Shown here: one piece after another, positions 1-58,649 of the stretch | Layout: each line of letters opens with the position of its first letter | Position numbering within the stretch: position 1 is the stretch's first letter | Source of the DNA: Longimicrobiales bacterium | GTDB lineage: Bacteria > Gemmatimonadota > Gemmatimonadetes > Longimicrobiales > RSA9 | Assembly: GCA_035764935.1 (NCBI GenBank) | Contig: DASTYK010000093.1 | Coordinates: forward strand, 1 to 58,649 | Length of the DNA stretch: 58,649 nucleotides | Direction of reading: 5' to 3' | Made by a program: the position numbers and the translations under genes | The notes under the pieces: model-generated | Told to the model about the DNA's origin: nothing | What the model saw: only the letters and a program-made list of their open reading frames with translations | Database searches by the model: none

Positions 1-6
1 ATGCAC

Positions 7-40
7 GAATCCCCACAGCGGCTGACCGTTGTGGGGATTC
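7..40 (-). terminator. Strong hairpin downstream of tRNA-Val
   Basis: An 11-bp perfect inverted repeat (7-17 with 30-40) is extended inward by four more pairs around a CTGA tetraloop. It begins 11 nt past the 3' end of tRNA-Val on the minus strand. No T-tract follows within the window, so it may be a processing or stabilising hairpin rather than a classical intrinsic terminator. Confidence 0.6.
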
Positions 41-51
41 CGTTTACCTCA

Positions 52-110
<59 letters not shown>

Positions 111-125
<15 letters not shown>

Positions 126-355
126 TCGACTGACTGTGCCCTGCGGTTCCAGCGACCAACGCACCAGTACTGTCCCAACCTGCGAAGTCGCCGAAGGCAA
201 CTGAGCTATGCGACCTCACCAACCTGTGCCCTGCGGTTCCGGCGACCAACGCACCAGTACTGTCCCAACCTGCGAAGTCGCCGAAGGCAACTGAGCTATG
301 CGACCTCGACTGACTGTGCCCTGCGGTGCCAGCGACCAACGCGCCGTCCCTGCGT
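111..355. repeat. 90-bp tandem repeat carrying 5' fragments of tRNA-Val
   Basis: The block starting CTGAGCTATGCGACC occurs at 111, 201 and 291, exactly 90 bp apart. Two units are full length and nearly identical; the third decays after about 343, apparently through small deletions. Read on the minus strand, each unit holds the first 18 nt of tRNA-Val (acceptor 5' strand plus the start of the D-arm) preceded by the same leader; only the copy at 125 continues into a real tRNA. The array fills the spacer between tRNA-Glu and tRNA-Val. Origin by tandem duplication is inference. Confidence 0.93.
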
Positions 356-360
356 ACCCA

Positions 361-433
361 TACCCCCACGGGGAATCGAACCCCGGTTTTCTGGCTGAGA
401 ACCAGATGTCCTAGGCCACTAGACGATGGGGGC
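361..433 (-). tRNA. tRNA-Glu (anticodon CTC)
   Basis: The minus strand gives a 73-nt cloverleaf: acceptor GCCCCCA/TGGGGGT (with the G1-U72 pair known from other high-GC bacterial Glu tRNAs), a GTCTAGTGGCC D-region, anticodon stem TCTGG/CCAGA with loop TTCTCAG (anticodon CTC), T-loop TTCGATT and discriminator A. CCA is not encoded. It is promoter-proximal in the two-tRNA unit. Confidence 0.95.
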
Positions 434-463
434 GTGTCGGCGCGTGCTGCCGCCGAGCCTTCA

Positions 464-491
464 AATATAGGAAACGCGATACTGCGGTCAA
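464..491 (-). promoter_or_regulatory. Sigma70-type promoter of the tRNA-Glu/tRNA-Val unit
   Basis: On the minus strand TTGACC is followed after 16 nt by TATATT, ending about 30 nt before the first base of tRNA-Glu. The AT-rich -10 stands out against the GC-rich surroundings, and its place directly upstream of a tRNA supports it. Confidence 0.7.
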
Positions 492-646
492 GCCCGGCTC
501 ACAGCGGCAGTTACACGATCCGGCCCTTGCTCTGGGCAGTGAATTGGCCAATACTTGTACATAGCGGCCATGGCCGCGCCCACGAGCAGGCGATGAGTCC
601 GGCCCAGCCGGGTTTTCTCTTCGATATCCAGACATTCTGACCAGCG

Positions 647-3232
647 GTGTACGCGGATGCCCGCGTGCGCCGGTTCGCGAAGGAGCGAGCCATTCGACCG
701 CGTCCCGTTCGGGCGGGCTGCAGGCTGCGTCATCTCCTGGCGTTTGCGGCAGTTCTGCCTTTCGCCCTCACTGCGAGCGCGCATGCGCAGCGCAGCCAGC
801 CGGCTCCGTGGAGCGACATCAAGCCGCCCGCGGAGATCGCGGGCCTTGCGGACGCACGCCCGGCCGCCCCGCTCGAGTTCAGCCGTGCCTGGCTGCGACG
901 GACGGAGAGCGTGCGCATCCGGCGCGCCAAGCTCCTGGCCGCCGGCGAGCTGGACGGTCTCGCACCCGATTCGGCTGCTGCCCTTTCGGCTGCGGTGACC
1001 GGCACGCTGCGGGTGCCCGTCATCCCCGTTCGCTACCTCGATGTCCCGCAGCCCTTCCCGCACACGGTGCTTGCGGAGCGCCTGTTCGGCCCGAGCAGCG
1101 GCGACACGGTGAGCTACAGCGACTACTGGCGCGAAGTCTCCGGCGGGCTGCTGGAGGTCACCGGCATCGTCGCTCCCTGGGTCAAGCTGAGCGGCACGGC
1201 GTCGAGCTATCTCTCCCGCAGCATGTACGGGTGGGGCAGCTTCGGACGCATCGGCGACCTGCGTACCGAGGCGTTGACGATTGCCGATTCGATGCTCGAT
1301 TTCGGCGAGTTCGACAACGACGGCCCCGACGGGATTCCGAACTCCGGCGACGATGACGGCTACGTCGACTTCGTCGCGTTCCTGTACGCCACCGAGTGCA
1401 AGGGTGACGGCCGCGCCGGCGGCATCTGGCCGCACCGTGCGGCGATGGAGCCGTTCACCACGCGTGACCGCACTCCGTCCGGCGAGCGGATCCGGATCGC
1501 CGACTACGTGATCCTGCCGGCGCACCAGCCGGGCAGCTGCCAGCCGCTGCACATTGGCGTGCTCGCGCACGAGACGGCACACGCGCTCGGCCTGCCTGAC
1601 CTGTATGACTACGACGGCTCCTCGCAGGGCATTGGCGCCTGGGGGCTCATGGGCACCGGTGCGCACGCTGCGCCCTTCTCACCGGCGCACCCGGGTGCGT
1701 GGGCCAAGGAGCAGCTCGGCTGGGTTCGTGTCGACTGGTTGAAGCCGGGCGAGTCGCTGGCGCTGGATCCGGTCGTCGACGCCCGTGTCGTGAAGCGGTA
1801 CGACCACGGTGACGGCAGCTACCTGCTGTTCGAGAACCGCCAGCGGAAGGGTTCCGATCGCTTCATCCCCGGCCACGGGCTGCTCGCCTGGCGTATCGAT
1901 CCCGAGCGTGCCGAGATCGGCGCCTGGAACGTCGATGAGCGACGCGCAGCCGTGCGCATCGTGCCTGCGGATGCATCGATCACGCTGGTCGGCGGCCTGG
2001 GTGGCTCACAGAGCGACACGTACCCCGGTGCCTCCGAGCGCAGCGCCTTCATTGCTCCGGTCCGTGGCGGTTTCGCGATCTCCGCCATCGTCGAAGACGA
2101 CGCTGGTGTGATCACGGCCAAGGTGGCGGTCGGCTACGCGGCGCCCACGGTTCTTCTCTCGCAGCAAGGCGTGCGCATCACGGCGCGGGCCGGAAGCGTT
2201 CCGATCACGCAGCGGGTCGGTGTGAGCACGGAAGGCGGCGACGTCGAGTGGCATGCACGCACACGCGCCCGCTGGCTGCGCGTGAGTGAGCAGGACAGCG
2301 AGATCGAGTTGCGCGCCGACCCGTCCGGCCTGAAGCCCGGCCTGTATGGCGACACCGTCTACATCCGCGACGGCGAGCGTCGACAGCTCGCTGCACTTCC
2401 GGTGAGCATGTACGTGGCGAGCACCGGGATCGGGCAGACGGTCGCGACCGAGCTGCCCTGGAGCTGGGGGCTGGCTGTCGGCACGGGCAGAATCCTGCAG
2501 GCGAGTTACGGCTGGGATCCGCTCGGTATGCGCCCGCGCCCCCGCATGCTCACGCTGCGTGAGGGCGACACACACCCATCCACGCTCGTGCGCCTGCCCG
2601 CCGACGCGCTCTACGCACCCGTCATGCACGCCGATGGCAGCGCGCACGTGCTCGCACGCGCGCGCGGCCGCAACATGCTCTATCGCATCTCGTCGAACGG
2701 CGATGCAGAGCTGGTCGTCGAGGATGTCGGTGGGGACCCCGCGTACGGCCTGACGGAGCTGCCGGACGGTGATCTGCTCGTAGCCGAATGGAGCGGCCGG
2801 CTGCTGCGCGTGAATCTCGCGACACGACAGGTCACGACGTATACCGAGCTGCCCGCACGCATCTATCAGATCGCGAGCGACGGCACCGGCATCGTGTACG
2901 CCGCGAGCTACGACGGCAACCTGCTGCGCATCGAGCCGGACGGCGAGTACTCCGTGATTCCGACGGGATTCGGTATCGGCAGGTTCGTCGCTCTCACGGC
3001 GACGCCGGACGGAACGGTGTTCGTCGCGGAGCGCGGCGGCAGCGGGCGCATCCTGCGCATCGACCAGCGCGGGCAGCAGCACCTGGTGTTCCGCCGGCCG
3101 GGCGCGGAGTTCTATGGACTCGCGCTCGCCCGCGACCACTTCGTCTATGCGCTCGACCTGGCCGCTCGCGAGCTGCTGCGCTTTCCGCTCGATGCGGGGA
3201 TCAACACGCCGGCGCTTGCGGCAGGAAACTGA
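647..3232 (+). CDS. Secreted M6-family-like zinc metalloprotease with BACON-like and beta-propeller domains
   Basis: Predicted exported peptidase of about 861 residues starting at GTG. A signal peptide (hydrophobic run LLAFAAVLPFALTASA, cleavage after AHA) sits near residues 28-48. The zinc motif HETAHALGLPDLYD at about 308-321 is the HExxH signature of M6/immune-inhibitor-A-like peptidases; an Asp-rich segment (DNDGPDG, GDDDGYVDF) before it fits calcium binding. Residues about 498-588 look like a BACON-type Ig domain (WLRVSEQ..., GLKPGLYGDTVYI). From about 595 to the end, recurring GDLLVAEW/GTVFVAERGG-like blades suggest an NHL-type propeller. Substrate unknown. The exact start is uncertain; there is no clear ribosome site. 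Confidence 0.82.
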   Translation: MYADARVRRFAKERAIRPRPVRAGCRLRHLLAFAAVLPFALTASAHAQRSQPAPWSDIKPPAEIAGLADARPAAPLEFSRAWLRRTESVRIRRAKLLAAGELDGLAPDSAAALSAAVTGTLRVPVIPVRYLDVPQPFPHTVLAERLFGPSSGDTVSYSDYWREVSGGLLEVTGIVAPWVKLSGTASSYLSRSMYGWGSFGRIGDLRTEALTIADSMLDFGEFDNDGPDGIPNSGDDDGYVDFVAFLYATECKGDGRAGGIWPHRAAMEPFTTRDRTPSGERIRIADYVILPAHQPGSCQPLHIGVLAHETAHALGLPDLYDYDGSSQGIGAWGLMGTGAHAAPFSPAHPGAWAKEQLGWVRVDWLKPGESLALDPVVDARVVKRYDHGDGSYLLFENRQRKGSDRFIPGHGLLAWRIDPERAEIGAWNVDERRAAVRIVPADASITLVGGLGGSQSDTYPGASERSAFIAPVRGGFAISAIVEDDAGVITAKVAVGYAAPTVLLSQQGVRITARAGSVPITQRVGVSTEGGDVEWHARTRARWLRVSEQDSEIELRADPSGLKPGLYGDTVYIRDGERRQLAALPVSMYVASTGIGQTVATELPWSWGLAVGTGRILQASYGWDPLGMRPRPRMLTLREGDTHPSTLVRLPADALYAPVMHADGSAHVLARARGRNMLYRISSNGDAELVVEDVGGDPAYGLTELPDGDLLVAEWSGRLLRVNLATRQVTTYTELPARIYQIASDGTGIVYAASYDGNLLRIEPDGEYSVIPTGFGIGRFVALTATPDGTVFVAERGGSGRILRIDQRGQQHLVFRRPGAEFYGLALARDHFVYALDLAARELLRFPLDAGINTPALAAGN

Positions 3233-3247
3233 TCGTCTCCTGCCGCA
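3217..3247. terminator. Hairpin between convergent genes
   Basis: TGCGGCAGGA (3217-3226) and TCCTGCCGCA (3238-3247) form a perfect 10-bp stem with an 11-nt loop containing the stop codon of the metalloprotease gene. It lies in the 27-bp gap to the convergent ferritin-like gene. There is no T-run, but placement suggests bidirectional termination. Confidence 0.5.
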
Positions 3248-3259
3248 GCGCGCGTGTGC

Positions 3260-3772
3260 CTACTTCTTCTTCTCGCCTTCCAGCTCGCGCAGGAACCCCT
3301 CGAACAGACGCAGGTGCGCCTCCTCGTCGCCGAGGATCGCGATGACCATGTCCTGCGTGACGTAGTCGAGCTCCTCGCAGAACTCGATAATGCGGCTGTA
3401 ATGATTGATCGCGCCCTTCTCCGCCTCGATCACACCCCTGATCACATGCACGATATCAGTCTGCACGGTGGGCGGCTGAAGGAACTCCTGTGACGCCTTG
3501 AACTCCAGCGAGCCCGGCACCACACCCCACAGCTCCTTGATGCGCTTCGCAAACTGCTGCGCGTGCCCCAGCTCCTCCTGGATGTCCTCCTCGAGCGCTT
3601 CGATCACTTCCTGCGCACGCAGACCATCCGGATTGACGGAGTTCGCGATGTAGCTCATCACGGTCTCCATCTCCATCCAGTACGCCTGCTTCAACAGCTC
3701 GATGAGCTCCTCACGCCGGCTGCTGTTCTCCTCCGACAGCACGCCCCGATCGAGCCTGGGAATCCTGGCCAT
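3260..3772 (-). CDS. Ferritin-like domain protein
   Basis: A 170-residue all-helical protein with the four-helix diiron pattern: E34/E36 and Y41 on helix 1, E67-x-x-H70 on helix 2, E116/E118 on helix 3 and E150-x-x-H153 on helix 4. This is the arrangement of ferritin/bacterioferritin/rubrerythrin-like proteins, so iron oxidation, storage or peroxide protection in the cytoplasm is likely. The ATG at 3772 is chosen because GGAGG lies 8 nt upstream; an in-frame GTG 15 nt earlier overlaps that ribosome site. Monocistronic, convergent with the metalloprotease. Confidence 0.85.
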   Translation of the reverse strand: MARIPRLDRGVLSEENSSRREELIELLKQAYWMEMETVMSYIANSVNPDGLRAQEVIEALEEDIQEELGHAQQFAKRIKELWGVVPGSLEFKASQEFLQPPTVQTDIVHVIRGVIEAEKGAINHYSRIIEFCEELDYVTQDMVIAILGDEEAHLRLFEGFLRELEGEKKK

Positions 3773-3787
3773 TGTATCCACCTCCAC

Positions 3788-4100
3788 ACCGATGTGTCAG
3801 AATGACTTTTCGCGGGTTCTGCGGGGTGTGGAGGATGCGATTTCCGGGCCGCTGGGGCCGGGCTTTTTCTACCACGGAGAGCACCGAGGACACTAGAAGC
3901 GACGAAGAAGGCAGAATGGGTCGATCCGATCACCGCACGAGTCGAATTGCCGGTCGATTCAGAAGTGCATCCAGCGGGTGTCCCATAGCGGCCACAAATC
4001 AGGAACGGAATCCGACGCTGCCGCGAACCCGACGAACCACGTCGAATCCTCAGTGGCAGTTCTCTGCGCCCTCAGTGTGCTCTGTGGTAGAAAAAAACGC
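3788..4100. repeat. Intergenic region with two inward-facing poly-T/ACCAC-GAG repeat arms
   Basis: No gene is visible here. One arm at 3863-3893 (+) begins CTTTTTCTACCACGGAGAG; a matching arm at 4061-4097, read on the minus strand, begins TTTTTTTCTACCACAGAGC. They form an imperfect long-range inverted repeat about 235 bp across, next to the end of the long envelope operon. Related arms occur at 25799-26099. The interior shows no other feature. Confidence 0.7.
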
Positions 4101-5126
4101 TCAGCCGAGCCGCTCGACCACCGCCCACGCCAGGAGCGGCACCATGATCTCGTGGTGCCCCGTGATCTGGTAGCCGACGCCGCCACCACTCCTGGTGGGA
4201 CGTTCCACCACGTTCACGCGCGGCCGGTAGTGACGCATCATGTCGAAGTCGGCCGCTGCAAACTTGCGCGGTGCGCCATCGTGCACGTTGCGGCTCATGG
4301 TGAGCGCCTTGAGGAACACCTCGGGCATGATGACGGCCGAGCCGAGGTTGAGCACCGCGCCGCCTTCGATCGCGGGCAGGTACTCCGCGAGTCGACGGAA
4401 GTCACGCATGCTGGTCGCACCGATCGCGGCGCCGTCCGCGGCTGGGTGCTGGTGGATGATCTCGGCACCGAGCGCCGCATGGACCGTCACCCCCACCCCC
4501 AGTCGGCGCGCGGCGAGGAGGAGGGAATAGTCAGGAGCTTCCAGAGGTGCCTGCTCCAGCGCAATCGCGAGCGACTCGCCCAGCCCTCGGTTCTCCGCAT
4601 GGCCGCGCACGATCGCGTCGTTCATCTCGCGGCCGGTCTCCTCGACCATGCCGAACGTGCCGTCGGCGAGTCCTGCCTCGACGTCCTCGCTGGTCGCGCC
4701 GAAACGCGCGACCTCGTAGTCGTGGATCACTGCCGAGCCGTTGCAGGCGAGGTGCGTGACCGCGCCCCGCTGCATGAGGTCGATCAGCACCGGCGCGAGG
4801 CCGGTCTTGATCACGTGACCGCCGAACATGCACAGCACGCCGCGACCGTTGCGTGCGGCGTCTGCCACGGCATCCGCCACGGCGAGCAGGCTGCGGGACT
4901 GCAGGATGTCGGGGAGTGAGTCGATGAACGCGCCGAAGCTGCGCGTCTCGCCCGGCGGCTGCGCAAACTCGGCGGCGCGCACCTTGTTGGCGCGCGCCGC
5001 GAGTGGGACCGTCCGGATCCGTGTCACGTCGATTTCAGCGAGAGCGGCCGCGACCGGATCGTCAGCGTGTTCCGACTCCGGCCGGACGCTGTCGGCGGCG
5101 TCAGTTGCTGCCCGGCGCTCCGTCAA
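4101..5126 (-). CDS. Conserved protein, possibly deoxyhypusine-synthase-like
   Basis: 341 residues, soluble. The central part has Gly-rich turns and conserved-looking stretches (FGGHVIKTGLAPVLIDL, HLACNGSAVIHDYEVA, HYRPRVNVVERPTR) that resemble, from memory, bacterial proteins annotated as deoxyhypusine-synthase-like. The eIF5A-modifying reaction itself is not expected in a bacterium and I cannot identify its catalytic lysine, so the substrate is unknown. The TTG start at 5126 is chosen because TTGA overlaps the TGA of the preceding gene (translational coupling). It is the last gene of the envelope operon, suggesting a link to LPS or polyamine-like modification, which is inference only. Confidence 0.5.
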   Translation of the reverse strand: MTERRAATDAADSVRPESEHADDPVAAALAEIDVTRIRTVPLAARANKVRAAEFAQPPGETRSFGAFIDSLPDILQSRSLLAVADAVADAARNGRGVLCMFGGHVIKTGLAPVLIDLMQRGAVTHLACNGSAVIHDYEVARFGATSEDVEAGLADGTFGMVEETGREMNDAIVRGHAENRGLGESLAIALEQAPLEAPDYSLLLAARRLGVGVTVHAALGAEIIHQHPAADGAAIGATSMRDFRRLAEYLPAIEGGAVLNLGSAVIMPEVFLKALTMSRNVHDGAPRKFAAADFDMMRHYRPRVNVVERPTRSGGGVGYQITGHHEIMVPLLAWAVVERLG

Positions 5127-5947
5127 TGGCCGGCCAGTGCGGCAGATGCCGTTGCCGTCGACGCCTGCAGCGGTGCGCCCGGCGTGTACTCCTCGAGCAG
5201 CAGGTCCAGCGACTTCAGGATCTTCACCTTGGACTTCAGCATCACGAGCACGCGATTGCTGTCGTTCGTGAAGTACACCTCCGCCTGGCCACCCTCACTG
5301 AACAGACCCTTGGAGCGGATGATCGGCTGCACCACGATCGTCTCGAACGTGCCGGCCGGCACCTTCACGGTCTCCGTGCGCAGCACCTTCAGCCGGACCG
5401 GGTTGCCGTCGTCCTGGAAGTAGCGGTTGAACCGGTACTCCTTGCCCACCTCGAGCGGCAGCGTCCGCACGAAGAAGAGGAAAGACAGGTCGTCGAGCGG
5501 CATGTCGGTCGGCAGCTCGCCCGTCTCGCCGTTGGACATCTCCCAGCGCATCTCCTCCGGGAAAAAGTCGAACGTGCGCTTCCGCTTGTAGTTCACCTCG
5601 TGCTGGTCCTGGTGGAACCGGCGCGAGATCAGCTCGTCCGTGTCGAACCACGACTCGTACTTCGTGTCGACCTTCGCGAACAGCACACCACCCTTCAGGT
5701 GCATCTGCAGGTGGTACGTCTCCTCGCCCCGCACCGTGTCCAGCTTGCCGACTGCGAGCCGCCCCTCACCCACGTCGCCGAACAGCCCGAGCTTGACCTG
5801 GTACGTCGCCTGCTCGCCCGGACCGAACGGCACCGCGGACGCAGCCGGCAGCGGCTCCAGCGCAGCGACGTCGCGCGCCGACTGTGCGTCGGCGCCACCC
5901 GCCAGTGCGACCAGTGCCACAACTCCAAAGGTTGCGATCCGCTTCAT
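5123..5947 (-). CDS. Secreted DUF3108-like protein
   Basis: 274 residues beginning with a signal peptide (MKRIATFGVVALVALAGGADA, cleavage before Q). The mature part is beta-rich with the pattern of DUF3108 envelope proteins: an early FGPGEQATYQVKLGLF, a middle KYESWFDTDELISRRF, and PAGTFETIVVQPI near residue 200. Such proteins are periplasmic or outer-membrane-associated and of unknown function. It sits 15 bp after the GT2 gene and overlaps the next gene by 4 bp, so it is likely co-expressed with the LPS genes. Confidence 0.7.
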   Translation of the reverse strand: MKRIATFGVVALVALAGGADAQSARDVAALEPLPAASAVPFGPGEQATYQVKLGLFGDVGEGRLAVGKLDTVRGEETYHLQMHLKGGVLFAKVDTKYESWFDTDELISRRFHQDQHEVNYKRKRTFDFFPEEMRWEMSNGETGELPTDMPLDDLSFLFFVRTLPLEVGKEYRFNRYFQDDGNPVRLKVLRTETVKVPAGTFETIVVQPIIRSKGLFSEGGQAEVYFTNDSNRVLVMLKSKVKILKSLDLLLEEYTPGAPLQASTATASAALAGH

Positions 5948-5962
5948 GGCTCCCGTCCCGCC

Positions 5963-7474
5963 TCAATGAGTTCCGTTGGGCTCGCCGCCCACGGCCGCAG
6001 GTTCTGCCGCGCCGCCGGCTCCGGCCGGTTCCGATCCCTCGGCCGTCGCCTCGCCCTGGGCCTCTGCGCCGCTCTTCCGACGCCGGCCGCGACCGCCCCT
6101 GCGGCCTCCGCGCCGGCGTCGCTTCTTCGGCGCGCCCGTCCCGCCATCATCGGCGGAACCGTTTGTTATACCCTGACTTACAGCGTCAGTGCCCCCCTCG
6201 GCCTCCGGCTGAGCAGCGCTCCCGGCACCCGCCTCGACAGCATCTCCACCCGCATTCTGCTCCGGCGATTGCGCCCCCTGGCGCTGACTGGCCGGCTTGC
6301 GACGGCGGCGACGGCGCTTCTTCTTCGGCGCCTCTGCGCCCGCCTCCGCCGACGAGGTGCCTTCACTACCCTGTGCTGCTGCGGCAGGTGCCGCGACTTC
6401 GGCATCCTGCGCGACGTCTTCTGGCGAGGCGCCCCGCTTCGCCTGTCGAGGCGCCGAACCCGGGCCGGAATCCGTCACGCCGCCGCGCTTGCGCCGGCGC
6501 GACGTGGCGGAGGCTCCGGTGCTGCGTGGCGACGTCGTACGCTGCTCTGTGTCCGGGCGCTCACGCTTGCGCTCGCCACCTCGCTCGGTGCGGGCGGTAC
6601 CGGGGCGCGTGCTGCTGCGGCCGCGGCCGTTCCGGCGCCGGGGCTCAGGTGCGCTGCTCGCCGCCTCGGAGCGGCGCGCCCGCTCGACCTCGAGCGGTCG
6701 CGGTGGCGGCACGGTCTCGGGCGCCAGTGCAGCGAGCGGGATCGTCTGTTCCGGCTGTCTGCCGCGCGTGAAGCTGCGCAGTGCCCTGGTGCGCTCCCAG
6801 GTCGTCGTGCGGGTCGGCCGCTGACGCCGGTCGGGACGGTGCACCAGGTCGATGCACTCGACGCGCCGGGCGTGCGGCGCGGTCACGCGCAGCAGCTCGG
6901 CATCCGCTGCCTGACCGTCCCACGTCAGGAGCCGGTTCTCGCCCGCTTCCTCCAGGGCCCGCGTGATGACCGAGACGCGATAGGCGCGGAAGCCGGAGAG
7001 CGGATCGCCGGCGTTCTCGGGCCACTGGATGCGTCGCAGCATGGCCTGCTGCCAGCGCAGCAGCCAGCGCTCGAGCAGCTCCGGGCGACGGTCGCTGGCG
7101 CGCGTGCCGCCGACGATGTCCGCACCCTGCTCGATGCGCTTGACCAGCGGAACGATGTCTTCCGGCTCGTCGGTGAAGTCGGCCTGCAGCGTGACGATCG
7201 TGTCGCGCTTCGGGTAGGGTGACCGTGCGGCGGCCTCGCGCAGCAGCAGCTCCAGCGATGCTGCGTATCCGCGGCGCTCGCGCGTGCGCAGCAACGTCAG
7301 CGGCAGCACGCGGGCGTAGGGGGCAAGGACTTCGGCGGTACGGTCGGTCGAGGCGTCGTCGGCGACGAGGATCTGGTAATCGCGGGGAAACTCGGTCAGG
7401 ACCTGGCGGATCTTCCAGAGTACCACGCCTACGGTCTGCTCCTCGTTGTGCGCCGGGATGCAGAGGTAAATCAA
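5963..7474 (-). CDS. Family 2 glycosyltransferase with long Arg-rich C-terminal tail
   Basis: 503 residues. The first ~230 are a GT-A glycosyltransferase of the dolichol-phosphate-mannose-synthase type: LCIPAHNEEQTVG at the N-terminus, nucleotide-binding VADDAS with DD at 39-40, LQADFTDEPEDI near 96-107, and FRAYRVSVI later. No C-terminal membrane helices are seen. From about residue 250 the protein becomes a low-complexity basic tail with blocks such as KKKRRRRRRKPAS and KKRRRRGGRRGGRGRRRKS separated by acidic/Gly/Ala linkers, resembling RNase E-type RNA-binding tails rather than any GT domain. There is no break in frame between the two parts. 123 bp separate it from the upstream acyltransferase gene. 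Confidence 0.8.
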   Translation of the reverse strand: MIYLCIPAHNEEQTVGVVLWKIRQVLTEFPRDYQILVADDASTDRTAEVLAPYARVLPLTLLRTRERRGYAASLELLLREAAARSPYPKRDTIVTLQADFTDEPEDIVPLVKRIEQGADIVGGTRASDRRPELLERWLLRWQQAMLRRIQWPENAGDPLSGFRAYRVSVITRALEEAGENRLLTWDGQAADAELLRVTAPHARRVECIDLVHRPDRRQRPTRTTTWERTRALRSFTRGRQPEQTIPLAALAPETVPPPRPLEVERARRSEAASSAPEPRRRNGRGRSSTRPGTARTERGGERKRERPDTEQRTTSPRSTGASATSRRRKRGGVTDSGPGSAPRQAKRGASPEDVAQDAEVAAPAAAAQGSEGTSSAEAGAEAPKKKRRRRRRKPASQRQGAQSPEQNAGGDAVEAGAGSAAQPEAEGGTDAVSQGITNGSADDGGTGAPKKRRRRGGRRGGRGRRRKSGAEAQGEATAEGSEPAGAGGAAEPAAVGGEPNGTH

Positions 7475-7597
7475 ATGTTTTCCGGGATCTGATTCGCAAT
7501 TGTGCGCGGCGCGCGCGCTCGACCGCCGTCATGGCGGGAGCGGCCGCAGCACCGGCGCAGCCAGCGTCGCAAAGATAAGCGGGGCAACGCCCCCAAC

Positions 7598-8518
7598 CTA
7601 TACCTGTGAGGCTGGCGGCGGTTCCTGCCCTGGCCGCGGGCGGGTCTTCCACCGCCGGTGGTGCCAGAGGTACTGCCCGGGAGTGCGACGCACCGCGGCC
7701 TCGAGCCGGGCAGTGAAGTCAGCCGTGATGCGGTAAACGACCTCGTCGACGTCGCCCTCGGGGTCATACTCGATCTGCTCCAGTTCCACCCGCCAGCGGC
7801 CGTCCTCGACGCGCAGCGGCACGGCCAGGAAGAACAACGCCCGCGCCCGGAGCGCGAGCAGGGCCGGCCCGCGGTGGGTGGAGGCTGGATGGCCGAAGAA
7901 GGGCACGAAGATGCCGTTCCGCCCCGCGTTCTGGTCGGCGCCGAACACCAGGATCTCGCCGCGCCGCAGGGCGCGCAGCCCCAGTCGGGGCGCCTGCCGC
8001 CGCTCGATCACCCGTATCCCCAGACGTCGCCGGGCGTCGACCAGGTACTCGTCGAACAGCGGATTCGTCTGTCGCTGCGCGACGAGGTTCACCGGATAGC
8101 CGCGCGCGGCCATGGTCGCGGTGCCGATCTCCCAGTTGCCGAAGTGGCCGCCGACCACGACCGTGCCACCCTCGCTCGCGCGCACCATGCGGCCGATCCG
8201 CTCGTAGTCCACGACCTCGGTACTTGCGATCAGCTCGTCGGGCGACATGCGCGACAGCTGCATCATCGCGATCATCTCGCGACCGAGGTGCGCATACGAC
8301 TGCGCTGCGATCTCGCGCCGCCACGCTTCGGTCTGCTCGGGAAACGCGCGTGCGAGGTTCTGGCGGACGTGGTCGGCACGGATCCGGAACGGCCGGTGCC
8401 CCAGCGACGCGACCCCGGCGCCGACGGAGCGCGCGACAGCAGGCGGCAGAGCATTCAACGCACCGAGCGCCGTGCGGAACGCCCCGTACTCGAGCCGGTG
8501 CTTGAGGCGCGGCTTCAT
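7598..8518 (-). CDS. Lipid A acyltransferase (LpxL/HtrB family)
   Basis: 306 residues, the usual length for lauroyl/myristoyl acyltransferases that add secondary acyl chains to KDO-lipid IVA at the inner membrane. The catalytic H-x4-E motif is present as H125-FGNW-E130 (VGGHFGNWE), followed by an expected substrate-pocket region (FVPFFGHPASTHRGPALLAL). The C-terminal YLWHHRRWKTRP is the standard ending (W-x-H-R-R-W/F). It overlaps the upstream GT4 gene by 4 bp (ATGA), consistent with coupling. Acyl-chain specificity cannot be told. Confidence 0.9.
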   Translation of the reverse strand: MKPRLKHRLEYGAFRTALGALNALPPAVARSVGAGVASLGHRPFRIRADHVRQNLARAFPEQTEAWRREIAAQSYAHLGREMIAMMQLSRMSPDELIASTEVVDYERIGRMVRASEGGTVVVGGHFGNWEIGTATMAARGYPVNLVAQRQTNPLFDEYLVDARRRLGIRVIERRQAPRLGLRALRRGEILVFGADQNAGRNGIFVPFFGHPASTHRGPALLALRARALFFLAVPLRVEDGRWRVELEQIEYDPEGDVDEVVYRITADFTARLEAAVRRTPGQYLWHHRRWKTRPRPGQEPPPASQV

Positions 8519-9573
8519 CGTCCGGCCAGCACCTCGTGATAGACACGCAGTGTCGATTCCACGAGCCGCTCGATGCGGAAGTCGCGCACGCGCTGGTTCT
8601 GCAGCCCGATCACACGCTTGCGGAGTGCGGGATCGTCGCGAATGCGCACGATGTGCTCTGCGGCGGCGTCCGCATCGTCGGGCGGGAAGAGCGAGACGCC
8701 GGTGAGATCGTGGATCGGGCGCAGGATCTCCGCGGGGCCGGCACTGTCCGCGGCAATGACCGGGACGCCGCGTGCCATCGCGTCCAGCACGCTCGTGCCG
8801 AGCGCCTCGTCGACGGACGGGAAGATGAATGCATCCAGCTCCTGCAGGTAGCGGCGTGCGTCGGGCAGACGACCCGGCAGTCGCACGGTCGGCCCCACAC
8901 CATGCGCCTTGATCGCCGCCAGGATCGCCGGCCGCTCCGACCCCTCACCGATGATGACCCAGTGCAGGTTGCGCAGCCGTGCGGCAATGCGCGGGATGAG
9001 CACCTGGTGCTTCACCGGCAGCAGCGGGCCGACATTGCCCACGACGAACGCGTCCGGCGCGATCAGCAGCCGTTCGCGCAGCGTGGGCGATGCCGGTGGC
9101 AGGCCGATCACCTCGTCGACGTCGATCGCCGATGGAATGACGCGGATCCGCTCGGGCCGCACGCCCACGGTTCGCAGCCGGTGCGCGACCGCATCGGAGA
9201 CGGCGATCACGCGCTGCGGGCGTCGCCAGGGGCGCGGCCCGGTACGCGACATGGTCCGGCGCGTCGCGACGAGAGGCCGCCTGCGCAGGCGTGCAGGGAT
9301 GATCGATGCGCGCAGCGCCAGCGCATCGTGGGCGTGCACGATGTCGAAGTCCCTGGCACGCGCATAGATGTGGCGACCGAACTCCACCGGACTCGTCATC
9401 GACACCGCTTCCGCGGGCAGTGACTCACTGCGGAGCCTGCGGTCCAGCTCGCTGCCCGCCCTGCAGATGCAGAGCTGCTCGACGCCCTGTGCAGCCAGCC
9501 GCTCCACCAGGAGACGGACCTGGTTCTGCCCGCCACCCCAGTCGTGCGCCGTGTCCACGTGCAGAACGCGCAT
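8515..9573 (-). CDS. Family 4 glycosyltransferase (LPS core/O-chain type)
   Basis: 352 residues with a GT-B architecture: N-terminal MRVLHVDTAHDWGGGQNQ (Gly-rich acceptor loop), linker, and C-terminal nucleotide-sugar domain with GNVGPLLPVKHQ, VIIGEGSERP, and the family E-x7-E region around FPSVDEALGTSVLDAMA. Probably transfers a sugar to the lipid A-core on the cytoplasmic face. Start ATG overlaps the stop of the upstream ABC transporter by one base (TGATG), and its own stop overlaps the acyltransferase start. Confidence 0.87.
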   Translation of the reverse strand: MRVLHVDTAHDWGGGQNQVRLLVERLAAQGVEQLCICRAGSELDRRLRSESLPAEAVSMTSPVEFGRHIYARARDFDIVHAHDALALRASIIPARLRRRPLVATRRTMSRTGPRPWRRPQRVIAVSDAVAHRLRTVGVRPERIRVIPSAIDVDEVIGLPPASPTLRERLLIAPDAFVVGNVGPLLPVKHQVLIPRIAARLRNLHWVIIGEGSERPAILAAIKAHGVGPTVRLPGRLPDARRYLQELDAFIFPSVDEALGTSVLDAMARGVPVIAADSAGPAEILRPIHDLTGVSLFPPDDADAAAEHIVRIRDDPALRKRVIGLQNQRVRDFRIERLVESTLRVYHEVLAGR

Positions 9574-11435
9574 CAGGGCACTCCCGCCGGTGCCTCGTCG
9601 TCACGGAACTGAAGCCGGTGCAGGTGCGCATACAGCCCGCCCTCTGCCAGCAGCTCGTCGTGCGTGCCGCGCTGCACAATCTGCCCCTCCCGCATCACCA
9701 GGATCTGGTCGGCATGCCGCACGGTGGACAGACGGTGCGCAATCACGAACACGGTGCGCCCTTCGAGAAGCTGCTCGATGGCCTGCTGCACGAGCCGCTC
9801 CGATTCGGAATCGAGTGCGGACGTCGCCTCGTCCAGGATCAGGATCGGCGGATCACGCAGGATCGCACGCGCGATCGCGATCCGCTGCCGCTGGCCCCCG
9901 GAAAGGCGTGTGCCACGCTCCCCGAGAATCGTTTCGTAGCCCTCGGGCAGCTGCATGATGAAGTCGTGCGCGTTGGCGGCGCGCGCGGCCGCCTCGACCT
10001 GCTCCTGTGTCGAGTCTGTCAGGGCATAGGCGATGTTGGCGCGCACCGTGTCGTGGAACAGGAAGCTCTCCTGCGTCACGATGCCGAGCCGCTCGCGGAA
10101 GGAGCGGATGCCGTAGTCGCGCAGATCGACGCCGTCGATCGTGATCACGCCCTCCGTCGGATCGTAGAAGCGCGCAACGAGATCGACGAGCGTGGTCTTG
10201 CCCGCACCGCTCGGCCCGACGAGTGCAACGACCTGGCCCGCCTTCGCTTCGAAGCTGATGTCGCGCAGCACCATGTCGCTGCCGGCGTACGAGAAGCCGA
10301 CATCGTCGAAACGCACCGAATCGCGCACACCGGTGAACGGCCGCGCATCGGCAGCGTCCGTCATCTCGACCGGCGTGTCCAGGAACTCGAAGACGCGTTC
10401 CGTCCCGACGACACCCGGCCCGACCAGCGACGGGAACTTCGACAGCCACTTGGCCGGCTGGTACATCTTCATCGAGAGCGCGAGAAAGCCGATGAACGTG
10501 GCGGCATCGATGGCGCCCTCGATCAGCACCATACGCGCACCGTACCAGAGCAGCAGCACCGTGCCGATAGCGCCGATCATCTCGGAGAGCGGGCTCGCGA
10601 GGGCGCGCACCCGCTCGTTGCGTACGTGCGCCTTGAAGTAGCGCTGTGTCAGGTCGCGGAACCGCTCGGCCTCGTAATGCTCCGCCGCTGCCGCCTTGAC
10701 CTGGCGCACACCGCCTGTCGTTTCCTGCAGGTGTGCGGTTACCTCCCCCGCCAGGTTCAGCACCGTCCGGTCGCCGCGCTTGAGCCGCCGCAGCAGGCGC
10801 CCCCAGACACCGAACAGCAGCGGCAGCACGACCAGCGCGATCAGTGTGAGGCGAACCGAGATCAGCAGCAGCGAGCCCACCAGGATGATCACCTGGAAGG
10901 TGGACGTCAGCAGCTTGAACAGGTTCCGCGTCAGCAGCAGCCTGAGCTGATCGACGTCGCTGATCAGCCGCGACACGATCTGGCCGCCGCGTGTGCGGCC
11001 GAAAAAGCGCAGGTCGAGGCCGATCAGGTGGCGGTACACGGCATTGCGCATGTCGCGCACGATCGACTGCTCCAGCCGCACCACGATGTACGTCTGCAGG
11101 AAGTCGAATACGTTCTTGAGCCCGAAGATCGCCAGGATGAACAGGTTCACGCGCAGGAGCATGTCGCTGCGCGAAAGGCCGGTGTGCACGACCTGGCCGA
11201 TCGTGTTCTCCAGCAGCCAGCCGATCTCCGCCCCGATCTCGCTGTAGTCGACCGCCTGGTCCGGCTCGAACAGCGTGCGCAGGAACGGGATCAGCATCAC
11301 GAAGCTGAACGCGTCCAGCGCCGCGAAGGCGAGCGTGGCGAAGAACCCGGCAACGACCAGCGGCATGTGCGGCCGCAGGTACCCGAGCAGGCGCCGGTAC
11401 AGCCGCAGGTCCGCGGCGGCGGAGGTGGTCGACAT
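9573..11435 (-). CDS. MsbA-like lipid A/LPS ABC exporter
   Basis: 620-residue half transporter with an N-terminal six-helix membrane domain (first helix about 25-45) fused to an ATPase. Walker A GPSGAGKTT near 405, signature LSGGQRQRIAIARA near 510, Walker B ILILDEATSALD near 530 and the H-loop VIAHRLSTV are intact. Homodimers of this family flip lipid A-core across the inner membrane. The surrounding LpxL-, GT9-, GT4- and KDO-kinase-like genes support MsbA over a drug exporter, but sequence alone cannot exclude another lipid substrate. It lies 9 bp after the GT9 gene. Confidence 0.85.
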   Translation of the reverse strand: MSTTSAAADLRLYRRLLGYLRPHMPLVVAGFFATLAFAALDAFSFVMLIPFLRTLFEPDQAVDYSEIGAEIGWLLENTIGQVVHTGLSRSDMLLRVNLFILAIFGLKNVFDFLQTYIVVRLEQSIVRDMRNAVYRHLIGLDLRFFGRTRGGQIVSRLISDVDQLRLLLTRNLFKLLTSTFQVIILVGSLLLISVRLTLIALVVLPLLFGVWGRLLRRLKRGDRTVLNLAGEVTAHLQETTGGVRQVKAAAAEHYEAERFRDLTQRYFKAHVRNERVRALASPLSEMIGAIGTVLLLWYGARMVLIEGAIDAATFIGFLALSMKMYQPAKWLSKFPSLVGPGVVGTERVFEFLDTPVEMTDAADARPFTGVRDSVRFDDVGFSYAGSDMVLRDISFEAKAGQVVALVGPSGAGKTTLVDLVARFYDPTEGVITIDGVDLRDYGIRSFRERLGIVTQESFLFHDTVRANIAYALTDSTQEQVEAAARAANAHDFIMQLPEGYETILGERGTRLSGGQRQRIAIARAILRDPPILILDEATSALDSESERLVQQAIEQLLEGRTVFVIAHRLSTVRHADQILVMREGQIVQRGTHDELLAEGGLYAHLHRLQFRDDEAPAGVP

Positions 11436-11444
11436 GGCCGCTGA

Positions 11445-12533
11445 CTACCCCGCTGAGCCGCGCTGGTGCGGTACGTACCGCGCGAGGGCGAGCGCCGCCT
11501 TCTCGAGCACGTCCTCGACGCTCACCCGCTGCATCCCGTCCGGCCGGTACTCCATCGTCGGCTCGTACGCCTCGCCGGGATGGCGCGCATAGCCGTCCAC
11601 GACCAGGTCCTCGAACATGCGGTAGGGGCCGTAGCGCTTCGGGTTCGTGTAGCCGTAGAGCCCGACCACCGGGCGCTCGAGCGCCCGCGCGATGTGCAGC
11701 GGTCCCGTGTCCGGACTGATGACCAGGTCCGAACCATCGAGCAGCCACATCATCCGGCCCACGTCGTCGCCCAGTGCATCCACGACCGGGGAGCGCACCA
11801 GCTCGCCGATCCCGGCGGCGGCTTCCCGCTCGATCGGGCTCGGTCCACCCACGAGCACGCAGCGCATGCCGTGATCGTGCGTCAGTGCGTCGATCACCTG
11901 CGCGTACCGCTCCGGCAGCCAGTTCTTCTGCGGCTTGCTGGTACCGACGACGAGTGCGCACACGGGCTGGTCGATGCCGGCGAAGAAATCCTGCTGTGCC
12001 GAGCGCTCCTGTGCGCTGAACGCGATGTTCCAGTCGGCGGGATGCGGCTCGACACCGATGTACTCGAGAAACTCGAAATACGCATCCTGCACGTGGCCGA
12101 GCGGGCGCGGCGGAACGCGGTGCGTCGTGAACAGCCAGTTCAGGTCGCGCGCGCGCCTGCGGTCGAAGCCGACCTTCACATCGGACGGCATCATGCCCGT
12201 GATCAGGCCGGCCTTCATGTAGACCTGCAGGTTGAGCACGAGATCGAACCGACGTCCCGCGAGCGCACTGCGCAGCTCCGCGTACGAGCGCCACGCATCC
12301 GCGCCCCGGCGACGGCGGAACAGGATGAATTCGTCGACACCCGGATGATGCATGGCCAGGCGGTGCGGCACGGGCTGGATGACCCAGGTGATGCGGGTGT
12401 CCGGCCAGGCGCGCTTCAATGCGGTCACCACCGGCAGCACGTGCACCGCATCACCGAGCGCGGAGAGCATGACGATCGCGATCTCGCGGGGCGGCGCGTC
12501 CAGGCGCAGGCGCTCAGCCATTTCCGCCCTCAC
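11445..12533 (-). CDS. Family 9 glycosyltransferase (LPS heptosyltransferase-like)
   Basis: 362 residues. The N-terminal IAIVMLSALGDAVHVLPVV is the classic GT9 acceptor loop (xxxLGDxxxxxP), and the C-terminal SPDTGPLHIARAL near 270 is the ADP-heptose-binding signature of WaaC/WaaF. It would attach heptose to the KDO-lipid A inner core. Whether it is heptosyltransferase I, II or another type cannot be decided. The start at 12533 overlaps the kinase gene stop by 4 bp; a second Met (residue 5) is an alternative. Confidence 0.85.
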   Translation of the reverse strand: MRAEMAERLRLDAPPREIAIVMLSALGDAVHVLPVVTALKRAWPDTRITWVIQPVPHRLAMHHPGVDEFILFRRRRGADAWRSYAELRSALAGRRFDLVLNLQVYMKAGLITGMMPSDVKVGFDRRRARDLNWLFTTHRVPPRPLGHVQDAYFEFLEYIGVEPHPADWNIAFSAQERSAQQDFFAGIDQPVCALVVGTSKPQKNWLPERYAQVIDALTHDHGMRCVLVGGPSPIEREAAAGIGELVRSPVVDALGDDVGRMMWLLDGSDLVISPDTGPLHIARALERPVVGLYGYTNPKRYGPYRMFEDLVVDGYARHPGEAYEPTMEYRPDGMQRVSVEDVLEKAALALARYVPHQRGSAG

Positions 12534-13282
12534 CCATGGAGCGCTTCCCCGAACGCGATCAGCTCCATGCGGCCCACGGCCTGGCCGAATTTCGCCTCCA
12601 GCTTCTCGCGCGATCGGTTCATCCGTCGCTGCATCGCGACGCGACGCCCCGCCGTCATGTCACCACCCAGGCGGGCCCGGTCCAGGTCGATCATCCACGC
12701 GCGTGGCGATTCCGGATCACCGGCAATCAGGATGTTGCCAAGATTCAGGTCGGGGTGCAGCAACCCCGCGTTGAACGTGCGCCGCAGCAGGGCACCGGCG
12801 GCACGCCACGCGGCCACACGATGCCCGGGCGGCGCCCGATGCTCGCCGAACGTCAATGTCGCGAGGTCGACCGAATCCGGGATGTATTCCGTGACGATGT
12901 CCGCGCGGTAGAACATGCCGTCCGGGTAGACCGCGAAGGCGACGACCGCCGGCGTCTCGATGTTGTGCTGACGCAGGCCGTGGCTCACGCGCAGCTCCGC
13001 GTACGGGCGCGGCTCGCCGCTGCGCAGGTACCTGTCGCCGAGCAGGCGGGCGACGGCACCGCCCCGAAATGCGTGGCGCACCACCCAGGCACCGGTCTCC
13101 AGCGGGACGACCCGCGTTTCACCTCGTCCGTGCAGTGCCCGCACGCCGGGCTGGTTTGCCGCCCACTCGTACAGCGTACCGTGCTCGATCATTGCGTGGC
13201 GCGCGCGCTCGAAGGCGTCCGCCCGCGCTACCAGTGCAGCACCACCGACATCCAGCTCACGGTATCCGGCCGGAAGTTGCAT
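12530..13282 (-). CDS. KDO kinase / LPS kinase family protein
   Basis: 250 residues with a small kinase-like fold. HPDLNLGNIL at about 173-182 is the catalytic loop (D and N positions), and WMIDLDRARLG about 20 residues later supplies the metal-binding Asp. The GGAVARLLGDRYL segment is typical of 3-deoxy-D-manno-octulosonate kinases (KdkA) and Waa-type LPS kinases. It likely phosphorylates KDO or core sugar using ATP. It starts at the last base of the preceding gene's stop (TGATG) and overlaps the GT9 gene. Confidence 0.8.
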   Translation of the reverse strand: MQLPAGYRELDVGGAALVARADAFERARHAMIEHGTLYEWAANQPGVRALHGRGETRVVPLETGAWVVRHAFRGGAVARLLGDRYLRSGEPRPYAELRVSHGLRQHNIETPAVVAFAVYPDGMFYRADIVTEYIPDSVDLATLTFGEHRAPPGHRVAAWRAAGALLRRTFNAGLLHPDLNLGNILIAGDPESPRAWMIDLDRARLGGDMTAGRRVAMQRRMNRSREKLEAKFGQAVGRMELIAFGEALHG

Positions 13283-13692
13283 CAGCTCCGGCGGCGGTAG
13301 TGCCCGATGATGAGCGGCGGATCGACCTCGGCATCGAAGTGCAGCCGGTTCGCGCCGTCCACGACCACGGTCTTCTGCCGCAGGCGAGTCTTCGGGTAAT
13401 TGTTGCCCGGCTCGTTCTCGACCAGCAGCGCCTCGTTCGGCTGCAGGCTGCCGGCGAGCTCCTGGAGCTGCGACTCGAGCTGCGCCAGCAGCGACTCCTC
13501 CGCTTCGTTCTGGACGTCGCCGGCCGCCGTCGCCGCCAGCCGGTGCTCACCGACCCGCTCGTGCGCCTCCAGCCACTCGTCCGCGCTGTCCTCCAGTGCC
13601 GAGCCGCGCAGGAAGCTGATCTCCGTCATGGCCCGCGCATCGAAGTTGGGCTTCACTTCATGGAGCCGGCTGCCGAATCGCCTGAGTATCAT
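13282..13692 (-). CDS. Small unknown protein of the LPS operon
   Basis: 136 residues, no signal peptide or membrane helix. The middle (about 50-85) is Glu/Gln/Leu rich and could be a short coiled coil (EESLLAQLESQLQELAGSL); the C-terminal half has LLVENEPGNNYP and VVVDGANRLHFD. I do not recognise a family. ATG 13692 is chosen because GGAG lies 5 nt upstream; a longer frame runs back to 13878 but would overlap the tonB-like gene. Its stop shares a base with the kinase start, so it is co-translated with LPS genes. Confidence 0.7.
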   Translation of the reverse strand: MILRRFGSRLHEVKPNFDARAMTEISFLRGSALEDSADEWLEAHERVGEHRLAATAAGDVQNEAEESLLAQLESQLQELAGSLQPNEALLVENEPGNNYPKTRLRQKTVVVDGANRLHFDAEVDPPLIIGHYRRRS

Positions 13693-13831
13693 GCGTCTCC
13701 GTATCGTGCGGCCGCGCCCGGCGCGGCCGTTCCAGTGATCGCCGGCGCGACTCCCCTGGGAGGCGGACCGGAATGCTTGCGCTGTCGGAAGATAGGCCGG
13801 ATGGGGTGCGGCTGACAGCCGCCACCGCGGC

Positions 13832-14542
13832 TCAGAGAATGATCGTGTAGCGGAACCACTCGGCCACCGCCCGGCCACCCTTCTTCGCCGGCTCGAACAC
13901 CCACTGCGCCGCCCGCTCGCGCAGCTTGCTGTCGAAGCCGCGATCGCCCGTGCTCGGCAGCACGCGCGTGGAATCGTCGACCACCCGCCCCCGGTCCGTC
14001 ACGAACACCCACACGTCTACCTCCCGGCCCCGCACCTTCTTCGGCGGGTTGCTGGGCGGCATGATCAGGCCGCGAGGCGACGGGGGAACGACGCGGAACA
14101 GCCCCTCGGCTGCGGTGCCACCGTCGCCGGCCCCGGTGCCGCCCGTCACGCCAGGCGTCGGGGCCGTGCCACTGCCGCCCGAAACGTCCAGCGTGACCGG
14201 ACCGATCCGGCCGTCCGGCTGCTCGACCACGGCGGGCTCGACCTCCTCCGGTTCGACGCGCTCCTCGGCAGGCATCGGCAGCGGCACTGGCGGACGGGGG
14301 ATCGGCTGCGGCGCCTCCGGCAGACTGATGCGCACGGCGACGGCCTGCATCCCGCCACCCGCCGCCGCGTTCGGATCGCCCGCACGGGGCCCGGCCGCGG
14401 AAAACGGAGAGGGCGGCTCGATGAGGCCGGCGCGGAAAAGCAGGAAAAGGCCCAGGTGCACGCCGGCCGACGCGAGCATGGCCATCCACCATGCCCGCCG
14501 CCAGCGGCGATCCAGCTCCGGGTTCCTGCGTTGCGCGTCCAT
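13832..14542 (-). CDS. TonB-family protein (energy transducer-like)
   Basis: 236 residues with TonB layout: short cytoplasmic N-terminus, one membrane anchor at about 19-37 (AMLASAGVHLGLFLLFRAGL), a Pro/Glu/Val-rich periplasmic linker (PRPPVPLPMPAEE, EPEEVEPAVVEQP), then a C-terminal domain from about 150 with VDVWVFVTDRGRVVD and the WVFEPAKKGGRAVAEWFRYTI ending typical of TonB_C. It would couple proton motive force to outer-membrane receptors; the exbB/exbD partners are not in the window. ATG 14542 is used; the ribosome site is poor. 139 bp separate it from the small protein gene downstream. Confidence 0.82.
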   Translation of the reverse strand: MDAQRRNPELDRRWRRAWWMAMLASAGVHLGLFLLFRAGLIEPPSPFSAAGPRAGDPNAAAGGGMQAVAVRISLPEAPQPIPRPPVPLPMPAEERVEPEEVEPAVVEQPDGRIGPVTLDVSGGSGTAPTPGVTGGTGAGDGGTAAEGLFRVVPPSPRGLIMPPSNPPKKVRGREVDVWVFVTDRGRVVDDSTRVLPSTGDRGFDSKLRERAAQWVFEPAKKGGRAVAEWFRYTIIL

Positions 14543-14647
14543 TCCTAACAAGTACCGCTCGCGGCTTCCAAGGTTCGGGAGTGTCGAATCCGCAGCACGC
14601 GCCGCCAGCCCTTTCCCCGCCCGGGCGGGCGCCGCACCTTGCGCACC

Positions 14648-16240
14648 ATGGTTTACGACCTGGTCATCGTCGGCGGCGGCATCAACGGCGCCGGCACTGC
14701 GCGTGATGCCGCGCTGCGCGGCATGTCGGTCGCCCTGTTCGAGCGCGAGGACTGGGGCGCCGGCACCACGGGCAGCTCTACGCGGATGGTGCACGGCGGG
14801 ATGCGTTACCTGCTGTACGACATACCGACGACACGGCTCTCGTCCGAGGATGCGGGACGGATCCGCGGGATCGCGCCTCACGTGACCTGGCGGATCCCGT
14901 TCCTCTGGCCGCTCTTCCCCGGCAGCCGCTTCATGCGCGAGGCGACCGAGGCGTTCCTCTCCGCGTATGATCCCATGGCCAGGCGGAAGGGTGGCCTGCA
15001 GCACGCCCGCCTGTCCCGCGACGATGCCCTGGCCCTGGAGCCGGGCCTGGCCGGTGAGGTCGAGGGTGCACTCACGCTCGATGAATGGGGCTGCGACGTC
15101 TACCGCCTGGCCGCGCTCAACGCGCTGGACGCGAAGGAGGCCGGGGCGGACCTGTTCCCGCACACCGAGGTCGTCGACGTCCTATTCTCCGGCCGCGAGC
15201 TCCGCGGCGTGCGCGCCCGCGACCGCATCTCCGGTCGCGAATGGGACGTGGAAGGCCGCCTGGTCGTGAACGCCGGCGGCCCCTGGGCCGGACGCGTTGC
15301 CTCACTGGCCGGCGCGACCTGCTCGCTCCGGCCGGGCAAGGGCATCCATGTGACGTTCGAGCGGCGGATCGGCAACTACGGGCTGATCCTGGAAGGGCGC
15401 GACGGCCGCACGATGTTCCTCGTGCCGCACGGCGCCGAGACGATCGTGGGCACCACCGACGACGACTACTACGGCGACCCTGCCCGCGTCTCGCTCGACA
15501 TCAGCCGCGACGAGGTCGAGTACGTGATCGAGGCCGCCGCGTACGCACTGCCACAGGCCCGCCAGTGGCGACCGATCCGCGCGTGGGCAGGCGTGCGCAA
15601 CACGCTGTTCGAATGGGGTGTCGGCGAGGACGCACTGTCCCGCCGCCATGAGATCCTCGACCACGAGGAACGGGACAACGTGCCCGGGCTGATCTCCATC
15701 GTCGGCGGCAAGCTCGCATCCTACCGGATCCAGGCCGAGGAGACGGTCGATCTCGCACTGAAGAAGATCCCGCGCCCCGCTGCGGCATGTCAGACCGGCA
15801 CACGCCCGCTGCCGGGCGCAGAAACGCAGCCGGACTTCACGGTGCTGGCCCGCGACATCCCGCTGCCGCCCGCCGCTCTCGAGCGCATCTGGCGGCGTCA
15901 CGGCTCCCGCGTCCGTGACATCTTCCGCGGCGCGGGACCCGACGAGCTCGCGCCGATCTGCCGGAGTGAAGCCGTTACGCCCGCGGAAATACGCTATGTC
16001 ATCGAGGTCGAGGGCTGCAGGACGCTCGCCGACCTGTTCCGCCATGCCCACGTGGGTGCGGGCTCGTGCGACGGCGCCGACTGCGCCGCGCCGGCTGCAC
16101 TGCTCATGAGCGAGCTGCTCGAGTGGACGCCGGAGCGCACGCGCGCCGAGCTGGACACGTTCCGGGATGAGCGATGGGGCGAGCGACGACCCGTGCTGCG
16201 CGGTGCGACGATCGCCGCGGAAGAGGTTATGCGCGGCTGA
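14648..16240 (+). CDS. Glycerol-3-phosphate dehydrogenase, FAD-dependent (GlpA/GlpD-like)
   Basis: 530 residues. N-terminal Rossmann FAD motif YDLVIVGGGINGAGTARD (residues 3-20) and SSTRMVHGGMRYL match GlpD/GlpA. The C-terminal domain has the GAGSCDGADCAAPAALLMSEL segment at about 470-490, corresponding to the R-x-G-x-C-Q-G-x-x-C region of anaerobic-type GlpA. It oxidises sn-glycerol-3-phosphate to DHAP and passes electrons to quinone, directly or through GlpB/GlpC-type partners. A GlpB-like gene and a small Fe-S protein lie at 40.2-41.8 kb. An upstream in-frame TTG at 14639 is possible, but the ATG at 14648 is more likely. Confidence 0.87.
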   Translation: MVYDLVIVGGGINGAGTARDAALRGMSVALFEREDWGAGTTGSSTRMVHGGMRYLLYDIPTTRLSSEDAGRIRGIAPHVTWRIPFLWPLFPGSRFMREATEAFLSAYDPMARRKGGLQHARLSRDDALALEPGLAGEVEGALTLDEWGCDVYRLAALNALDAKEAGADLFPHTEVVDVLFSGRELRGVRARDRISGREWDVEGRLVVNAGGPWAGRVASLAGATCSLRPGKGIHVTFERRIGNYGLILEGRDGRTMFLVPHGAETIVGTTDDDYYGDPARVSLDISRDEVEYVIEAAAYALPQARQWRPIRAWAGVRNTLFEWGVGEDALSRRHEILDHEERDNVPGLISIVGGKLASYRIQAEETVDLALKKIPRPAAACQTGTRPLPGAETQPDFTVLARDIPLPPAALERIWRRHGSRVRDIFRGAGPDELAPICRSEAVTPAEIRYVIEVEGCRTLADLFRHAHVGAGSCDGADCAAPAALLMSELLEWTPERTRAELDTFRDERWGERRPVLRGATIAAEEVMRG

Positions 16241-16246
16241 GCCGGT

Positions 16247-16693
16247 CTAGCGCCGCGGAAACGCGCCGAGCATCAGGACCGGATCCACGCTGCGACCATC
16301 GATCCACACCTCGAAGTGCAGGTGCGCGCCGCTGGCGTTGCCGCTGCGGCCGACACGCCCCACGACATCGCCGCGATTCACGAGCTGGTCCGCACGCACG
16401 GCAATCGACGACAGGTGCGCGTACACCGTGACGATGCCCGTGTTGTGTCGCAGGAACACGACGTTGCCGTAGCCGGCCATCGCACCCGCATACGATACCC
16501 GCCCCTGGCTCATCGCTCGTACATCGCTGCCTTCGGGTGCCGCAATGTCGACGCCCTCGTGGATGTCGGGGCGCCAGCCGAGGAAGCGCAGGCCATAGGG
16601 CGAGGTCATTGTCCCGCCCACGGGCCACTGCGGCAGCGCACAGCCACCGATCGTGAGCACCAGCACGGCAACGGCAGCACGCAACAGCTTCAC
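16247..16693 (-). CDS. M23 (LytM) metallopeptidase lipoprotein
   Basis: 148 residues. The signal peptide ends in the lipobox TIGG-C18, so it is lipid-anchored. The M23 zinc motifs are complete: H45-x3-D49 (HEGVD), Y-A-H93 and H124-L-H126 (GAHLHFEVW). It may cut peptide cross-links in peptidoglycan. GTG at 16693 is chosen because GTGA overlaps the stop of the upstream M1 peptidase gene by 4 bp. It is short for the family, essentially only the catalytic domain. Confidence 0.9.
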   Translation of the reverse strand: MKLLRAAVAVLVLTIGGCALPQWPVGGTMTSPYGLRFLGWRPDIHEGVDIAAPEGSDVRAMSQGRVSYAGAMAGYGNVVFLRHNTGIVTVYAHLSSIAVRADQLVNRGDVVGRVGRSGNASGAHLHFEVWIDGRSVDPVLMLGAFPRR

Positions 16694-18663
16694 TGTGCTC
16701 CCGCAGCCCACACGTTGTTCCCGCGCTGCACGTCCGCGAACCACTGTTCCGGATCGATCTCGACCCGCACGACCTGCCCATCCACGCGCAGCACCTGGCG
16801 CGTCTTCCCCTCCAGCCACGGTTCCACCGGAAGCGTGTGCTCGACGACGGCGCCGTCTGCCAGCGTGACGTGCAGGATCACCGGCATCGGCGCTTCGCCG
16901 CGGTCCTCGACGACGATCTCCGCGCCGGTCGAATCCTGTCGTACCTGCAGAATCGCCTGGTCGAGTGTTGCAGTCTCGAAGAACCACGGGTGCCAGAACC
17001 AGTCGAGGTCGCGACCTGCGGCCGCTTCCATCGTCGCGAAGAAGTCCCACGGTGTCGGATGCTTCAGCAGCCAGCGCTGCGCGTACATCTGCAATCCCTG
17101 CTGCACCTGCTGCTCGCCGACCACTCCGGCGAGCGCGCGCAGCATCGTGCCGGGCTTGGTGTACGCCGCGACGCCGTACTGGGGTCCGATGCCGAACAGG
17201 TCCGGCGCGCGCATGATCTCGCCCTCGCTGTCGCTGCCGGCAATGCGCAGGTATGAGCGCTGCGAGGCGAGTGCGGGCTCGAGCCCCGGGAAGATGTCGG
17301 GCACCGAGAGGTCCTCGATGTAGGTGACCAGCCCCTCGTCCTGCCAGGCGTAGCGGCTCTCGTTGGACCCGACCATCATCGGGTACCACTGGTGCGCGAC
17401 TTCGTGCGAAATCACGGAGTACAGCGCCACGGAATCCGAGGGCGAGCCGATGAAGACGAGCATCGGGTACTCCATCCCGCCAATCGGTCCTTCCGCGGAC
17501 GTGATCTTCGGGTAGATGTACGGATGCCAGTGCTCGGCATGGAAGCTCACGGCGTGGCGCGTGTAGCGCGCGCCCTCCCGCCAGGCGGGGAAGTCAGGGC
17601 GATACAGCGCATTGACGAGCACCGTGTCAGGGCGCCCGTCGCCGTGTGCGTCCGGCAGGATCGCGCGAGTGGCATCCCACACGTACCGATTCGACGTCGC
17701 GAACGCGAAGTCGCGCACATTGCCTGCGACGAACCGCCACTCGAGCTGCCCGCCGGGCGCGCGCTCCGTCGCCGCGCCCTCCTCGACATCGTTCTCCGTG
17801 ACCACCTGCACCACGGAATCCTGTGCGAGCGCACGCGCCACCCGGGCGCGCACAGTGCCGGGCAGCACCTCGTCCGCGTTCTGCAGCACGCCCGTCGCAT
17901 CCACGAGCCAGCCCTCGGGCAGCGTCAGAGTGACGTCGAAGTCCGCGTACTCGAGGTAGAACTCGCCGTTGGTCCAGTACGGGATGGAGTGCCATCCGTT
18001 CACGTCGTCGTAGACCGCGACCTGCGGGTACCACTGCGCGACGACGAATGCTTCGTTGTCCGCGTGGCCGGTGCGTGGCGCGCCGCGTGGCGGCACGAGC
18101 TGGCTCCACGCGATCTGCACGGTGGTGCTGCCGCCGGGTGGCAGCGCTCCCGGCAGCGCGAGCCGCATCTGCGTGCCGTCCACTGCATACGTGAGCGGGC
18201 CGGTCAGCACCGGCCCCTCGCGCGCCGGCCTGCCTTCCACCACGACGCGCTCCAGCCTGGTGCCACCCGTCATCGGGACGCGCCGCACCCGCTGCACACC
18301 AGGAGCAAATGCGTTCTGGTACAGCATGAAGCGCAGCTCGCGCAGCGTGTCGGGTGAGTTGTTGTGGTAGACGATCGTTTCCGCACCGCTCAGCCGCGCG
18401 CTCGCGGGATCCAGCTCCGCCTCGATCCGGTACTCGATCCGCTGCTGCCAGTAGCGCGGACCCGGCAGCCCTTCTTCCGTGCGCGTGCCGCGCTCGATGG
18501 CAGCACGGAACGCGTTCGTGTACGGGACCGGCCGCACGGCGTGCCGTGGCCGCAGCGGCTGCGTGTCCGCCGGAACCGGCGCGGTTGCGACGGGCGGTGC
18601 CGGCGCCGAGGTTGCGCATCCGCCGGCAAACGCCAGCAGTCCGGCAATCAGAGCCCGCTTCAT
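16690..18663 (-). CDS. M1-family metallopeptidase lipoprotein
   Basis: 657 residues. A lipobox (LAFAGG-C) follows MKRALIAG. Zinc motif H420-EVA-H424 with E443 19 residues later (HEVAHQW...WQDEG) is the M1 pattern; GGMEYP upstream is a variant of the GxMEN exopeptidase motif. The N-terminal half is the expected beta-domain. It probably trims peptides in the periplasm or at the outer membrane. Two ATGs are adjacent; the second (18663) sits 7 nt from GGAGG. It overlaps and is probably co-translated with the M23 lipoprotein. Confidence 0.88.
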   Translation of the reverse strand: MKRALIAGLLAFAGGCATSAPAPPVATAPVPADTQPLRPRHAVRPVPYTNAFRAAIERGTRTEEGLPGPRYWQQRIEYRIEAELDPASARLSGAETIVYHNNSPDTLRELRFMLYQNAFAPGVQRVRRVPMTGGTRLERVVVEGRPAREGPVLTGPLTYAVDGTQMRLALPGALPPGGSTTVQIAWSQLVPPRGAPRTGHADNEAFVVAQWYPQVAVYDDVNGWHSIPYWTNGEFYLEYADFDVTLTLPEGWLVDATGVLQNADEVLPGTVRARVARALAQDSVVQVVTENDVEEGAATERAPGGQLEWRFVAGNVRDFAFATSNRYVWDATRAILPDAHGDGRPDTVLVNALYRPDFPAWREGARYTRHAVSFHAEHWHPYIYPKITSAEGPIGGMEYPMLVFIGSPSDSVALYSVISHEVAHQWYPMMVGSNESRYAWQDEGLVTYIEDLSVPDIFPGLEPALASQRSYLRIAGSDSEGEIMRAPDLFGIGPQYGVAAYTKPGTMLRALAGVVGEQQVQQGLQMYAQRWLLKHPTPWDFFATMEAAAGRDLDWFWHPWFFETATLDQAILQVRQDSTGAEIVVEDRGEAPMPVILHVTLADGAVVEHTLPVEPWLEGKTRQVLRVDGQVVRVEIDPEQWFADVQRGNNVWAAGAQ

Positions 18664-18705
18664 CATCGAACCTCCGCGCCCACGGCGCGCATGAACAGGA
18701 GACGC

Positions 18706-18759
18706 ATGACGCAGCGAACCTGCACCGCAACGCCCGTCGCGCGCAACGGCAGCCCGTGA
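18706..18759 (+). CDS. Possible 17-residue leader ORF coupled to the DUF72 gene
   Basis: ATG at 18706 has AGGAG 4 nt upstream and encodes 17 residues (MTQRTCTATPVARNGSP). Its TGA overlaps the GTG start of the DUF72 gene as GTGA. The DUF72 start itself has no visible ribosome site, so translation could depend on this small ORF by coupling. An in-frame ATG at 18691 would add five residues. Whether the peptide matters is unknown. Confidence 0.4.
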   Translation: MTQRTCTATPVARNGSP

Positions 18760-19712
18760 GCACAGGGGGGCAGTTCGACCTGTTCGGCGGGCCCACCGGA
18801 GTGCAGAGCACAGCGGCAGCTGCCACGCATGCGGCACTGCGGGCGCGCGTGCCACCGCGTATCCGGCTCGGCACATCGTCGTGGTCGTTTCCGGGCTGGG
18901 CCGGCATCGTCTACGACCGTCCGCACTCCGAGCAGACGCTCGCACGGGACGGACTCGCCGCCTACGCCCGCCATCCCCTCCTGCGTGCAGTATCCATCGA
19001 CCGCACGTACTACGCGCCGATCGATGCGCACACGTTCGCGGCGTACGCCGACGCTGTCCCCGAAGATTTCCGCTTCCTCGTCAAGGCCGACCGGCTGCTC
19101 ACCGACCCCGACGCAGAGTCGACCACCGGCGTGCGCTTCCTGGATCCCGAGCATGCGGCGCTCGCGGTGGTGCAGCCCGCAGCGACCGGGCTCGGCAGCA
19201 GGCTCGGTGCAATCGTCTTCCAGTTCTCGCCACGCACCGCTGCACGCCACGGCGGACCCGCTCGCTTCGCGTCCATGCTGCACGAGTTCCTGGAGGCACT
19301 CCCGCGGGGACCCGTCTACGCCGTGGAACTGCGCACCCCCGCACTCATGACGGCTGCGTATGCCCGGACGCTCGAAGCGACCGGTGCAGCACACTGCTAC
19401 ACGGTGCACTCCAGCATGCTGCCACTGCATGCGCAGCTCGACCGTATTCCCGCTCCTGCGAATCCGATGCTGGTCGTCCGATGGATGCTGCGCGAAGGGC
19501 TGGACTACGAAGGTGCGCGTGCGAGCTACGCCCCGTTCAATCGGCTCGTCGCGGAAGACCCCGCCACCCGGAACGAGATCGCGCGCGTCAGCCTGGACTG
19601 CGCGCGCGATGAACGTGACGTCATCATCTGTATCAACAACAAGGCAGAGGGATCCGCTCCGCTCTCCGCGATACGCCTCGCGGAGGCAATCGCACAAACT
19701 GGCCGGAGCTAG
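18756..19712 (+). CDS. DUF72 family protein
   Basis: 318 residues, cytoplasmic. Recognised by the TIM-barrel DUF72 pattern: RIRLGTSSWSFPGWAG at about 28-43, an early AVSIDRTYYAP, FRFLVKADRLLTDP, LGAIVFQFSP, and a late ICINNKAEGSAPLSA resembling the family's N-N-H/K-x-x-G-x-A-x-x-N ending. Biochemical function of the family is not established. GTG start follows from the 4-bp overlap with the small leader ORF. Its TAG shares a CTAG palindrome with the stop of the convergent Cys-rich gene. Confidence 0.83.
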   Translation: MSTGGQFDLFGGPTGVQSTAAAATHAALRARVPPRIRLGTSSWSFPGWAGIVYDRPHSEQTLARDGLAAYARHPLLRAVSIDRTYYAPIDAHTFAAYADAVPEDFRFLVKADRLLTDPDAESTTGVRFLDPEHAALAVVQPAATGLGSRLGAIVFQFSPRTAARHGGPARFASMLHEFLEALPRGPVYAVELRTPALMTAAYARTLEATGAAHCYTVHSSMLPLHAQLDRIPAPANPMLVVRWMLREGLDYEGARASYAPFNRLVAEDPATRNEIARVSLDCARDERDVIICINNKAEGSAPLSAIRLAEAIAQTGRS

Positions 19713-19900
19713 GCCGCGGTCGGAGCCGCCACTCCGCGGGCCGCACCCGCGCACGCCGGACAGTACGGCTGCCCGCCGGTCACTGCGACTTTCCCCGAGT
19801 CCAGCACCCAGATCGCTTCGTGCTCGCGGATCCAGTCGCCGCACGAGCCGGCACACGGGTACTCGACGACACCACACACGGAGATTCTGGCGTAACTCAC
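19709..19900 (-). CDS. Small Cys-rich (zinc-ribbon-like) protein
   Basis: 63 residues, GTG start with a strong GGAGGG ribosome site about 8 nt upstream. Cysteines occur as single C9, C16 and C20 (YPCAGSCGDW) and a C-terminal CPAC, so two pairs could bind zinc. Residues YCPACAG look like half a zinc ribbon. No family is recognised. It converges on the DUF72 gene with the two stop codons overlapping in CTAG. Confidence 0.65.
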   Translation of the reverse strand: MSYARISVCGVVEYPCAGSCGDWIREHEAIWVLDSGKVAVTGGQPYCPACAGAARGVAAPTAA

Positions 19901-20069
19901 AGGCCTATCCCTCCTCGTTGCCGGCCCGGTACCGCCCGGTTCCCGTCAGCCGACGCTGCCCTCCGTCAACGCAATCGCCTTGCCATTGTTTCTGTAAACG
20001 CTTGCGGCGCCCCGCCCCTGCGACCAACTTGCGGGAGGATCCCTCAACGCCCTCCGCAGGACGCGCTCG

Positions 20070-21761
20070 ATGTCGACTGGCAAGAGAAAGCGCGGCGGCG
20101 CCTTTGCCCGGGCGGACCTGCGTCCGGCTCCCAAGGGCCGTGCGATCGATGCGGCCGCACTGGCCCGGGTGCAGGCACTTCTGGGCGATCGTCCGCGGCG
20201 GCCCGATCTCCTGATCGAATACCTCCACCTGTTGCAGGATCACAACGGTCACCTGCCGGTCGCGCAGCTCAATGCACTCGCGTTCGAGCTGCGCCTGACG
20301 CCGGCAGAGGTCCACGAGGTCGCGACCTTCTACCACCACTTCGACGTGGTGAAGGAGGGCGACGTCGCACCCCCGCCCATCACGGTCCGCGTCTGCGACT
20401 CCATCGCGTGTCACCTCGCCGGGAGCGACGCTCTGCTCGATGCGCTTCGTGCCTCGCTCGGGGCGGGCGTCCGCGTGCTGGCCGCACCGTGCGTCGGCCG
20501 CTGTGATGGCGCACCCGTAGCCGTCGTCGGCCGCAACCCGGTCGACCATGCGAGTGCGGCGTCGGTCGCGGAGGTCGTGCGCCGTGGCGAGACCGAGCCG
20601 ACTCTGCCGGCATACCCGGACTATGCAGCGTATCGCGCGGGCGGCGGATACCAGTTCCTCGCCGCGTGTGTGAACGGCGATCGCACGATCGACGACGTGA
20701 TCGCGGAGGTGGAAGCGAGCGGCCTGCGCGGACTCGGCGGCGCAGGCTTCCCGGTTTCACGCAAGTGGCAGTTCGTGCGCGCCGCGCCGGCGCCGCGCTG
20801 CGTCGCCATCAACGCGGACGAGGGCGAGCCCGGCACGTTCAAGGACCGGTTCTGCCTCGAGTCCGATCCGCACCGGGTGCTCGAAGGTGCGCTCCTCGCC
20901 TCGTGGGTGGTGGATGCGGGTGCACTGGTGATCTACCTGCGGGACGAGTATGCGGCGGCGCGCAGCATCCTCGAACGTGAGATCGCGGCGCTCACCGCGG
21001 ATCCGCCGTGCACCCTGCCGCCGATCTATCTGCGACGCGGCGCGGGCGCATACATCTGCGGCGAGGAGACGTCGCTGATCGAGTCGACGGAGGGGAAGCG
21101 TGGCGAGCCGCGGCTGCGGCCGCCGTTTCCGGCCCAGGCCGGCATCTTCGGCTGGGCGACGCTGGTGCAGAACGTCGAGACGGCGTACTGGCTGCGCACC
21201 GTCCTGGAAGGTGGAGCGGAAGCCTTTCGCGACAGGGGACAGCGCGGCCGCAGCGGCCAGCGCTACTTCAGTGTGAGCGGTCGCGTGCGACGTCCCGGCG
21301 TCTACCTTGCCGGCAACGGCGTCAGTGTGCGTGAGCTGATCGAGCTCGCCGGCGGCATGCCCGACGGCCACGAGCTGTATGCGTTCCTGCCCGGTGGTGC
21401 CTCGGGCGGCATCCTGCCCGCATCGCTGGGCGACGAACCGCTCGACTTCGACGTGCTCGCGCGGTACGGCTGCTTCATCGGCTCGGCGGCGGTCGTCATC
21501 CTGTCGCAGCACGACAGCGTCAGGGACGCGGCGCACAACCTGATGGAGTTCTTCGCACACGAGTCGTGCGGCAAGTGCACGCCGTGCCGCGTCGGCACAG
21601 CGAAGTCGGAGCTGCTGATGCGCGAACAAAGCTGGAACCTCCCCGTGCTGCAGGACCTCGCGCAGGTGATGAGCGACGCATCGATCTGCGGCCTCGGCCA
21701 GGCCGCGCCGAATCCGTTCCGCAGTGTGCTGCGCTTCTTTCCGCAGGAGCTTGACTCATGA
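20070..21761 (+). CDS. NAD-dependent formate dehydrogenase, fused gamma-beta (NuoE-NuoF) subunit
   Basis: 563 residues. Residues ~25-175 are a thioredoxin-like [2Fe-2S] NuoE/FdsG domain (EVATFYHHF; RVCDSIAC near 109-114; APCVGRCDG near 140). The rest is NuoF/FdsB: LRGLGGAGFPV (FMN/NADH) near 222, GAGAYICGEETSLIESTEG near 323-341, and a [4Fe-4S] site SCGKCTPCRVG near 500 plus ICGLG near 540. It accepts electrons from the Mo subunit and reduces NAD. It overlaps the next gene by 4 bp. The gamma-beta fusion replaces the separate fdsG and fdsB of Cupriavidus-type enzymes. Confidence 0.9.
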   Translation: MSTGKRKRGGAFARADLRPAPKGRAIDAAALARVQALLGDRPRRPDLLIEYLHLLQDHNGHLPVAQLNALAFELRLTPAEVHEVATFYHHFDVVKEGDVAPPPITVRVCDSIACHLAGSDALLDALRASLGAGVRVLAAPCVGRCDGAPVAVVGRNPVDHASAASVAEVVRRGETEPTLPAYPDYAAYRAGGGYQFLAACVNGDRTIDDVIAEVEASGLRGLGGAGFPVSRKWQFVRAAPAPRCVAINADEGEPGTFKDRFCLESDPHRVLEGALLASWVVDAGALVIYLRDEYAAARSILEREIAALTADPPCTLPPIYLRRGAGAYICGEETSLIESTEGKRGEPRLRPPFPAQAGIFGWATLVQNVETAYWLRTVLEGGAEAFRDRGQRGRSGQRYFSVSGRVRRPGVYLAGNGVSVRELIELAGGMPDGHELYAFLPGGASGGILPASLGDEPLDFDVLARYGCFIGSAAVVILSQHDSVRDAAHNLMEFFAHESCGKCTPCRVGTAKSELLMREQSWNLPVLQDLAQVMSDASICGLGQAAPNPFRSVLRFFPQELDS

Positions 21762-22519
21762 GCGGCCTGGATGGCGCAACGCCGAATGCACCGATCGCTC
21801 CGGGTGTGAACCCGCTCGGCCCGCAGGGCGCCGAGACATCCGTCGCCCTGCTGGAGGCACGGCTCGGCTTCGGCCGCCATGCGCCGACCGGTGAACCGGT
21901 GCGCTTCTCGCTGAACGGCCGGGAGATCGAGGCACGCCCGGACGAAACGATCCTGCAGGCCGCCGAGCGGCATGGCGTCTCGATCCCGCACCTCTGCTAC
22001 ATGGAAGGCATGCGTCCGGACGGCAACTGCCGTGCGTGCATGGTCGAGATCGACGGCGAACGCGTCCTGGCCGCGTCGTGCAGCCGCAGGCCCGTGGCCG
22101 GGATGACGGTACGTACGGACAGCGAGCGTGCACTGCACTCGCAGCGGCTGGTGCTGGAGCTGCTCGTAAATGATGCGCCGCAGCCGCCCGGACTGGAAAC
22201 GGAGCTCGGCTACTGGGCCACGCGGCTCGGTGTGAGCGCCGGCCGCTTTCCGATGCGGGCCCAGCCCGCGCCGGATCTCTCGCATCCTGGTATCCAGGTG
22301 CACCTGGAGTCGTGCATCCAGTGCACGCGCTGCGTGCGTGCGTGCCGCGAGGTGCAGGTGAACGACGTGATCGGGTACGCGAATCGCGGCAATGCCGCAA
22401 AGATCGTCTTCGACTTCGATGATCCGATGGGTGAGTCGACGTGCGTCGGCTGTGGCGAATGCGTGCAGGCGTGCCCGACGGGTGCGCTGCTGCCGTCGCT
22501 GTCACTGCTGGCAGGCTAG
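21758..22519 (+). CDS. Formate dehydrogenase Fe-S electron-transfer subunit (FdsA/NuoG N-terminal-like)
   Basis: 253 residues. A plant-ferredoxin-like [2Fe-2S] domain (HLCYMEGMRPDGNCRACMVE, then SCSR) is followed by two [4Fe-4S] motifs, ESCIQCTRCVRACREV and STCVGCGECVQACPTGA. In many formate dehydrogenases this module is the N-terminus of the catalytic subunit; here it is its own gene, 30 bp before that subunit. The His-Cys3 [4Fe-4S] motif of NuoG, expected between the two parts, is missing (the segment NDAPQPPGLETELGYW has no Cys). It bridges the Mo site and the NAD-reducing subunit. Confidence 0.88.
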   Translation: MSGLDGATPNAPIAPGVNPLGPQGAETSVALLEARLGFGRHAPTGEPVRFSLNGREIEARPDETILQAAERHGVSIPHLCYMEGMRPDGNCRACMVEIDGERVLAASCSRRPVAGMTVRTDSERALHSQRLVLELLVNDAPQPPGLETELGYWATRLGVSAGRFPMRAQPAPDLSHPGIQVHLESCIQCTRCVRACREVQVNDVIGYANRGNAAKIVFDFDDPMGESTCVGCGECVQACPTGALLPSLSLLAG

Positions 22520-22549
22520 CCAGACTCACCTGCTGCCGGAGGTCGTGCC

Positions 22550-24721
22550 ATGATCCTGCGCACACTGAACGACACGCCTGCGCGCCAGGTCGAATCGCTC
22601 TGCCCGTACTGCGGCGTCGGCTGTCAGACGACGTACAACATCAGCGACAACCGCATCATCAGCGTCGAGGGCCGCGACGGTCCCGCGAACCGGGGGCGCC
22701 TGTGCGTGAAGGGGCGCTTCGGCTTCGATTACGTCCACAGCCCGCAGCGGCTGCGCACGCCGCTGATCCGCCGCGAGGACGTTCCCAAGGATCCGGACCG
22801 CCTCGTCGATCCGGCCGATCCGCTCAGCGCGTTTCGCGAGGCGACGTGGGAGGAGGCGCTGGAGCGGGCCGCCGATGGGCTGCGTCGCATCCGTGACGAG
22901 CACGGTGGCCGTGCCCTGGCCGGGTTCGGCTCTGCCAAGGGCAGCAACGAGGAAGCGTACCTGTTCCAGAAGCTGGTGCGCACGGGATTCGGCACCAACA
23001 ACGTCGATCACTGCACCCGACTGTGTCACGCCTCCTCCGTTGCCGCGCTCATGGAGAACCTGAACAGCGGCGCGGTGTCGAACCCGGTGAGCGACGTGCA
23101 GTACGCGGACGTGATGTTCGTGATCGGCTCGAACCCGACCGTGAACCATCCGGTCGCAGCGACGTTCATGAAGAACGCGATCGAGCGGGGCACGCGGCTG
23201 ATCATCGCCGACCCGCGGCGCACCGAGATGGCACGGCTCGCCACACACGTGCTGCAGTTCCGGCCGAGTGCGGACGTCGCGCTGTTGAACGCGATGATGC
23301 ACGTGATCATCGAGGACGACCTGATCGATCGCGAGTTCATCGAGCGGCGCACGCGCGGCTTCGATGAGCTGCGCAGGACGGTCAGGGCGTATGCACCCGA
23401 AACGGTCGAGCCGCTCACGGGAGTGCCGGCCGCCGAGGTCCGGGCGGCCGCGCGGCTCTACGCCTCGTCGCGGCAGTCCATGATCTTCTGGGGGATGGGC
23501 ATCTCGCAGCACGTGCACGGCACGGACAACGCGCGCTGCCTGATCTCGCTCGCGCTGATGACGGGCAACATCGGACGGCGCGGTACGGGGCTGCATCCGC
23601 TGCGCGGGCAGAACAACGTCCAGGGCGCGAGCGACATGGGGCTGATTCCCATGGTCTATCCCGACTACCGCTCCGTCGAGGACCCGCAGACGCGCGCGTA
23701 CTTCGAGAAGCTCTGGGGAGCCGCGCTCGACCCGGACAAGGGACTCACGGTCGTCGAGATCATGAACGCCGCGAAGCGGAAGCAGATCCGCGGCATGTAC
23801 ATCATGGGCGAGAACCCGGCAATGTCGGATCCCGACGTGCAGCACGCCCGCGAGGCGATCGCGGCACTCGACTGGCTCGTCGTGCAGGACATCTTCCTCA
23901 CCGAGACCGCGAGCTTCGCGGACGTGGTACTGCCGGCCAGCGCGTTCCCCGAGAAGACTGGCACGTACACGAACACCGATCGGCGCGTGCAGCTCGGCCG
24001 CACCGCGCTGGACATGCCCGCGGGAGTACGCCAGGACCTCGAGCTGATCCAGGAGCTCGCGCGCCGACTGGGCCTCGACTGGAGCTACACCGGCCCGGCC
24101 GACGTCTGGAGCGAGATCCGGCAGGCCGTGCCGAGCTGTGCCGGCATCACCTGGGAGCGGCTCGAGCGCGAGCACGGCGTCGTCTATCCCTGCCGCAACG
24201 AAGGGGATCCTGGCGACGAGGTCATTTTCACCGATGCATTCCCGACGCAGGACGGCCGCGCCACCTTCGCGCCCGCCGAGTTCACGCAGGGCGACGAGCC
24301 GCCGGACGAGGAGTACCCGACCGTCCTGATCACCGGGCGACTGCTCGAGCACTGGCATACTGGTGCGATGACACGCCGCGCCGGCGTGCTCGACGCGATC
24401 GAGCCGGTCGCGCACGTCAGCATGAACCCGGCCGACATGGAGCGCCTCGGCGTCCGGCCGGGTGACCAGGTCTCCGTGGCATCGCGGCGCGGCGAGCTGA
24501 CCGCGCAGGCGCGGCGTGACGACGGAGTGCCGGCCGGCGCCGTCTTCATCCCGTTCTGCTATGTCGAGGCCGCGGCGAACCTGCTCACCAACCCCGCCCT
24601 CGACCCGTTCGGCAAGATTCCGGAGTTCAAGTTCTGTGGCGTGCGCGTGCAGAAAGCGGCGGCCGCCGAACGCCGCGACCCACCACACGCCGAGCTTTAC
24701 ACCCCCGCGCATCCCGGTTAG
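22550..24721 (+). CDS. Formate dehydrogenase catalytic (molybdopterin) subunit
   Basis: 723 residues, MopB family. The [4Fe-4S] motif is C18-x2-C21-x3-C25 with C52 (ESLCPYCGVGCQ, GRLCVKG). The Mo/W ligand region DHCTRLCHASS places Cys (C159, codon TGT) where selenocysteine is found in FdhF, followed by His. Asn-Asn-Val-Gln-Gly (QNNVQGASDMG) and a C-terminal molydopterin-dinucleotide domain (TGRLLEHWHTGAMTRR) agree with formate dehydrogenase. It oxidises formate to CO2 in the cytoplasm. No fdhD or molybdenum cofactor gene is in the window. Confidence 0.9.
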   Translation: MILRTLNDTPARQVESLCPYCGVGCQTTYNISDNRIISVEGRDGPANRGRLCVKGRFGFDYVHSPQRLRTPLIRREDVPKDPDRLVDPADPLSAFREATWEEALERAADGLRRIRDEHGGRALAGFGSAKGSNEEAYLFQKLVRTGFGTNNVDHCTRLCHASSVAALMENLNSGAVSNPVSDVQYADVMFVIGSNPTVNHPVAATFMKNAIERGTRLIIADPRRTEMARLATHVLQFRPSADVALLNAMMHVIIEDDLIDREFIERRTRGFDELRRTVRAYAPETVEPLTGVPAAEVRAAARLYASSRQSMIFWGMGISQHVHGTDNARCLISLALMTGNIGRRGTGLHPLRGQNNVQGASDMGLIPMVYPDYRSVEDPQTRAYFEKLWGAALDPDKGLTVVEIMNAAKRKQIRGMYIMGENPAMSDPDVQHAREAIAALDWLVVQDIFLTETASFADVVLPASAFPEKTGTYTNTDRRVQLGRTALDMPAGVRQDLELIQELARRLGLDWSYTGPADVWSEIRQAVPSCAGITWERLEREHGVVYPCRNEGDPGDEVIFTDAFPTQDGRATFAPAEFTQGDEPPDEEYPTVLITGRLLEHWHTGAMTRRAGVLDAIEPVAHVSMNPADMERLGVRPGDQVSVASRRGELTAQARRDDGVPAGAVFIPFCYVEAAANLLTNPALDPFGKIPEFKFCGVRVQKAAAAERRDPPHAELYTPAHPG

Positions 24722-24786
24722 CTTCGAGGGATTCTGCCGATCCCTGCCTGCTCATCAGAGTCGTTGTGACAGAACGGGTTTCGGCT

Positions 24787-24819
24787 GCCGGCACGCTGTG
24801 GCTCGACACGCGTGCCGGC
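24787..24819 (+). promoter_or_regulatory. Hairpin just upstream of the ctaB ribosome site
   Basis: GCCGGCACGC (24787-24796) and GCGTGCCGGC (24810-24819) form a perfect 10-bp stem with a 13-nt loop that can pair further. It ends 6 nt before AGGAGG. It could end the formate dehydrogenase transcript (no T-tract) or shape the ctaB leader. Confidence 0.5.
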
Positions 24820-24837
24820 GTGCTCAGGAGGTGAAGG

Positions 24838-25785
24838 TTGATCCGAGCCGATGCGCCGCCCCGGGCGCAGGCCAGCCGTGTAGTCGACACGTCCGCACCC
24901 GCGCACCGGAACGTCGCGCCGCTGCGTGCCGCATTCAGCGCGTTCTATGAGCTGACAAAGCCGGGCATCACCCGCATGGTCGTCATGACGACGGCCGCCG
25001 GGTTCTTCCTTGCGACGACGGGCGCGTTCCCGCTCATCGCGTTCCTGCACACGCTCTTCGGCACCGCACTGTCCGCGGCCGGCTCACTGGCACTGAACCA
25101 GTACGCCGAGCGCGAGATCGACCGCAGCATGGGCCGTACGTGCGGCCGACCGCTGCCCTCGGGCCGCATGGCCCCCGCGACCGCCGCGTCCTTCGGCTTG
25201 CTGCTCTCCGCCGTCGGACTGCTCTACCTGACCCTGCTCGTCAATGCGCTCACGATGCTGCTCGTCGCGACCAGCATCATCACGTATGTCGTCGTGTATA
25301 CGCCGCTCAAGCGTTTCTCCTGGACCGCGACGCCCGTCGGCGCGATCCCCGGGGCGCTCCCGATCCTGGCCGGCTGGACCGCGGCCCGCGGCTCCATCGG
25401 CACCGGCGGACTCGCCCTCTTCGCGATCCTGTTCCTCTGGCAGATGCCGCACTTCTACGCACTCGCGTGGATGTACCGCGACGATTACCGCCGCGCCGGC
25501 TTCCGCCTGCTGACCGTCGATGACGTCAACGGCGACCGCACGGTCCGCCAGATCCTCGGCTTCACCATCGCGATGGTGCTCGCCAGCGCCCTGCCGACCG
25601 TGGTCGGACTGAGCAGCCTGCTCTACCTGGTCGGTGCCCTGGCGCTCGGCATCGCGTTCTACGTCGTCGCGCACCGCTTCGCGCGTGACCGCACCGATCG
25701 CAACGCGCTCCGGCTGTTCCTGGCGTCCGTCACGTATCTGCCTGCCATGCTCGTGCTGCTGGTGGTCGATCGGCTGTTCTTTTAG
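24838..25785 (+). CDS. ctaB: Protoheme IX farnesyltransferase (heme o synthase)
   Basis: 315 residues, UbiA-family integral membrane protein with eight or nine predicted helices. The prenyl-diphosphate/Mg motif is NQYAEREIDRSMGRTCGRPL at about 85-104, and the second motif region YRDDYRRAGFRLLTVDD is typical of CtaB/CyoE. It converts heme b to heme o, the precursor of heme a for the caa3 oxidase encoded 9 kb away. The TTG start at 24838 is set by the excellent AGGAGG 6 nt upstream; no other in-frame start is as well placed. 116 bp after the formate dehydrogenase gene. Confidence 0.92.
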   Translation: MIRADAPPRAQASRVVDTSAPAHRNVAPLRAAFSAFYELTKPGITRMVVMTTAAGFFLATTGAFPLIAFLHTLFGTALSAAGSLALNQYAEREIDRSMGRTCGRPLPSGRMAPATAASFGLLLSAVGLLYLTLLVNALTMLLVATSIITYVVVYTPLKRFSWTATPVGAIPGALPILAGWTAARGSIGTGGLALFAILFLWQMPHFYALAWMYRDDYRRAGFRLLTVDDVNGDRTVRQILGFTIAMVLASALPTVVGLSSLLYLVGALALGIAFYVVAHRFARDRTDRNALRLFLASVTYLPAMLVLLVVDRLFF

Positions 25786-26136
25786 GCTCGGGAACGGATT
25801 TTTTCACCGCCGAGGCGCTGAGGGCGCTGAGGTTCTGCGTGACACGCCGCCGTCCGCCCTGTAAGCACCCGTATTAATAATTTCGCTTCGCGGACGACGA
25901 ACGTTGATCCTGCTTCGTCACCTGCGCGTTGTGAAAAACAACTACAACAAGTGATGCTTCCATGCCGGGAAACGGCGGCACGCGACGACGCGCCGTGACC
26001 ACCGTGTCCGCTGTGACCTCTGTGTGAAAAAAAAGAGCAGAGGCGTCAGGGAAAGAACCCTGCGCCTCCGCACCTCTGCGGCTCTGCGTGAAAACGAGGC
26101 CGCTCTGCCCTTATCGAAGACCGTCCAGCACGAGCG
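25786..26136. repeat. Gene-free region with three poly-T/GAG-periodic repeat arms
   Basis: The 350-bp gap between convergent ctaB and the gamma-glutamyltransferase gene has no gene. Arms: 25799-25838 (+), TTTTTTCACCGCCGAGGCGC with GAGG every 9-10 nt; 25996-26034 (-), TTTTTTTTCACACAGAGGTC; 26058-26099 (-), TTTTCACGCAGAGCCGCAGA. They share a poly-T, CAC, then GAG periodicity with the arms at 3863-4097. Between arms is an AT-rich patch (about 25872-25885) and a small GTTGT/ACAAC hairpin near 25930. An intrinsic terminator is embedded at 26027-26068. Confidence 0.7.
26027..26068 (-). terminator. Rho-independent terminator of the gamma-glutamyltransferase gene
   Basis: Read on the minus strand, GAGGCGCAGGG pairs with CCCTGACGCCTC (one bulged base; loop TTCTTT) and is followed within 5 nt by eight T. 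It lies about 70 nt after the gene's stop. The stem overlaps one of the dispersed repeat arms. Confidence 0.7.
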
Positions 26137-27918
26137 CTAGTACCCCGCCGCCCCCGCGTCCGCGTCCCGCGGATCCGGCGCGCCACTGATCGCACCGTCA
26201 GGCAGCACCACGATCGAGTGCGCCGTGCCCTGTCGCCCGCGTGCGCTCACTTCGTGGCCCATCGCCTCCAGTGCGCGGACCAGCGCCGGATCACCGCCCG
26301 CTTCCTCGATCCGCAGCACGTCAGGGAGCCACTGGTGATGGATGCGCGGGGCGTTCACGGCCTCCTGCACGTTCATGTCGAACTCGATCACGTTCAGCAC
26401 GACCTGCAGCACCGTGTTGATGATGGTGCGACCGCCCGGGCTGCCGATCACGGCGAACAGCCGGCCATCCCGTTCCAGGATCGTCGGGGTCATGCTGGAC
26501 AGCATGCGCTGCTGCGGGCGCGCCAGGTTGGGGCGGGTGCCGATCAGCCCGGTCTCGGTGGTCAGCCCCGGCTTCGCGTTGAAGTCGCCCATCTCGTTGT
26601 TGAGCAGGAAGCCCGCGCCCGGCACGGTGATCTTGGAGCCGTAGCCCTGCTCCAGCGTGTATGTCACCGAGACGGCGTTGCCCTCCGCGTCGACGACCGA
26701 GTAGTGCGTGGTGTGCTCGCTTTCCGCGTCGGCGACGAGGTCCTCCACGCTCGACGGCGTCGCGCGCTGCGGATCGATGGTGCGACGCAGCCCGGCAGCG
26801 TACTCCTTGCTCGTGAGCCGGTCGATCGGCACGTCGAAGAAGTCGGTGTCGGCGACGTACTGCGCGCGGTCGCGGAACGCGCGGCGCATCGCTTCGGCGA
26901 GGTGGTGCAGGTAGGCGGGCGAGTTGTGGCCCATCTCCGCGAGCTCATAGCCCTCGAGGATGTTCAGCATCTCGACCACCGCGATGCCGCCGCTGGACGG
27001 CGGCGGCATGCCGATCACGTCGTAACCACGGTAGCTCCCCCGGATCGGGGCGCGCTCCTGCGCCTGGTACAGCTCGAGGTCGCGCTCGGTGATGATCCCG
27101 CCGTTGCGGCGCATGTCCTCCGCGATGAGACGGGCGGTCTCGCCGCGGTAGAAGCCGTCGCGTCCGTGGTCCGCGATCCGCTGCAGCGTGCGGCCGAGGT
27201 CCGGCTGGCGGAACAGCTCGCCCTCCCGGTACGGCGTCCCGTCCCTGGAGAACTGCTGCACGCTGGCGGCATAGGGCGCCATGTTGTCGAGCACGCCCGC
27301 GAGTGAGCGTGCGAGTCCCTGCGGCAACTGGAAGCCGTCGCGGGCCAGCGCAACCGCTGGCTCGACCAGTGAGCTCCACTCGCTGCTGCCGTAGCGCTCG
27401 TGCGCGAGCGCGAAGCCTGCGACGGTGCCGGGCACACCCACGGCGAGGTGGCTGCGGTGGTGGATGTCGTAGCTGTATTCCCCGGTCGAGTCGACGAACA
27501 TCATCGAGTCCGCTGCGAGCGGTGCCTTTTCGCGGAAGTCGAAGGTGGTCGTGCGTCCGTCCGCGAAGCGGATCACCATGAATCCGCCGCCGCCGATGTT
27601 GCCGGCCGTCGGGTAGGTGACTGCCAGGGCGAAGCCGGTCGCGATGGCGGCGTCGATCGCATTGCCACCTTCGCGCAGCACCTGTGCGCCGACCTCTGAC
27701 GCGAGTGCGCTGGCGGACACGACCATGCCGTGCTGCGCGACCGCAGGCACGCCGCCCGCAGGATCGCCGGCTGTGAAACCGGCGGCAGCGGTGGGGCGTT
27801 CCGGTGCGGCCGTGGGCGCGCAGCCGGCGAGCGGGGACAGGAGCAGTGCAGGCAGGAGCAGCAGGCCGGCGCGGGAACGCGTACGGCTGCGCCTGCCGGT
27901 GGCAGTCGTTTCCTTCAT
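26137..27918 (-). CDS. Gamma-glutamyltransferase, lipoprotein-type
   Basis: 593 residues. A signal sequence with lipobox (LLLSPLAG-C) precedes the Ntn-hydrolase. The self-processing site is EHTTHYSVVD, with the catalytic Thr at about 403 (first T of TTHYS); upstream GNIGGGGFMVI and downstream GSPGGRTIINTVLQV are the substrate/oxyanion motifs. It cleaves gamma-glutamyl bonds of glutathione and related compounds in the periplasm. ATG 27918 starts just before the signal peptide; the ribosome site (GAGAG) is weak. Divergent from the carrier gene at 28162. Confidence 0.92.
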   Translation of the reverse strand: MKETTATGRRSRTRSRAGLLLLPALLLSPLAGCAPTAAPERPTAAAGFTAGDPAGGVPAVAQHGMVVSASALASEVGAQVLREGGNAIDAAIATGFALAVTYPTAGNIGGGGFMVIRFADGRTTTFDFREKAPLAADSMMFVDSTGEYSYDIHHRSHLAVGVPGTVAGFALAHERYGSSEWSSLVEPAVALARDGFQLPQGLARSLAGVLDNMAPYAASVQQFSRDGTPYREGELFRQPDLGRTLQRIADHGRDGFYRGETARLIAEDMRRNGGIITERDLELYQAQERAPIRGSYRGYDVIGMPPPSSGGIAVVEMLNILEGYELAEMGHNSPAYLHHLAEAMRRAFRDRAQYVADTDFFDVPIDRLTSKEYAAGLRRTIDPQRATPSSVEDLVADAESEHTTHYSVVDAEGNAVSVTYTLEQGYGSKITVPGAGFLLNNEMGDFNAKPGLTTETGLIGTRPNLARPQQRMLSSMTPTILERDGRLFAVIGSPGGRTIINTVLQVVLNVIEFDMNVQEAVNAPRIHHQWLPDVLRIEEAGGDPALVRALEAMGHEVSARGRQGTAHSIVVLPDGAISGAPDPRDADAGAAGY

Positions 27919-28090
27919 GACATCTCTCGTCCGTGAATGGGCTGGTCGCGCATCATACGGCGCGCTGGCCGGTGCGTCCAGCGGAACGGGTGTGTCGCGC
28001 GTCAGTAAGGATGAGCCGCTTCCGATCCGCCACTCGTGACGCGCCACGGACCGGTGGCACCTCGTTGCATGCGGTTCGACACCGTGCGAG

Positions 28091-28119
28091 TTGGCAACAC
28101 GTGACGTGCCGCATATGAT
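28091..28119 (+). promoter_or_regulatory. Sigma70-type promoter of the translocase-like gene
   Basis: TTGGCA (28091-28096), 17-nt spacer, TATGAT (28114-28119). Each hexamer differs from consensus by one base, the spacing is ideal, and the gene starts 42 nt later at 28162 with GAGGAAG as ribosome site. Confidence 0.72.
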
Positions 28120-28161
28120 GCCGGCACGGCGGATCCGCCTCACCCCCAAGCGAGGAAGCTG

Positions 28162-29514
28162 ATGACGGAGAGGACGCAGCACGGCGGCGCGGGAGCGCTG
28201 CTGCACCGACTCGTCGACATCCGCCCCGGTGAAGTTCGCGCTGCACTGCTCTCGGGCGCCTACTTCTTCTTTGTCCTCACCAGCTACTACATCCTCAGGC
28301 CGATCCGTGACGAGATGGGCGCCGCCGGCGGTGTCGAGAACCTGCCCTGGCTGTTCACGGGCACGCTCGCCGGCATGCTGCTCGCCCAGCCGCTGTTCGC
28401 CGGGCTCGTCGCACGGCTGCCGCGCAGGCGCTTCATCCCGCTGACGTACCGCTTCTTCATGCTGAACCTGCTGCTGTTCTTCCTGGCACTGCGGGCCATG
28501 CCGGAATCGCAGCACGTCTGGGTCGGCCGCGTTTTCTTCATCTGGGCGAGCGTCTTCAACCTGTTCGTCGTCTCGGTCTTCTGGGGCTTCATGGCGGACC
28601 TGTTCCGCCGCGAGCAGGGCAAGCGGCTGTTCGGCTTCATCGGGCTGGGCGGGACGACCGGCGCAATCACGGGCGCGGGGCTGACGGCGTTCTTCGTCGA
28701 GCGGGTCGGCTCGATCAACATGCTGATCGTGTCGCTGGTGTTCCTGGAGCTGGCCGTCTGGTGCGTGCTGGCGCTCGGCCGCGAGGCGCGCGAGCCACGC
28801 GCGGAGCCGGAGCCGGGTGCGGAGTCGCAGGACAGTGATCGCGTGATCGGCGGCTCGATCTGGGCGGGCGTCACGCACGTGATGCGATCGCCATACCTGC
28901 TCGGGATCTGTCTCTACATGCTGCTGTTCACTGTCGGCAGCACCTTCCTGTACATCGCGCAGGCGGACATCATCAACCAGCACTTCACCGACCGAGACCA
29001 GCGTACCGCCTTCTTCGCGTCGCTCGACCTCGCGGTCAACGTGCTGACGCTGCTGACACAGGCGTTTCTGACGGGGCGCATCCTGAAGTGGCTGGGCGTC
29101 GCAGTCACGCTGGCCCTGCTGCCGACACTCTCCGTGCTCGGCTTTTTCGCGCTGGGCGCAGCACCGACTCTCGGGATCTTCGTCGCGTTCCAGGTGCTGC
29201 GGCGTGCGGGCAACTACGCAGTCGCACGACCGACGCGCGAGGTGCTGTTCACGGTCGTGCCACGCGAGGAGAAGTACAAGGCGAAGTCGTTCATCGACAC
29301 CTTCGTCTACCGCGTCGGCGACCAGGTCGGCGCATGGTCGTACGCGGGGCTGCTCGCTTTCGGACTGAGCCTGAGCGCGATCTCGTTCACCGCCGTGCCG
29401 ATCTCCGCCGCGTGGCTCGGCATCTCCCTCTGGCTCGGCCGCCGCAACGCGGTCATGCGCGATGCGCGCGAAACACCGGCACCGGCACACACGCCGGCGC
29501 CGGCAAACACCTGA
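28162..29514 (+). CDS. MFS/ATP:ADP-translocase-like (Npt1/Npt2-type) carrier
   Basis: 450 residues, about 12 membrane helices. FFFVLTSYYILRPIRDEMG near 38-56 resembles the first helices of NTT-type nucleotide transporters (YYxLRPxRDxxG), as do GFIGLGGTTGAITG and RPTREVLFTVVPREEKYKAKS. The family was named for energy parasites, but distant members occur in free-living bacteria with unknown substrates. A charged loop (REAREPRAEPEPGAESQ) splits the halves. It has its own promoter and lies 19 bp before the epimerase gene, so the two may be co-transcribed. Confidence 0.75.
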   Translation: MTERTQHGGAGALLHRLVDIRPGEVRAALLSGAYFFFVLTSYYILRPIRDEMGAAGGVENLPWLFTGTLAGMLLAQPLFAGLVARLPRRRFIPLTYRFFMLNLLLFFLALRAMPESQHVWVGRVFFIWASVFNLFVVSVFWGFMADLFRREQGKRLFGFIGLGGTTGAITGAGLTAFFVERVGSINMLIVSLVFLELAVWCVLALGREAREPRAEPEPGAESQDSDRVIGGSIWAGVTHVMRSPYLLGICLYMLLFTVGSTFLYIAQADIINQHFTDRDQRTAFFASLDLAVNVLTLLTQAFLTGRILKWLGVAVTLALLPTLSVLGFFALGAAPTLGIFVAFQVLRRAGNYAVARPTREVLFTVVPREEKYKAKSFIDTFVYRVGDQVGAWSYAGLLAFGLSLSAISFTAVPISAAWLGISLWLGRRNAVMRDARETPAPAHTPAPANT

Positions 29515-29533
29515 TCACCGGTATCGGTACAAC

Positions 29534-30727
29534 GTGAGCACACGCAGAAACTTCCTCCGGACCACGGCAGCGGCCGGCGCGGGCGCCGCACTCGGCGGTG
29601 CCATCCTGCCGCAGGCGACGTCGGCCGCGACCGTCCGTTCCCACAGCAGCGACGTCGCGCCGCAACGGGCCAGCGCACCGCTCGACATCCTGATCCTCGG
29701 TGGCACCGGCTTCACGGGGCCCCACCAGGTGCGCTATGCGGTGGGGCGTGGGCACCGCGTGACCGTCTTCAACCGCGGCCAGCGCCAGGCGGATCTGCCC
29801 GACGGCGTCGAGCACCTGCAGGGCGATCGCAACGCGCGCGACGGACTGGCCGCGCTGCGCGGGGAGCGCAGGTGGGACGTCGTCATCGACAACCCGACCA
29901 CGCTGCCACACTGGGTACGCGACGCCGGCGAGGTTCTGCGCGACCGCACCAGCCAGTACGTCTTCATCTCCACCATCTCCGTGTACGCGGACACGAGCCG
30001 CGCCGGCATGGATGAGAACACGCCGCTGGCCCAGTACCAGGGCGCGGACCCGCTCAGTGAGACCATGGAGTCGTTCCGCCAGAATGTCGGCGCGCTGTAT
30101 GGCCCGCTCAAGGCGGCATCGGAACGCGAGGCGGAACGCTGGTTCCCGGGGAAGACGACCGTCATCCGCCCCGGCCTGATCGTGGGACCGGGCGACGAGT
30201 CGGATCGCTTCACGTACTGGCCGGTGCGCGTCGCGCGCGGCGGAACCGTCATGGCGCCGGGCACACCTGCCGATCCCGTCCAGATCATCGATGCCCGCGA
30301 TCTGGCCGAGTGGACGATCCGCATGGCCGAGCAGCGGGCGACCGGCATCTACAACGCGACCGGCCCGCGTGCACCGCTCTCGATCGCCGAGATGCTCCAT
30401 GGCATCCGCGCCTCGCAGAGCGGCGACAACGTCGTGCGCTTCGAGTGGGTGCCGCAGGACTTCCTGGACGAGCACGAGGTCCACGGCTGGTCGCACATGC
30501 CTGTATGGGTGCCGGTGCGCGACGACAATGCGGGATTTGCGCGCGTGAGCATCGAGCGCGCGGTGGAGAAGGGACTGACGTTCCGTCCCCTCGCACTCAC
30601 GGCCCGCGACACGCTGGAGTGGTTCCGGACGCTACCCGCCGAGCGGCAGGCAGAGCTGCGTGCCGGGCTGCCCGCGGAGCGCGAAGTCGAGGTGCTGCGC
30701 GCCTGGGAGGCGCGGAAGACGGGCTGA
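29534..30727 (+). CDS. Tat-exported NAD-dependent epimerase/dehydratase-like protein
   Basis: 397 residues starting at GTG 29534. The N-terminus STRRNFLRTTAAAGAGAALGG is a twin-arginine signal. The body is a short-chain-dehydrogenase-like Rossmann fold: ILILGGTGFTGPHQV for NAD(P), YVFISTISVYAD with the Ser, and YGPLK as the Y-x3-K pair, followed by GLIVGPGDESDRF. The enzyme is exported folded, with cofactor bound. Substrate unknown; sugar or steroid-like epimerases are options. It converges on the PPIase gene with 5 bp between stops. Confidence 0.82.
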   Translation: MSTRRNFLRTTAAAGAGAALGGAILPQATSAATVRSHSSDVAPQRASAPLDILILGGTGFTGPHQVRYAVGRGHRVTVFNRGQRQADLPDGVEHLQGDRNARDGLAALRGERRWDVVIDNPTTLPHWVRDAGEVLRDRTSQYVFISTISVYADTSRAGMDENTPLAQYQGADPLSETMESFRQNVGALYGPLKAASEREAERWFPGKTTVIRPGLIVGPGDESDRFTYWPVRVARGGTVMAPGTPADPVQIIDARDLAEWTIRMAEQRATGIYNATGPRAPLSIAEMLHGIRASQSGDNVVRFEWVPQDFLDEHEVHGWSHMPVWVPVRDDNAGFARVSIERAVEKGLTFRPLALTARDTLEWFRTLPAERQAELRAGLPAEREVEVLRAWEARKTG

Positions 30728-30732
30728 GCCGG

Positions 30733-31401
30733 TCAGTTCCCGGGCTCCACGATTTCGGCCCGCTCGATCCGGTCCAGATCCGCGAACTCCCGGCGCAGGT
30801 ACTCCTCGCCCTCCATGGCGAGGCGACGCTCGTCGGGACCGCGGCCCTCCGGAGCGAGCTCACCGTAGGCGCCGTTCAGCCGGTCGACGATCATCATCCC
30901 GTCGACGACACGGCCGAACGGCGCGAAGCCCGCCCCATCGAGCGCTTCATTGTCGCGGTAGTTGATGAACACCTGCGTCGAGCGTGTGTCCGGCCCGGCC
31001 ATCGCGAACGCGATCGTGCCACGGCGGTTGCTCTGCACGACGGGATCATCCTGCAGCGACTCCGCGCGCCACGCCTGCTCGATCTCGGGGTCACCATGCA
31101 GGCCGAACTGCGCCATGAAGCCCGGCACCACGCGGAAGAAGCGGGTGCCGTCGTAGTAGCCGGATCGCACGAGGTTGAAGAACCGGTCCGCGCCGCGCGG
31201 CGCCCAGTCCCGGTAGACCTCGATCGTGAACTCGCCTTCCGTGGTCGTGAAGCGCGCCCGGAACTTATCCGGCGCCTGCACATCGAACATCGTGTCGCCC
31301 GGCTGCAGCAGGACGGGATTCGCTTCGCCGCGCGAGCCGGATCCGCCGCATGCAGCAGCAACCAGCAGCAGGGCAGGAACCAGGCGCAGAGGCAGATGCA
31401 T
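30733..31401 (-). CDS. Cyclophilin-type peptidyl-prolyl isomerase lipoprotein
   Basis: 222 residues. Lipobox AAA-C18 after MHLPLRLVPALLLV. Cyclophilin signature is present: FFNLVRSGYYDGTRFFRVVPGF (about 77-98), GTIAFAMAG and STQVFINYRDN. It lacks the active-site Trp region of large cyclophilins and has an Arg/Glu-rich C-terminal extension. Expected to assist folding of envelope proteins. ATG 31401 has GGAG 7 nt upstream. Confidence 0.87.
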   Translation of the reverse strand: MHLPLRLVPALLLVAAACGGSGSRGEANPVLLQPGDTMFDVQAPDKFRARFTTTEGEFTIEVYRDWAPRGADRFFNLVRSGYYDGTRFFRVVPGFMAQFGLHGDPEIEQAWRAESLQDDPVVQSNRRGTIAFAMAGPDTRSTQVFINYRDNEALDGAGFAPFGRVVDGMMIVDRLNGAYGELAPEGRGPDERRLAMEGEEYLRREFADLDRIERAEIVEPGN

Positions 31402-31674
31402 CGCTGTTCTCCGTATCGTCGAGTCGCCCGTAAGATGAATCACATGCAGGATGCGGCAAGGCATTGCCTGCGCAGGATCCCGATCCGTGATTGCATCCAC
31501 CGCGGTCGTGATCGACGCCCACCTCGGCGGGGAGTACGATTCCCACTCGCCGCGCGACGGCTGCACACGCCCCGACAGCCTCAGGCAACGTGCGCATCAG
31601 TTCCAGGCATCTCAGCACATGGTGCACCTGACCCGTCTTCACGCTGACCGGATACCCGAGCCCCCCGAGGACAG

Positions 31675-32919
31675 ATGAGACTCTCCAGCCAGGCTGCGTG
31701 CTTCGCGGCCATGAGCGCCGTACTGGCAACAGCCTGCAGCGGAACGGAGGCCGCCTCGCGCGGACTCCAGGCGCAGCGTGACACGGTGGACGGCGTGCCC
31801 CGCCTGCTCTATCCGGGGAGCGGCGGCGCCGAGCTCGCGTGGCGCGCCGACACGGTTGCCGTGATCGGCGACATCCTGGGTGATGACCCGGACTACCAGT
31901 TCGACCAGGTCGCGGACGCCGGAGTGACCGGGGACGCTGCCGGAAACGTCTGGCTGCTGGACGGCGCGGGGCATCGTGTGATCGGCTACTCCCCCGACGG
32001 CACGTTCGTCGGCAGTCATGGCCGGGAGGGCTCCGGTCCCGGTGAGATCAACATGGCCTTCGGCCTCACCGCAGGGCGCGGCGATACGCTCTGGGTCATG
32101 GAGATGACGAGCGGACGGCTCACCGGATTTCCCGCCGGCGGCGGCGAGCCGCGCATCATCTCCTTCGACGCCAGTGCCTCGGCGGCCCCACCCGTTGTGA
32201 TGCAGGATGACCGGATCCTGGCCGGGATCCGCTTCACCTTCGGGCTGGATCGCGACCAGGCGAAGGAGCAGCGTCGGTCCGTCGTTGCACGCTTCGCACT
32301 CGACGGAGCGCTGCAGGACACGCTTTACTCCATGCTGCTGCCGGAGCCCGACGTCGTGCAGGTCGAGAGCGGCAATCGCCGCATGATGATGCTCTCGACG
32401 CCTCGCTTCGCCCCCGTGCTCCGCTGGGCCGCATTCCCGGATGGCAGCCTGGCCGTGGTCGACGACGATCGCTACTCGATCCATGTCCTGGAGCCCGACG
32501 GCACCGAGCGGCTGCGGATCGAGCGCGACGCGCCCCCGCGCGCAACGACCGAGGCGGACCGGCAGGCCGTGCTGGAGGAGATGCGCACCCAGCAGGTGCG
32601 CGGGTTCGGTGGCGACCGGGCGATGCTGGAGGAGGCCGTGCGCCGGCAGCTGGAGGCGACGACGTTCGCGGCCACGATCCCGCGCATCGAATCGATCGCC
32701 GTCGATCGGCAGGGTCGCCTGTGGGTAGTGGCATCCTCGGACGACCCCGGCGCCGACGGCCGGGTCGACCTGTACGACCGCAATGGCGTGATGCTGGGCA
32801 CGCTGCCGGGCCTGGGGCTGCCGACCGCCTTCCTGGCGGACGGCCGCGCCGCGTACCTTGGCAAGGACGCGGATACGGACGTGCAGCAGGTCACGGTCGT
32901 GCGGCTGATCGAGGAGTGA
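31675..32919 (+). CDS. 6-bladed beta-propeller lipoprotein
   Basis: 414 residues with lipobox ATA-C21. The rest shows repeated blade motifs: GNVWLLDGAGHRVIGYSPDG, a GSHGREGSGPGEI turn typical of this family, GDTLWVMEM, GSLAVVDDDRYSIHVLEPDG and GRLWVVASSD. Such lipoproteins are abundant in Gemmatimonadota and of unknown ligand. An internal helical stretch (EADRQAVLEEMRTQQVRGF) interrupts the propeller. The 273 bp before it, back to the divergent PPIase gene, show no other gene. Confidence 0.75.
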   Translation: MRLSSQAACFAAMSAVLATACSGTEAASRGLQAQRDTVDGVPRLLYPGSGGAELAWRADTVAVIGDILGDDPDYQFDQVADAGVTGDAAGNVWLLDGAGHRVIGYSPDGTFVGSHGREGSGPGEINMAFGLTAGRGDTLWVMEMTSGRLTGFPAGGGEPRIISFDASASAAPPVVMQDDRILAGIRFTFGLDRDQAKEQRRSVVARFALDGALQDTLYSMLLPEPDVVQVESGNRRMMMLSTPRFAPVLRWAAFPDGSLAVVDDDRYSIHVLEPDGTERLRIERDAPPRATTEADRQAVLEEMRTQQVRGFGGDRAMLEEAVRRQLEATTFAATIPRIESIAVDRQGRLWVVASSDDPGADGRVDLYDRNGVMLGTLPGLGLPTAFLADGRAAYLGKDADTDVQQVTVVRLIEE

Positions 32920-32979
32920 AGTGGCCGAGCACGCCTGTTGCACCGGGTCCTGACGTCTTTCAATCGATCAGGAGGCGGC

Positions 32980-34398
32980 ATGCGACGGATGTGGGCAGGC
33001 GCAGTGCTCGGGACAGCGCTCTTCGCGGCGGGCTGCGCGACGAACCCCGTGACCGGGCGGACGGAGCTGGCGCTCATCAGCGAGAGCCAGGAGATCGCGA
33101 TGGGCCAGCAGGCGGCGGCGGACGTGGAAGCGTCGATCGGCGTCGTCGACGATGCGGAGCTGAACGCCTATGTGCAGCGCGTGGGCGAATCGCTCGCCCG
33201 TGAGTCGGAACGCCCGGACCTGCCGTGGCGGTTCCGGGTGGTGGACGACCCCACGCCGAACGCGTTCGCGCTGCCGGGCGGGTTCATCTATATCACGCGC
33301 GGCATGCTCTCGTTGATGGAGAACGAGGCAGAGCTCGCCGGTGTGCTCGGCCATGAGATCGGGCACGTCACGGCGCGCCACTCCGTGCAGATGATCAGCC
33401 GGCAGCAGCTGGCGCAGATCGGACTGATCGCCGGGATGATCCTGGTCCCCGAGATCGCCCAGTTCGGCGACCTCGCCGGCACCGGGCTCCAGCTCCTGTT
33501 CCTCAGCTACGGTCGCGACGCCGAACGCCAGGCCGACGAGCTCGGCTACCGCTACTCGCTCCAGCAGAACTACGACGTACGCGAGATGCCGGACATCTTC
33601 GTGTCGCTCGCGCGTTCGTCCGAGCTCGCAGGCCAGAGTCCGCTGCCGAGCTGGCTGTCCTCCCACCCGCTGCCGCAGGAGCGCATCGAGAGACTGAGCG
33701 CAATGCTGGAAGAGCTGCCGCCCGGCCAGCGCAACGTCGAAGCAGCCGACTACTTCGATCAGATCGACGGGCTGGTGTACGGCAACAACCCGCGCCACGG
33801 CTACTTCCAGGGCGCCACGTTCCTGCACCCCGAGCTGCGCTTCCGGCTCGAGTTCCCGCGGGGCTTCCGGCTCGCGAACCTGACGTCAGCGGTGCAGGCG
33901 ATCAGCGAGCAGCAGGACGCCGCGATCCAGTTCACGTTTGCACAGGGCAGCGCCGCGCAGGCGGCCAGCGCGTTCCGGCAGCAGCAGGGGATCCGCACCG
34001 GGCAGCCGCGCAGCGAGCGCATCAACAACTTCCCGGCCGTGATCGTGCCCTTCGAGGCGCAGACGGAGGGGGGCGCGATCGCCGGCTACGCGGCCTACAT
34101 CGAGGACGGCCAGCGCACCTACCAGCTGCTGACCTACTCCGCAGCGCAGAACATCCGTGCCTACGAGAACGCCTTCCTGCAGACGATCGGCAGCTACCAG
34201 CGCGTGAGCGATCCGTCCGTGCTGAACGCCCAGCCGGAGCGGATCGACGCCGTCCGCCTCTCGTCCTCGATGACGTTCAACGAGTTCATGCGACGCTATC
34301 CGTCCGGCATCGACGCGGACGAGCTCGCGCTGATCAACCAGGTGACGAACCTGTCAGCGCAGCTCCCGGCCGGGTCGTGGGTGAAGCGGGTGCAGTAG
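32980..34398 (+). CDS. M48-family metalloprotease lipoprotein (BepA/LoiP-like)
   Basis: 472 residues. Start ATG 32980 lies 5 nt after AGGAGG. Lipobox FAAG-C followed by ATNPVTGRTEL, the usual start of periplasmic M48 enzymes. Zinc site H125-EIG-H129, with the third ligand in RDAERQADELGYRY near 182-190. The C-terminal ~200 residues form an additional domain (FLHPELRFRLEFPRGF onward) seen in BepA-like proteins. Likely quality control of outer-membrane proteins or LPS assembly. Confidence 0.88.
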   Translation: MRRMWAGAVLGTALFAAGCATNPVTGRTELALISESQEIAMGQQAAADVEASIGVVDDAELNAYVQRVGESLARESERPDLPWRFRVVDDPTPNAFALPGGFIYITRGMLSLMENEAELAGVLGHEIGHVTARHSVQMISRQQLAQIGLIAGMILVPEIAQFGDLAGTGLQLLFLSYGRDAERQADELGYRYSLQQNYDVREMPDIFVSLARSSELAGQSPLPSWLSSHPLPQERIERLSAMLEELPPGQRNVEAADYFDQIDGLVYGNNPRHGYFQGATFLHPELRFRLEFPRGFRLANLTSAVQAISEQQDAAIQFTFAQGSAAQAASAFRQQQGIRTGQPRSERINNFPAVIVPFEAQTEGGAIAGYAAYIEDGQRTYQLLTYSAAQNIRAYENAFLQTIGSYQRVSDPSVLNAQPERIDAVRLSSSMTFNEFMRRYPSGIDADELALINQVTNLSAQLPAGSWVKRVQ

Positions 34399-34399
34399 C

Positions 34400-34413
34400 G
34401 ACGCGGCCGCGTC
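34400..34413. other. 14-bp palindrome between convergent stop codons
   Basis: GACGCGGCCGCGTC is a perfect palindrome in the 13-bp gap between the M48 protease and the pseudopilin-like gene, and reaches into the latter's stop codon. It could act as a weak bidirectional hairpin; no loop or T-tract. Confidence 0.4.
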
Positions 34414-34759
34414 AGTTGTCCAGCGCCCAGCGCCGGCCGGAGAAGTCGTAGCGCAGCGTCAGCCGGCCACTGCTCACGTAGAGCTCGGCATGCGTGCCGC
34501 CGGCGAAGGTCTGGTAGGACCAGCGCTCGCCCCATGCGGGCGCGGGCAGACTGTCCAGCACGGCAGGAACCAGCTGCGGCAGTGAGTCAGGGTAGCGACC
34601 GGCGGCCGAGCGGTGCGTCTCGAGCGCGGCGACGATGACGTCGCCGCGCTCTTTCGTCCGTTCGATCGCCGGCTCGTCGCGGTGTGCATACACGTAGACG
34701 CCGACGCCGGCGGCGGCGATCAGCACCGCGACCACGATCTCGGCAACGGGCAGCTTCAC
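34412..34759 (-). CDS. Pseudopilin-like small membrane protein
   Basis: 115 residues. An N-terminal membrane helix (AEIVVAVLIAAAGVGVYVYA, ~6-25) is followed by a helix (TKERGDVIVAALETHRSAAGRYP) and a globular beta part ending LRYDFSGRRWALDN. YPDSLPQLVP after the helix is the pattern of GspG-type pseudopilins. The prepilin peptidase site (G-F-T-L-x-E) is absent, so processing is doubtful. It is the last gene of the oxidase operon, 45 bp after ctaG. Confidence 0.6.
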   Translation of the reverse strand: MKLPVAEIVVAVLIAAAGVGVYVYAHRDEPAIERTKERGDVIVAALETHRSAAGRYPDSLPQLVPAVLDSLPAPAWGERWSYQTFAGGTHAELYVSSGRLTLRYDFSGRRWALDN

Positions 34760-34804
34760 GGCAGGGTCGTCACGGTCAGTGCGGCGGGCGGGATCGCCGC
34801 GTGT

Positions 34805-35704
34805 TCAGGCGCCCGAGCGGCCCGCGGCGAGCATCTCCTGCTCCGCCCAGTCCTCGCGCTCCTCCCGCTTCGCCCAGCGCAGGAAGACGATCGAGATCGC
34901 ACCCCAGAAGACCAGGGCGCCCGGCACCCACATGATGAGCCCTCCGAGCTGCTGATCCTCGAGCGCGTTCAGCGACTCGAACACGCGCGGCGCCTCGCCG
35001 TAGAACGGGTACAGCACGACGGTCGACAGCGTGATGATCGCCGAGACGATCGACATCGGAATGCCGAGAGCGAACAGGTAGAGCAGCCGGATCGGCGTCG
35101 TGGTCGGCCGGAGCTGCGGCGCCGGGCTCACCACGGGCCACCACATGATCACCGCTGCCACCATGAACATGAGGTGCTGCACGATGTGGACGGCGTGGTC
35201 CTCGAGTGCCCAGTTGTAGAAGCGCGGGAAGTGCCAGCCGGTGAACACCGCGTTGTAGATTGCGAACGCGACCAGCGGATGCACCAGCAGGGCGGCGGTC
35301 GCCCGCACGCGCGGGTTGCGCAGGATCGGATCCAGCGACCAGCTGGGCAGCCCGAGCAGCAGCAGCGGCGGCATGATCAGCATGAGCAGCATGTGCTGCA
35401 CCATGTGCGCGCTGAACAGGAAATAGTCGCTGAGGTCGTGAATCGGACCGTTGAGGGACACGAACATCACGACGACGCCGCTCGTCCAGTAGAGCACCTG
35501 CGCCTGGCTGACGGGCGGCCCCAGGCGGTGCTTCTCGCGGAGCGGGCCGACCAGTGCTGCGTAACCGGCGAGCAGCAGGCCGCAGCCGATCAGGATGCTG
35601 GGGTGCAGCTCCCAGCGCGTCCAGGAGAACTCGCCCGCAACGCCGTGGAGCAGCGCAAGTGTGGAAACCATCGAAGGTACTGCGGCCATCATCTCGACTT
35701 CCAT
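34805..35704 (-). CDS. ctaG: Cytochrome c oxidase assembly factor CtaG (caa3 type)
   Basis: 299 residues, about seven membrane helices. The sequence matches the CtaG family of caa3 operons (distinct from Cox11): HPSILIGCGLLLAGYAAL, SLNGPIHDLSDYFLFSAHMVQHMLLML, and a cluster of His and Met likely for copper handling (HAVHIVQHLMFMVAA). It is needed to insert Cu into subunit I. A second ATG at 35692, with GGAAG 5 nt upstream, is a plausible alternative start. It follows ctaF by 54 bp. Confidence 0.87.
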   Translation of the reverse strand: MEVEMMAAVPSMVSTLALLHGVAGEFSWTRWELHPSILIGCGLLLAGYAALVGPLREKHRLGPPVSQAQVLYWTSGVVVMFVSLNGPIHDLSDYFLFSAHMVQHMLLMLIMPPLLLLGLPSWSLDPILRNPRVRATAALLVHPLVAFAIYNAVFTGWHFPRFYNWALEDHAVHIVQHLMFMVAAVIMWWPVVSPAPQLRPTTTPIRLLYLFALGIPMSIVSAIITLSTVVLYPFYGEAPRVFESLNALEDQQLGGLIMWVPGALVFWGAISIVFLRWAKREEREDWAEQEMLAAGRSGA

Positions 35705-35758
35705 TCAGCGCCGGCCGCAGGTGGCCGGCGCCATGACCTCACATCACTGCCCGTCCCG

Positions 35759-36088
35759 CTAGGTCCGGTACTCGCCCAGCACGACATGGAAGAGCAGCAG
35801 CCCCGAAATCAGGAGCGCCGCCAGCAGTGACAGACCGTAGAACACCCGCGAGAAGATCTTGCTGTCGAACTTCAGGTGCATGTAGAAGAGCACCACCAGC
35901 ATGAACTTCGCGAACGACAGTGCCAGCAGCAGCGGCACCTCGACCGGCTCCATCGCCGGGATGTAGGAGATCGCGACCTCGATCGCCGTCACGACGGTGA
36001 GGATCACACCGATGATGACGTACGTCCGCAGGCTCGCGTGCCCGCCCTCGGCGTGCGCGTGCTCGACCTGATGTGTTTCCTGCGCCAT
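35759..36088 (-). CDS. ctaF: Cytochrome c oxidase subunit IV (CtaF-like)
   Basis: 109 residues with three membrane helices. The first is YVIIGVILTVVTAIEVAISY; the second contains LALSFAKFMLVVLFYMHLKF, the family hallmark (K-F-x-L-V-V-x-F-Y-M-H-L); the third ends LLFHVVLGEY. A His-rich N-terminus (HQVEHAHAEGGH) precedes. Small accessory subunit of the caa3 oxidase, 11 bp after ctaE. Confidence 0.9.
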   Translation of the reverse strand: MAQETHQVEHAHAEGGHASLRTYVIIGVILTVVTAIEVAISYIPAMEPVEVPLLLALSFAKFMLVVLFYMHLKFDSKIFSRVFYGLSLLAALLISGLLLFHVVLGEYRT

Positions 36089-36099
36089 GCGTCCCTCTC

Positions 36100-36696
36100 C
36101 TACGCCAGCAGGTAGATGAGCGTGAAGATCACGATCCAGACGATGTCGACGAAGTGCCAGTACAGGCCCGCCACCTCCACCTGCAACGCGTGCTTCTCCG
36201 GCACCATCGGGCCGCGCAGGATGTCCATGAACAGGATGAACAGCCAGATGATCCCGATCGAGACGTGCGCGCCGTGGAAGCCGGTCAGGATGAAGAACGA
36301 TGAGCCGAACAGGTTCGTCTGCAGCGTCAGCCCGGCATGGTAGAAGTGCGTGAACTCGTACGCCTGGAAGCCCAGGAAGAGCGCGCCCAGCAGCACCGTC
36401 GTGAACAGCCCGGCAAGCGCCTGCTTCCGCTTCCCCTTCTGGATCCCGTCCAGCCCGACCACCACCGCGAGTGACGACATCAGCAGCACGAACGTGCTGA
36501 TCGACGTCAGCGGGATGTCGAGGATCTCGGTCGGGAACGGCCCGACCACGCTCGCGGACTTGTATACCATGTAGGTCGCGATGAACGACCCGAAGAACAG
36601 CGTCTCCGACGACAGGAACACCCAGAACCCCAGCTTCCAGGTGTTCAGCCCCGTCGATGTCGGAGGGTGGAGCGCGTGTGCGTCAGTCTGTGCCAT
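36100..36696 (-). CDS. ctaE: Cytochrome c oxidase subunit III
   Basis: 198 residues, five helices, as in short caa3-type CoxC. Recognisable: KLGFWVFLSSETLFFGSF (helix 1, conserved E), LTGFHGAHVSIGIIWL and the C-terminal YWHFVDIVWIVIFTLIYL. ATG 36696 is chosen; a TTG at 36789 would add 31 Pro/Gly-rich residues encoded by a GC repeat, which looks like untranslated spacer. The ribosome site is weak. It lies 177 bp downstream of ctaD, the largest gap in the operon. Confidence 0.9.
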   Translation of the reverse strand: MAQTDAHALHPPTSTGLNTWKLGFWVFLSSETLFFGSFIATYMVYKSASVVGPFPTEILDIPLTSISTFVLLMSSLAVVVGLDGIQKGKRKQALAGLFTTVLLGALFLGFQAYEFTHFYHAGLTLQTNLFGSSFFILTGFHGAHVSIGIIWLFILFMDILRGPMVPEKHALQVEVAGLYWHFVDIVWIVIFTLIYLLA

Positions 36697-36715
36697 GGCT
36701 TCGTCTGGTCGTGAA

Positions 36716-36867
36716 GCGGGCCCGGAGCCCGGGCCCGGAGCCCGGGCCTGGGTACTGCCCGCCGCTTGATTCTTCTCGTCCTGTATCAACGTCGGCCGAT
36801 CGGTCCATCAGATCCGCCGTCCGCCGTTCAACCCGCGCCCCGGCCCAGGGCCAGGGCCCGGGCCCGG
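36716..36867. repeat. GC-rich self-complementary repeat between ctaD and ctaE
   Basis: 36716-36752 consists of GGGCCCGGAGCCC-type units repeated directly; 36838-36867 contains GGGCCCGGGCCCGG. Both arms share GGGCCCGGGCCC and can pair with each other or themselves. The second arm lies directly after the ctaD stop (on the minus strand it comes first). Possible attenuator or mRNA-processing structure between subunit I and III genes. Confidence 0.6.
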
Positions 36868-36873
36868 TCCGTT

Positions 36874-38688
36874 CTACGTCGGCTCGTACGCCCAGTTGAC
36901 CACACCGATGAACGTCCATGCCAGCCCGATCAGCGGCTCCCACCAGGACGGCGCCATGAACAGCACGCACGTCAGCGTGACGCCGACCGCCGTGAACAGC
37001 GGCCAGTAGGAGTTGGGCGGCATGTGCATCGGCTCGGGCTCGCCACGCGCGTCGCGCTCGATCTGCTCCGCCTCGACCCAGAGCGGCTCGCGGCTGTGCA
37101 CCGTCGGGATCTTCGCGAAGTTGTACTCGCGCGGCGGCGACTCGGTCGCCCACTCGAGCGTTGCGGCGCCCCACGGGTTCGGGCCGGCCTTCACGCCGCG
37201 CTTCGCACTCTTCACGATGTTGACGACCAGGAGAATGACGCCGATCGCCTGGATGAACGCGCCCGCGGTCGCGAGCTGGTTCAGCCCCGCGAGGTTCAGG
37301 TCGCTGCCGTACGTGAAGATGCGGCGCGGCATGCCGAGCAGCCCGATCCAGTGCATCGGCATGAACGTCAGGTTGAAGCCGATGAAGTAGATCCAGAAGT
37401 TCGCCTTGCCGAGCCGCTCGTCCATCATCCGGCCCGTGATCTTCGGGAACCAGTGATAGAACGAGCCGAAGATCGCGAGGATCAGCCCGCCGACCAGCAC
37501 GTAGTGGAAGTGCGCGACGACGAAGTACGTGTCCGTCTGCTGCAGGTTGTGCGGCGACGTCGCGTGCATGACGCCCGAGATGCCGCCGATCGTGAACGTC
37601 GCCACCATCCCGACCGCGTACAGCATCGCCGTGTTGAAGCGGATCTTGCCGCCCCACATGGTCGCTACCCAGTTGAAGATCTTCACGCCCGTCGGGATCG
37701 CGATGATCATCGTCGAGATCGTGAAGAACGCGTCGGCGATCGGGCCCATGCCGGTCGCGAACATGTGGTGCGCCCACACGCCCCAGCCGATGATGCCGAT
37801 CAGCACACCGGAGTACACCATCACGGCGTAGCCGAACAGCGGCTTGCGCGAGTTGGTCGGGATGATCTCGCTGACGATGCCGAACGCGGGCAGGATCAGG
37901 ATGTACACCTCGGGATGCCCGAACATCCAGAACAGGTGCTGCCAGATGACCGGGTCACCACCTGCCGCGACGTCGAAGAAGCGCGTGCCCCAGAAGCGGT
38001 CGAACGTCATCAGGAACAGCGCGACCGCGAGCACGGGCAGCGCCGTGATCATCAGGAAGCTCGTGACCAGCGCCATCCAGCTGAACAGCGGCACACGCAT
38101 CATGCGCATGCCGGGCGCCCGCATGTTGATGATCGTCGTGATGAAGTTGACACCACCCATGATCGACGCGACGCCCAGGATCTGCAGGCCGAGCCCCCAG
38201 AAGTCCATGTTCAGCCCGGGCGAGTACTGCGTCGACGACAGGTTCGCGTAACCGAACCAGCCCCCGTTCGGCGCGGCGCCGAACAGGAAGCTCATGTTCA
38301 TGAAGATCGCGCCGAACAGGAAGATCCAGTACGACAGCGCGTTCAGTCGCGGGAACGCGACGTCGCGTGCGCCGATCTGGAGCGGCACGAAGTAGTTGAA
38401 CATCGCCACGGCGATCGGCATGCCGACGAGGAACACCATCGTCGTGCCGTGCATCGTGAAGATCTGGTTGTACAGATCCGGATTGATGAACGCGTTTTCC
38501 GGCTTTGCCAGCTGGATCCGGATCAGCAGCGCCTCGATACCGCCGACCAGGAAGAAGAAGAGCGCCGTGACACCGTAGAGGAGCCCGATCTTCTTGTGAT
38601 CGACCGTCGAGAGCCAGTCCCTGATTCCCGTCGGCCGCGCCGGCCCCGCATGCGCATGTGCTGGCGCGTGTGCTTCGATCGTCGCCAT
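36874..38688 (-). CDS. ctaD: Cytochrome c oxidase subunit I
   Basis: 604 residues, 12 core helices plus extra C-terminal ones. Heme-copper ligands: NQIFTMHGTTM (heme a His), FGHPEVYILILPAFG (CuB His with the cross-linked Tyr and the Glu that marks type A1), GWGVWAHHMF (CuB His pair) and DTYFVVAHFHYVL (heme a3 and a His). It reduces O2 and pumps protons. It lies 20 bp after ctaC. The C-terminal ~110 residues (from NPWGAATLEW) form the extension usual in caa3 enzymes. A long open frame on the opposite strand is a codon-bias shadow. Confidence 0.97.
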   Translation of the reverse strand: MATIEAHAPAHAHAGPARPTGIRDWLSTVDHKKIGLLYGVTALFFFLVGGIEALLIRIQLAKPENAFINPDLYNQIFTMHGTTMVFLVGMPIAVAMFNYFVPLQIGARDVAFPRLNALSYWIFLFGAIFMNMSFLFGAAPNGGWFGYANLSSTQYSPGLNMDFWGLGLQILGVASIMGGVNFITTIINMRAPGMRMMRVPLFSWMALVTSFLMITALPVLAVALFLMTFDRFWGTRFFDVAAGGDPVIWQHLFWMFGHPEVYILILPAFGIVSEIIPTNSRKPLFGYAVMVYSGVLIGIIGWGVWAHHMFATGMGPIADAFFTISTMIIAIPTGVKIFNWVATMWGGKIRFNTAMLYAVGMVATFTIGGISGVMHATSPHNLQQTDTYFVVAHFHYVLVGGLILAIFGSFYHWFPKITGRMMDERLGKANFWIYFIGFNLTFMPMHWIGLLGMPRRIFTYGSDLNLAGLNQLATAGAFIQAIGVILLVVNIVKSAKRGVKAGPNPWGAATLEWATESPPREYNFAKIPTVHSREPLWVEAEQIERDARGEPEPMHMPPNSYWPLFTAVGVTLTCVLFMAPSWWEPLIGLAWTFIGVVNWAYEPT

Positions 38689-38708
38689 TTCGATTATCGC
38701 TCCCGCGC

Positions 38709-40022
38709 CTACTTGAGGCTCCTCAGATACGTCGCAATGAGGCGGATCTCCTCATCCGTCAGATTCGTCGGCGGCATGCCGCCACCCGGCGTGTGCGCAC
38801 CCGGCATCAGTGTGCCGGGCTTCAGGCTCTGCGGATCGCGGATCCACTGCTCCACGTTCGCCTGCGTGTTGCGCGCCGCGCCCGCACCGACCCACGGCCG
38901 CGTGCCGAAGCGCGTCAGCACCGGACCCAGTGCGCCCTGCGCCCGCGTGCCGCTGATCGCGTGGCACGCCACGCACGTCTTCGACAGGAAGACCTCGCGG
39001 CCCAGCTCGGCTTCGCTCTGCGCGCCCGGCACCATCAGCGCCGGCACCTCCGGTCGTGCCGCGGGCAGCCCCGTCGGCGCGGGAATCGCCCCGACCTGCC
39101 GCGCGGCCGGAGTCGGCGCGGGCAGCGGCTGCTGCGTCGCCTGCGGCTCCACCTGCGGCTGCGTGCGCGGCGGTGCGCTGTCGCCCACCTCGGGCGCCAG
39201 GCCCGTCGTGTCGCCGACCGGCGCCGTCGCGCCCGGCGTCCGCGCGAGCTGCGTCAGCATGTCCGAGCTCGTCGCGCCGCTGCGCATCTGCTCGATCCAG
39301 GCGTCGTACTCGGCCTCCGACACGACGTGCGCGATCATGCGCATGATCGCGTGCGCCTCGCCGCAGAACTCCGCGCACTGGCCCGTGTACGCGCCTTCCT
39401 CGTGCGCGGTGAACAGAATCTGGTTCGTGTGCGGCTCGCGATCACCCGTGACCGCAGGCTGCGGGTTCACGTCCCGCTTGCCGCCCAGCTTCGGGATCCA
39501 GAAGGAATGCACCACGTCCGCCGAGTGCAGTCGCAGCTCGACCGGCCGGTCCACGGGCACGTAGAACTCGTTGCCCGCAACGACCCCCTCCTCCGGGTAG
39601 CGGAACTCCCACCACCACTGGTGACCGATCACCTCGATCCGCAGTGCACCCTCGGGCGCCTCCTTCTGCGTGTCGAAGATCGTCAGGATCGTCGGAACCG
39701 CGATCAGAACCACGATGATCGAAGGAATCACCGTCCACGCGATCTCGAGCTTGGTGTTGCCGTGGATCTGCTCGGGGCGCGGCTGGTTCGGCTTCTCGCG
39801 ATAGCGCCAGATCACATACAGCAGCAGCACCTCGACCAGGACCATGATGCCGACGGTCCATGCCGTGGTGTTGTAGAACACGGCGTTCTGCTTTTCGCCG
39901 AGCTCGCTGACAGGGCGGAATGTCGTCTGGGGGAAATCGCCGCCGGCCTCGCACGCCGCGACGAAAAACAGCGCGGCGAGCGTGAGCAGACCGCCAACGC
40001 GGCGAAACCGGAACTTCGACAA
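38709..40022 (-). CDS. ctaC: Cytochrome c oxidase subunit II with fused cytochrome c domain
   Basis: 437 residues. Signal with lipobox FVAA-C24; two membrane helices (about 50-70 and 95-115); CuA cupredoxin with GHQWWWEFRYP and GQCAEFCGEAHAIM (Cys, Cys, His, Met ligands, ~214-226). A Pro/Ala/Gln-rich linker (~255-325) leads to a cytochrome c with CVACH near 350 and a Met-containing GTLMPGAH near 402. This fusion defines the caa3 type, which takes electrons from cytochrome c. First gene of the operon. Confidence 0.96.
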   Translation of the reverse strand: MSKFRFRRVGGLLTLAALFFVAACEAGGDFPQTTFRPVSELGEKQNAVFYNTTAWTVGIMVLVEVLLLYVIWRYREKPNQPRPEQIHGNTKLEIAWTVIPSIIVVLIAVPTILTIFDTQKEAPEGALRIEVIGHQWWWEFRYPEEGVVAGNEFYVPVDRPVELRLHSADVVHSFWIPKLGGKRDVNPQPAVTGDREPHTNQILFTAHEEGAYTGQCAEFCGEAHAIMRMIAHVVSEAEYDAWIEQMRSGATSSDMLTQLARTPGATAPVGDTTGLAPEVGDSAPPRTQPQVEPQATQQPLPAPTPAARQVGAIPAPTGLPAARPEVPALMVPGAQSEAELGREVFLSKTCVACHAISGTRAQGALGPVLTRFGTRPWVGAGAARNTQANVEQWIRDPQSLKPGTLMPGAHTPGGGMPPTNLTDEEIRLIATYLRSLK

Positions 40023-40083
40023 GGGCTCAGGCTCCTGTTGCTAGCCAAATCTTCCCGCAAGGGGTCGTGCGGGAGTCAGGCAC

Positions 40084-40110
40084 GTTATCGGCTGCACCCC
40101 CCGGGGTCAA
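40084..40110 (-). promoter_or_regulatory. Candidate promoter of the caa3 operon
   Basis: On the minus strand TTGACC is followed after 15 nt by GATAAC (or after 17 nt by TAACGT), about 60 nt before the ctaC start. The -35 is good, the -10 is only fair. Confidence 0.35.
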
Positions 40111-40205
40111 GCCGACTCCGCTGCACACGCACACCACGCGTTCCGCCCCATCACCCTACGGCACGCGGTTGGCGCGCACTGCAATGCACGGTTATCCTGC
40201 CGCAA

Positions 40206-41339
40206 ATGCAGCCGACCGATCTCCTCGTCATTGGCGGCGGCGCTGCGGCAGCCGCGGCCGCGCTCGAGGCACGCGCGCACGACATGAGCGTCATCGTCGT
40301 ACGGCGGGCGCCCGGCGCATCCGCACTCTCCCGCGGCGGCTGGACCGGCCCGCTTCCCGGACCCATCGCGCATGCCCTGGTCCGGCAGCACCTCGTGCAC
40401 GTCGATCTCGACGGGCCGCTCCCGCATCCCGACGGCGAGCTGCGACACTACGACTTCGCGCCGGCGTCGCATGCAGCCGCACGCGTGGAGACAGGCGCCT
40501 GCGTCGTCGGCATCGAGGGGCTGCCCGTCTTCCGCCCGCGCGCACTCGCACGCCTCTGGGGCGATGCCGCCGGTGCCGAGCTCACCCACGAAACGACGCG
40601 CCTCGCCGGGACCCCGCCCGCTGGCTGGGCGCCGCTCGCACTGGCCCGCGCGATCCAGGCCGACGCCGCGCCGCTTGCGGTCGCACTTCGCGACATCGTC
40701 GCCCGGACACGCTGCACGCGCCTCGTCGTGCCGGCTGTGCTCGGGATCGAGCGGACGGGCGAAATCCGCGAGCGGCTGGAGGCCGAAACGGGAGTACCGG
40801 TCGGTGAAGCGCTGGGCGTCGCGCCGTCGGTGCCGGGCTGGCGCCTGCACCGGGCACTCGAAGGCGCGTTGATCGAGGCCGGTGTGCAGGTCGTGGACGG
40901 GAGCGTTGCTGACGTCGAGCAGCGGGCTGGCCGCTGCACTGGCGTGGACGTCGTGCGGCATGGCTCTGACCAGGCGGAGCGCTTCGCGGCCGAGCGGTTT
41001 CTGCTGGCGAGCGGCCGTTACGTTGGCGGAGGGATTGTCGCCGACCCCGTTTTTGCCGAGCCGGTGTTCGGCGCCGCTGTATGGATCGACCACCTGGGCG
41101 AGCGCTTCGAGGAAGTCGATTCCGTCGCGCTCACGGACCCGGTCCGGACGGAGGAGCAGCCGCTGATGCGCGCGGGCGTGCGCGTCGACGGCAGTCATCG
41201 GCTCCGGCGGCCTGGGGGAGACGCGCTCGCGAACGTATGGGCGGCCGGCTCCGTGCGTGCCGGCGTGGCGGATGGTCTGGGCGCGGCCGCGGAGGACGGC
41301 GTCGTCGCCGTGACCCGGATGCTGTCGGCGACGGCGTGA
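40206..41339 (+). CDS. GlpB-like FAD-binding subunit of glycerol-3-phosphate dehydrogenase
   Basis: 377 residues. N-terminal dinucleotide motif TDLLVIGGGAAAAAAALEA, a middle part with LARAIQADAAPLAVALRDI and VVPAVLGIERTG, and a C-terminal FAD-closing segment NVWAAGSVRAGVADGLGAAAEDGVVAV. The overall layout, FLLASGRYVGGGIV and EALGVAPSVPGWRLHRALEGAL, match anaerobic GlpB. It would shuttle electrons from GlpA. Upstream ribosome site is poor. It is followed 7 bp later by a small Fe-S protein gene, and is divergent from ctaC. Confidence 0.78.
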   Translation: MQPTDLLVIGGGAAAAAAALEARAHDMSVIVVRRAPGASALSRGGWTGPLPGPIAHALVRQHLVHVDLDGPLPHPDGELRHYDFAPASHAAARVETGACVVGIEGLPVFRPRALARLWGDAAGAELTHETTRLAGTPPAGWAPLALARAIQADAAPLAVALRDIVARTRCTRLVVPAVLGIERTGEIRERLEAETGVPVGEALGVAPSVPGWRLHRALEGALIEAGVQVVDGSVADVEQRAGRCTGVDVVRHGSDQAERFAAERFLLASGRYVGGGIVADPVFAEPVFGAAVWIDHLGERFEEVDSVALTDPVRTEEQPLMRAGVRVDGSHRLRRPGGDALANVWAAGSVRAGVADGLGAAAEDGVVAVTRMLSATA

Positions 41340-41346
41340 GGAGCAC

Positions 41347-41781
41347 ATGGCTCGACTGACGAACCAGCTTGCGGCGTGGGCGAACCTGGGCTACCGGATG
41401 GCCGCGCACGTGCTGGTGCGGATGCCGGCGCGGGCGGTGGGCGCACTGCGTGACCGTGAGCGCTACCTGGCGGCGGTACGCCCGGAGGGCTACCTGCCGC
41501 TGCTGCCGGAGGAGCGCGCCGCGTTTCCTGCGACCATGCGGTGCGTGCACTGCGGGCTGTGCGCGCTGGCCACGCCGGACGTACAGTCGGCATGGGACGA
41601 GGCGTGGACCTTTGTTGCCGGCCCGTCCCGCGCGCTGGACCGCGCGCCAGCCGTTGCGGCGTCGACGGGCGCGGCACCGCGCGATCCCGCCGGGGCTGCG
41701 GTGTGCCCGATGGGCGTGCCGATCCCGCGCATGACCGCCACGATCGACCGACTGGCTGCCGCCGGTGAGCAGCACGGCTGA
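41347..41781 (+). CDS. Small [4Fe-4S] protein, likely partner of the GlpB-like subunit
   Basis: 144 residues. One cluster motif only: C66-x2-C69-x2-C72 (MRCVHCGLC), with the fourth ligand 48 residues away as C120-P (AAVCPMGVPIP) after a flexible Ala/Pro insert. This is much smaller than GlpC, which carries two ferredoxin clusters and CCG domains. An N-terminal amphipathic stretch (WANLGYRMAAHVLVRMP) might touch the membrane. Position directly after the GlpB-like gene suggests electron transfer to quinone; that role is inference. Confidence 0.65.
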   Translation: MARLTNQLAAWANLGYRMAAHVLVRMPARAVGALRDRERYLAAVRPEGYLPLLPEERAAFPATMRCVHCGLCALATPDVQSAWDEAWTFVAGPSRALDRAPAVAASTGAAPRDPAGAAVCPMGVPIPRMTATIDRLAAAGEQHG

Positions 41782-41805
41782 ACACAGACATGGAGAGAGC
41801 GCGCG

Positions 41806-43068
41806 ATGATCAGGCGCATGGCGTTCGTGCTGGTGATGCTGACGGGCGCGGCTGACGTGGCTGCACAGGAAGCGCGGCCGCGCGCACGCGAAGCGGGGGT
41901 CGTCGTCGGGATCTTCGAGCCCGGCGCGCAGAACGCGATCACGGACGTGGCAGGGGTGCGGGTCGGTCAGGCCACGATCCACCAGGAGCGCGTGCACACG
42001 GGCGTGACGGCGATCCTGCCGCACGACGGCAACCTGTTCCGCAGTCGTGTCCCGGCGGCGATCGTGGTCGGCAACGGGTTCGGCAAGCTGCTGGGCGTGA
42101 CACAGGTTCGCGAGCTGGGTGAGCTCGAAACGCCCATCCTGCTGACGTGCACGCTGTGCGTCTGGAAGGCTGCGGACGCGATGGTCGAGTGGCTGCTCGC
42201 GCAGCCGGGCATGGAGGAGGTGCGCTCGATCAATCCCGTCGTCGGGGAGACCAACGACGGCGGGCTGAACGACATCCGCGCGCGCCCGATCACGGCGCAG
42301 CACGTCGTGCAGGCGCTGGAGTCGGCCGCTGCCGGTCCCGTCGCGGAAGGTGCGGTCGGCGCCGGCGCGGGCACGGTCGCGTTCGGCTGGAAGGGCGGCA
42401 TCGGCACATCGTCGCGTGTCGTGCCGCAGGCCTACGGCGGCTACACGGTCGGCGTGCTCGTGCAGAGCAATTTCGGCGGTGTACTCACGATCAACGGTGC
42501 ACCGGTCGGCGTGGAGCTCGGCAAGTACAGCTTCCAGCGGGCAGTCGAGGCGGAGCGGCCGCGCGAGTCGAACCGCGAAGCGAACCGGTCGCGTTCACGC
42601 GACCCGTCCCGCGGCGATCATCCGACTGCCGGTGCGGCAACGGCAGAACAGGCCGACGCTGCGAGCTACGTCGATCGCGACGGCTTCACCCCGGATGGCA
42701 GCATCATGATGGTCGTTGCGACGGATGCGCCGCTCGACGCCCGCAACCTCGAGCGGCTCGCGCAGCGTGCCCTCGTCGGGCTCGCACGCACCGGAGCGAC
42801 CATGAGCAACGGGTCGGGCGACTACGTGATCGCGTTCTCGACCGCGGCTTCGGTGCGCCGTGAAGCGGACGCGCCCACGCCGCGTCCCGGTGCATTCCTC
42901 TCCAACGACGTCGTGTCGCCTCTGTTCCAGGCGGTGGCGGAGGCGACGGAGGAAGCGATCTACAACTCGCTGTTCCGCGCGACGACGGTGGGCAGCGTCG
43001 AGGCACTGCCGCTCGACCAGGCGATGGACGTCCTGAGAAAATTCAACGCGGTGCGCCCGCAGGAGTGA
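41806..43068 (+). CDS. P1-family (DmpA/S58) aminopeptidase, secreted
   Basis: 420 residues with a signal peptide (AFVLVMLTGAADVAAQ). The family's early ITDVAGVRVGQATI and later SNFGG (NFGGVLTINGAPVG) are present. The self-processing site is TMSNG336-S337GDYVIAF, where Ser337 becomes the N-terminal nucleophile of the beta chain. Just before it lies an unusual Arg/Ser/Asn-rich insert (~247-285, RESNREANRSRSRDPSRG). ATG 41806 has GGAGAG upstream. Likely cleaves N-terminal D/L or beta-amino acids in the periplasm. Confidence 0.88.
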   Translation: MIRRMAFVLVMLTGAADVAAQEARPRAREAGVVVGIFEPGAQNAITDVAGVRVGQATIHQERVHTGVTAILPHDGNLFRSRVPAAIVVGNGFGKLLGVTQVRELGELETPILLTCTLCVWKAADAMVEWLLAQPGMEEVRSINPVVGETNDGGLNDIRARPITAQHVVQALESAAAGPVAEGAVGAGAGTVAFGWKGGIGTSSRVVPQAYGGYTVGVLVQSNFGGVLTINGAPVGVELGKYSFQRAVEAERPRESNREANRSRSRDPSRGDHPTAGAATAEQADAASYVDRDGFTPDGSIMMVVATDAPLDARNLERLAQRALVGLARTGATMSNGSGDYVIAFSTAASVRREADAPTPRPGAFLSNDVVSPLFQAVAEATEEAIYNSLFRATTVGSVEALPLDQAMDVLRKFNAVRPQE

Positions 43069-43083
43069 GCGACTGGCAGCTCG

Positions 43084-44238
43084 TCAGGGATGGACCTCGT
43101 CCTCGATGAACCGCTCGAGTTCGTGGGCGTTCGCCTCGGCATCGCGTTCGCCCAGCTCCATCACTTCCTGCAGGTACAGCGGGTTGAACATCAGCATCGC
43201 GAGGATGTCGGGGGAGCGCGTCTCGCGCGTGCCGAGCCCTCGCGTCATGAAGCGGAACGCCCACGGCAGGTCGAGCTCGTGCCCCGCGGCCATGCGAGCG
43301 AGGTCCTGGCTCGGCCGGATCGTGAGGATGCGGATCGGGCGCAGGCCGTTGCGTTCTTCGGGCGGCAGCTTCACGAGCAGCGAATTGAGCCGCTCGAGCC
43401 GCATGACGTCCTGGTCGATCAGATCGAGAAACACGGAGTTCAGCAGCAGACCGAGCACCTGCGCGGGCGGCGGGTAACCGGTGACCACCGGCGCATCCAC
43501 CTCCTGCTGCGCACGATCGTAACGCGTCGAGATCGCGAGCACGCGGTCCGCGCCGAGGTGCAGCGCAGGGGACAGCGGGGCGGACAGACGCATGCCGCCG
43601 TCGCCGTACCAGTGTGCGCCGACCGCAGGATCCTGGATCTCGACGGCAGGGAAGAACAGCGGCAGCGCCGCAGACGCCATGATGTGATCGATCCGCAGCT
43701 TGGTCTGCACCGCCCGGCGGTTCGGCCGCGTCCAGGGCGCGATGTCGCGCCCCTGCACCCACACGACCGACTGGCTTGTCGTGTACGACGCCGTGACGAT
43801 CGCGACCGACTTCAGGGCGCCCCGCTCCAGGTTGTAGTCGACGCCGCTGAGCACGCCCTCCTGCGTGACCATCACCTCCTCGAGCAGCTCGCGCAGCGGC
43901 GTCGTATCCAGCAGTCCCTGCACGCGCGCCACGCCCTGGCCACCGCCGGACGTCAGGCGGGAACCCCAGCGAAACGCACTCCACGCGATGGACCACGGCG
44001 CCACGCGGAAGACGTCCTCCACCTGGAGCTCGCTCCAGAGGCCCCGCAGCTCCTCGACCGACTGGGCGAAGGTCCCGAACCGGGAGGCCAGCTTGGCGGC
44101 ATTGACGGCGCCCGCGGACACGCCGGTCAGGATCGGCAGGTCCAGCTCGGGATAGCGGCGGGCGATCCATGACAGCACACCCACCTGGTAGGCACCCCGG
44201 GCGCCGCCGCCGGTCAGGACGAGTCCGATCTCAGCCAT
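43084..44238 (-). CDS. Patatin-like phospholipase
   Basis: 384 residues. Oxyanion loop LTGGGARGAYQ (9-18), nucleophile G-V-S41-A-G, and catalytic Asp in YGDGGMRL near 211 give the patatin Ser-Asp dyad. No signal peptide, so cytoplasmic or membrane-peripheral; expected to hydrolyse acyl chains of phospholipids. The C-terminal ~120 residues are helical. Convergent with the P1 peptidase (15 bp gap) and divergent from the TPR protein. Confidence 0.9.
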   Translation of the reverse strand: MAEIGLVLTGGGARGAYQVGVLSWIARRYPELDLPILTGVSAGAVNAAKLASRFGTFAQSVEELRGLWSELQVEDVFRVAPWSIAWSAFRWGSRLTSGGGQGVARVQGLLDTTPLRELLEEVMVTQEGVLSGVDYNLERGALKSVAIVTASYTTSQSVVWVQGRDIAPWTRPNRRAVQTKLRIDHIMASAALPLFFPAVEIQDPAVGAHWYGDGGMRLSAPLSPALHLGADRVLAISTRYDRAQQEVDAPVVTGYPPPAQVLGLLLNSVFLDLIDQDVMRLERLNSLLVKLPPEERNGLRPIRILTIRPSQDLARMAAGHELDLPWAFRFMTRGLGTRETRSPDILAMLMFNPLYLQEVMELGERDAEANAHELERFIEDEVHP

Positions 44239-44423
44239 TGCATCAGGTTAGTACCGGAATACGTCGCGCGGCCAGCCCGCGGGGTGCCATCCCGTAGCCT
44301 GGGCGTACCATCCCGCTTTTCCGTGCGTCACACACAAGAGACAACCGCAGCCGGCCTGATGCCGTCATAGCTCATTGTGGGCAGACGTTTTATCGTTGAT
44401 TCATGCATCCCCCGGAAGACCCG

Positions 44424-46769
44424 ATGGACTTCCTCAGCGAGCTGAAGCGCAGGCGAGTCGTCCGAGTAGGCATTGCCTACGCGGCGGCGGTGTTCGTCGT
44501 GCTCCAGGCGGCCGACCTGGTCTTCGAGGCACTCGATGTCGGGCCGGGTGTGTTTCGCGTGCTCGTCATCGGCTGTCTTGGCGGGTTCCCGGTCGCGCTC
44601 ATCCTCGGGTGGCTCGTCGACGTAACGCCGGATGGCATCCGCCTGACCGCCCGGCGCGGCGAGCCGGGGCGCCTGCTCGCGCGCGTGCCGCGCTGGGCGG
44701 TGTTCGCGCCGGTCGGCGCCTTGCTGCTGAGCGCAGTTGCGTTCGCGGTCGTCGTGCGTACACCGGGGACGGCGAGCGCAGTGAAGCCCGGTGCCGAAGT
44801 GCTGGCGGTGATGCCCTTCACGGTGATCGGCTCGGCGGGCCTGACGAGCGAGGGCTTTGTCGACCTGCTTTCGCGCAACCTGGATGGCGTCGGCGGCATT
44901 CGCACGGTCGATCCGCGTACGGTGCTGTACCGCTGGGAGCAGCGCCCCGAGGACTCGGCGCTCGACCCGGACGGGACGGCGATCGAGATCGGTCGCAGTG
45001 TTCGAGCCGGTTCCGTACTGACGGGAAGTGTGACCGTCCTCCTGGACAAGGAGGTCTCGATCAGCGCCGAGGTCCGACCCGTCGACGGTGACAGCACCCT
45101 GCTGGCGAGCGTCCAGGTGACCGGCAGCGCCGATCACGTTCTCGACCTCGTCGATTCGCTGAGCGTCGCACTGCTGCGCGGTCTGTGGGGCACGTCGTCG
45201 GCGCGCGCGCTGCCGCGCACGGACGTGCGTGCGATCACGAGCGGCAATCTCGATGCGATTCGTGCGTTCCTGCGCGGCGAGCAGCACTACCGCGCGTCGG
45301 CGTGGGACAGCGCGATGGTGTGGTTCGCGCAGGCGGTCGCCGAGGACTCGATGTTCCCGCTGGCACACTACCGCCTGGCAATGACCGCGGGCTGGCGCGG
45401 TGGCGGTCCTGCGACGTCGGCCTCGGCTGCGTCCACCCGCCTCGCCCTGCATTTTTCCGATCGCCTGCCTCCGCGCGAGCAGGTGCTCGTGCGCATCATG
45501 GGCATGCGAGCGGACGGCGACGCGGCAATGGCGCGCGACACGCTGCGTGCATACCTGCAGACCTACCCTGATGATGCCGAGGCCTGGTTCCTTCTCGCCG
45601 ACGACGAGTACCACGCCTCGCATGAGTCGATTGCGCCGCTGCGCAAACGGCCGGAGGAGACGCTGGTGCTGTTCGACCGCGTGTTCGGCCTGGATCCGAG
45701 CTTCACGCCCGCGCTGATCCACCCGCTGGAGATCGCGTTCCGCTCCGGCAATGCGGCACTGGTGGAGCAGTATGTCTCGCGCGTGCGTGCGGTCGCGCCG
45801 GAGAGCAATGGCGCGCAGCTGTACTCCGATGCTGCGGATGCACTGCAGACGCACGAGCCGGCCGCACTCGGAGCGCTGCTCGCCCGCATCGTTGCTACAT
45901 CCGACAGCGCGGCGGCCGATCTCGGTACCCAGGCTGCGCAGGCCGTGCGCGCCCCGGTGCTCGCGGCGGTGATCGGCCTGTCGCCGGATGAGCGCAGCGA
46001 CGCACTCGCCACGTTCCGCGCCACGCTCGGCGGCACACATCGCGACGCTGCTGCCGCGATGCTCGCGCACATCGAGATCGCGCACGGCAGAATCGACGCC
46101 GCGCGCGTGCTGCTGGCGCCACTGGCCCGCGACGCGACGACAGCGCCCCTGCATGTTCACCCGCTGGAGCGGCTCGGCGTCTATGTGGGGGTCGCCGACA
46201 CGACGACCGCTGCAGGGCGTCTGGTGGAGCTCGAGCCGGCGCAGCTGGACGTTCTGCGCATGATCGCTGCGATCGATCGTCGTGATGCCGCTGGCGTCCA
46301 GCGCGCGGCGCAGAGCATCGCGGCCGCCGCGACCGACAGCCTCTGGCGCACGATCGCCGACGCAGGCTACGGCTTTGCCGCAGCCCTGGGTGGCGAGACG
46401 ATCGCGGGGCTCGCACAGGTGCAGGCCACTCTGCCACGGCACCGGTATGCGGCAGGATCCGTGTTCGACGCGCTCTGGTTCAGGTGGGTCGAGCTGCTGG
46501 CGGAGGAGCCGCAGACGCGCGACCGCGCCATCGAGCTGCTGCTGACGAGGTGGCCGGGCGAGCCCGCGCTGGAGCTGCAACGGCAGTACGTGCTGGGCCG
46601 CGCACTGGAAGCGAAGAGTGACTTCGGCAACGCGCGAATCGCCTACACGCGCTTCATTACGGCCGCCGGTGAGCCGGGCGACCTCAGCGGCCCGATGCGT
46701 GTGCGTGCAGAGCACGCCCGCGATGCGCTCGCCCGCTTCGGCTCACTGAGACCGTCCACGACCGGCTGA
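44424..46769 (+). CDS. TPR-repeat membrane protein (TolB/adenylate-cyclase-associated type)
   Basis: 781 residues. The N-terminus MDFLSELKRRRVVRVGIAYA with two membrane helices (~19-40 and 45-65) and WLVDVTPDGIRLT is a module common in Gemmatimonadota regulators. A third helix lies near 95-115, then a TolB-N-like domain (LAVMPFTVIG... VLTGSVTV) and a series of helical TPR-like repeats from ~285 to the end. No kinase, cyclase or DNA-binding domain is seen. ATG 44424 is preferred because GGAAG lies 5 nt upstream; an ATG at 44403 is in frame. Stop abuts the convergent gene in TGATCA. Confidence 0.75.
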   Translation: MDFLSELKRRRVVRVGIAYAAAVFVVLQAADLVFEALDVGPGVFRVLVIGCLGGFPVALILGWLVDVTPDGIRLTARRGEPGRLLARVPRWAVFAPVGALLLSAVAFAVVVRTPGTASAVKPGAEVLAVMPFTVIGSAGLTSEGFVDLLSRNLDGVGGIRTVDPRTVLYRWEQRPEDSALDPDGTAIEIGRSVRAGSVLTGSVTVLLDKEVSISAEVRPVDGDSTLLASVQVTGSADHVLDLVDSLSVALLRGLWGTSSARALPRTDVRAITSGNLDAIRAFLRGEQHYRASAWDSAMVWFAQAVAEDSMFPLAHYRLAMTAGWRGGGPATSASAASTRLALHFSDRLPPREQVLVRIMGMRADGDAAMARDTLRAYLQTYPDDAEAWFLLADDEYHASHESIAPLRKRPEETLVLFDRVFGLDPSFTPALIHPLEIAFRSGNAALVEQYVSRVRAVAPESNGAQLYSDAADALQTHEPAALGALLARIVATSDSAAADLGTQAAQAVRAPVLAAVIGLSPDERSDALATFRATLGGTHRDAAAAMLAHIEIAHGRIDAARVLLAPLARDATTAPLHVHPLERLGVYVGVADTTTAAGRLVELEPAQLDVLRMIAAIDRRDAAGVQRAAQSIAAAATDSLWRTIADAGYGFAAALGGETIAGLAQVQATLPRHRYAAGSVFDALWFRWVELLAEEPQTRDRAIELLLTRWPGEPALELQRQYVLGRALEAKSDFGNARIAYTRFITAAGEPGDLSGPMRVRAEHARDALARFGSLRPSTTG

Positions 46770-47999
46770 TCATTCCCGCAGCCAGGGCGCGAGCACAGCC
46801 GCATCGCCGCTGATGTCGGGCGCCGGTTCGATGCCGAGCAGCCGGGCGAGGAACGGATGGATGTGCACGTTCTCGAACGCCGGGATCCGTCCCGCCGCAC
46901 GCACGTCCGGTCCGCTCGCCAGGAAGATTGCGCCCATGCCGGGCGTGCCCGGCGGCCAGCCGTGTGCTCCGTGCGGCGGCACCGGCATGCGCGCGCGTCC
47001 GATCTGCCAGTACGGCTCCGCGACCAGCACCAGGTCGCCCATCCTGGGATCGTTCCACCTCCACTCGTCCGGCAGCTCGTCTCGCTCGTAGACCGCCACG
47101 TGCGGCACGGATTCGAGTGCGGCCCGCATCGAATCCATCCTCGTGGTGTCACCATCCAGGTAGAGAAACGCGAAGGGGCCGTGCGTGGCAAAACGCAGCC
47201 CGATCGTATCGACGTGCTCCGCGAGGAACACCGCGTCGCGGGTATCCGCCATGCCGTGATCCGAAACGACGACGTAATTGATGTCGCTGGCAAACGGAAG
47301 TTCACGTGCTCCATGGATCAGCCGGTGCACCATGGAATCGGCGCGAGCGACAGCTGCGTTCGCCTGCGGTGACGAAGGCCCGTACCGGCTGCCCGCGTCG
47401 TCCGTCATCTCGAAGTACAGCGTCAGCAGCCGGGGTCGCTCCGCATCGGGCAGCCGCAGCCAGGAGAGCACGGTATCCACCCGCGCCTCGTCCGGCATGC
47501 CGGCATCGAAGCGCTTCCAGTACGTCGGGCGCACGCCCGCGACGTCCGCTTCGCTTCCGATCCAGAACATCGTGCCGGTGCGCAGGCCCTGTCGCTGTGC
47601 AGTGACCCAGATCGGCTCGCCGCGATACCACGTCCCATCCTCGACCGCGGCGCGGCTGGCGGGCGAGTACCACGCGTCACGCGCAGGGTCGTAGAAGGTA
47701 TTCGCGACGATGCCGTGCTCTCCCGGGTACAGCCCGGTCGCGATCGAGTAATGGTTGGGGAACGTCTTCGCGGGCTGCAGCGGGATCAGCGAGTCGGCGC
47801 GGATGCCGGCACCGGCGAGGGAGTCCAGAGTCGGCGTGAGGCCGCGATCCAGGTAGTCGCTGCGAAAGCCGTCGAAGGAGATCAGGACCAGGTAGCGGTC
47901 GGCCGGCCGGGACTGCGTCGGAGGTTGGCCACTCGCGCAGGCACCGAGCAACAGCAGCGCCGCCGCGAACACTGCCCTGCGGCGGGCAGACTCGTGCAT
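46770..47999 (-). CDS. NPP-type nucleotide pyrophosphatase/phosphodiesterase lipoprotein
   Basis: 409 residues of the alkaline-phosphatase superfamily. Lipobox LLGA-C21; metal Asp in SFDGFRSDYL (D43); catalytic Thr79 in AKTFPNHYSIATGLYPGEHG; further metal ligands in FEMTDDAGSRYGP and VVVSDHGMAD. The late GAHGWPP and NVHIHPFLARLLGI are conserved endings. It likely hydrolyses phosphodiester or pyrophosphate bonds of nucleotides or lipids outside the inner membrane. Confidence 0.9.
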   Translation of the reverse strand: MHESARRRAVFAAALLLLGACASGQPPTQSRPADRYLVLISFDGFRSDYLDRGLTPTLDSLAGAGIRADSLIPLQPAKTFPNHYSIATGLYPGEHGIVANTFYDPARDAWYSPASRAAVEDGTWYRGEPIWVTAQRQGLRTGTMFWIGSEADVAGVRPTYWKRFDAGMPDEARVDTVLSWLRLPDAERPRLLTLYFEMTDDAGSRYGPSSPQANAAVARADSMVHRLIHGARELPFASDINYVVVSDHGMADTRDAVFLAEHVDTIGLRFATHGPFAFLYLDGDTTRMDSMRAALESVPHVAVYERDELPDEWRWNDPRMGDLVLVAEPYWQIGRARMPVPPHGAHGWPPGTPGMGAIFLASGPDVRAAGRIPAFENVHIHPFLARLLGIEPAPDISGDAAVLAPWLRE

Positions 48000-48096
48000 C
48001 AGGAACTCCGGAATCAGGTTTGCGTCGGGGTCGAAGGTAAGTAAACTCCACGCCGTCGCACAGTACGAACGGGCACCCTGTCTTCAGACGGAGCAC

Positions 48097-48732
48097 ATGG
48101 AAGCGATCGACGCACTCTTCGCAGGTCCGTGGGGACCGGTGCTCATCTTCGTGCTGCGCATCTTCGACGTCTCGCTGTCGACCCTGCGCATCCTGCTGTC
48201 GGTGCGCAACCAGCGCGTCATGGTGCCGATCATCGGGTTCTTCGAGGTGCTCATCTGGATCTTTGCCGTGGGCAGTGCGATCCGGAACCTGGAAAGCATC
48301 TGGCACGTGCTCGGCTACGCCGGCGGCTTCGCGATGGGCAACATCGTGGGACTCTGGATCGAGGGGAAGCTCGCGATCGGCCTGGCCACGCTGCGCATCA
48401 TCTCGCGCGCCGGCGGTGTCGAGCTCGCCGAGGCCCTGCGCGACCGGGGGTACGGCGTGACGGAGTTCTTCGGACAGGGCCGGGAAGGCCGTGTCGAGAT
48501 CGTCTACACGGCGGTCGCGCGCCGTGAGATACCGCGCGTGCTCGACGAGGTCGCCCGCTGGGATCCGGACGCATTCGTCACGGTCGAGGAGCCGCGCGAG
48601 ATCCGCCGCGGCTGGATGCAGTCCACGCCGAGGCAGCGACTCGCCCCCGGTCTGCTCGGCGGCAAGTGGGTCCCGCGACCGATCCACCCCACGCGGCGCG
48701 ATCGCGAAGGGCCCCGCACCGAGGAGAAGTAA
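48097..48732 (+). CDS. UPF0316-like membrane protein (DUF5698 plus DUF2179)
   Basis: 211 residues. Three N-terminal helices with IFVLRIFDVSLSTLRILLSVR, then FFEVLIWIFAVGSAIRNL and a Gly-rich AGGFAMGNIVGLWIEGKLAIG, the hallmark of UPF0316. A C-terminal cytoplasmic domain (YGVTEFFGQGREGRVEIVYTAV) corresponds to DUF2179, a possible ligand-binding module. Function unknown. A basic tail (QRLAPGLLGGKWVPRP...) extends it. Start ATG with GGAG 4 nt before. It converges on serA with 6 bp between. Confidence 0.87.
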   Translation: MEAIDALFAGPWGPVLIFVLRIFDVSLSTLRILLSVRNQRVMVPIIGFFEVLIWIFAVGSAIRNLESIWHVLGYAGGFAMGNIVGLWIEGKLAIGLATLRIISRAGGVELAEALRDRGYGVTEFFGQGREGRVEIVYTAVARREIPRVLDEVARWDPDAFVTVEEPREIRRGWMQSTPRQRLAPGLLGGKWVPRPIHPTRRDREGPRTEEK

Positions 48733-48738
48733 CCGCCC

Positions 48739-50334
48739 TCAGCTCAGCTCGACCTGCCGTGCGTCGATGACGTCGGGCAGCTCGCGCAGCGTGTCCATCA
48801 CCTCGTCCGGGATGCGGCCGTCCACGCTCACCGCGGCCAACGCTTCGCCGCCGGCCTGCAGCCGCGCCTGGTGATACTCCGCGATGTTGATCGACGCGCT
48901 CCCGAGAACGGTGCCGACCCGGCCGATCACGCCGGGCACGTCCTGGTTGCGGATGACGAGCAGGGAGCCGCTCGGGTGCACCACCACGCGGAACCGATCG
49001 ATGCGCACGATGCGCGGATGCCGGCCGGCAACGAGCGCACCCGCGGCGCGCACCTCCGCGTCGCCCTTGCCGAGACGCACCTCGATGAACTCCTCGTCGC
49101 TGCCATGCGTGCCGACCCGCGTGCGTTCAATCCGTATGCCGCGCGACTCGGCCAGGTGGATCGCGTTCACGAGATTCACGGCGCTCGAGCCCACGACGTC
49201 GCGCAGCACACCCGCGATCGCGGCGCACGTGAGCGGCCTCATCGCCGCCTCGTTCGGGCCGCCGTAACGCACGGCAATGCGCGTGACCGGCTCGTTCGCC
49301 AGCATCGCCGCGAGTCGACCGAGGCGCTCGGACAGGTCGAGCAGCGGACGCAGCCGCCTCATCTCTTCACCGCCGATCGCCGGCGCATTCACGGCACTGG
49401 TCATGTCGTTGTCGACCAGGGCACGCCGCACGCCGTCGCTGATCTCGACCGCGACGCTGTGCTGCGCCTCGGCCGTCTGCGCGCCCAGGTGCGGCGTCAG
49501 GACGACGTTCGGCAGCGAGCGAAACGGATGGTCCGCAGGCAGCGGTTCCTCCGCGAAGACGTCCAGCGCGGCGCCCGCGATGACGCCGTTGCGCAGCGCG
49601 CCGGCCAGCTCGTCCTCCTGGATGACTTCGCCCCGGGCCGCGTTGACGATGACCGCCGTGGGCTTCATGCGTGCCAGCTCGTGTGCCCCGATCAGACCGT
49701 GCGTCGCTTCGGTGAGCGGCACATGCAGCGAGATCACGTCGGCCTGCTCGATCACGTCGTCGAAGGAGACACGCTCGACGTCGAGCTCCAGCGCACGCTC
49801 CTCGGAGAGATACGGATCACTGACGATGACATGCATGCCGAACGCACGCGCACGCCGCGCGACTTCGCCGCCGATCCGCCCCGCGCCGATCAGGCCGAGC
49901 GTTTTTCCGTACAGCTCGAACCCTGCAAAGCTCTTCCGGTCCCACTCGCCCGCTCGCATCGACCGGTCCGCAGCCGGGATGCGACGCGCCAGTGAGAGCA
50001 GCAGCGCAAAGGTCAGCTCCGCGGCCGACAGCGTGTTGCCGGACGGGGCGTTCAGCACCGCAATGCCGCGCTCCGTCGCAGCGCCGACATCGATGTTATC
50101 GACGCCGACCCCCGCACGGCCGATCACGCGCAGGCGATTCGCGTACTGCAGCGAATCGCGGGTGATACGGGTCGAGCTGCGCACGATCACTGCGTCACAC
50201 GGCTCGATTGCGCGCGCAAGCTCATCGCCCTTCAGACCGCTCGTCTGGATCAGCTCGAATCGGTTGTCGCGCGACAGCGGGGCGAGACCCTCGGCCGACA
50301 TGTTGTCGGCAATCAGGACACGGTAGCGGGGCAT
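48739..50334 (-). CDS. serA: D-3-phosphoglycerate dehydrogenase
   Basis: 531 residues, the long (type I) form. N-terminal substrate domain with VIVRSSTRITRD; NAD motif GLIGAGRIGGEVARRA; catalytic Arg/Glu/His regions NAARGEVIQEDELAGAL and LTPHLGAQTAEAQ; an intervening ASB-like domain (~320-450); and a C-terminal ACT domain (LLVIRNQDVPGVIGRVGTVLG) for likely serine feedback. First step of serine synthesis. It is last in the order serB-serC-serA and is separated from serC by an intrinsic terminator, so its expression may be set apart. Confidence 0.95.
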   Translation of the reverse strand: MPRYRVLIADNMSAEGLAPLSRDNRFELIQTSGLKGDELARAIEPCDAVIVRSSTRITRDSLQYANRLRVIGRAGVGVDNIDVGAATERGIAVLNAPSGNTLSAAELTFALLLSLARRIPAADRSMRAGEWDRKSFAGFELYGKTLGLIGAGRIGGEVARRARAFGMHVIVSDPYLSEERALELDVERVSFDDVIEQADVISLHVPLTEATHGLIGAHELARMKPTAVIVNAARGEVIQEDELAGALRNGVIAGAALDVFAEEPLPADHPFRSLPNVVLTPHLGAQTAEAQHSVAVEISDGVRRALVDNDMTSAVNAPAIGGEEMRRLRPLLDLSERLGRLAAMLANEPVTRIAVRYGGPNEAAMRPLTCAAIAGVLRDVVGSSAVNLVNAIHLAESRGIRIERTRVGTHGSDEEFIEVRLGKGDAEVRAAGALVAGRHPRIVRIDRFRVVVHPSGSLLVIRNQDVPGVIGRVGTVLGSASINIAEYHQARLQAGGEALAAVSVDGRIPDEVMDTLRELPDVIDARQVELS

Positions 50335-50363
50335 GTGGATCCGGCAGGTATCTATGTGAACAG

Positions 50364-50407
50364 AAAAACGGCGGGAGCCCGGCACAGCCTGCGCCGGGCT
50401 CCCGCCG
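50364..50407 (-). terminator. Rho-independent terminator between serC-like gene and serA
   Basis: A perfect 15-bp stem (50369-50383 with 50393-50407; loop 9 nt) is followed on the minus strand by TTTTT (50368-50364). It starts 8 nt after the aminotransferase stop and ends 30 nt before the serA start. As a complete terminator inside the gene series, it would separate or attenuate serA. Confidence 0.87.
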
Positions 50408-50414
50408 CGTTGAT

Positions 50415-51518
50415 TCAGGAGCCGAACACGTCCGTCAGCGCGTCCAGCAGGTTCTCCGTCTCCTCGACCGTGTGGTCGCCCATCGTGCCGATCCGGATCG
50501 AGTTCTCCTTCATCTTGCCGTAACCCGTGGCCATGATGTAACCGCGCTCCTTGAGCGCCGCGCAGGCCTTCGCGCCGGTCCAGGGCTCGGGCACCATGAT
50601 CGTCGTCGTTGTCGGCGAGCGGTACCCGGCGGGTGCCAGGATCCGCAGGTTGACCCCGCGATCGTTCATCTCCTGCACCCACGCGTAGACACGATCGGCC
50701 ATCGCCTGGTGGCGGTCCCACCGTGCCTCGTTGGTTTCCGCACGCATCGCCTCGAGCTGCACTTCCAGCGCGTACAGCAGGGACACCGCGGGGGTGTTCG
50801 GCGTCTGGTTCTTCTGGATGTTGCGCTCGAACTCGTGGAAGTCGAAGTAGACACCCCGGTCCATCTTGCGGCTGGCACGCTCCAGGACGTTCTTCTGCGC
50901 AACGCCGAACGCCAGGCCGGGAGGCAGAGCGAAGCACTTCTGCGAGCCCGTGAGCACGAAGTCGAGCTTCCAGTCGTCCGTGTACACGGGCGCGCCACCG
51001 AGGCCGCTGACACTGTCGACCAGCAGCACGACGTCGCCTGCGTCGCGCACGACGTCCGAGATCTCCCGGATCGGGTTGAGCACGCCCGTCGACGTCTCCG
51101 AATGCACCACCGTGACCGCGTCATAGATGCCGCGCTGCAGTGCGCCCGCCACCATCTCCGGCGTGTGTGCCTCGCCCCACGGCACCTCGAGCGGGTCCGC
51201 CTGGAGTCCGGTCGAAACCGTGATCTTGTAGAAGCGCTCGCTGAACGCACCGTTCACCAGCGCGAGCACCTTCCGGCGCGCGCCGTTGCGGACGGCACCT
51301 TCCATGAGACCGGTCGCCGACGACGCCGAGAGGTAGACTGGCCGGTCCGTCTGGAACACGTACTTCAGCCCCGGCTGGATCCGGGCGATCATCTGCTCCA
51401 TCTCTGCGACGCGGTGGCCGATCATCGGACGCGTCATCGCCTGCAGCACCTCCGGCCGGACCTCGGTCGGTCCGGGAAGGAAGAAGCGGCCGAAATCCTG
51501 CCTGACCTCTGTTTTCAT
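50415..51518 (-). CDS. serC: Class V aminotransferase, probable phosphoserine/serine aminotransferase
   Basis: 367 residues, PLP-dependent fold I of the alanine-glyoxylate/serine-pyruvate aminotransferase type. FLPGPTEVRPEVLQAM at the start, SETSTGVLNPI for substrate, VDSVSGLGG with the PLP-contacting Asp, and the Schiff-base Lys in LTGSQKCFALPPGLAF. Standard SerC proteins look different; the position between serB-like and serA genes argues that this enzyme makes phosphoserine from 3-phosphohydroxypyruvate. Start overlaps serB by 4 bp. Confidence 0.85.
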   Translation of the reverse strand: MKTEVRQDFGRFFLPGPTEVRPEVLQAMTRPMIGHRVAEMEQMIARIQPGLKYVFQTDRPVYLSASSATGLMEGAVRNGARRKVLALVNGAFSERFYKITVSTGLQADPLEVPWGEAHTPEMVAGALQRGIYDAVTVVHSETSTGVLNPIREISDVVRDAGDVVLLVDSVSGLGGAPVYTDDWKLDFVLTGSQKCFALPPGLAFGVAQKNVLERASRKMDRGVYFDFHEFERNIQKNQTPNTPAVSLLYALEVQLEAMRAETNEARWDRHQAMADRVYAWVQEMNDRGVNLRILAPAGYRSPTTTTIMVPEPWTGAKACAALKERGYIMATGYGKMKENSIRIGTMGDHTVEETENLLDALTDVFGS

Positions 51519-52273
51519 TCCGGGTTTCTCGCGTACGGCAGATAGGATCTGTACTCGGGCTCGAGCAGCTCGAGACCCTTCTCGAAGAGCGCACGGTTGA
51601 ACGCGCGCCGCGGAGGATGCCCGCCCAGGGCGAGGGGCAGCACCGGCGCCAGGCTGGGCGAACGGACCACCACGTCCGCCTCGGCGGTCACGGCCGGGCG
51701 ATCGACCACACCCGCGTACGCGACGAACACGTCCGCTGCGTCCGCGGCTTCCAGGTCCGTCGCGCCGTCTCCGACCATCATGAACGAACCGCCGACCTCA
51801 CTGCGCCATACGCGCAGCAGCTCGCGCTTGCCGTACGCCCACGTCAGCGGCGAGGCCACGTCGAAGTCGTCGTACTCACCCTTTTCGTCGAACGTGACAT
51901 CCACGGCCGCAACAGCGCGCGCCGGCAGGCCGAGCTCGTCCGCCATTGCCTCCACCGCCGCGCGGATACCCGCGCTCATGATGCGCACCTGCACGCCCTC
52001 GTCCAGCAGGGCACGCACGGTCTCGCGGGCGTCGGGGACCAGGTTGTCGATGTAGATCTGCTTCAGCGCCTCGACATCACCGCGCGTCGGCTGCACCAGC
52101 GCCAGCCGGCGGCTGTACACTTCCTCCATCGGAACCTCACCGCGCATGACTGCCTCGGTGAGATCACGGACGGATGCGCCATGTCGCCGCGCCAGCTCCT
52201 CGATACCCTCAACAGCGGACAACGTCGAGTCACAATCGAAAACAACGGTGCCGACCCGCAGCAGGCGCCTCAC
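51515..52273 (-). CDS. serB: HAD-family phosphoserine phosphatase-like protein
   Basis: 252 residues. HAD motif I is D13-C-D15-S-T (VFDCDSTLS), motif II Ser in RIMSAGIRAA, Lys in GKRELL, and motif IV MVGDGATDLEA. The cap EGIEELARRHG and MRGEVPMEE match SerB. It removes phosphate from phosphoserine, the last step of the pathway. A C-terminal extension (~205-252, PPRRAFNRALFEKGLELLEP) is longer than usual. GTG start. Head of the serine cluster; the 174 bp upstream hold no clear promoter. Confidence 0.87.
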   Translation of the reverse strand: MRRLLRVGTVVFDCDSTLSAVEGIEELARRHGASVRDLTEAVMRGEVPMEEVYSRRLALVQPTRGDVEALKQIYIDNLVPDARETVRALLDEGVQVRIMSAGIRAAVEAMADELGLPARAVAAVDVTFDEKGEYDDFDVASPLTWAYGKRELLRVWRSEVGGSFMMVGDGATDLEAADAADVFVAYAGVVDRPAVTAEADVVVRSPSLAPVLPLALGGHPPRRAFNRALFEKGLELLEPEYRSYLPYARNPE

Positions 52274-52447
52274 TGCTCAACGCCTCCCGCCGACGGCCGC
52301 ACCGCCTGCGTCACAGTCAGATTCATGGGCGGTATGTTGGGCTCAGGCCGACCCCGCGGCAAGGTGCAGGACCCGCGTGTCGACCTCTGTTACATCGAAC
52401 GCGGGCACGACTGACGCCACGGCCGACGTCGGGACGTTGCTCGCCGC

Positions 52448-53386
52448 TCAGGGAACGATCACGAGCTCCAGCCCGACATAGCGCTCGTCGGTCAGGAAGA
52501 ATTCGCCCAGCCGTGAAACGCCGTCATGAAAACGGGCGACGAGGCGAACGGCCCGGCCGCCGTAGGTCAGCCCGGCACCGGCGACCACGGCGATGGAGGC
52601 GTTCCAGTCGGTCCGCTCCGCGGCATGCAGATCCACGCCGGCAAAGGCCTCTCCCAGCGGCCCCAGCGACCACTCGTGCTCCGCGCCCAGGTCGAGCTCG
52701 GCGCGGTCGTACCGCCCCAGGCCGCGTGCGCGCAACTCGTACTCCGTGTTCGAGCGGAATACCCACGCGCCGCCGGCGTACAGGCGGGTGGGCCCGAGCT
52801 GGCGCACCGCATTCACCTCGAGCGCCTCGTGGCCGAACTCGATGCGCTCCGCGCCGGACGCGATCATGAACTCGTCACCGAGGTGCGAGCTGCGGTGCAT
52901 GAGCGCGATGCGGCCTGACCAGTCGTTGTGCCGCACTTCGACCGGCAGACTGATGAACCAGTCCGTTCCGAGATCGTCCCGGCTCGGGTACTCGATTCGG
53001 AAGCGCGCAAAGGCCGCCGCCTCGACTGCAAGCACCGCACTGCCACCCTGCCACTCGCGGAGCCGGGCGAGCGGCAGTGTGCCGCCAAGCGCTGCAGTCG
53101 CCTGCACGTCGTGGGCGGCATCCGCGGAATCGCCGAGCACGAACGGCAGTCGCTCCGGTCCGCGCGAGCGCAACAGGTCAGTCGCGAGCAGCCCGAGGCC
53201 GAAGCGTGGTGACAGCGGATCCGCGACCGGATGGCGGAAGTTGCGCGTGCGCGGCAGCAGCCAGTCACCCGCCTGCGCGTGCACCGACGCTGGGGCACAC
53301 GCAAGCATTGCGGTAATGGCAAACAACAGACACCGTCCAGCAGGCAGGGCCAACGCTTGCTCCGCGCGAAGGTACCGGAAATGCAC
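52448..53386 (-). CDS. DUF1207-like outer-membrane protein
   Basis: 312 residues with a signal peptide (CLLFAITAMLACAPASVHAQ). The mature part has NFRHPVADPLSPRFGLGLL near the N-terminus, the DUF1207 start, then many alternating beta strands (RLYAGGAWVFRSNTEYELRA..., VRLVARFHDGVSRLGEFF) ending YVGLELVIVP, consistent with a beta-barrel. Function unknown. GTG 53386 is the best in-frame start but has no ribosome site; the start is uncertain. Divergent from the glycosidase-like gene. Confidence 0.72.
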   Translation of the reverse strand: MHFRYLRAEQALALPAGRCLLFAITAMLACAPASVHAQAGDWLLPRTRNFRHPVADPLSPRFGLGLLATDLLRSRGPERLPFVLGDSADAAHDVQATAALGGTLPLARLREWQGGSAVLAVEAAAFARFRIEYPSRDDLGTDWFISLPVEVRHNDWSGRIALMHRSSHLGDEFMIASGAERIEFGHEALEVNAVRQLGPTRLYAGGAWVFRSNTEYELRARGLGRYDRAELDLGAEHEWSLGPLGEAFAGVDLHAAERTDWNASIAVVAGAGLTYGGRAVRLVARFHDGVSRLGEFFLTDERYVGLELVIVP

Positions 53387-53465
53387 GCGTCCACGCGCGG
53401 CCCCTTTTGCCCGGTGAACGCTGGCGAAATCAGATGCTGAAGCTACTCGCGCCGCAAGGCACCGC

Positions 53466-54554
53466 ATGAACGACCACGCGCGGGCGCGCGAGCCGGACCA
53501 CCGCGGGCGACGCGCGCGGCTCGGTCGGTTGCGTGCCGACGGACTCGCATTCTCGCATCCGGATACGCGGCTCGTCGCCGCATTCGACGCCGCACGCGAG
53601 CGCGCGATCACCCCCGTGCGGGACCAGGGGACCGGCACGAAACCACGCGTCGTCGAGTTTGAGGAGGACGCCCTCACGGCCTTCTCCGCACTCGTGATCG
53701 GCGCCCGGGAACAGGCCCGCACACGCATCACCGCACTCGCCGCCGAGCGCACCGGACCGGTCACCGCGTGGCTCATCGGCCGCTACTTCGCGTTCACAGG
53801 CGACCCGGAAGCCGCCGCCTGGCTGCACCCGTCGCTGCAGGCCCTTCAGTTGGGGAGCTCGCTGGCCACCGCGGCGCTGTCGGACAGCCGCCCACACCAG
53901 GACCCGCTGCTCCCACTGGTCGCGCGCGAGCTGATCCCCCTCGCCGAGGCCACGGGAGATGCCAGCGTTACCACGACGGCGCGCAGACTGGCGGCCGGAG
54001 CGGATCCGGGAAGATCCGTGGACGCCGTGCTCAGCCGGCTCGCCGATGTGCGCAGCGCAGAGGGCTGGCGAAGGCCTCTCGACGTGCTGAACGCGCTGCT
54101 CGACGGCAGGACCGAAATCGCCGCGCAGGGGTGGCAGGAAATCGCTACCGACACCGCGGACGAGGAGCGGAGCTGGATCGTCCCCCTGCTCGTTGCCGGG
54201 ATGCTCGGCATCGATCCCGACGCCGAGCGCGGACGGCTGCGCCTCCGCCCGCACGCCCCGGCGGACTGGCCGCACTGGGGAGCTGACAACATCCGCGTGG
54301 GTGATACGGCGGTGGAGCTGAGCGTCGAGCGGGAGGGCGACACGATCGCGATCCGCGTGGATCAGACCGCCGGCGCGCTGCCGCTCACGCTCATCCTCGA
54401 GCCGACCGTCGAAGCCCCGGTCGGCCCCTGCTTCGTGGACGGACAACCGGCAGACCTCGCCGTGCGACCGGGCCCCCATCGCGTGGTCGTGCCCGTGCAG
54501 CTCGTGCTGGATTCGCCCCGGGAGCTGCGGATCACCCTGGATTCGCAGGCCTGA
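53466..54554 (+). CDS. Unknown protein with glycoside-hydrolase-like C-terminal domain
   Basis: 362 residues. The first ~240 are helical (FFAF TGDPEAAAW, ARELIPLAEATGD) and resemble part of an alpha/alpha barrel; the last ~110 (GRLRLRPHAPADWPHWGADNIRVGDT onward) resemble the beta-sandwich at the end of glycogen-debranching or GH15/GH78-type enzymes. No signal peptide, and no clear catalytic Glu/Asp pair is visible, so this may be a truncated or non-catalytic relative. Ends in a bidirectional terminator. Confidence 0.55.
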   Translation: MNDHARAREPDHRGRRARLGRLRADGLAFSHPDTRLVAAFDAARERAITPVRDQGTGTKPRVVEFEEDALTAFSALVIGAREQARTRITALAAERTGPVTAWLIGRYFAFTGDPEAAAWLHPSLQALQLGSSLATAALSDSRPHQDPLLPLVARELIPLAEATGDASVTTTARRLAAGADPGRSVDAVLSRLADVRSAEGWRRPLDVLNALLDGRTEIAAQGWQEIATDTADEERSWIVPLLVAGMLGIDPDAERGRLRLRPHAPADWPHWGADNIRVGDTAVELSVEREGDTIAIRVDQTAGALPLTLILEPTVEAPVGPCFVDGQPADLAVRPGPHRVVVPVQLVLDSPRELRITLDSQA

Positions 54555-54556
54555 CA

Positions 54557-54591
54557 AGAAAAAACCGCCCCGGGTCGTGCCAGGGGCGGTT
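54557..54591. terminator. Bidirectional rho-independent terminator
   Basis: AACCGCCCC (54563-54571) pairs with GGGGCGGTT (54583-54591). On the minus strand the stem is followed by TTTT and more T, a good terminator for the 63-residue gene; on the plus strand TCTCT follows, adequate for the glycosidase-like gene that ends at 54554. Confidence 0.85.
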
Positions 54592-54613
54592 CTCTACCGA
54601 AGAGGTACAGCGC

Positions 54614-54805
54614 TCAGCGCGCCACCATCCGGCCGTCTCCGACCAGCAGCTCGCGCAGGTGCGCGGGGCGCTTCGGCACGGCGGTCTTCAGGATGGAACG
54701 CGCGTAAGTGATGCGTTCGTCGTCACTTAGCTGATCGACAACGGAGATCGGAGCGCCGTAGCGCAGGAGCAGCCGCTTGGCGTCCTTCGCCACACTATCG
54801 TCCAT
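54614..54805 (-). CDS. Small unknown protein
   Basis: 63 residues, GGAGG 4 nt before ATG. Charged and probably helical: KDAKRLLLRYG, SVVDQLSDDERITYARSILK, then a basic AVPKRPAHLRELLVGDGRM. No family recognised; no signal or membrane helix. Strong ribosome site and a clean terminator support that it is real. Divergent from the EreA-like gene. Longer in-frame extensions upstream overlap that gene and are unlikely. Confidence 0.7.
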   Translation of the reverse strand: MDDSVAKDAKRLLLRYGAPISVVDQLSDDERITYARSILKTAVPKRPAHLRELLVGDGRMVAR

Positions 54806-54928
54806 CGCTCCTCCAGATCGTATGGGGGCTGATTGGGCAAATCTACCGCAAAACAGTTTGTGGTGCAATCCACACGGGGCGGTCCGCAGGTTGCACCACC
54901 GCTCCGGAAACGCATGGAGGAGCGGTGG

Positions 54929-55987
54929 ATGTGGAATCCTGTTGAGCAGTACCGGCAGCGCCGGGCGCGCCGCCGGTTTGTGCCCCGGAAGCCGCGGGTC
55001 GGTGTCGGCACCACGGCCAAGCTTTCCGTCGTCGCGCTGGTGCTGATCCTTGCCGTGGCCGCGGTGCTCGAGATGCGGGGGGGCGGCACGGCGGAGCGGG
55101 CGCTGGTGCCGTACGCGGAAGAGGCGCACGTCGCACCGGCGGACCTGATTGCGACGGCGGGCCGGCGCCACCGCCTGGTCGTGCTGGGGGACGTGCCGGG
55201 CGCCGCCGCCCCGAAGCAGCTCGCCGCCCGGGCGGTGCAGGTGCTGGTGGAGACGTCGGGGCTGGATGCGCTGGTGGTGGAGGTTCCTGCGGACGAGCAG
55301 CCGTACCTGGACCAGTATTTCCTGACCCGACCGGAGGATCCTGCGATCCTGATTTCGCGACCGCGAGCGGTGCGTGAGGCGGAAGGTGTTTCGCGCGATT
55401 ACCTGGAGCTGTACCGGACGGTGTGGCGCGCCAACGAGGCGCTGGGGCCCGACCGCGCCATCCGCGTGATTGCCGCCGATCTGCCCTCCTGGCCGCCGCA
55501 GCGGGGCACGGCGCCGAACCGTGCGGGCACCCTGTACGGGGAGCGTGACGCGTTCATGGTGGCGCGGGTGGATTCGCTTCTGCTCGGCCGGAACAGCCGG
55601 GCGCGGGCCCTGTTCTTCATGGATGGCCTGCACGCACTGCGCGGGGGTGCTGCCCTGCAGTCGGGCGGCACGGGGCTGGTGAGCATCACCTGGCTCGCGC
55701 AGCGGCTGGAGGAGCGCTATCCCGGCGATGTCTACAGTATCGCGGTGGATGCTTCAGCCGGCCGGGTGGTGCCGCCGGCCGTGGTGGCGTGGCGCGGGAC
55801 CGGTGCCTGGGACGTCCTGCGAAACGGCGTGCCGGGCGCGCCGCGATCGTTCGGACTGCGCGTCACCGATGCGTTCGATCCGATCGGTGCACCTGTCCGT
55901 GTCGCGGCCGTGCCCGGCACGACCTTCTCGCTCCAGCCGGGAGGCCAGCTGCGCGAGCTGGTGAACGGCTACATCCTGCTGAACTAG
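54929..55987 (+). CDS. Membrane-anchored erythromycin-esterase/ChaN-like protein with degenerate active site
   Basis: 352 residues. A basic N-terminus (YRQRRARRRFVPRKPR) is followed by one membrane helix (~35-52, LSVVALVLILAVAAVLEM). The outer domain follows the EreA/ChaN/Tiki order: LVVLGDVPG where the family has L-G-E-x-x-H-G, VQVLVETSGLDALVVEVP, IRVIAADLP, RDAFMVARVDSLL and ARALFFMDGLHAL where it has W-A-H-N-x-H. Only one expected His remains, so hydrolysis is doubtful. ATG 54929 is chosen for GGAGGAG 6 nt upstream. Its TAG shares CTAG with the convergent gene. Confidence 0.55.
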   Translation: MWNPVEQYRQRRARRRFVPRKPRVGVGTTAKLSVVALVLILAVAAVLEMRGGGTAERALVPYAEEAHVAPADLIATAGRRHRLVVLGDVPGAAAPKQLAARAVQVLVETSGLDALVVEVPADEQPYLDQYFLTRPEDPAILISRPRAVREAEGVSRDYLELYRTVWRANEALGPDRAIRVIAADLPSWPPQRGTAPNRAGTLYGERDAFMVARVDSLLLGRNSRARALFFMDGLHALRGGAALQSGGTGLVSITWLAQRLEERYPGDVYSIAVDASAGRVVPPAVVAWRGTGAWDVLRNGVPGAPRSFGLRVTDAFDPIGAPVRVAAVPGTTFSLQPGGQLRELVNGYILLN

Positions 55988-56349
55988 AGGATCGGACCTG
56001 ACTCGTCCGTGAGGGCGCCGCGTCCCTGCACTCCGACCTCACTGGTATGCGTGCGCCCTCCGGACTGCTGTTCGCCGCCCCGTCCACCGCGCTCGTCGCG
56101 GCCGGCATCTCCGCGCTCCTGCCGGCGACTCGGGGGCACGTCCTGCACCCGCTCCGCCTGCTCGGTCAGCTGCCCGAGCAGCTTGTCCATCTGCCGGCCG
56201 TTCATGAGCGTTGCCAGGTGCCCGATCAGGCCGAGCGCGAGCGTCGCACGGTCCGGCACGGTCAGGCGGTCCTGGATCTGGTTCATCAGGTCGCGGATCG
56301 CGGCGTTGTCGCGCGATTCGCTCTCGGTGGTACGGGGCGGTTGGGTCAT
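55984..56349 (-). CDS. Unknown protein of the copper operon
   Basis: 121 residues. N-terminal half is helical (DLMNQIQDRLTVPDRATLALGLIGHLATLMNG), the C-terminal half is a Gln/Arg/Gly-rich, probably disordered tail (SRRQERGDAGRDERGGRGGEQ). No Cys or His-rich metal site, no signal peptide. Start overlaps copZ by 4 bp, so it is co-translated with the copper chaperone. Not a recognised family. Confidence 0.65.
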   Translation of the reverse strand: MTQPPRTTESESRDNAAIRDLMNQIQDRLTVPDRATLALGLIGHLATLMNGRQMDKLLGQLTEQAERVQDVPPSRRQERGDAGRDERGGRGGEQQSGGRTHTSEVGVQGRGALTDESGPIL

Positions 56350-56561
56350 TGGATCTCCTCGGCCTGGTAGCCTTCCTCCGAGACGGCCTGCGCGAGCGAG
56401 CGCGGCGTCGTACGCGACTCGTCGTACTCGACCGTCGCGCGTCCCTGCTGCAGGTTCACATCGGCTCTCGTCACGCCATCGACTTCTTCGAGCGCCTCGG
56501 TGACCGACTTCACGCAGTGGCCGCACGTCATTCCGGAAACCTTCAGGGTCGTCGTTGCCAT
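56346..56561 (-). CDS. copZ: Copper chaperone (heavy-metal-associated domain)
   Basis: 71 residues, a complete HMA domain: VSGMT-C13-GH-C16-VKSVTEAL binds Cu(I), followed by the beta-alpha-beta core (VNLQQGRATVEYDES) and a Tyr-containing ending (EEGYQAEEI). It delivers Cu(I) to the P-type ATPase encoded just upstream. ATG 56561 has GGAGG 5 nt before it; a longer frame back to 56645 has no ribosome site. Confidence 0.92.
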   Translation of the reverse strand: MATTTLKVSGMTCGHCVKSVTEALEEVDGVTRADVNLQQGRATVEYDESRTTPRSLAQAVSEEGYQAEEIQ

Positions 56562-56645
56562 TGTTCCTCCAGAGGGCGCGGCTACCGCCGCGCCGGTTGA
56601 ATGCAATGGCACCTGCGCCATTGCTTTGCCAGTTTCGGGCCGCAC

Positions 56646-58649
<2,004 letters not shown>

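Follow-up and report, generated by a model that had tools for sequence, protein, structure and literature searches.

The tRNA-Val array at the left end of the window, by which we mean the whole stretch of 58,649 nucleotides analysed here, is one case of a recurrent, apparently undescribed tRNA leader element. The element consists of a copy of a tRNA's own nucleotides 1–18 (the stub), a hairpin, a copy of the leader of the same tRNA and then the complete tRNA. Leaders of tRNAs are usually regarded as featureless. Two readings of the stubs are testable in culturable carriers, e.g. Shewanella and Pseudoalteromonas: a new cis-acting element that serves the maturation of tRNAs, or a clear record of slippage and template switching reshaping tRNA operons.

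The window corresponds to contig C93 of a draft genome (G000) that comprises 195 contigs and 3.83 Mb. A tRNA pair lies on the minus strand at the left end of the contig, with tRNA-Glu(CTC) at 433–361 as its first gene and tRNA-Val(CAC) at 125–52 as its second, both identified by ARAGORN and Rfam RF00005; a promoter scan placed a promoter-like site upstream of tRNA-Glu (491–464, minus strand). Tandem Repeats Finder reported an array of period 90 spanning 108–342. Nucleotides 1–18 of tRNA-Val, GGTCGCATAGCTCAGTTG, were found on the minus strand at 305–288, 215–198 and 125–108, and a tRNA continues from the last of these sites only, as the earlier note had claimed. Read along the minus strand, an incomplete copy of the leader module, the first of the array (306–345, from repeat comparison), precedes stub 1, an exact copy of tRNA-Val nucleotides 1–18 (288–305), which is followed by hairpin core 1, CCTTCGGCGACTTCGC (272–287), delimited by pattern searches, unit folds and invariant columns. 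Together with the AGTTG of the stub, this core is predicted to be able to fold as AGTTGCC-TTC-GGCGACT. Stub 2, likewise an exact copy (198–215), and hairpin core 2, of the same sequence as core 1 (182–197, from pattern searches and invariant columns), come next, and the spacer or leader of unit 2 (126–181) runs up to the true 5′ end of tRNA-Val, the sole complete copy (52–125), which carries the D-box AGCTCAGTTGG. A GC-rich stem-loop, AATCCCCACAACGGTCAGCCGCTGTGGGGATT, seen in the sequence and in the precursor fold downstream of tRNA-Val (9–40, minus strand), is likely the transcript end; it has no T run and was not flagged by the terminator scan. Scanning the tRNA strand inside the array revealed neither a sigma-70 promoter nor a T-run terminator.

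The earlier note had described a 90-bp unit repeated exactly at 111, 201 and 291. The period holds and the exactness does not: units 111–200 and 201–290 are identical at 84 of 90 positions and differ at 6, and the copy from 291 is incomplete, departing from the two full units at 6 and 12 of 60 positions. Exact identity between units is confined to a 66-nt stretch made up of stub, hairpin and adjoining sequence. The same note was right that the acceptor 3′ strand TGCGACC occurs once at the Val locus and that the repeats create misleading open reading frames, which we found at 96–398 on the plus strand and 103–369 on the minus strand.

Positions 1–63 of the window form an exact 63-base overlap with contig C143 (L039:1–63), which spans the 3′ end of tRNA-Val and the stem-loop, and the assembly break (the C93/C143 junction) falls at the repeat-rich Glu/Val tRNA pair. 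Given this overlap at the contig end (base 1) and a longest internal exact repeat of 66 nt, a short-read assembler may have mis-sized the array, and its exact copy number is uncertain. Stubs as such are not a contig-end artefact, since others of the same type lie inside contigs C133 and C71. More generally, stubs may break short-read contigs, and spurious repeat reading frames do arise from them.

We looked upstream of each tRNA in the genome for a copy of its first 18 nt, using 50 tRNA genes gathered by search after removal of one duplicate entry. Six of the 50, on three contigs, are preceded at 90–115 nt by a stub that copies the gene's own 5′ end: Val, Phe, Ala, two Gly-GCC and Gly-CCC. Exact 18-nt stubs lie 94 nt upstream of Phe, 91 nt upstream of Ala-GGC, and 93 and 92 nt upstream of the Gly-GCC genes on C133 and C71, respectively; Gly-CCC has a variant stub with 16 exact nucleotides, 115 nt upstream. 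The sequence CCTKCGGCGACTTCGC follows all five full 18-nt stubs, and the core CCTTCGGCGACTTCGC follows the full-length stubs, in a CCTGCGG version on C71. A one-off slippage at Val is ruled out by the stubs at the five other tRNA genes, which the earlier note had overlooked. A generic interspersed hairpin is likewise ruled out, since the core is confined to stubs genome-wide: allowing up to 2 mismatches, the 18-mer core has 7 sites in 3.83 Mb, every one of them at a stub. Stubs occur at 6 of the 10 genes with the exact D-box AGCTCAGTTGG and at 0 of the 40 other tRNA genes (Fisher p=1.3e-5). At all six genes, the acceptor-strand part of the stub agrees with its own tRNA. Val, Phe and Gly-C71 still show a leader copied along with the stub; the leader copies of Ala and Gly-C133 have drifted to chance-level similarity, and their stubs still match 18/18.

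Of 395 genomes in the phylum, 2 contain the core when up to 3 mismatches are allowed, the window's own and G011, which belongs to the same family and another genus. A gapped pattern, defined as a stub without tRNA continuation followed 60–90 nt further by a real D-box, gave 5 matches in G000 and 0 in the 394 other genomes. In the syntenic Met-Phe spacer of G011, two stubs with a shorter period than in G000 lie ahead of tRNA-Phe. Genes adjoining this locus share about 74% protein and about 77% DNA identity with G000 over their best-aligned stretches, and another protein of the window has 76% identity in G011, similar to relatives without stubs. Aligning eight units gave the 27-nt block TAGCTCAGTTGCCTTCGGCGACTTCGC an identity of 98.5% from locus to locus and of 99.4% from one genus to the other, compared with 33–52% for the 30-nt flanks, and at the Phe locus the blocks of G000 and G011 agree at 54/54 positions. 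The earlier note had named relatives of highly variable copy number with no conserved sequence as part of what would speak against its reading. Array presence and copy number do differ between relatives, most of which have no array, and the syntenic Phe locus of G011 nevertheless keeps the block. The Glu-Val spacers of two relatives (L044, L048) hold other repeated hairpins of the form GGCTCGC...GCTCGCAAG, and this spacer seems prone to repeat growth, since different hairpin repeats fill it in these relatives.

To look beyond the phylum, we scanned public contigs of about 85,000 species with AGCTCAGYTGH...AGCTCAGYTGG, which matched at least 118 stretches. Some matches were false and were removed: neighbouring tRNA genes in Saccharibacteria and Bacteroidetes, and Psychrobacter D-boxes that lack an acceptor strand. 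Filtering left at least 59–61 distinct stub–tRNA pairs, six from the window's family and at least about 55 from other phyla; carriers among the matches listed include Shewanella, Pseudoalteromonas, Paraglaciecola, Gastranaerophilales, Saccharibacteria, Bacteroidetes and a deltaproteobacterium. The break at nucleotide 18 is partly imposed, because the pattern fixed nucleotides 9–18; nucleotides 1–8 and the flank were unconstrained, and pairs matching at fewer than 7 of 9 positions there were set aside as chance boxes. Among the matches listed, stub identity is about 0.3 far upstream and 0.57–0.77 in the few bases nearest the mature start, and it rises from 0.70 at −1 to 0.98 at mature nucleotide 1. 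Upstream of 433 tRNA genes in the collected loci, a set enriched for stubs by the way the loci were fetched, the head 9-mer occurs 76 times and a reversed-head control 0 times. The exact core was absent from the contigs of 84,980 species and from viral contigs, scans that possibly left out the window's own genome and its close relatives.

Several of these loci have layouts of their own. Shewanella carassii (L128:2045–3125) carries six tandem copies of stub plus tRNA-Gly(GCC) with period 198, so that the stub leader lies inside the unit. In Cytophagales tRNA-Thr (L095, L142, L168), CGGTTCGACGTTTCGA-like sequence comes after the stub, and the tRNA copy then resumes as far as the anticodon; the layout looks like that of a duplicated tRNA whose D-loop has received a hairpin. 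Many Psychrobacter have a conserved block, AAACTTAAGAGCTCAGTTGATGTTGAATAAATTGC, 50 nt upstream of tRNA-Val(TAC) (L084, L093, L099, L103, L105), in which the D-box 10-mer is present and the acceptor strand absent.

The explanation that we favour, with a confidence just short of even, is a D-box-guided duplication of leader and tRNA 5′ end whose product was then retained as a constrained leader hairpin. The duplication most likely was local and arose through slippage during replication, or through template switching, at the D-box AGCTCAGTTG that the genes share. The hairpin would have spread among tRNA genes through the 10-nt homology of AGCTCAGTTG, each gene supplying its own leader and acceptor strand. 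Local duplication is favoured because it fits stub heads that match their own gene, leaders that are duplicated and stubs that are restricted to one D-box, and a leader duplicated with the stub, as is visible at Val, Phe and Gly-C71, is what it predicts. Stub and core are predicted to be able to fold as AGTTGCC-UUC-GGCGACU, in a stem that is longer by GUAGC/GCUAC in G011; the 5′ arm is the AGTTG of the stub D-box, and the 3′ arm repeats it imperfectly in inverted orientation. Template switching, which has been suggested as a way for RNA hairpins to arise and persist (PMC8794818), is a plausible agent. As in those cases, an inverted copy of an adjacent stretch yields a hairpin at an RNA gene, whereas here leader and tRNA 5′ end are also duplicated in direct orientation, and at several genes, and template switching is a proposed origin. 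G011 carries GGCGACTTCGCTAC, an imperfect inverted copy of GTAGCTCAGTTGCC.

Once installed, the 27-nt block would have been retained by constraint. We infer that this constraint most likely is that of a pre-tRNA leader hairpin that separates the stub from the real tRNA or masks it, and that would be lost on RNase P maturation. Constraint is preferred over pure neutrality chiefly because the 3′ arm of the core, which is not templated in the tRNA, is conserved between genera amid randomised flanks. Two further results speak for the favoured explanation: stub leaders across phyla exceed dinucleotide shuffles in structure, and stub identity rises sharply at mature nucleotide 1. Against a constrained hairpin, the leaders of the Val locus show no structure beyond that of shuffled sequences (z +0.05 and +0.83), the hairpin has no covariation support, since its pairs hardly vary, and equilibrium folding indicated no protection of the real tRNA by the hairpin. 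The element is also dispensable, because relatives as close as G011 (75–77% protein identity) have a Phe gene without a stub, and the exact core is known from two genomes, of which G011 is a draft with 5% contamination.

The strongest rival to the constrained hairpin is a neutral array, a serious possibility although we incline against it. Slippage would have made a partial tandem duplication, the copies some 90 nt apart would be kept identical by repeated slippage or gene conversion, the core would be homogenised between loci, and none of it would have a function. Short repeats side by side slip readily, and the tandem period of 90, the varying presence and copy number among relatives and the homology dependence seen in the D-box restriction all agree with such an origin. 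So do the degenerate pseudo-tRNA remnants that follow the stub in other lineages, where similarity extends past nucleotide 18 (z 11.9 in L082 and 8.8 in L168); a whole-tRNA pseudogene is not what we see in G000, which has no similarity beyond that point (z −0.6 to 1.3). Neutrality alone, on the other hand, does not readily account for a core 3′ arm without tRNA template that is identical in two genera, for stubs at 18/18 beside the decayed leader copies of Ala and Gly-C133, or for an identity step exactly at mature nucleotide 1. The earlier note had offered neutral slippage as its alternative; with the 27-nt block conserved in another genus between randomised flanks, and with intact stubs beside decayed leaders, slippage may belong to the account and is insufficient by itself.

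Going further than a hairpin of one family, 5′-stub leaders might form a widespread, undescribed class of cis-acting RNAs, often with antisense to the D-arm, that governs, in unrelated bacteria, how individual tRNAs fold and are matured by RNase P, a proposal that we regard as rather doubtful. As a class the leaders are structured: among the matches listed, stub leaders across phyla had a mean z of −2.0 against dinucleotide shuffles, with 33 of 60 below −2. Some are antisense to the region of the real D-arm, about 20 of 59 at p<0.05 and 14 of 59 at p<0.01 among the matches listed, most commonly in Gastranaerophilales; such antisense is absent or imperfect in the window's genome. In that order, Arg, Val and Lys stub leaders (L071, L118, L129, L140, L152, L171, L176) have long antisense to the real D-arm or anticodon stem, a design common to several of its tRNAs.

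A related proposal, which we judge improbable, is a folding switch or decoy, in which the acceptor strand of the stub would pair with the tRNA 3′ strand to give an alternatively folded precursor on which RNase P processing is delayed or diverted. The stub is a copy of its own acceptor strand, whose sole obvious RNA partner is the 3′ strand of that tRNA, and at equilibrium the stub was favoured over the real 5′ strand for the acceptor 3′ strand in 47 of 59 precursors among the matches listed. In the precursors with D-arm antisense, this pairing brought a predicted gain of 6–14 kcal/mol. The D-arm antisense of some leaders speaks for a switch, and its absence or imperfection in the window's genome against one. 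A selected alternative fold was striking at first, and the shuffled-leader control gave the same result: the stub won on average at 0.85 with shuffled leaders versus 0.76 with natural ones. As shuffled leaders equal or exceed natural ones, there is no sign of selection for strand competition. Such competition had been suggested in the earlier note, together with folding of the whole precursor as a check; it is thermodynamically possible, yet the predicted fold of the full 440-nt Val precursor retains the real tRNA-Val, and the stub is favoured in a single-unit model.

A small mobile cassette, REP- or MITE-like and inserting at tRNA nucleotide 18/19, would explain one core at several loci, a common insertion point and a patchy distribution, and is nonetheless very unlikely. 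It is disfavoured because a moving cassette would import the acceptor strand of its donor, whereas all six stubs and real heads match their own gene; in addition, the core never occurs away from tRNA stubs, and the units contain no plausible gene. Least credible of all are attachment-site remnants of integrative elements. The usual attachment fragment is a tRNA 3′ part next to an island. Fragments adjoining tRNA genes are often attachment sites (PMC9897764), and partial or non-canonical tRNA sequence is known beside other features, as attR fragments and pseudo-tRNAs (PMC9897764, PMC3399842), but here 5′ fragments specific to their own gene recur every 90 nt with no element between the copies, at six genes on three contigs, and share a hairpin core.

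Among other known systems, excised transcribed spacers of tRNAs can act as RNAs, as in sponges of the 3′ETS-leuZ type. A stub leader would similarly be a spacer RNA released during tRNA maturation, whereas its feature is a 5′ tRNA stub. The literature that we searched, in which subscription journals were thinly covered and an older account may exist, held no matching description of repeated tRNA 5′ ends or of stub leaders in the tRNA operons of bacteria; tRNA-like pseudogenes have reportedly been found in a tRNA cluster of Photobacterium phosphoreum. An Rfam search detected only tRNA in the window; for 15 related loci it gave only tRNA and a single unrelated sRNA of Bacteroidetes. There was no RtT match and no other known family. 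In the tyrT repeats of E. coli, the source of RtT RNA (Rfam RF00391), about 19 nt of the tRNA 3′ end are tandemly repeated downstream, at one locus and within the tRNA transcript. The stubs resemble them as tandem repeats beside a tRNA gene that hold a piece of the tRNA, and differ in that they copy the 5′ end, lie upstream, occur at six tRNA genes and share a common hairpin.
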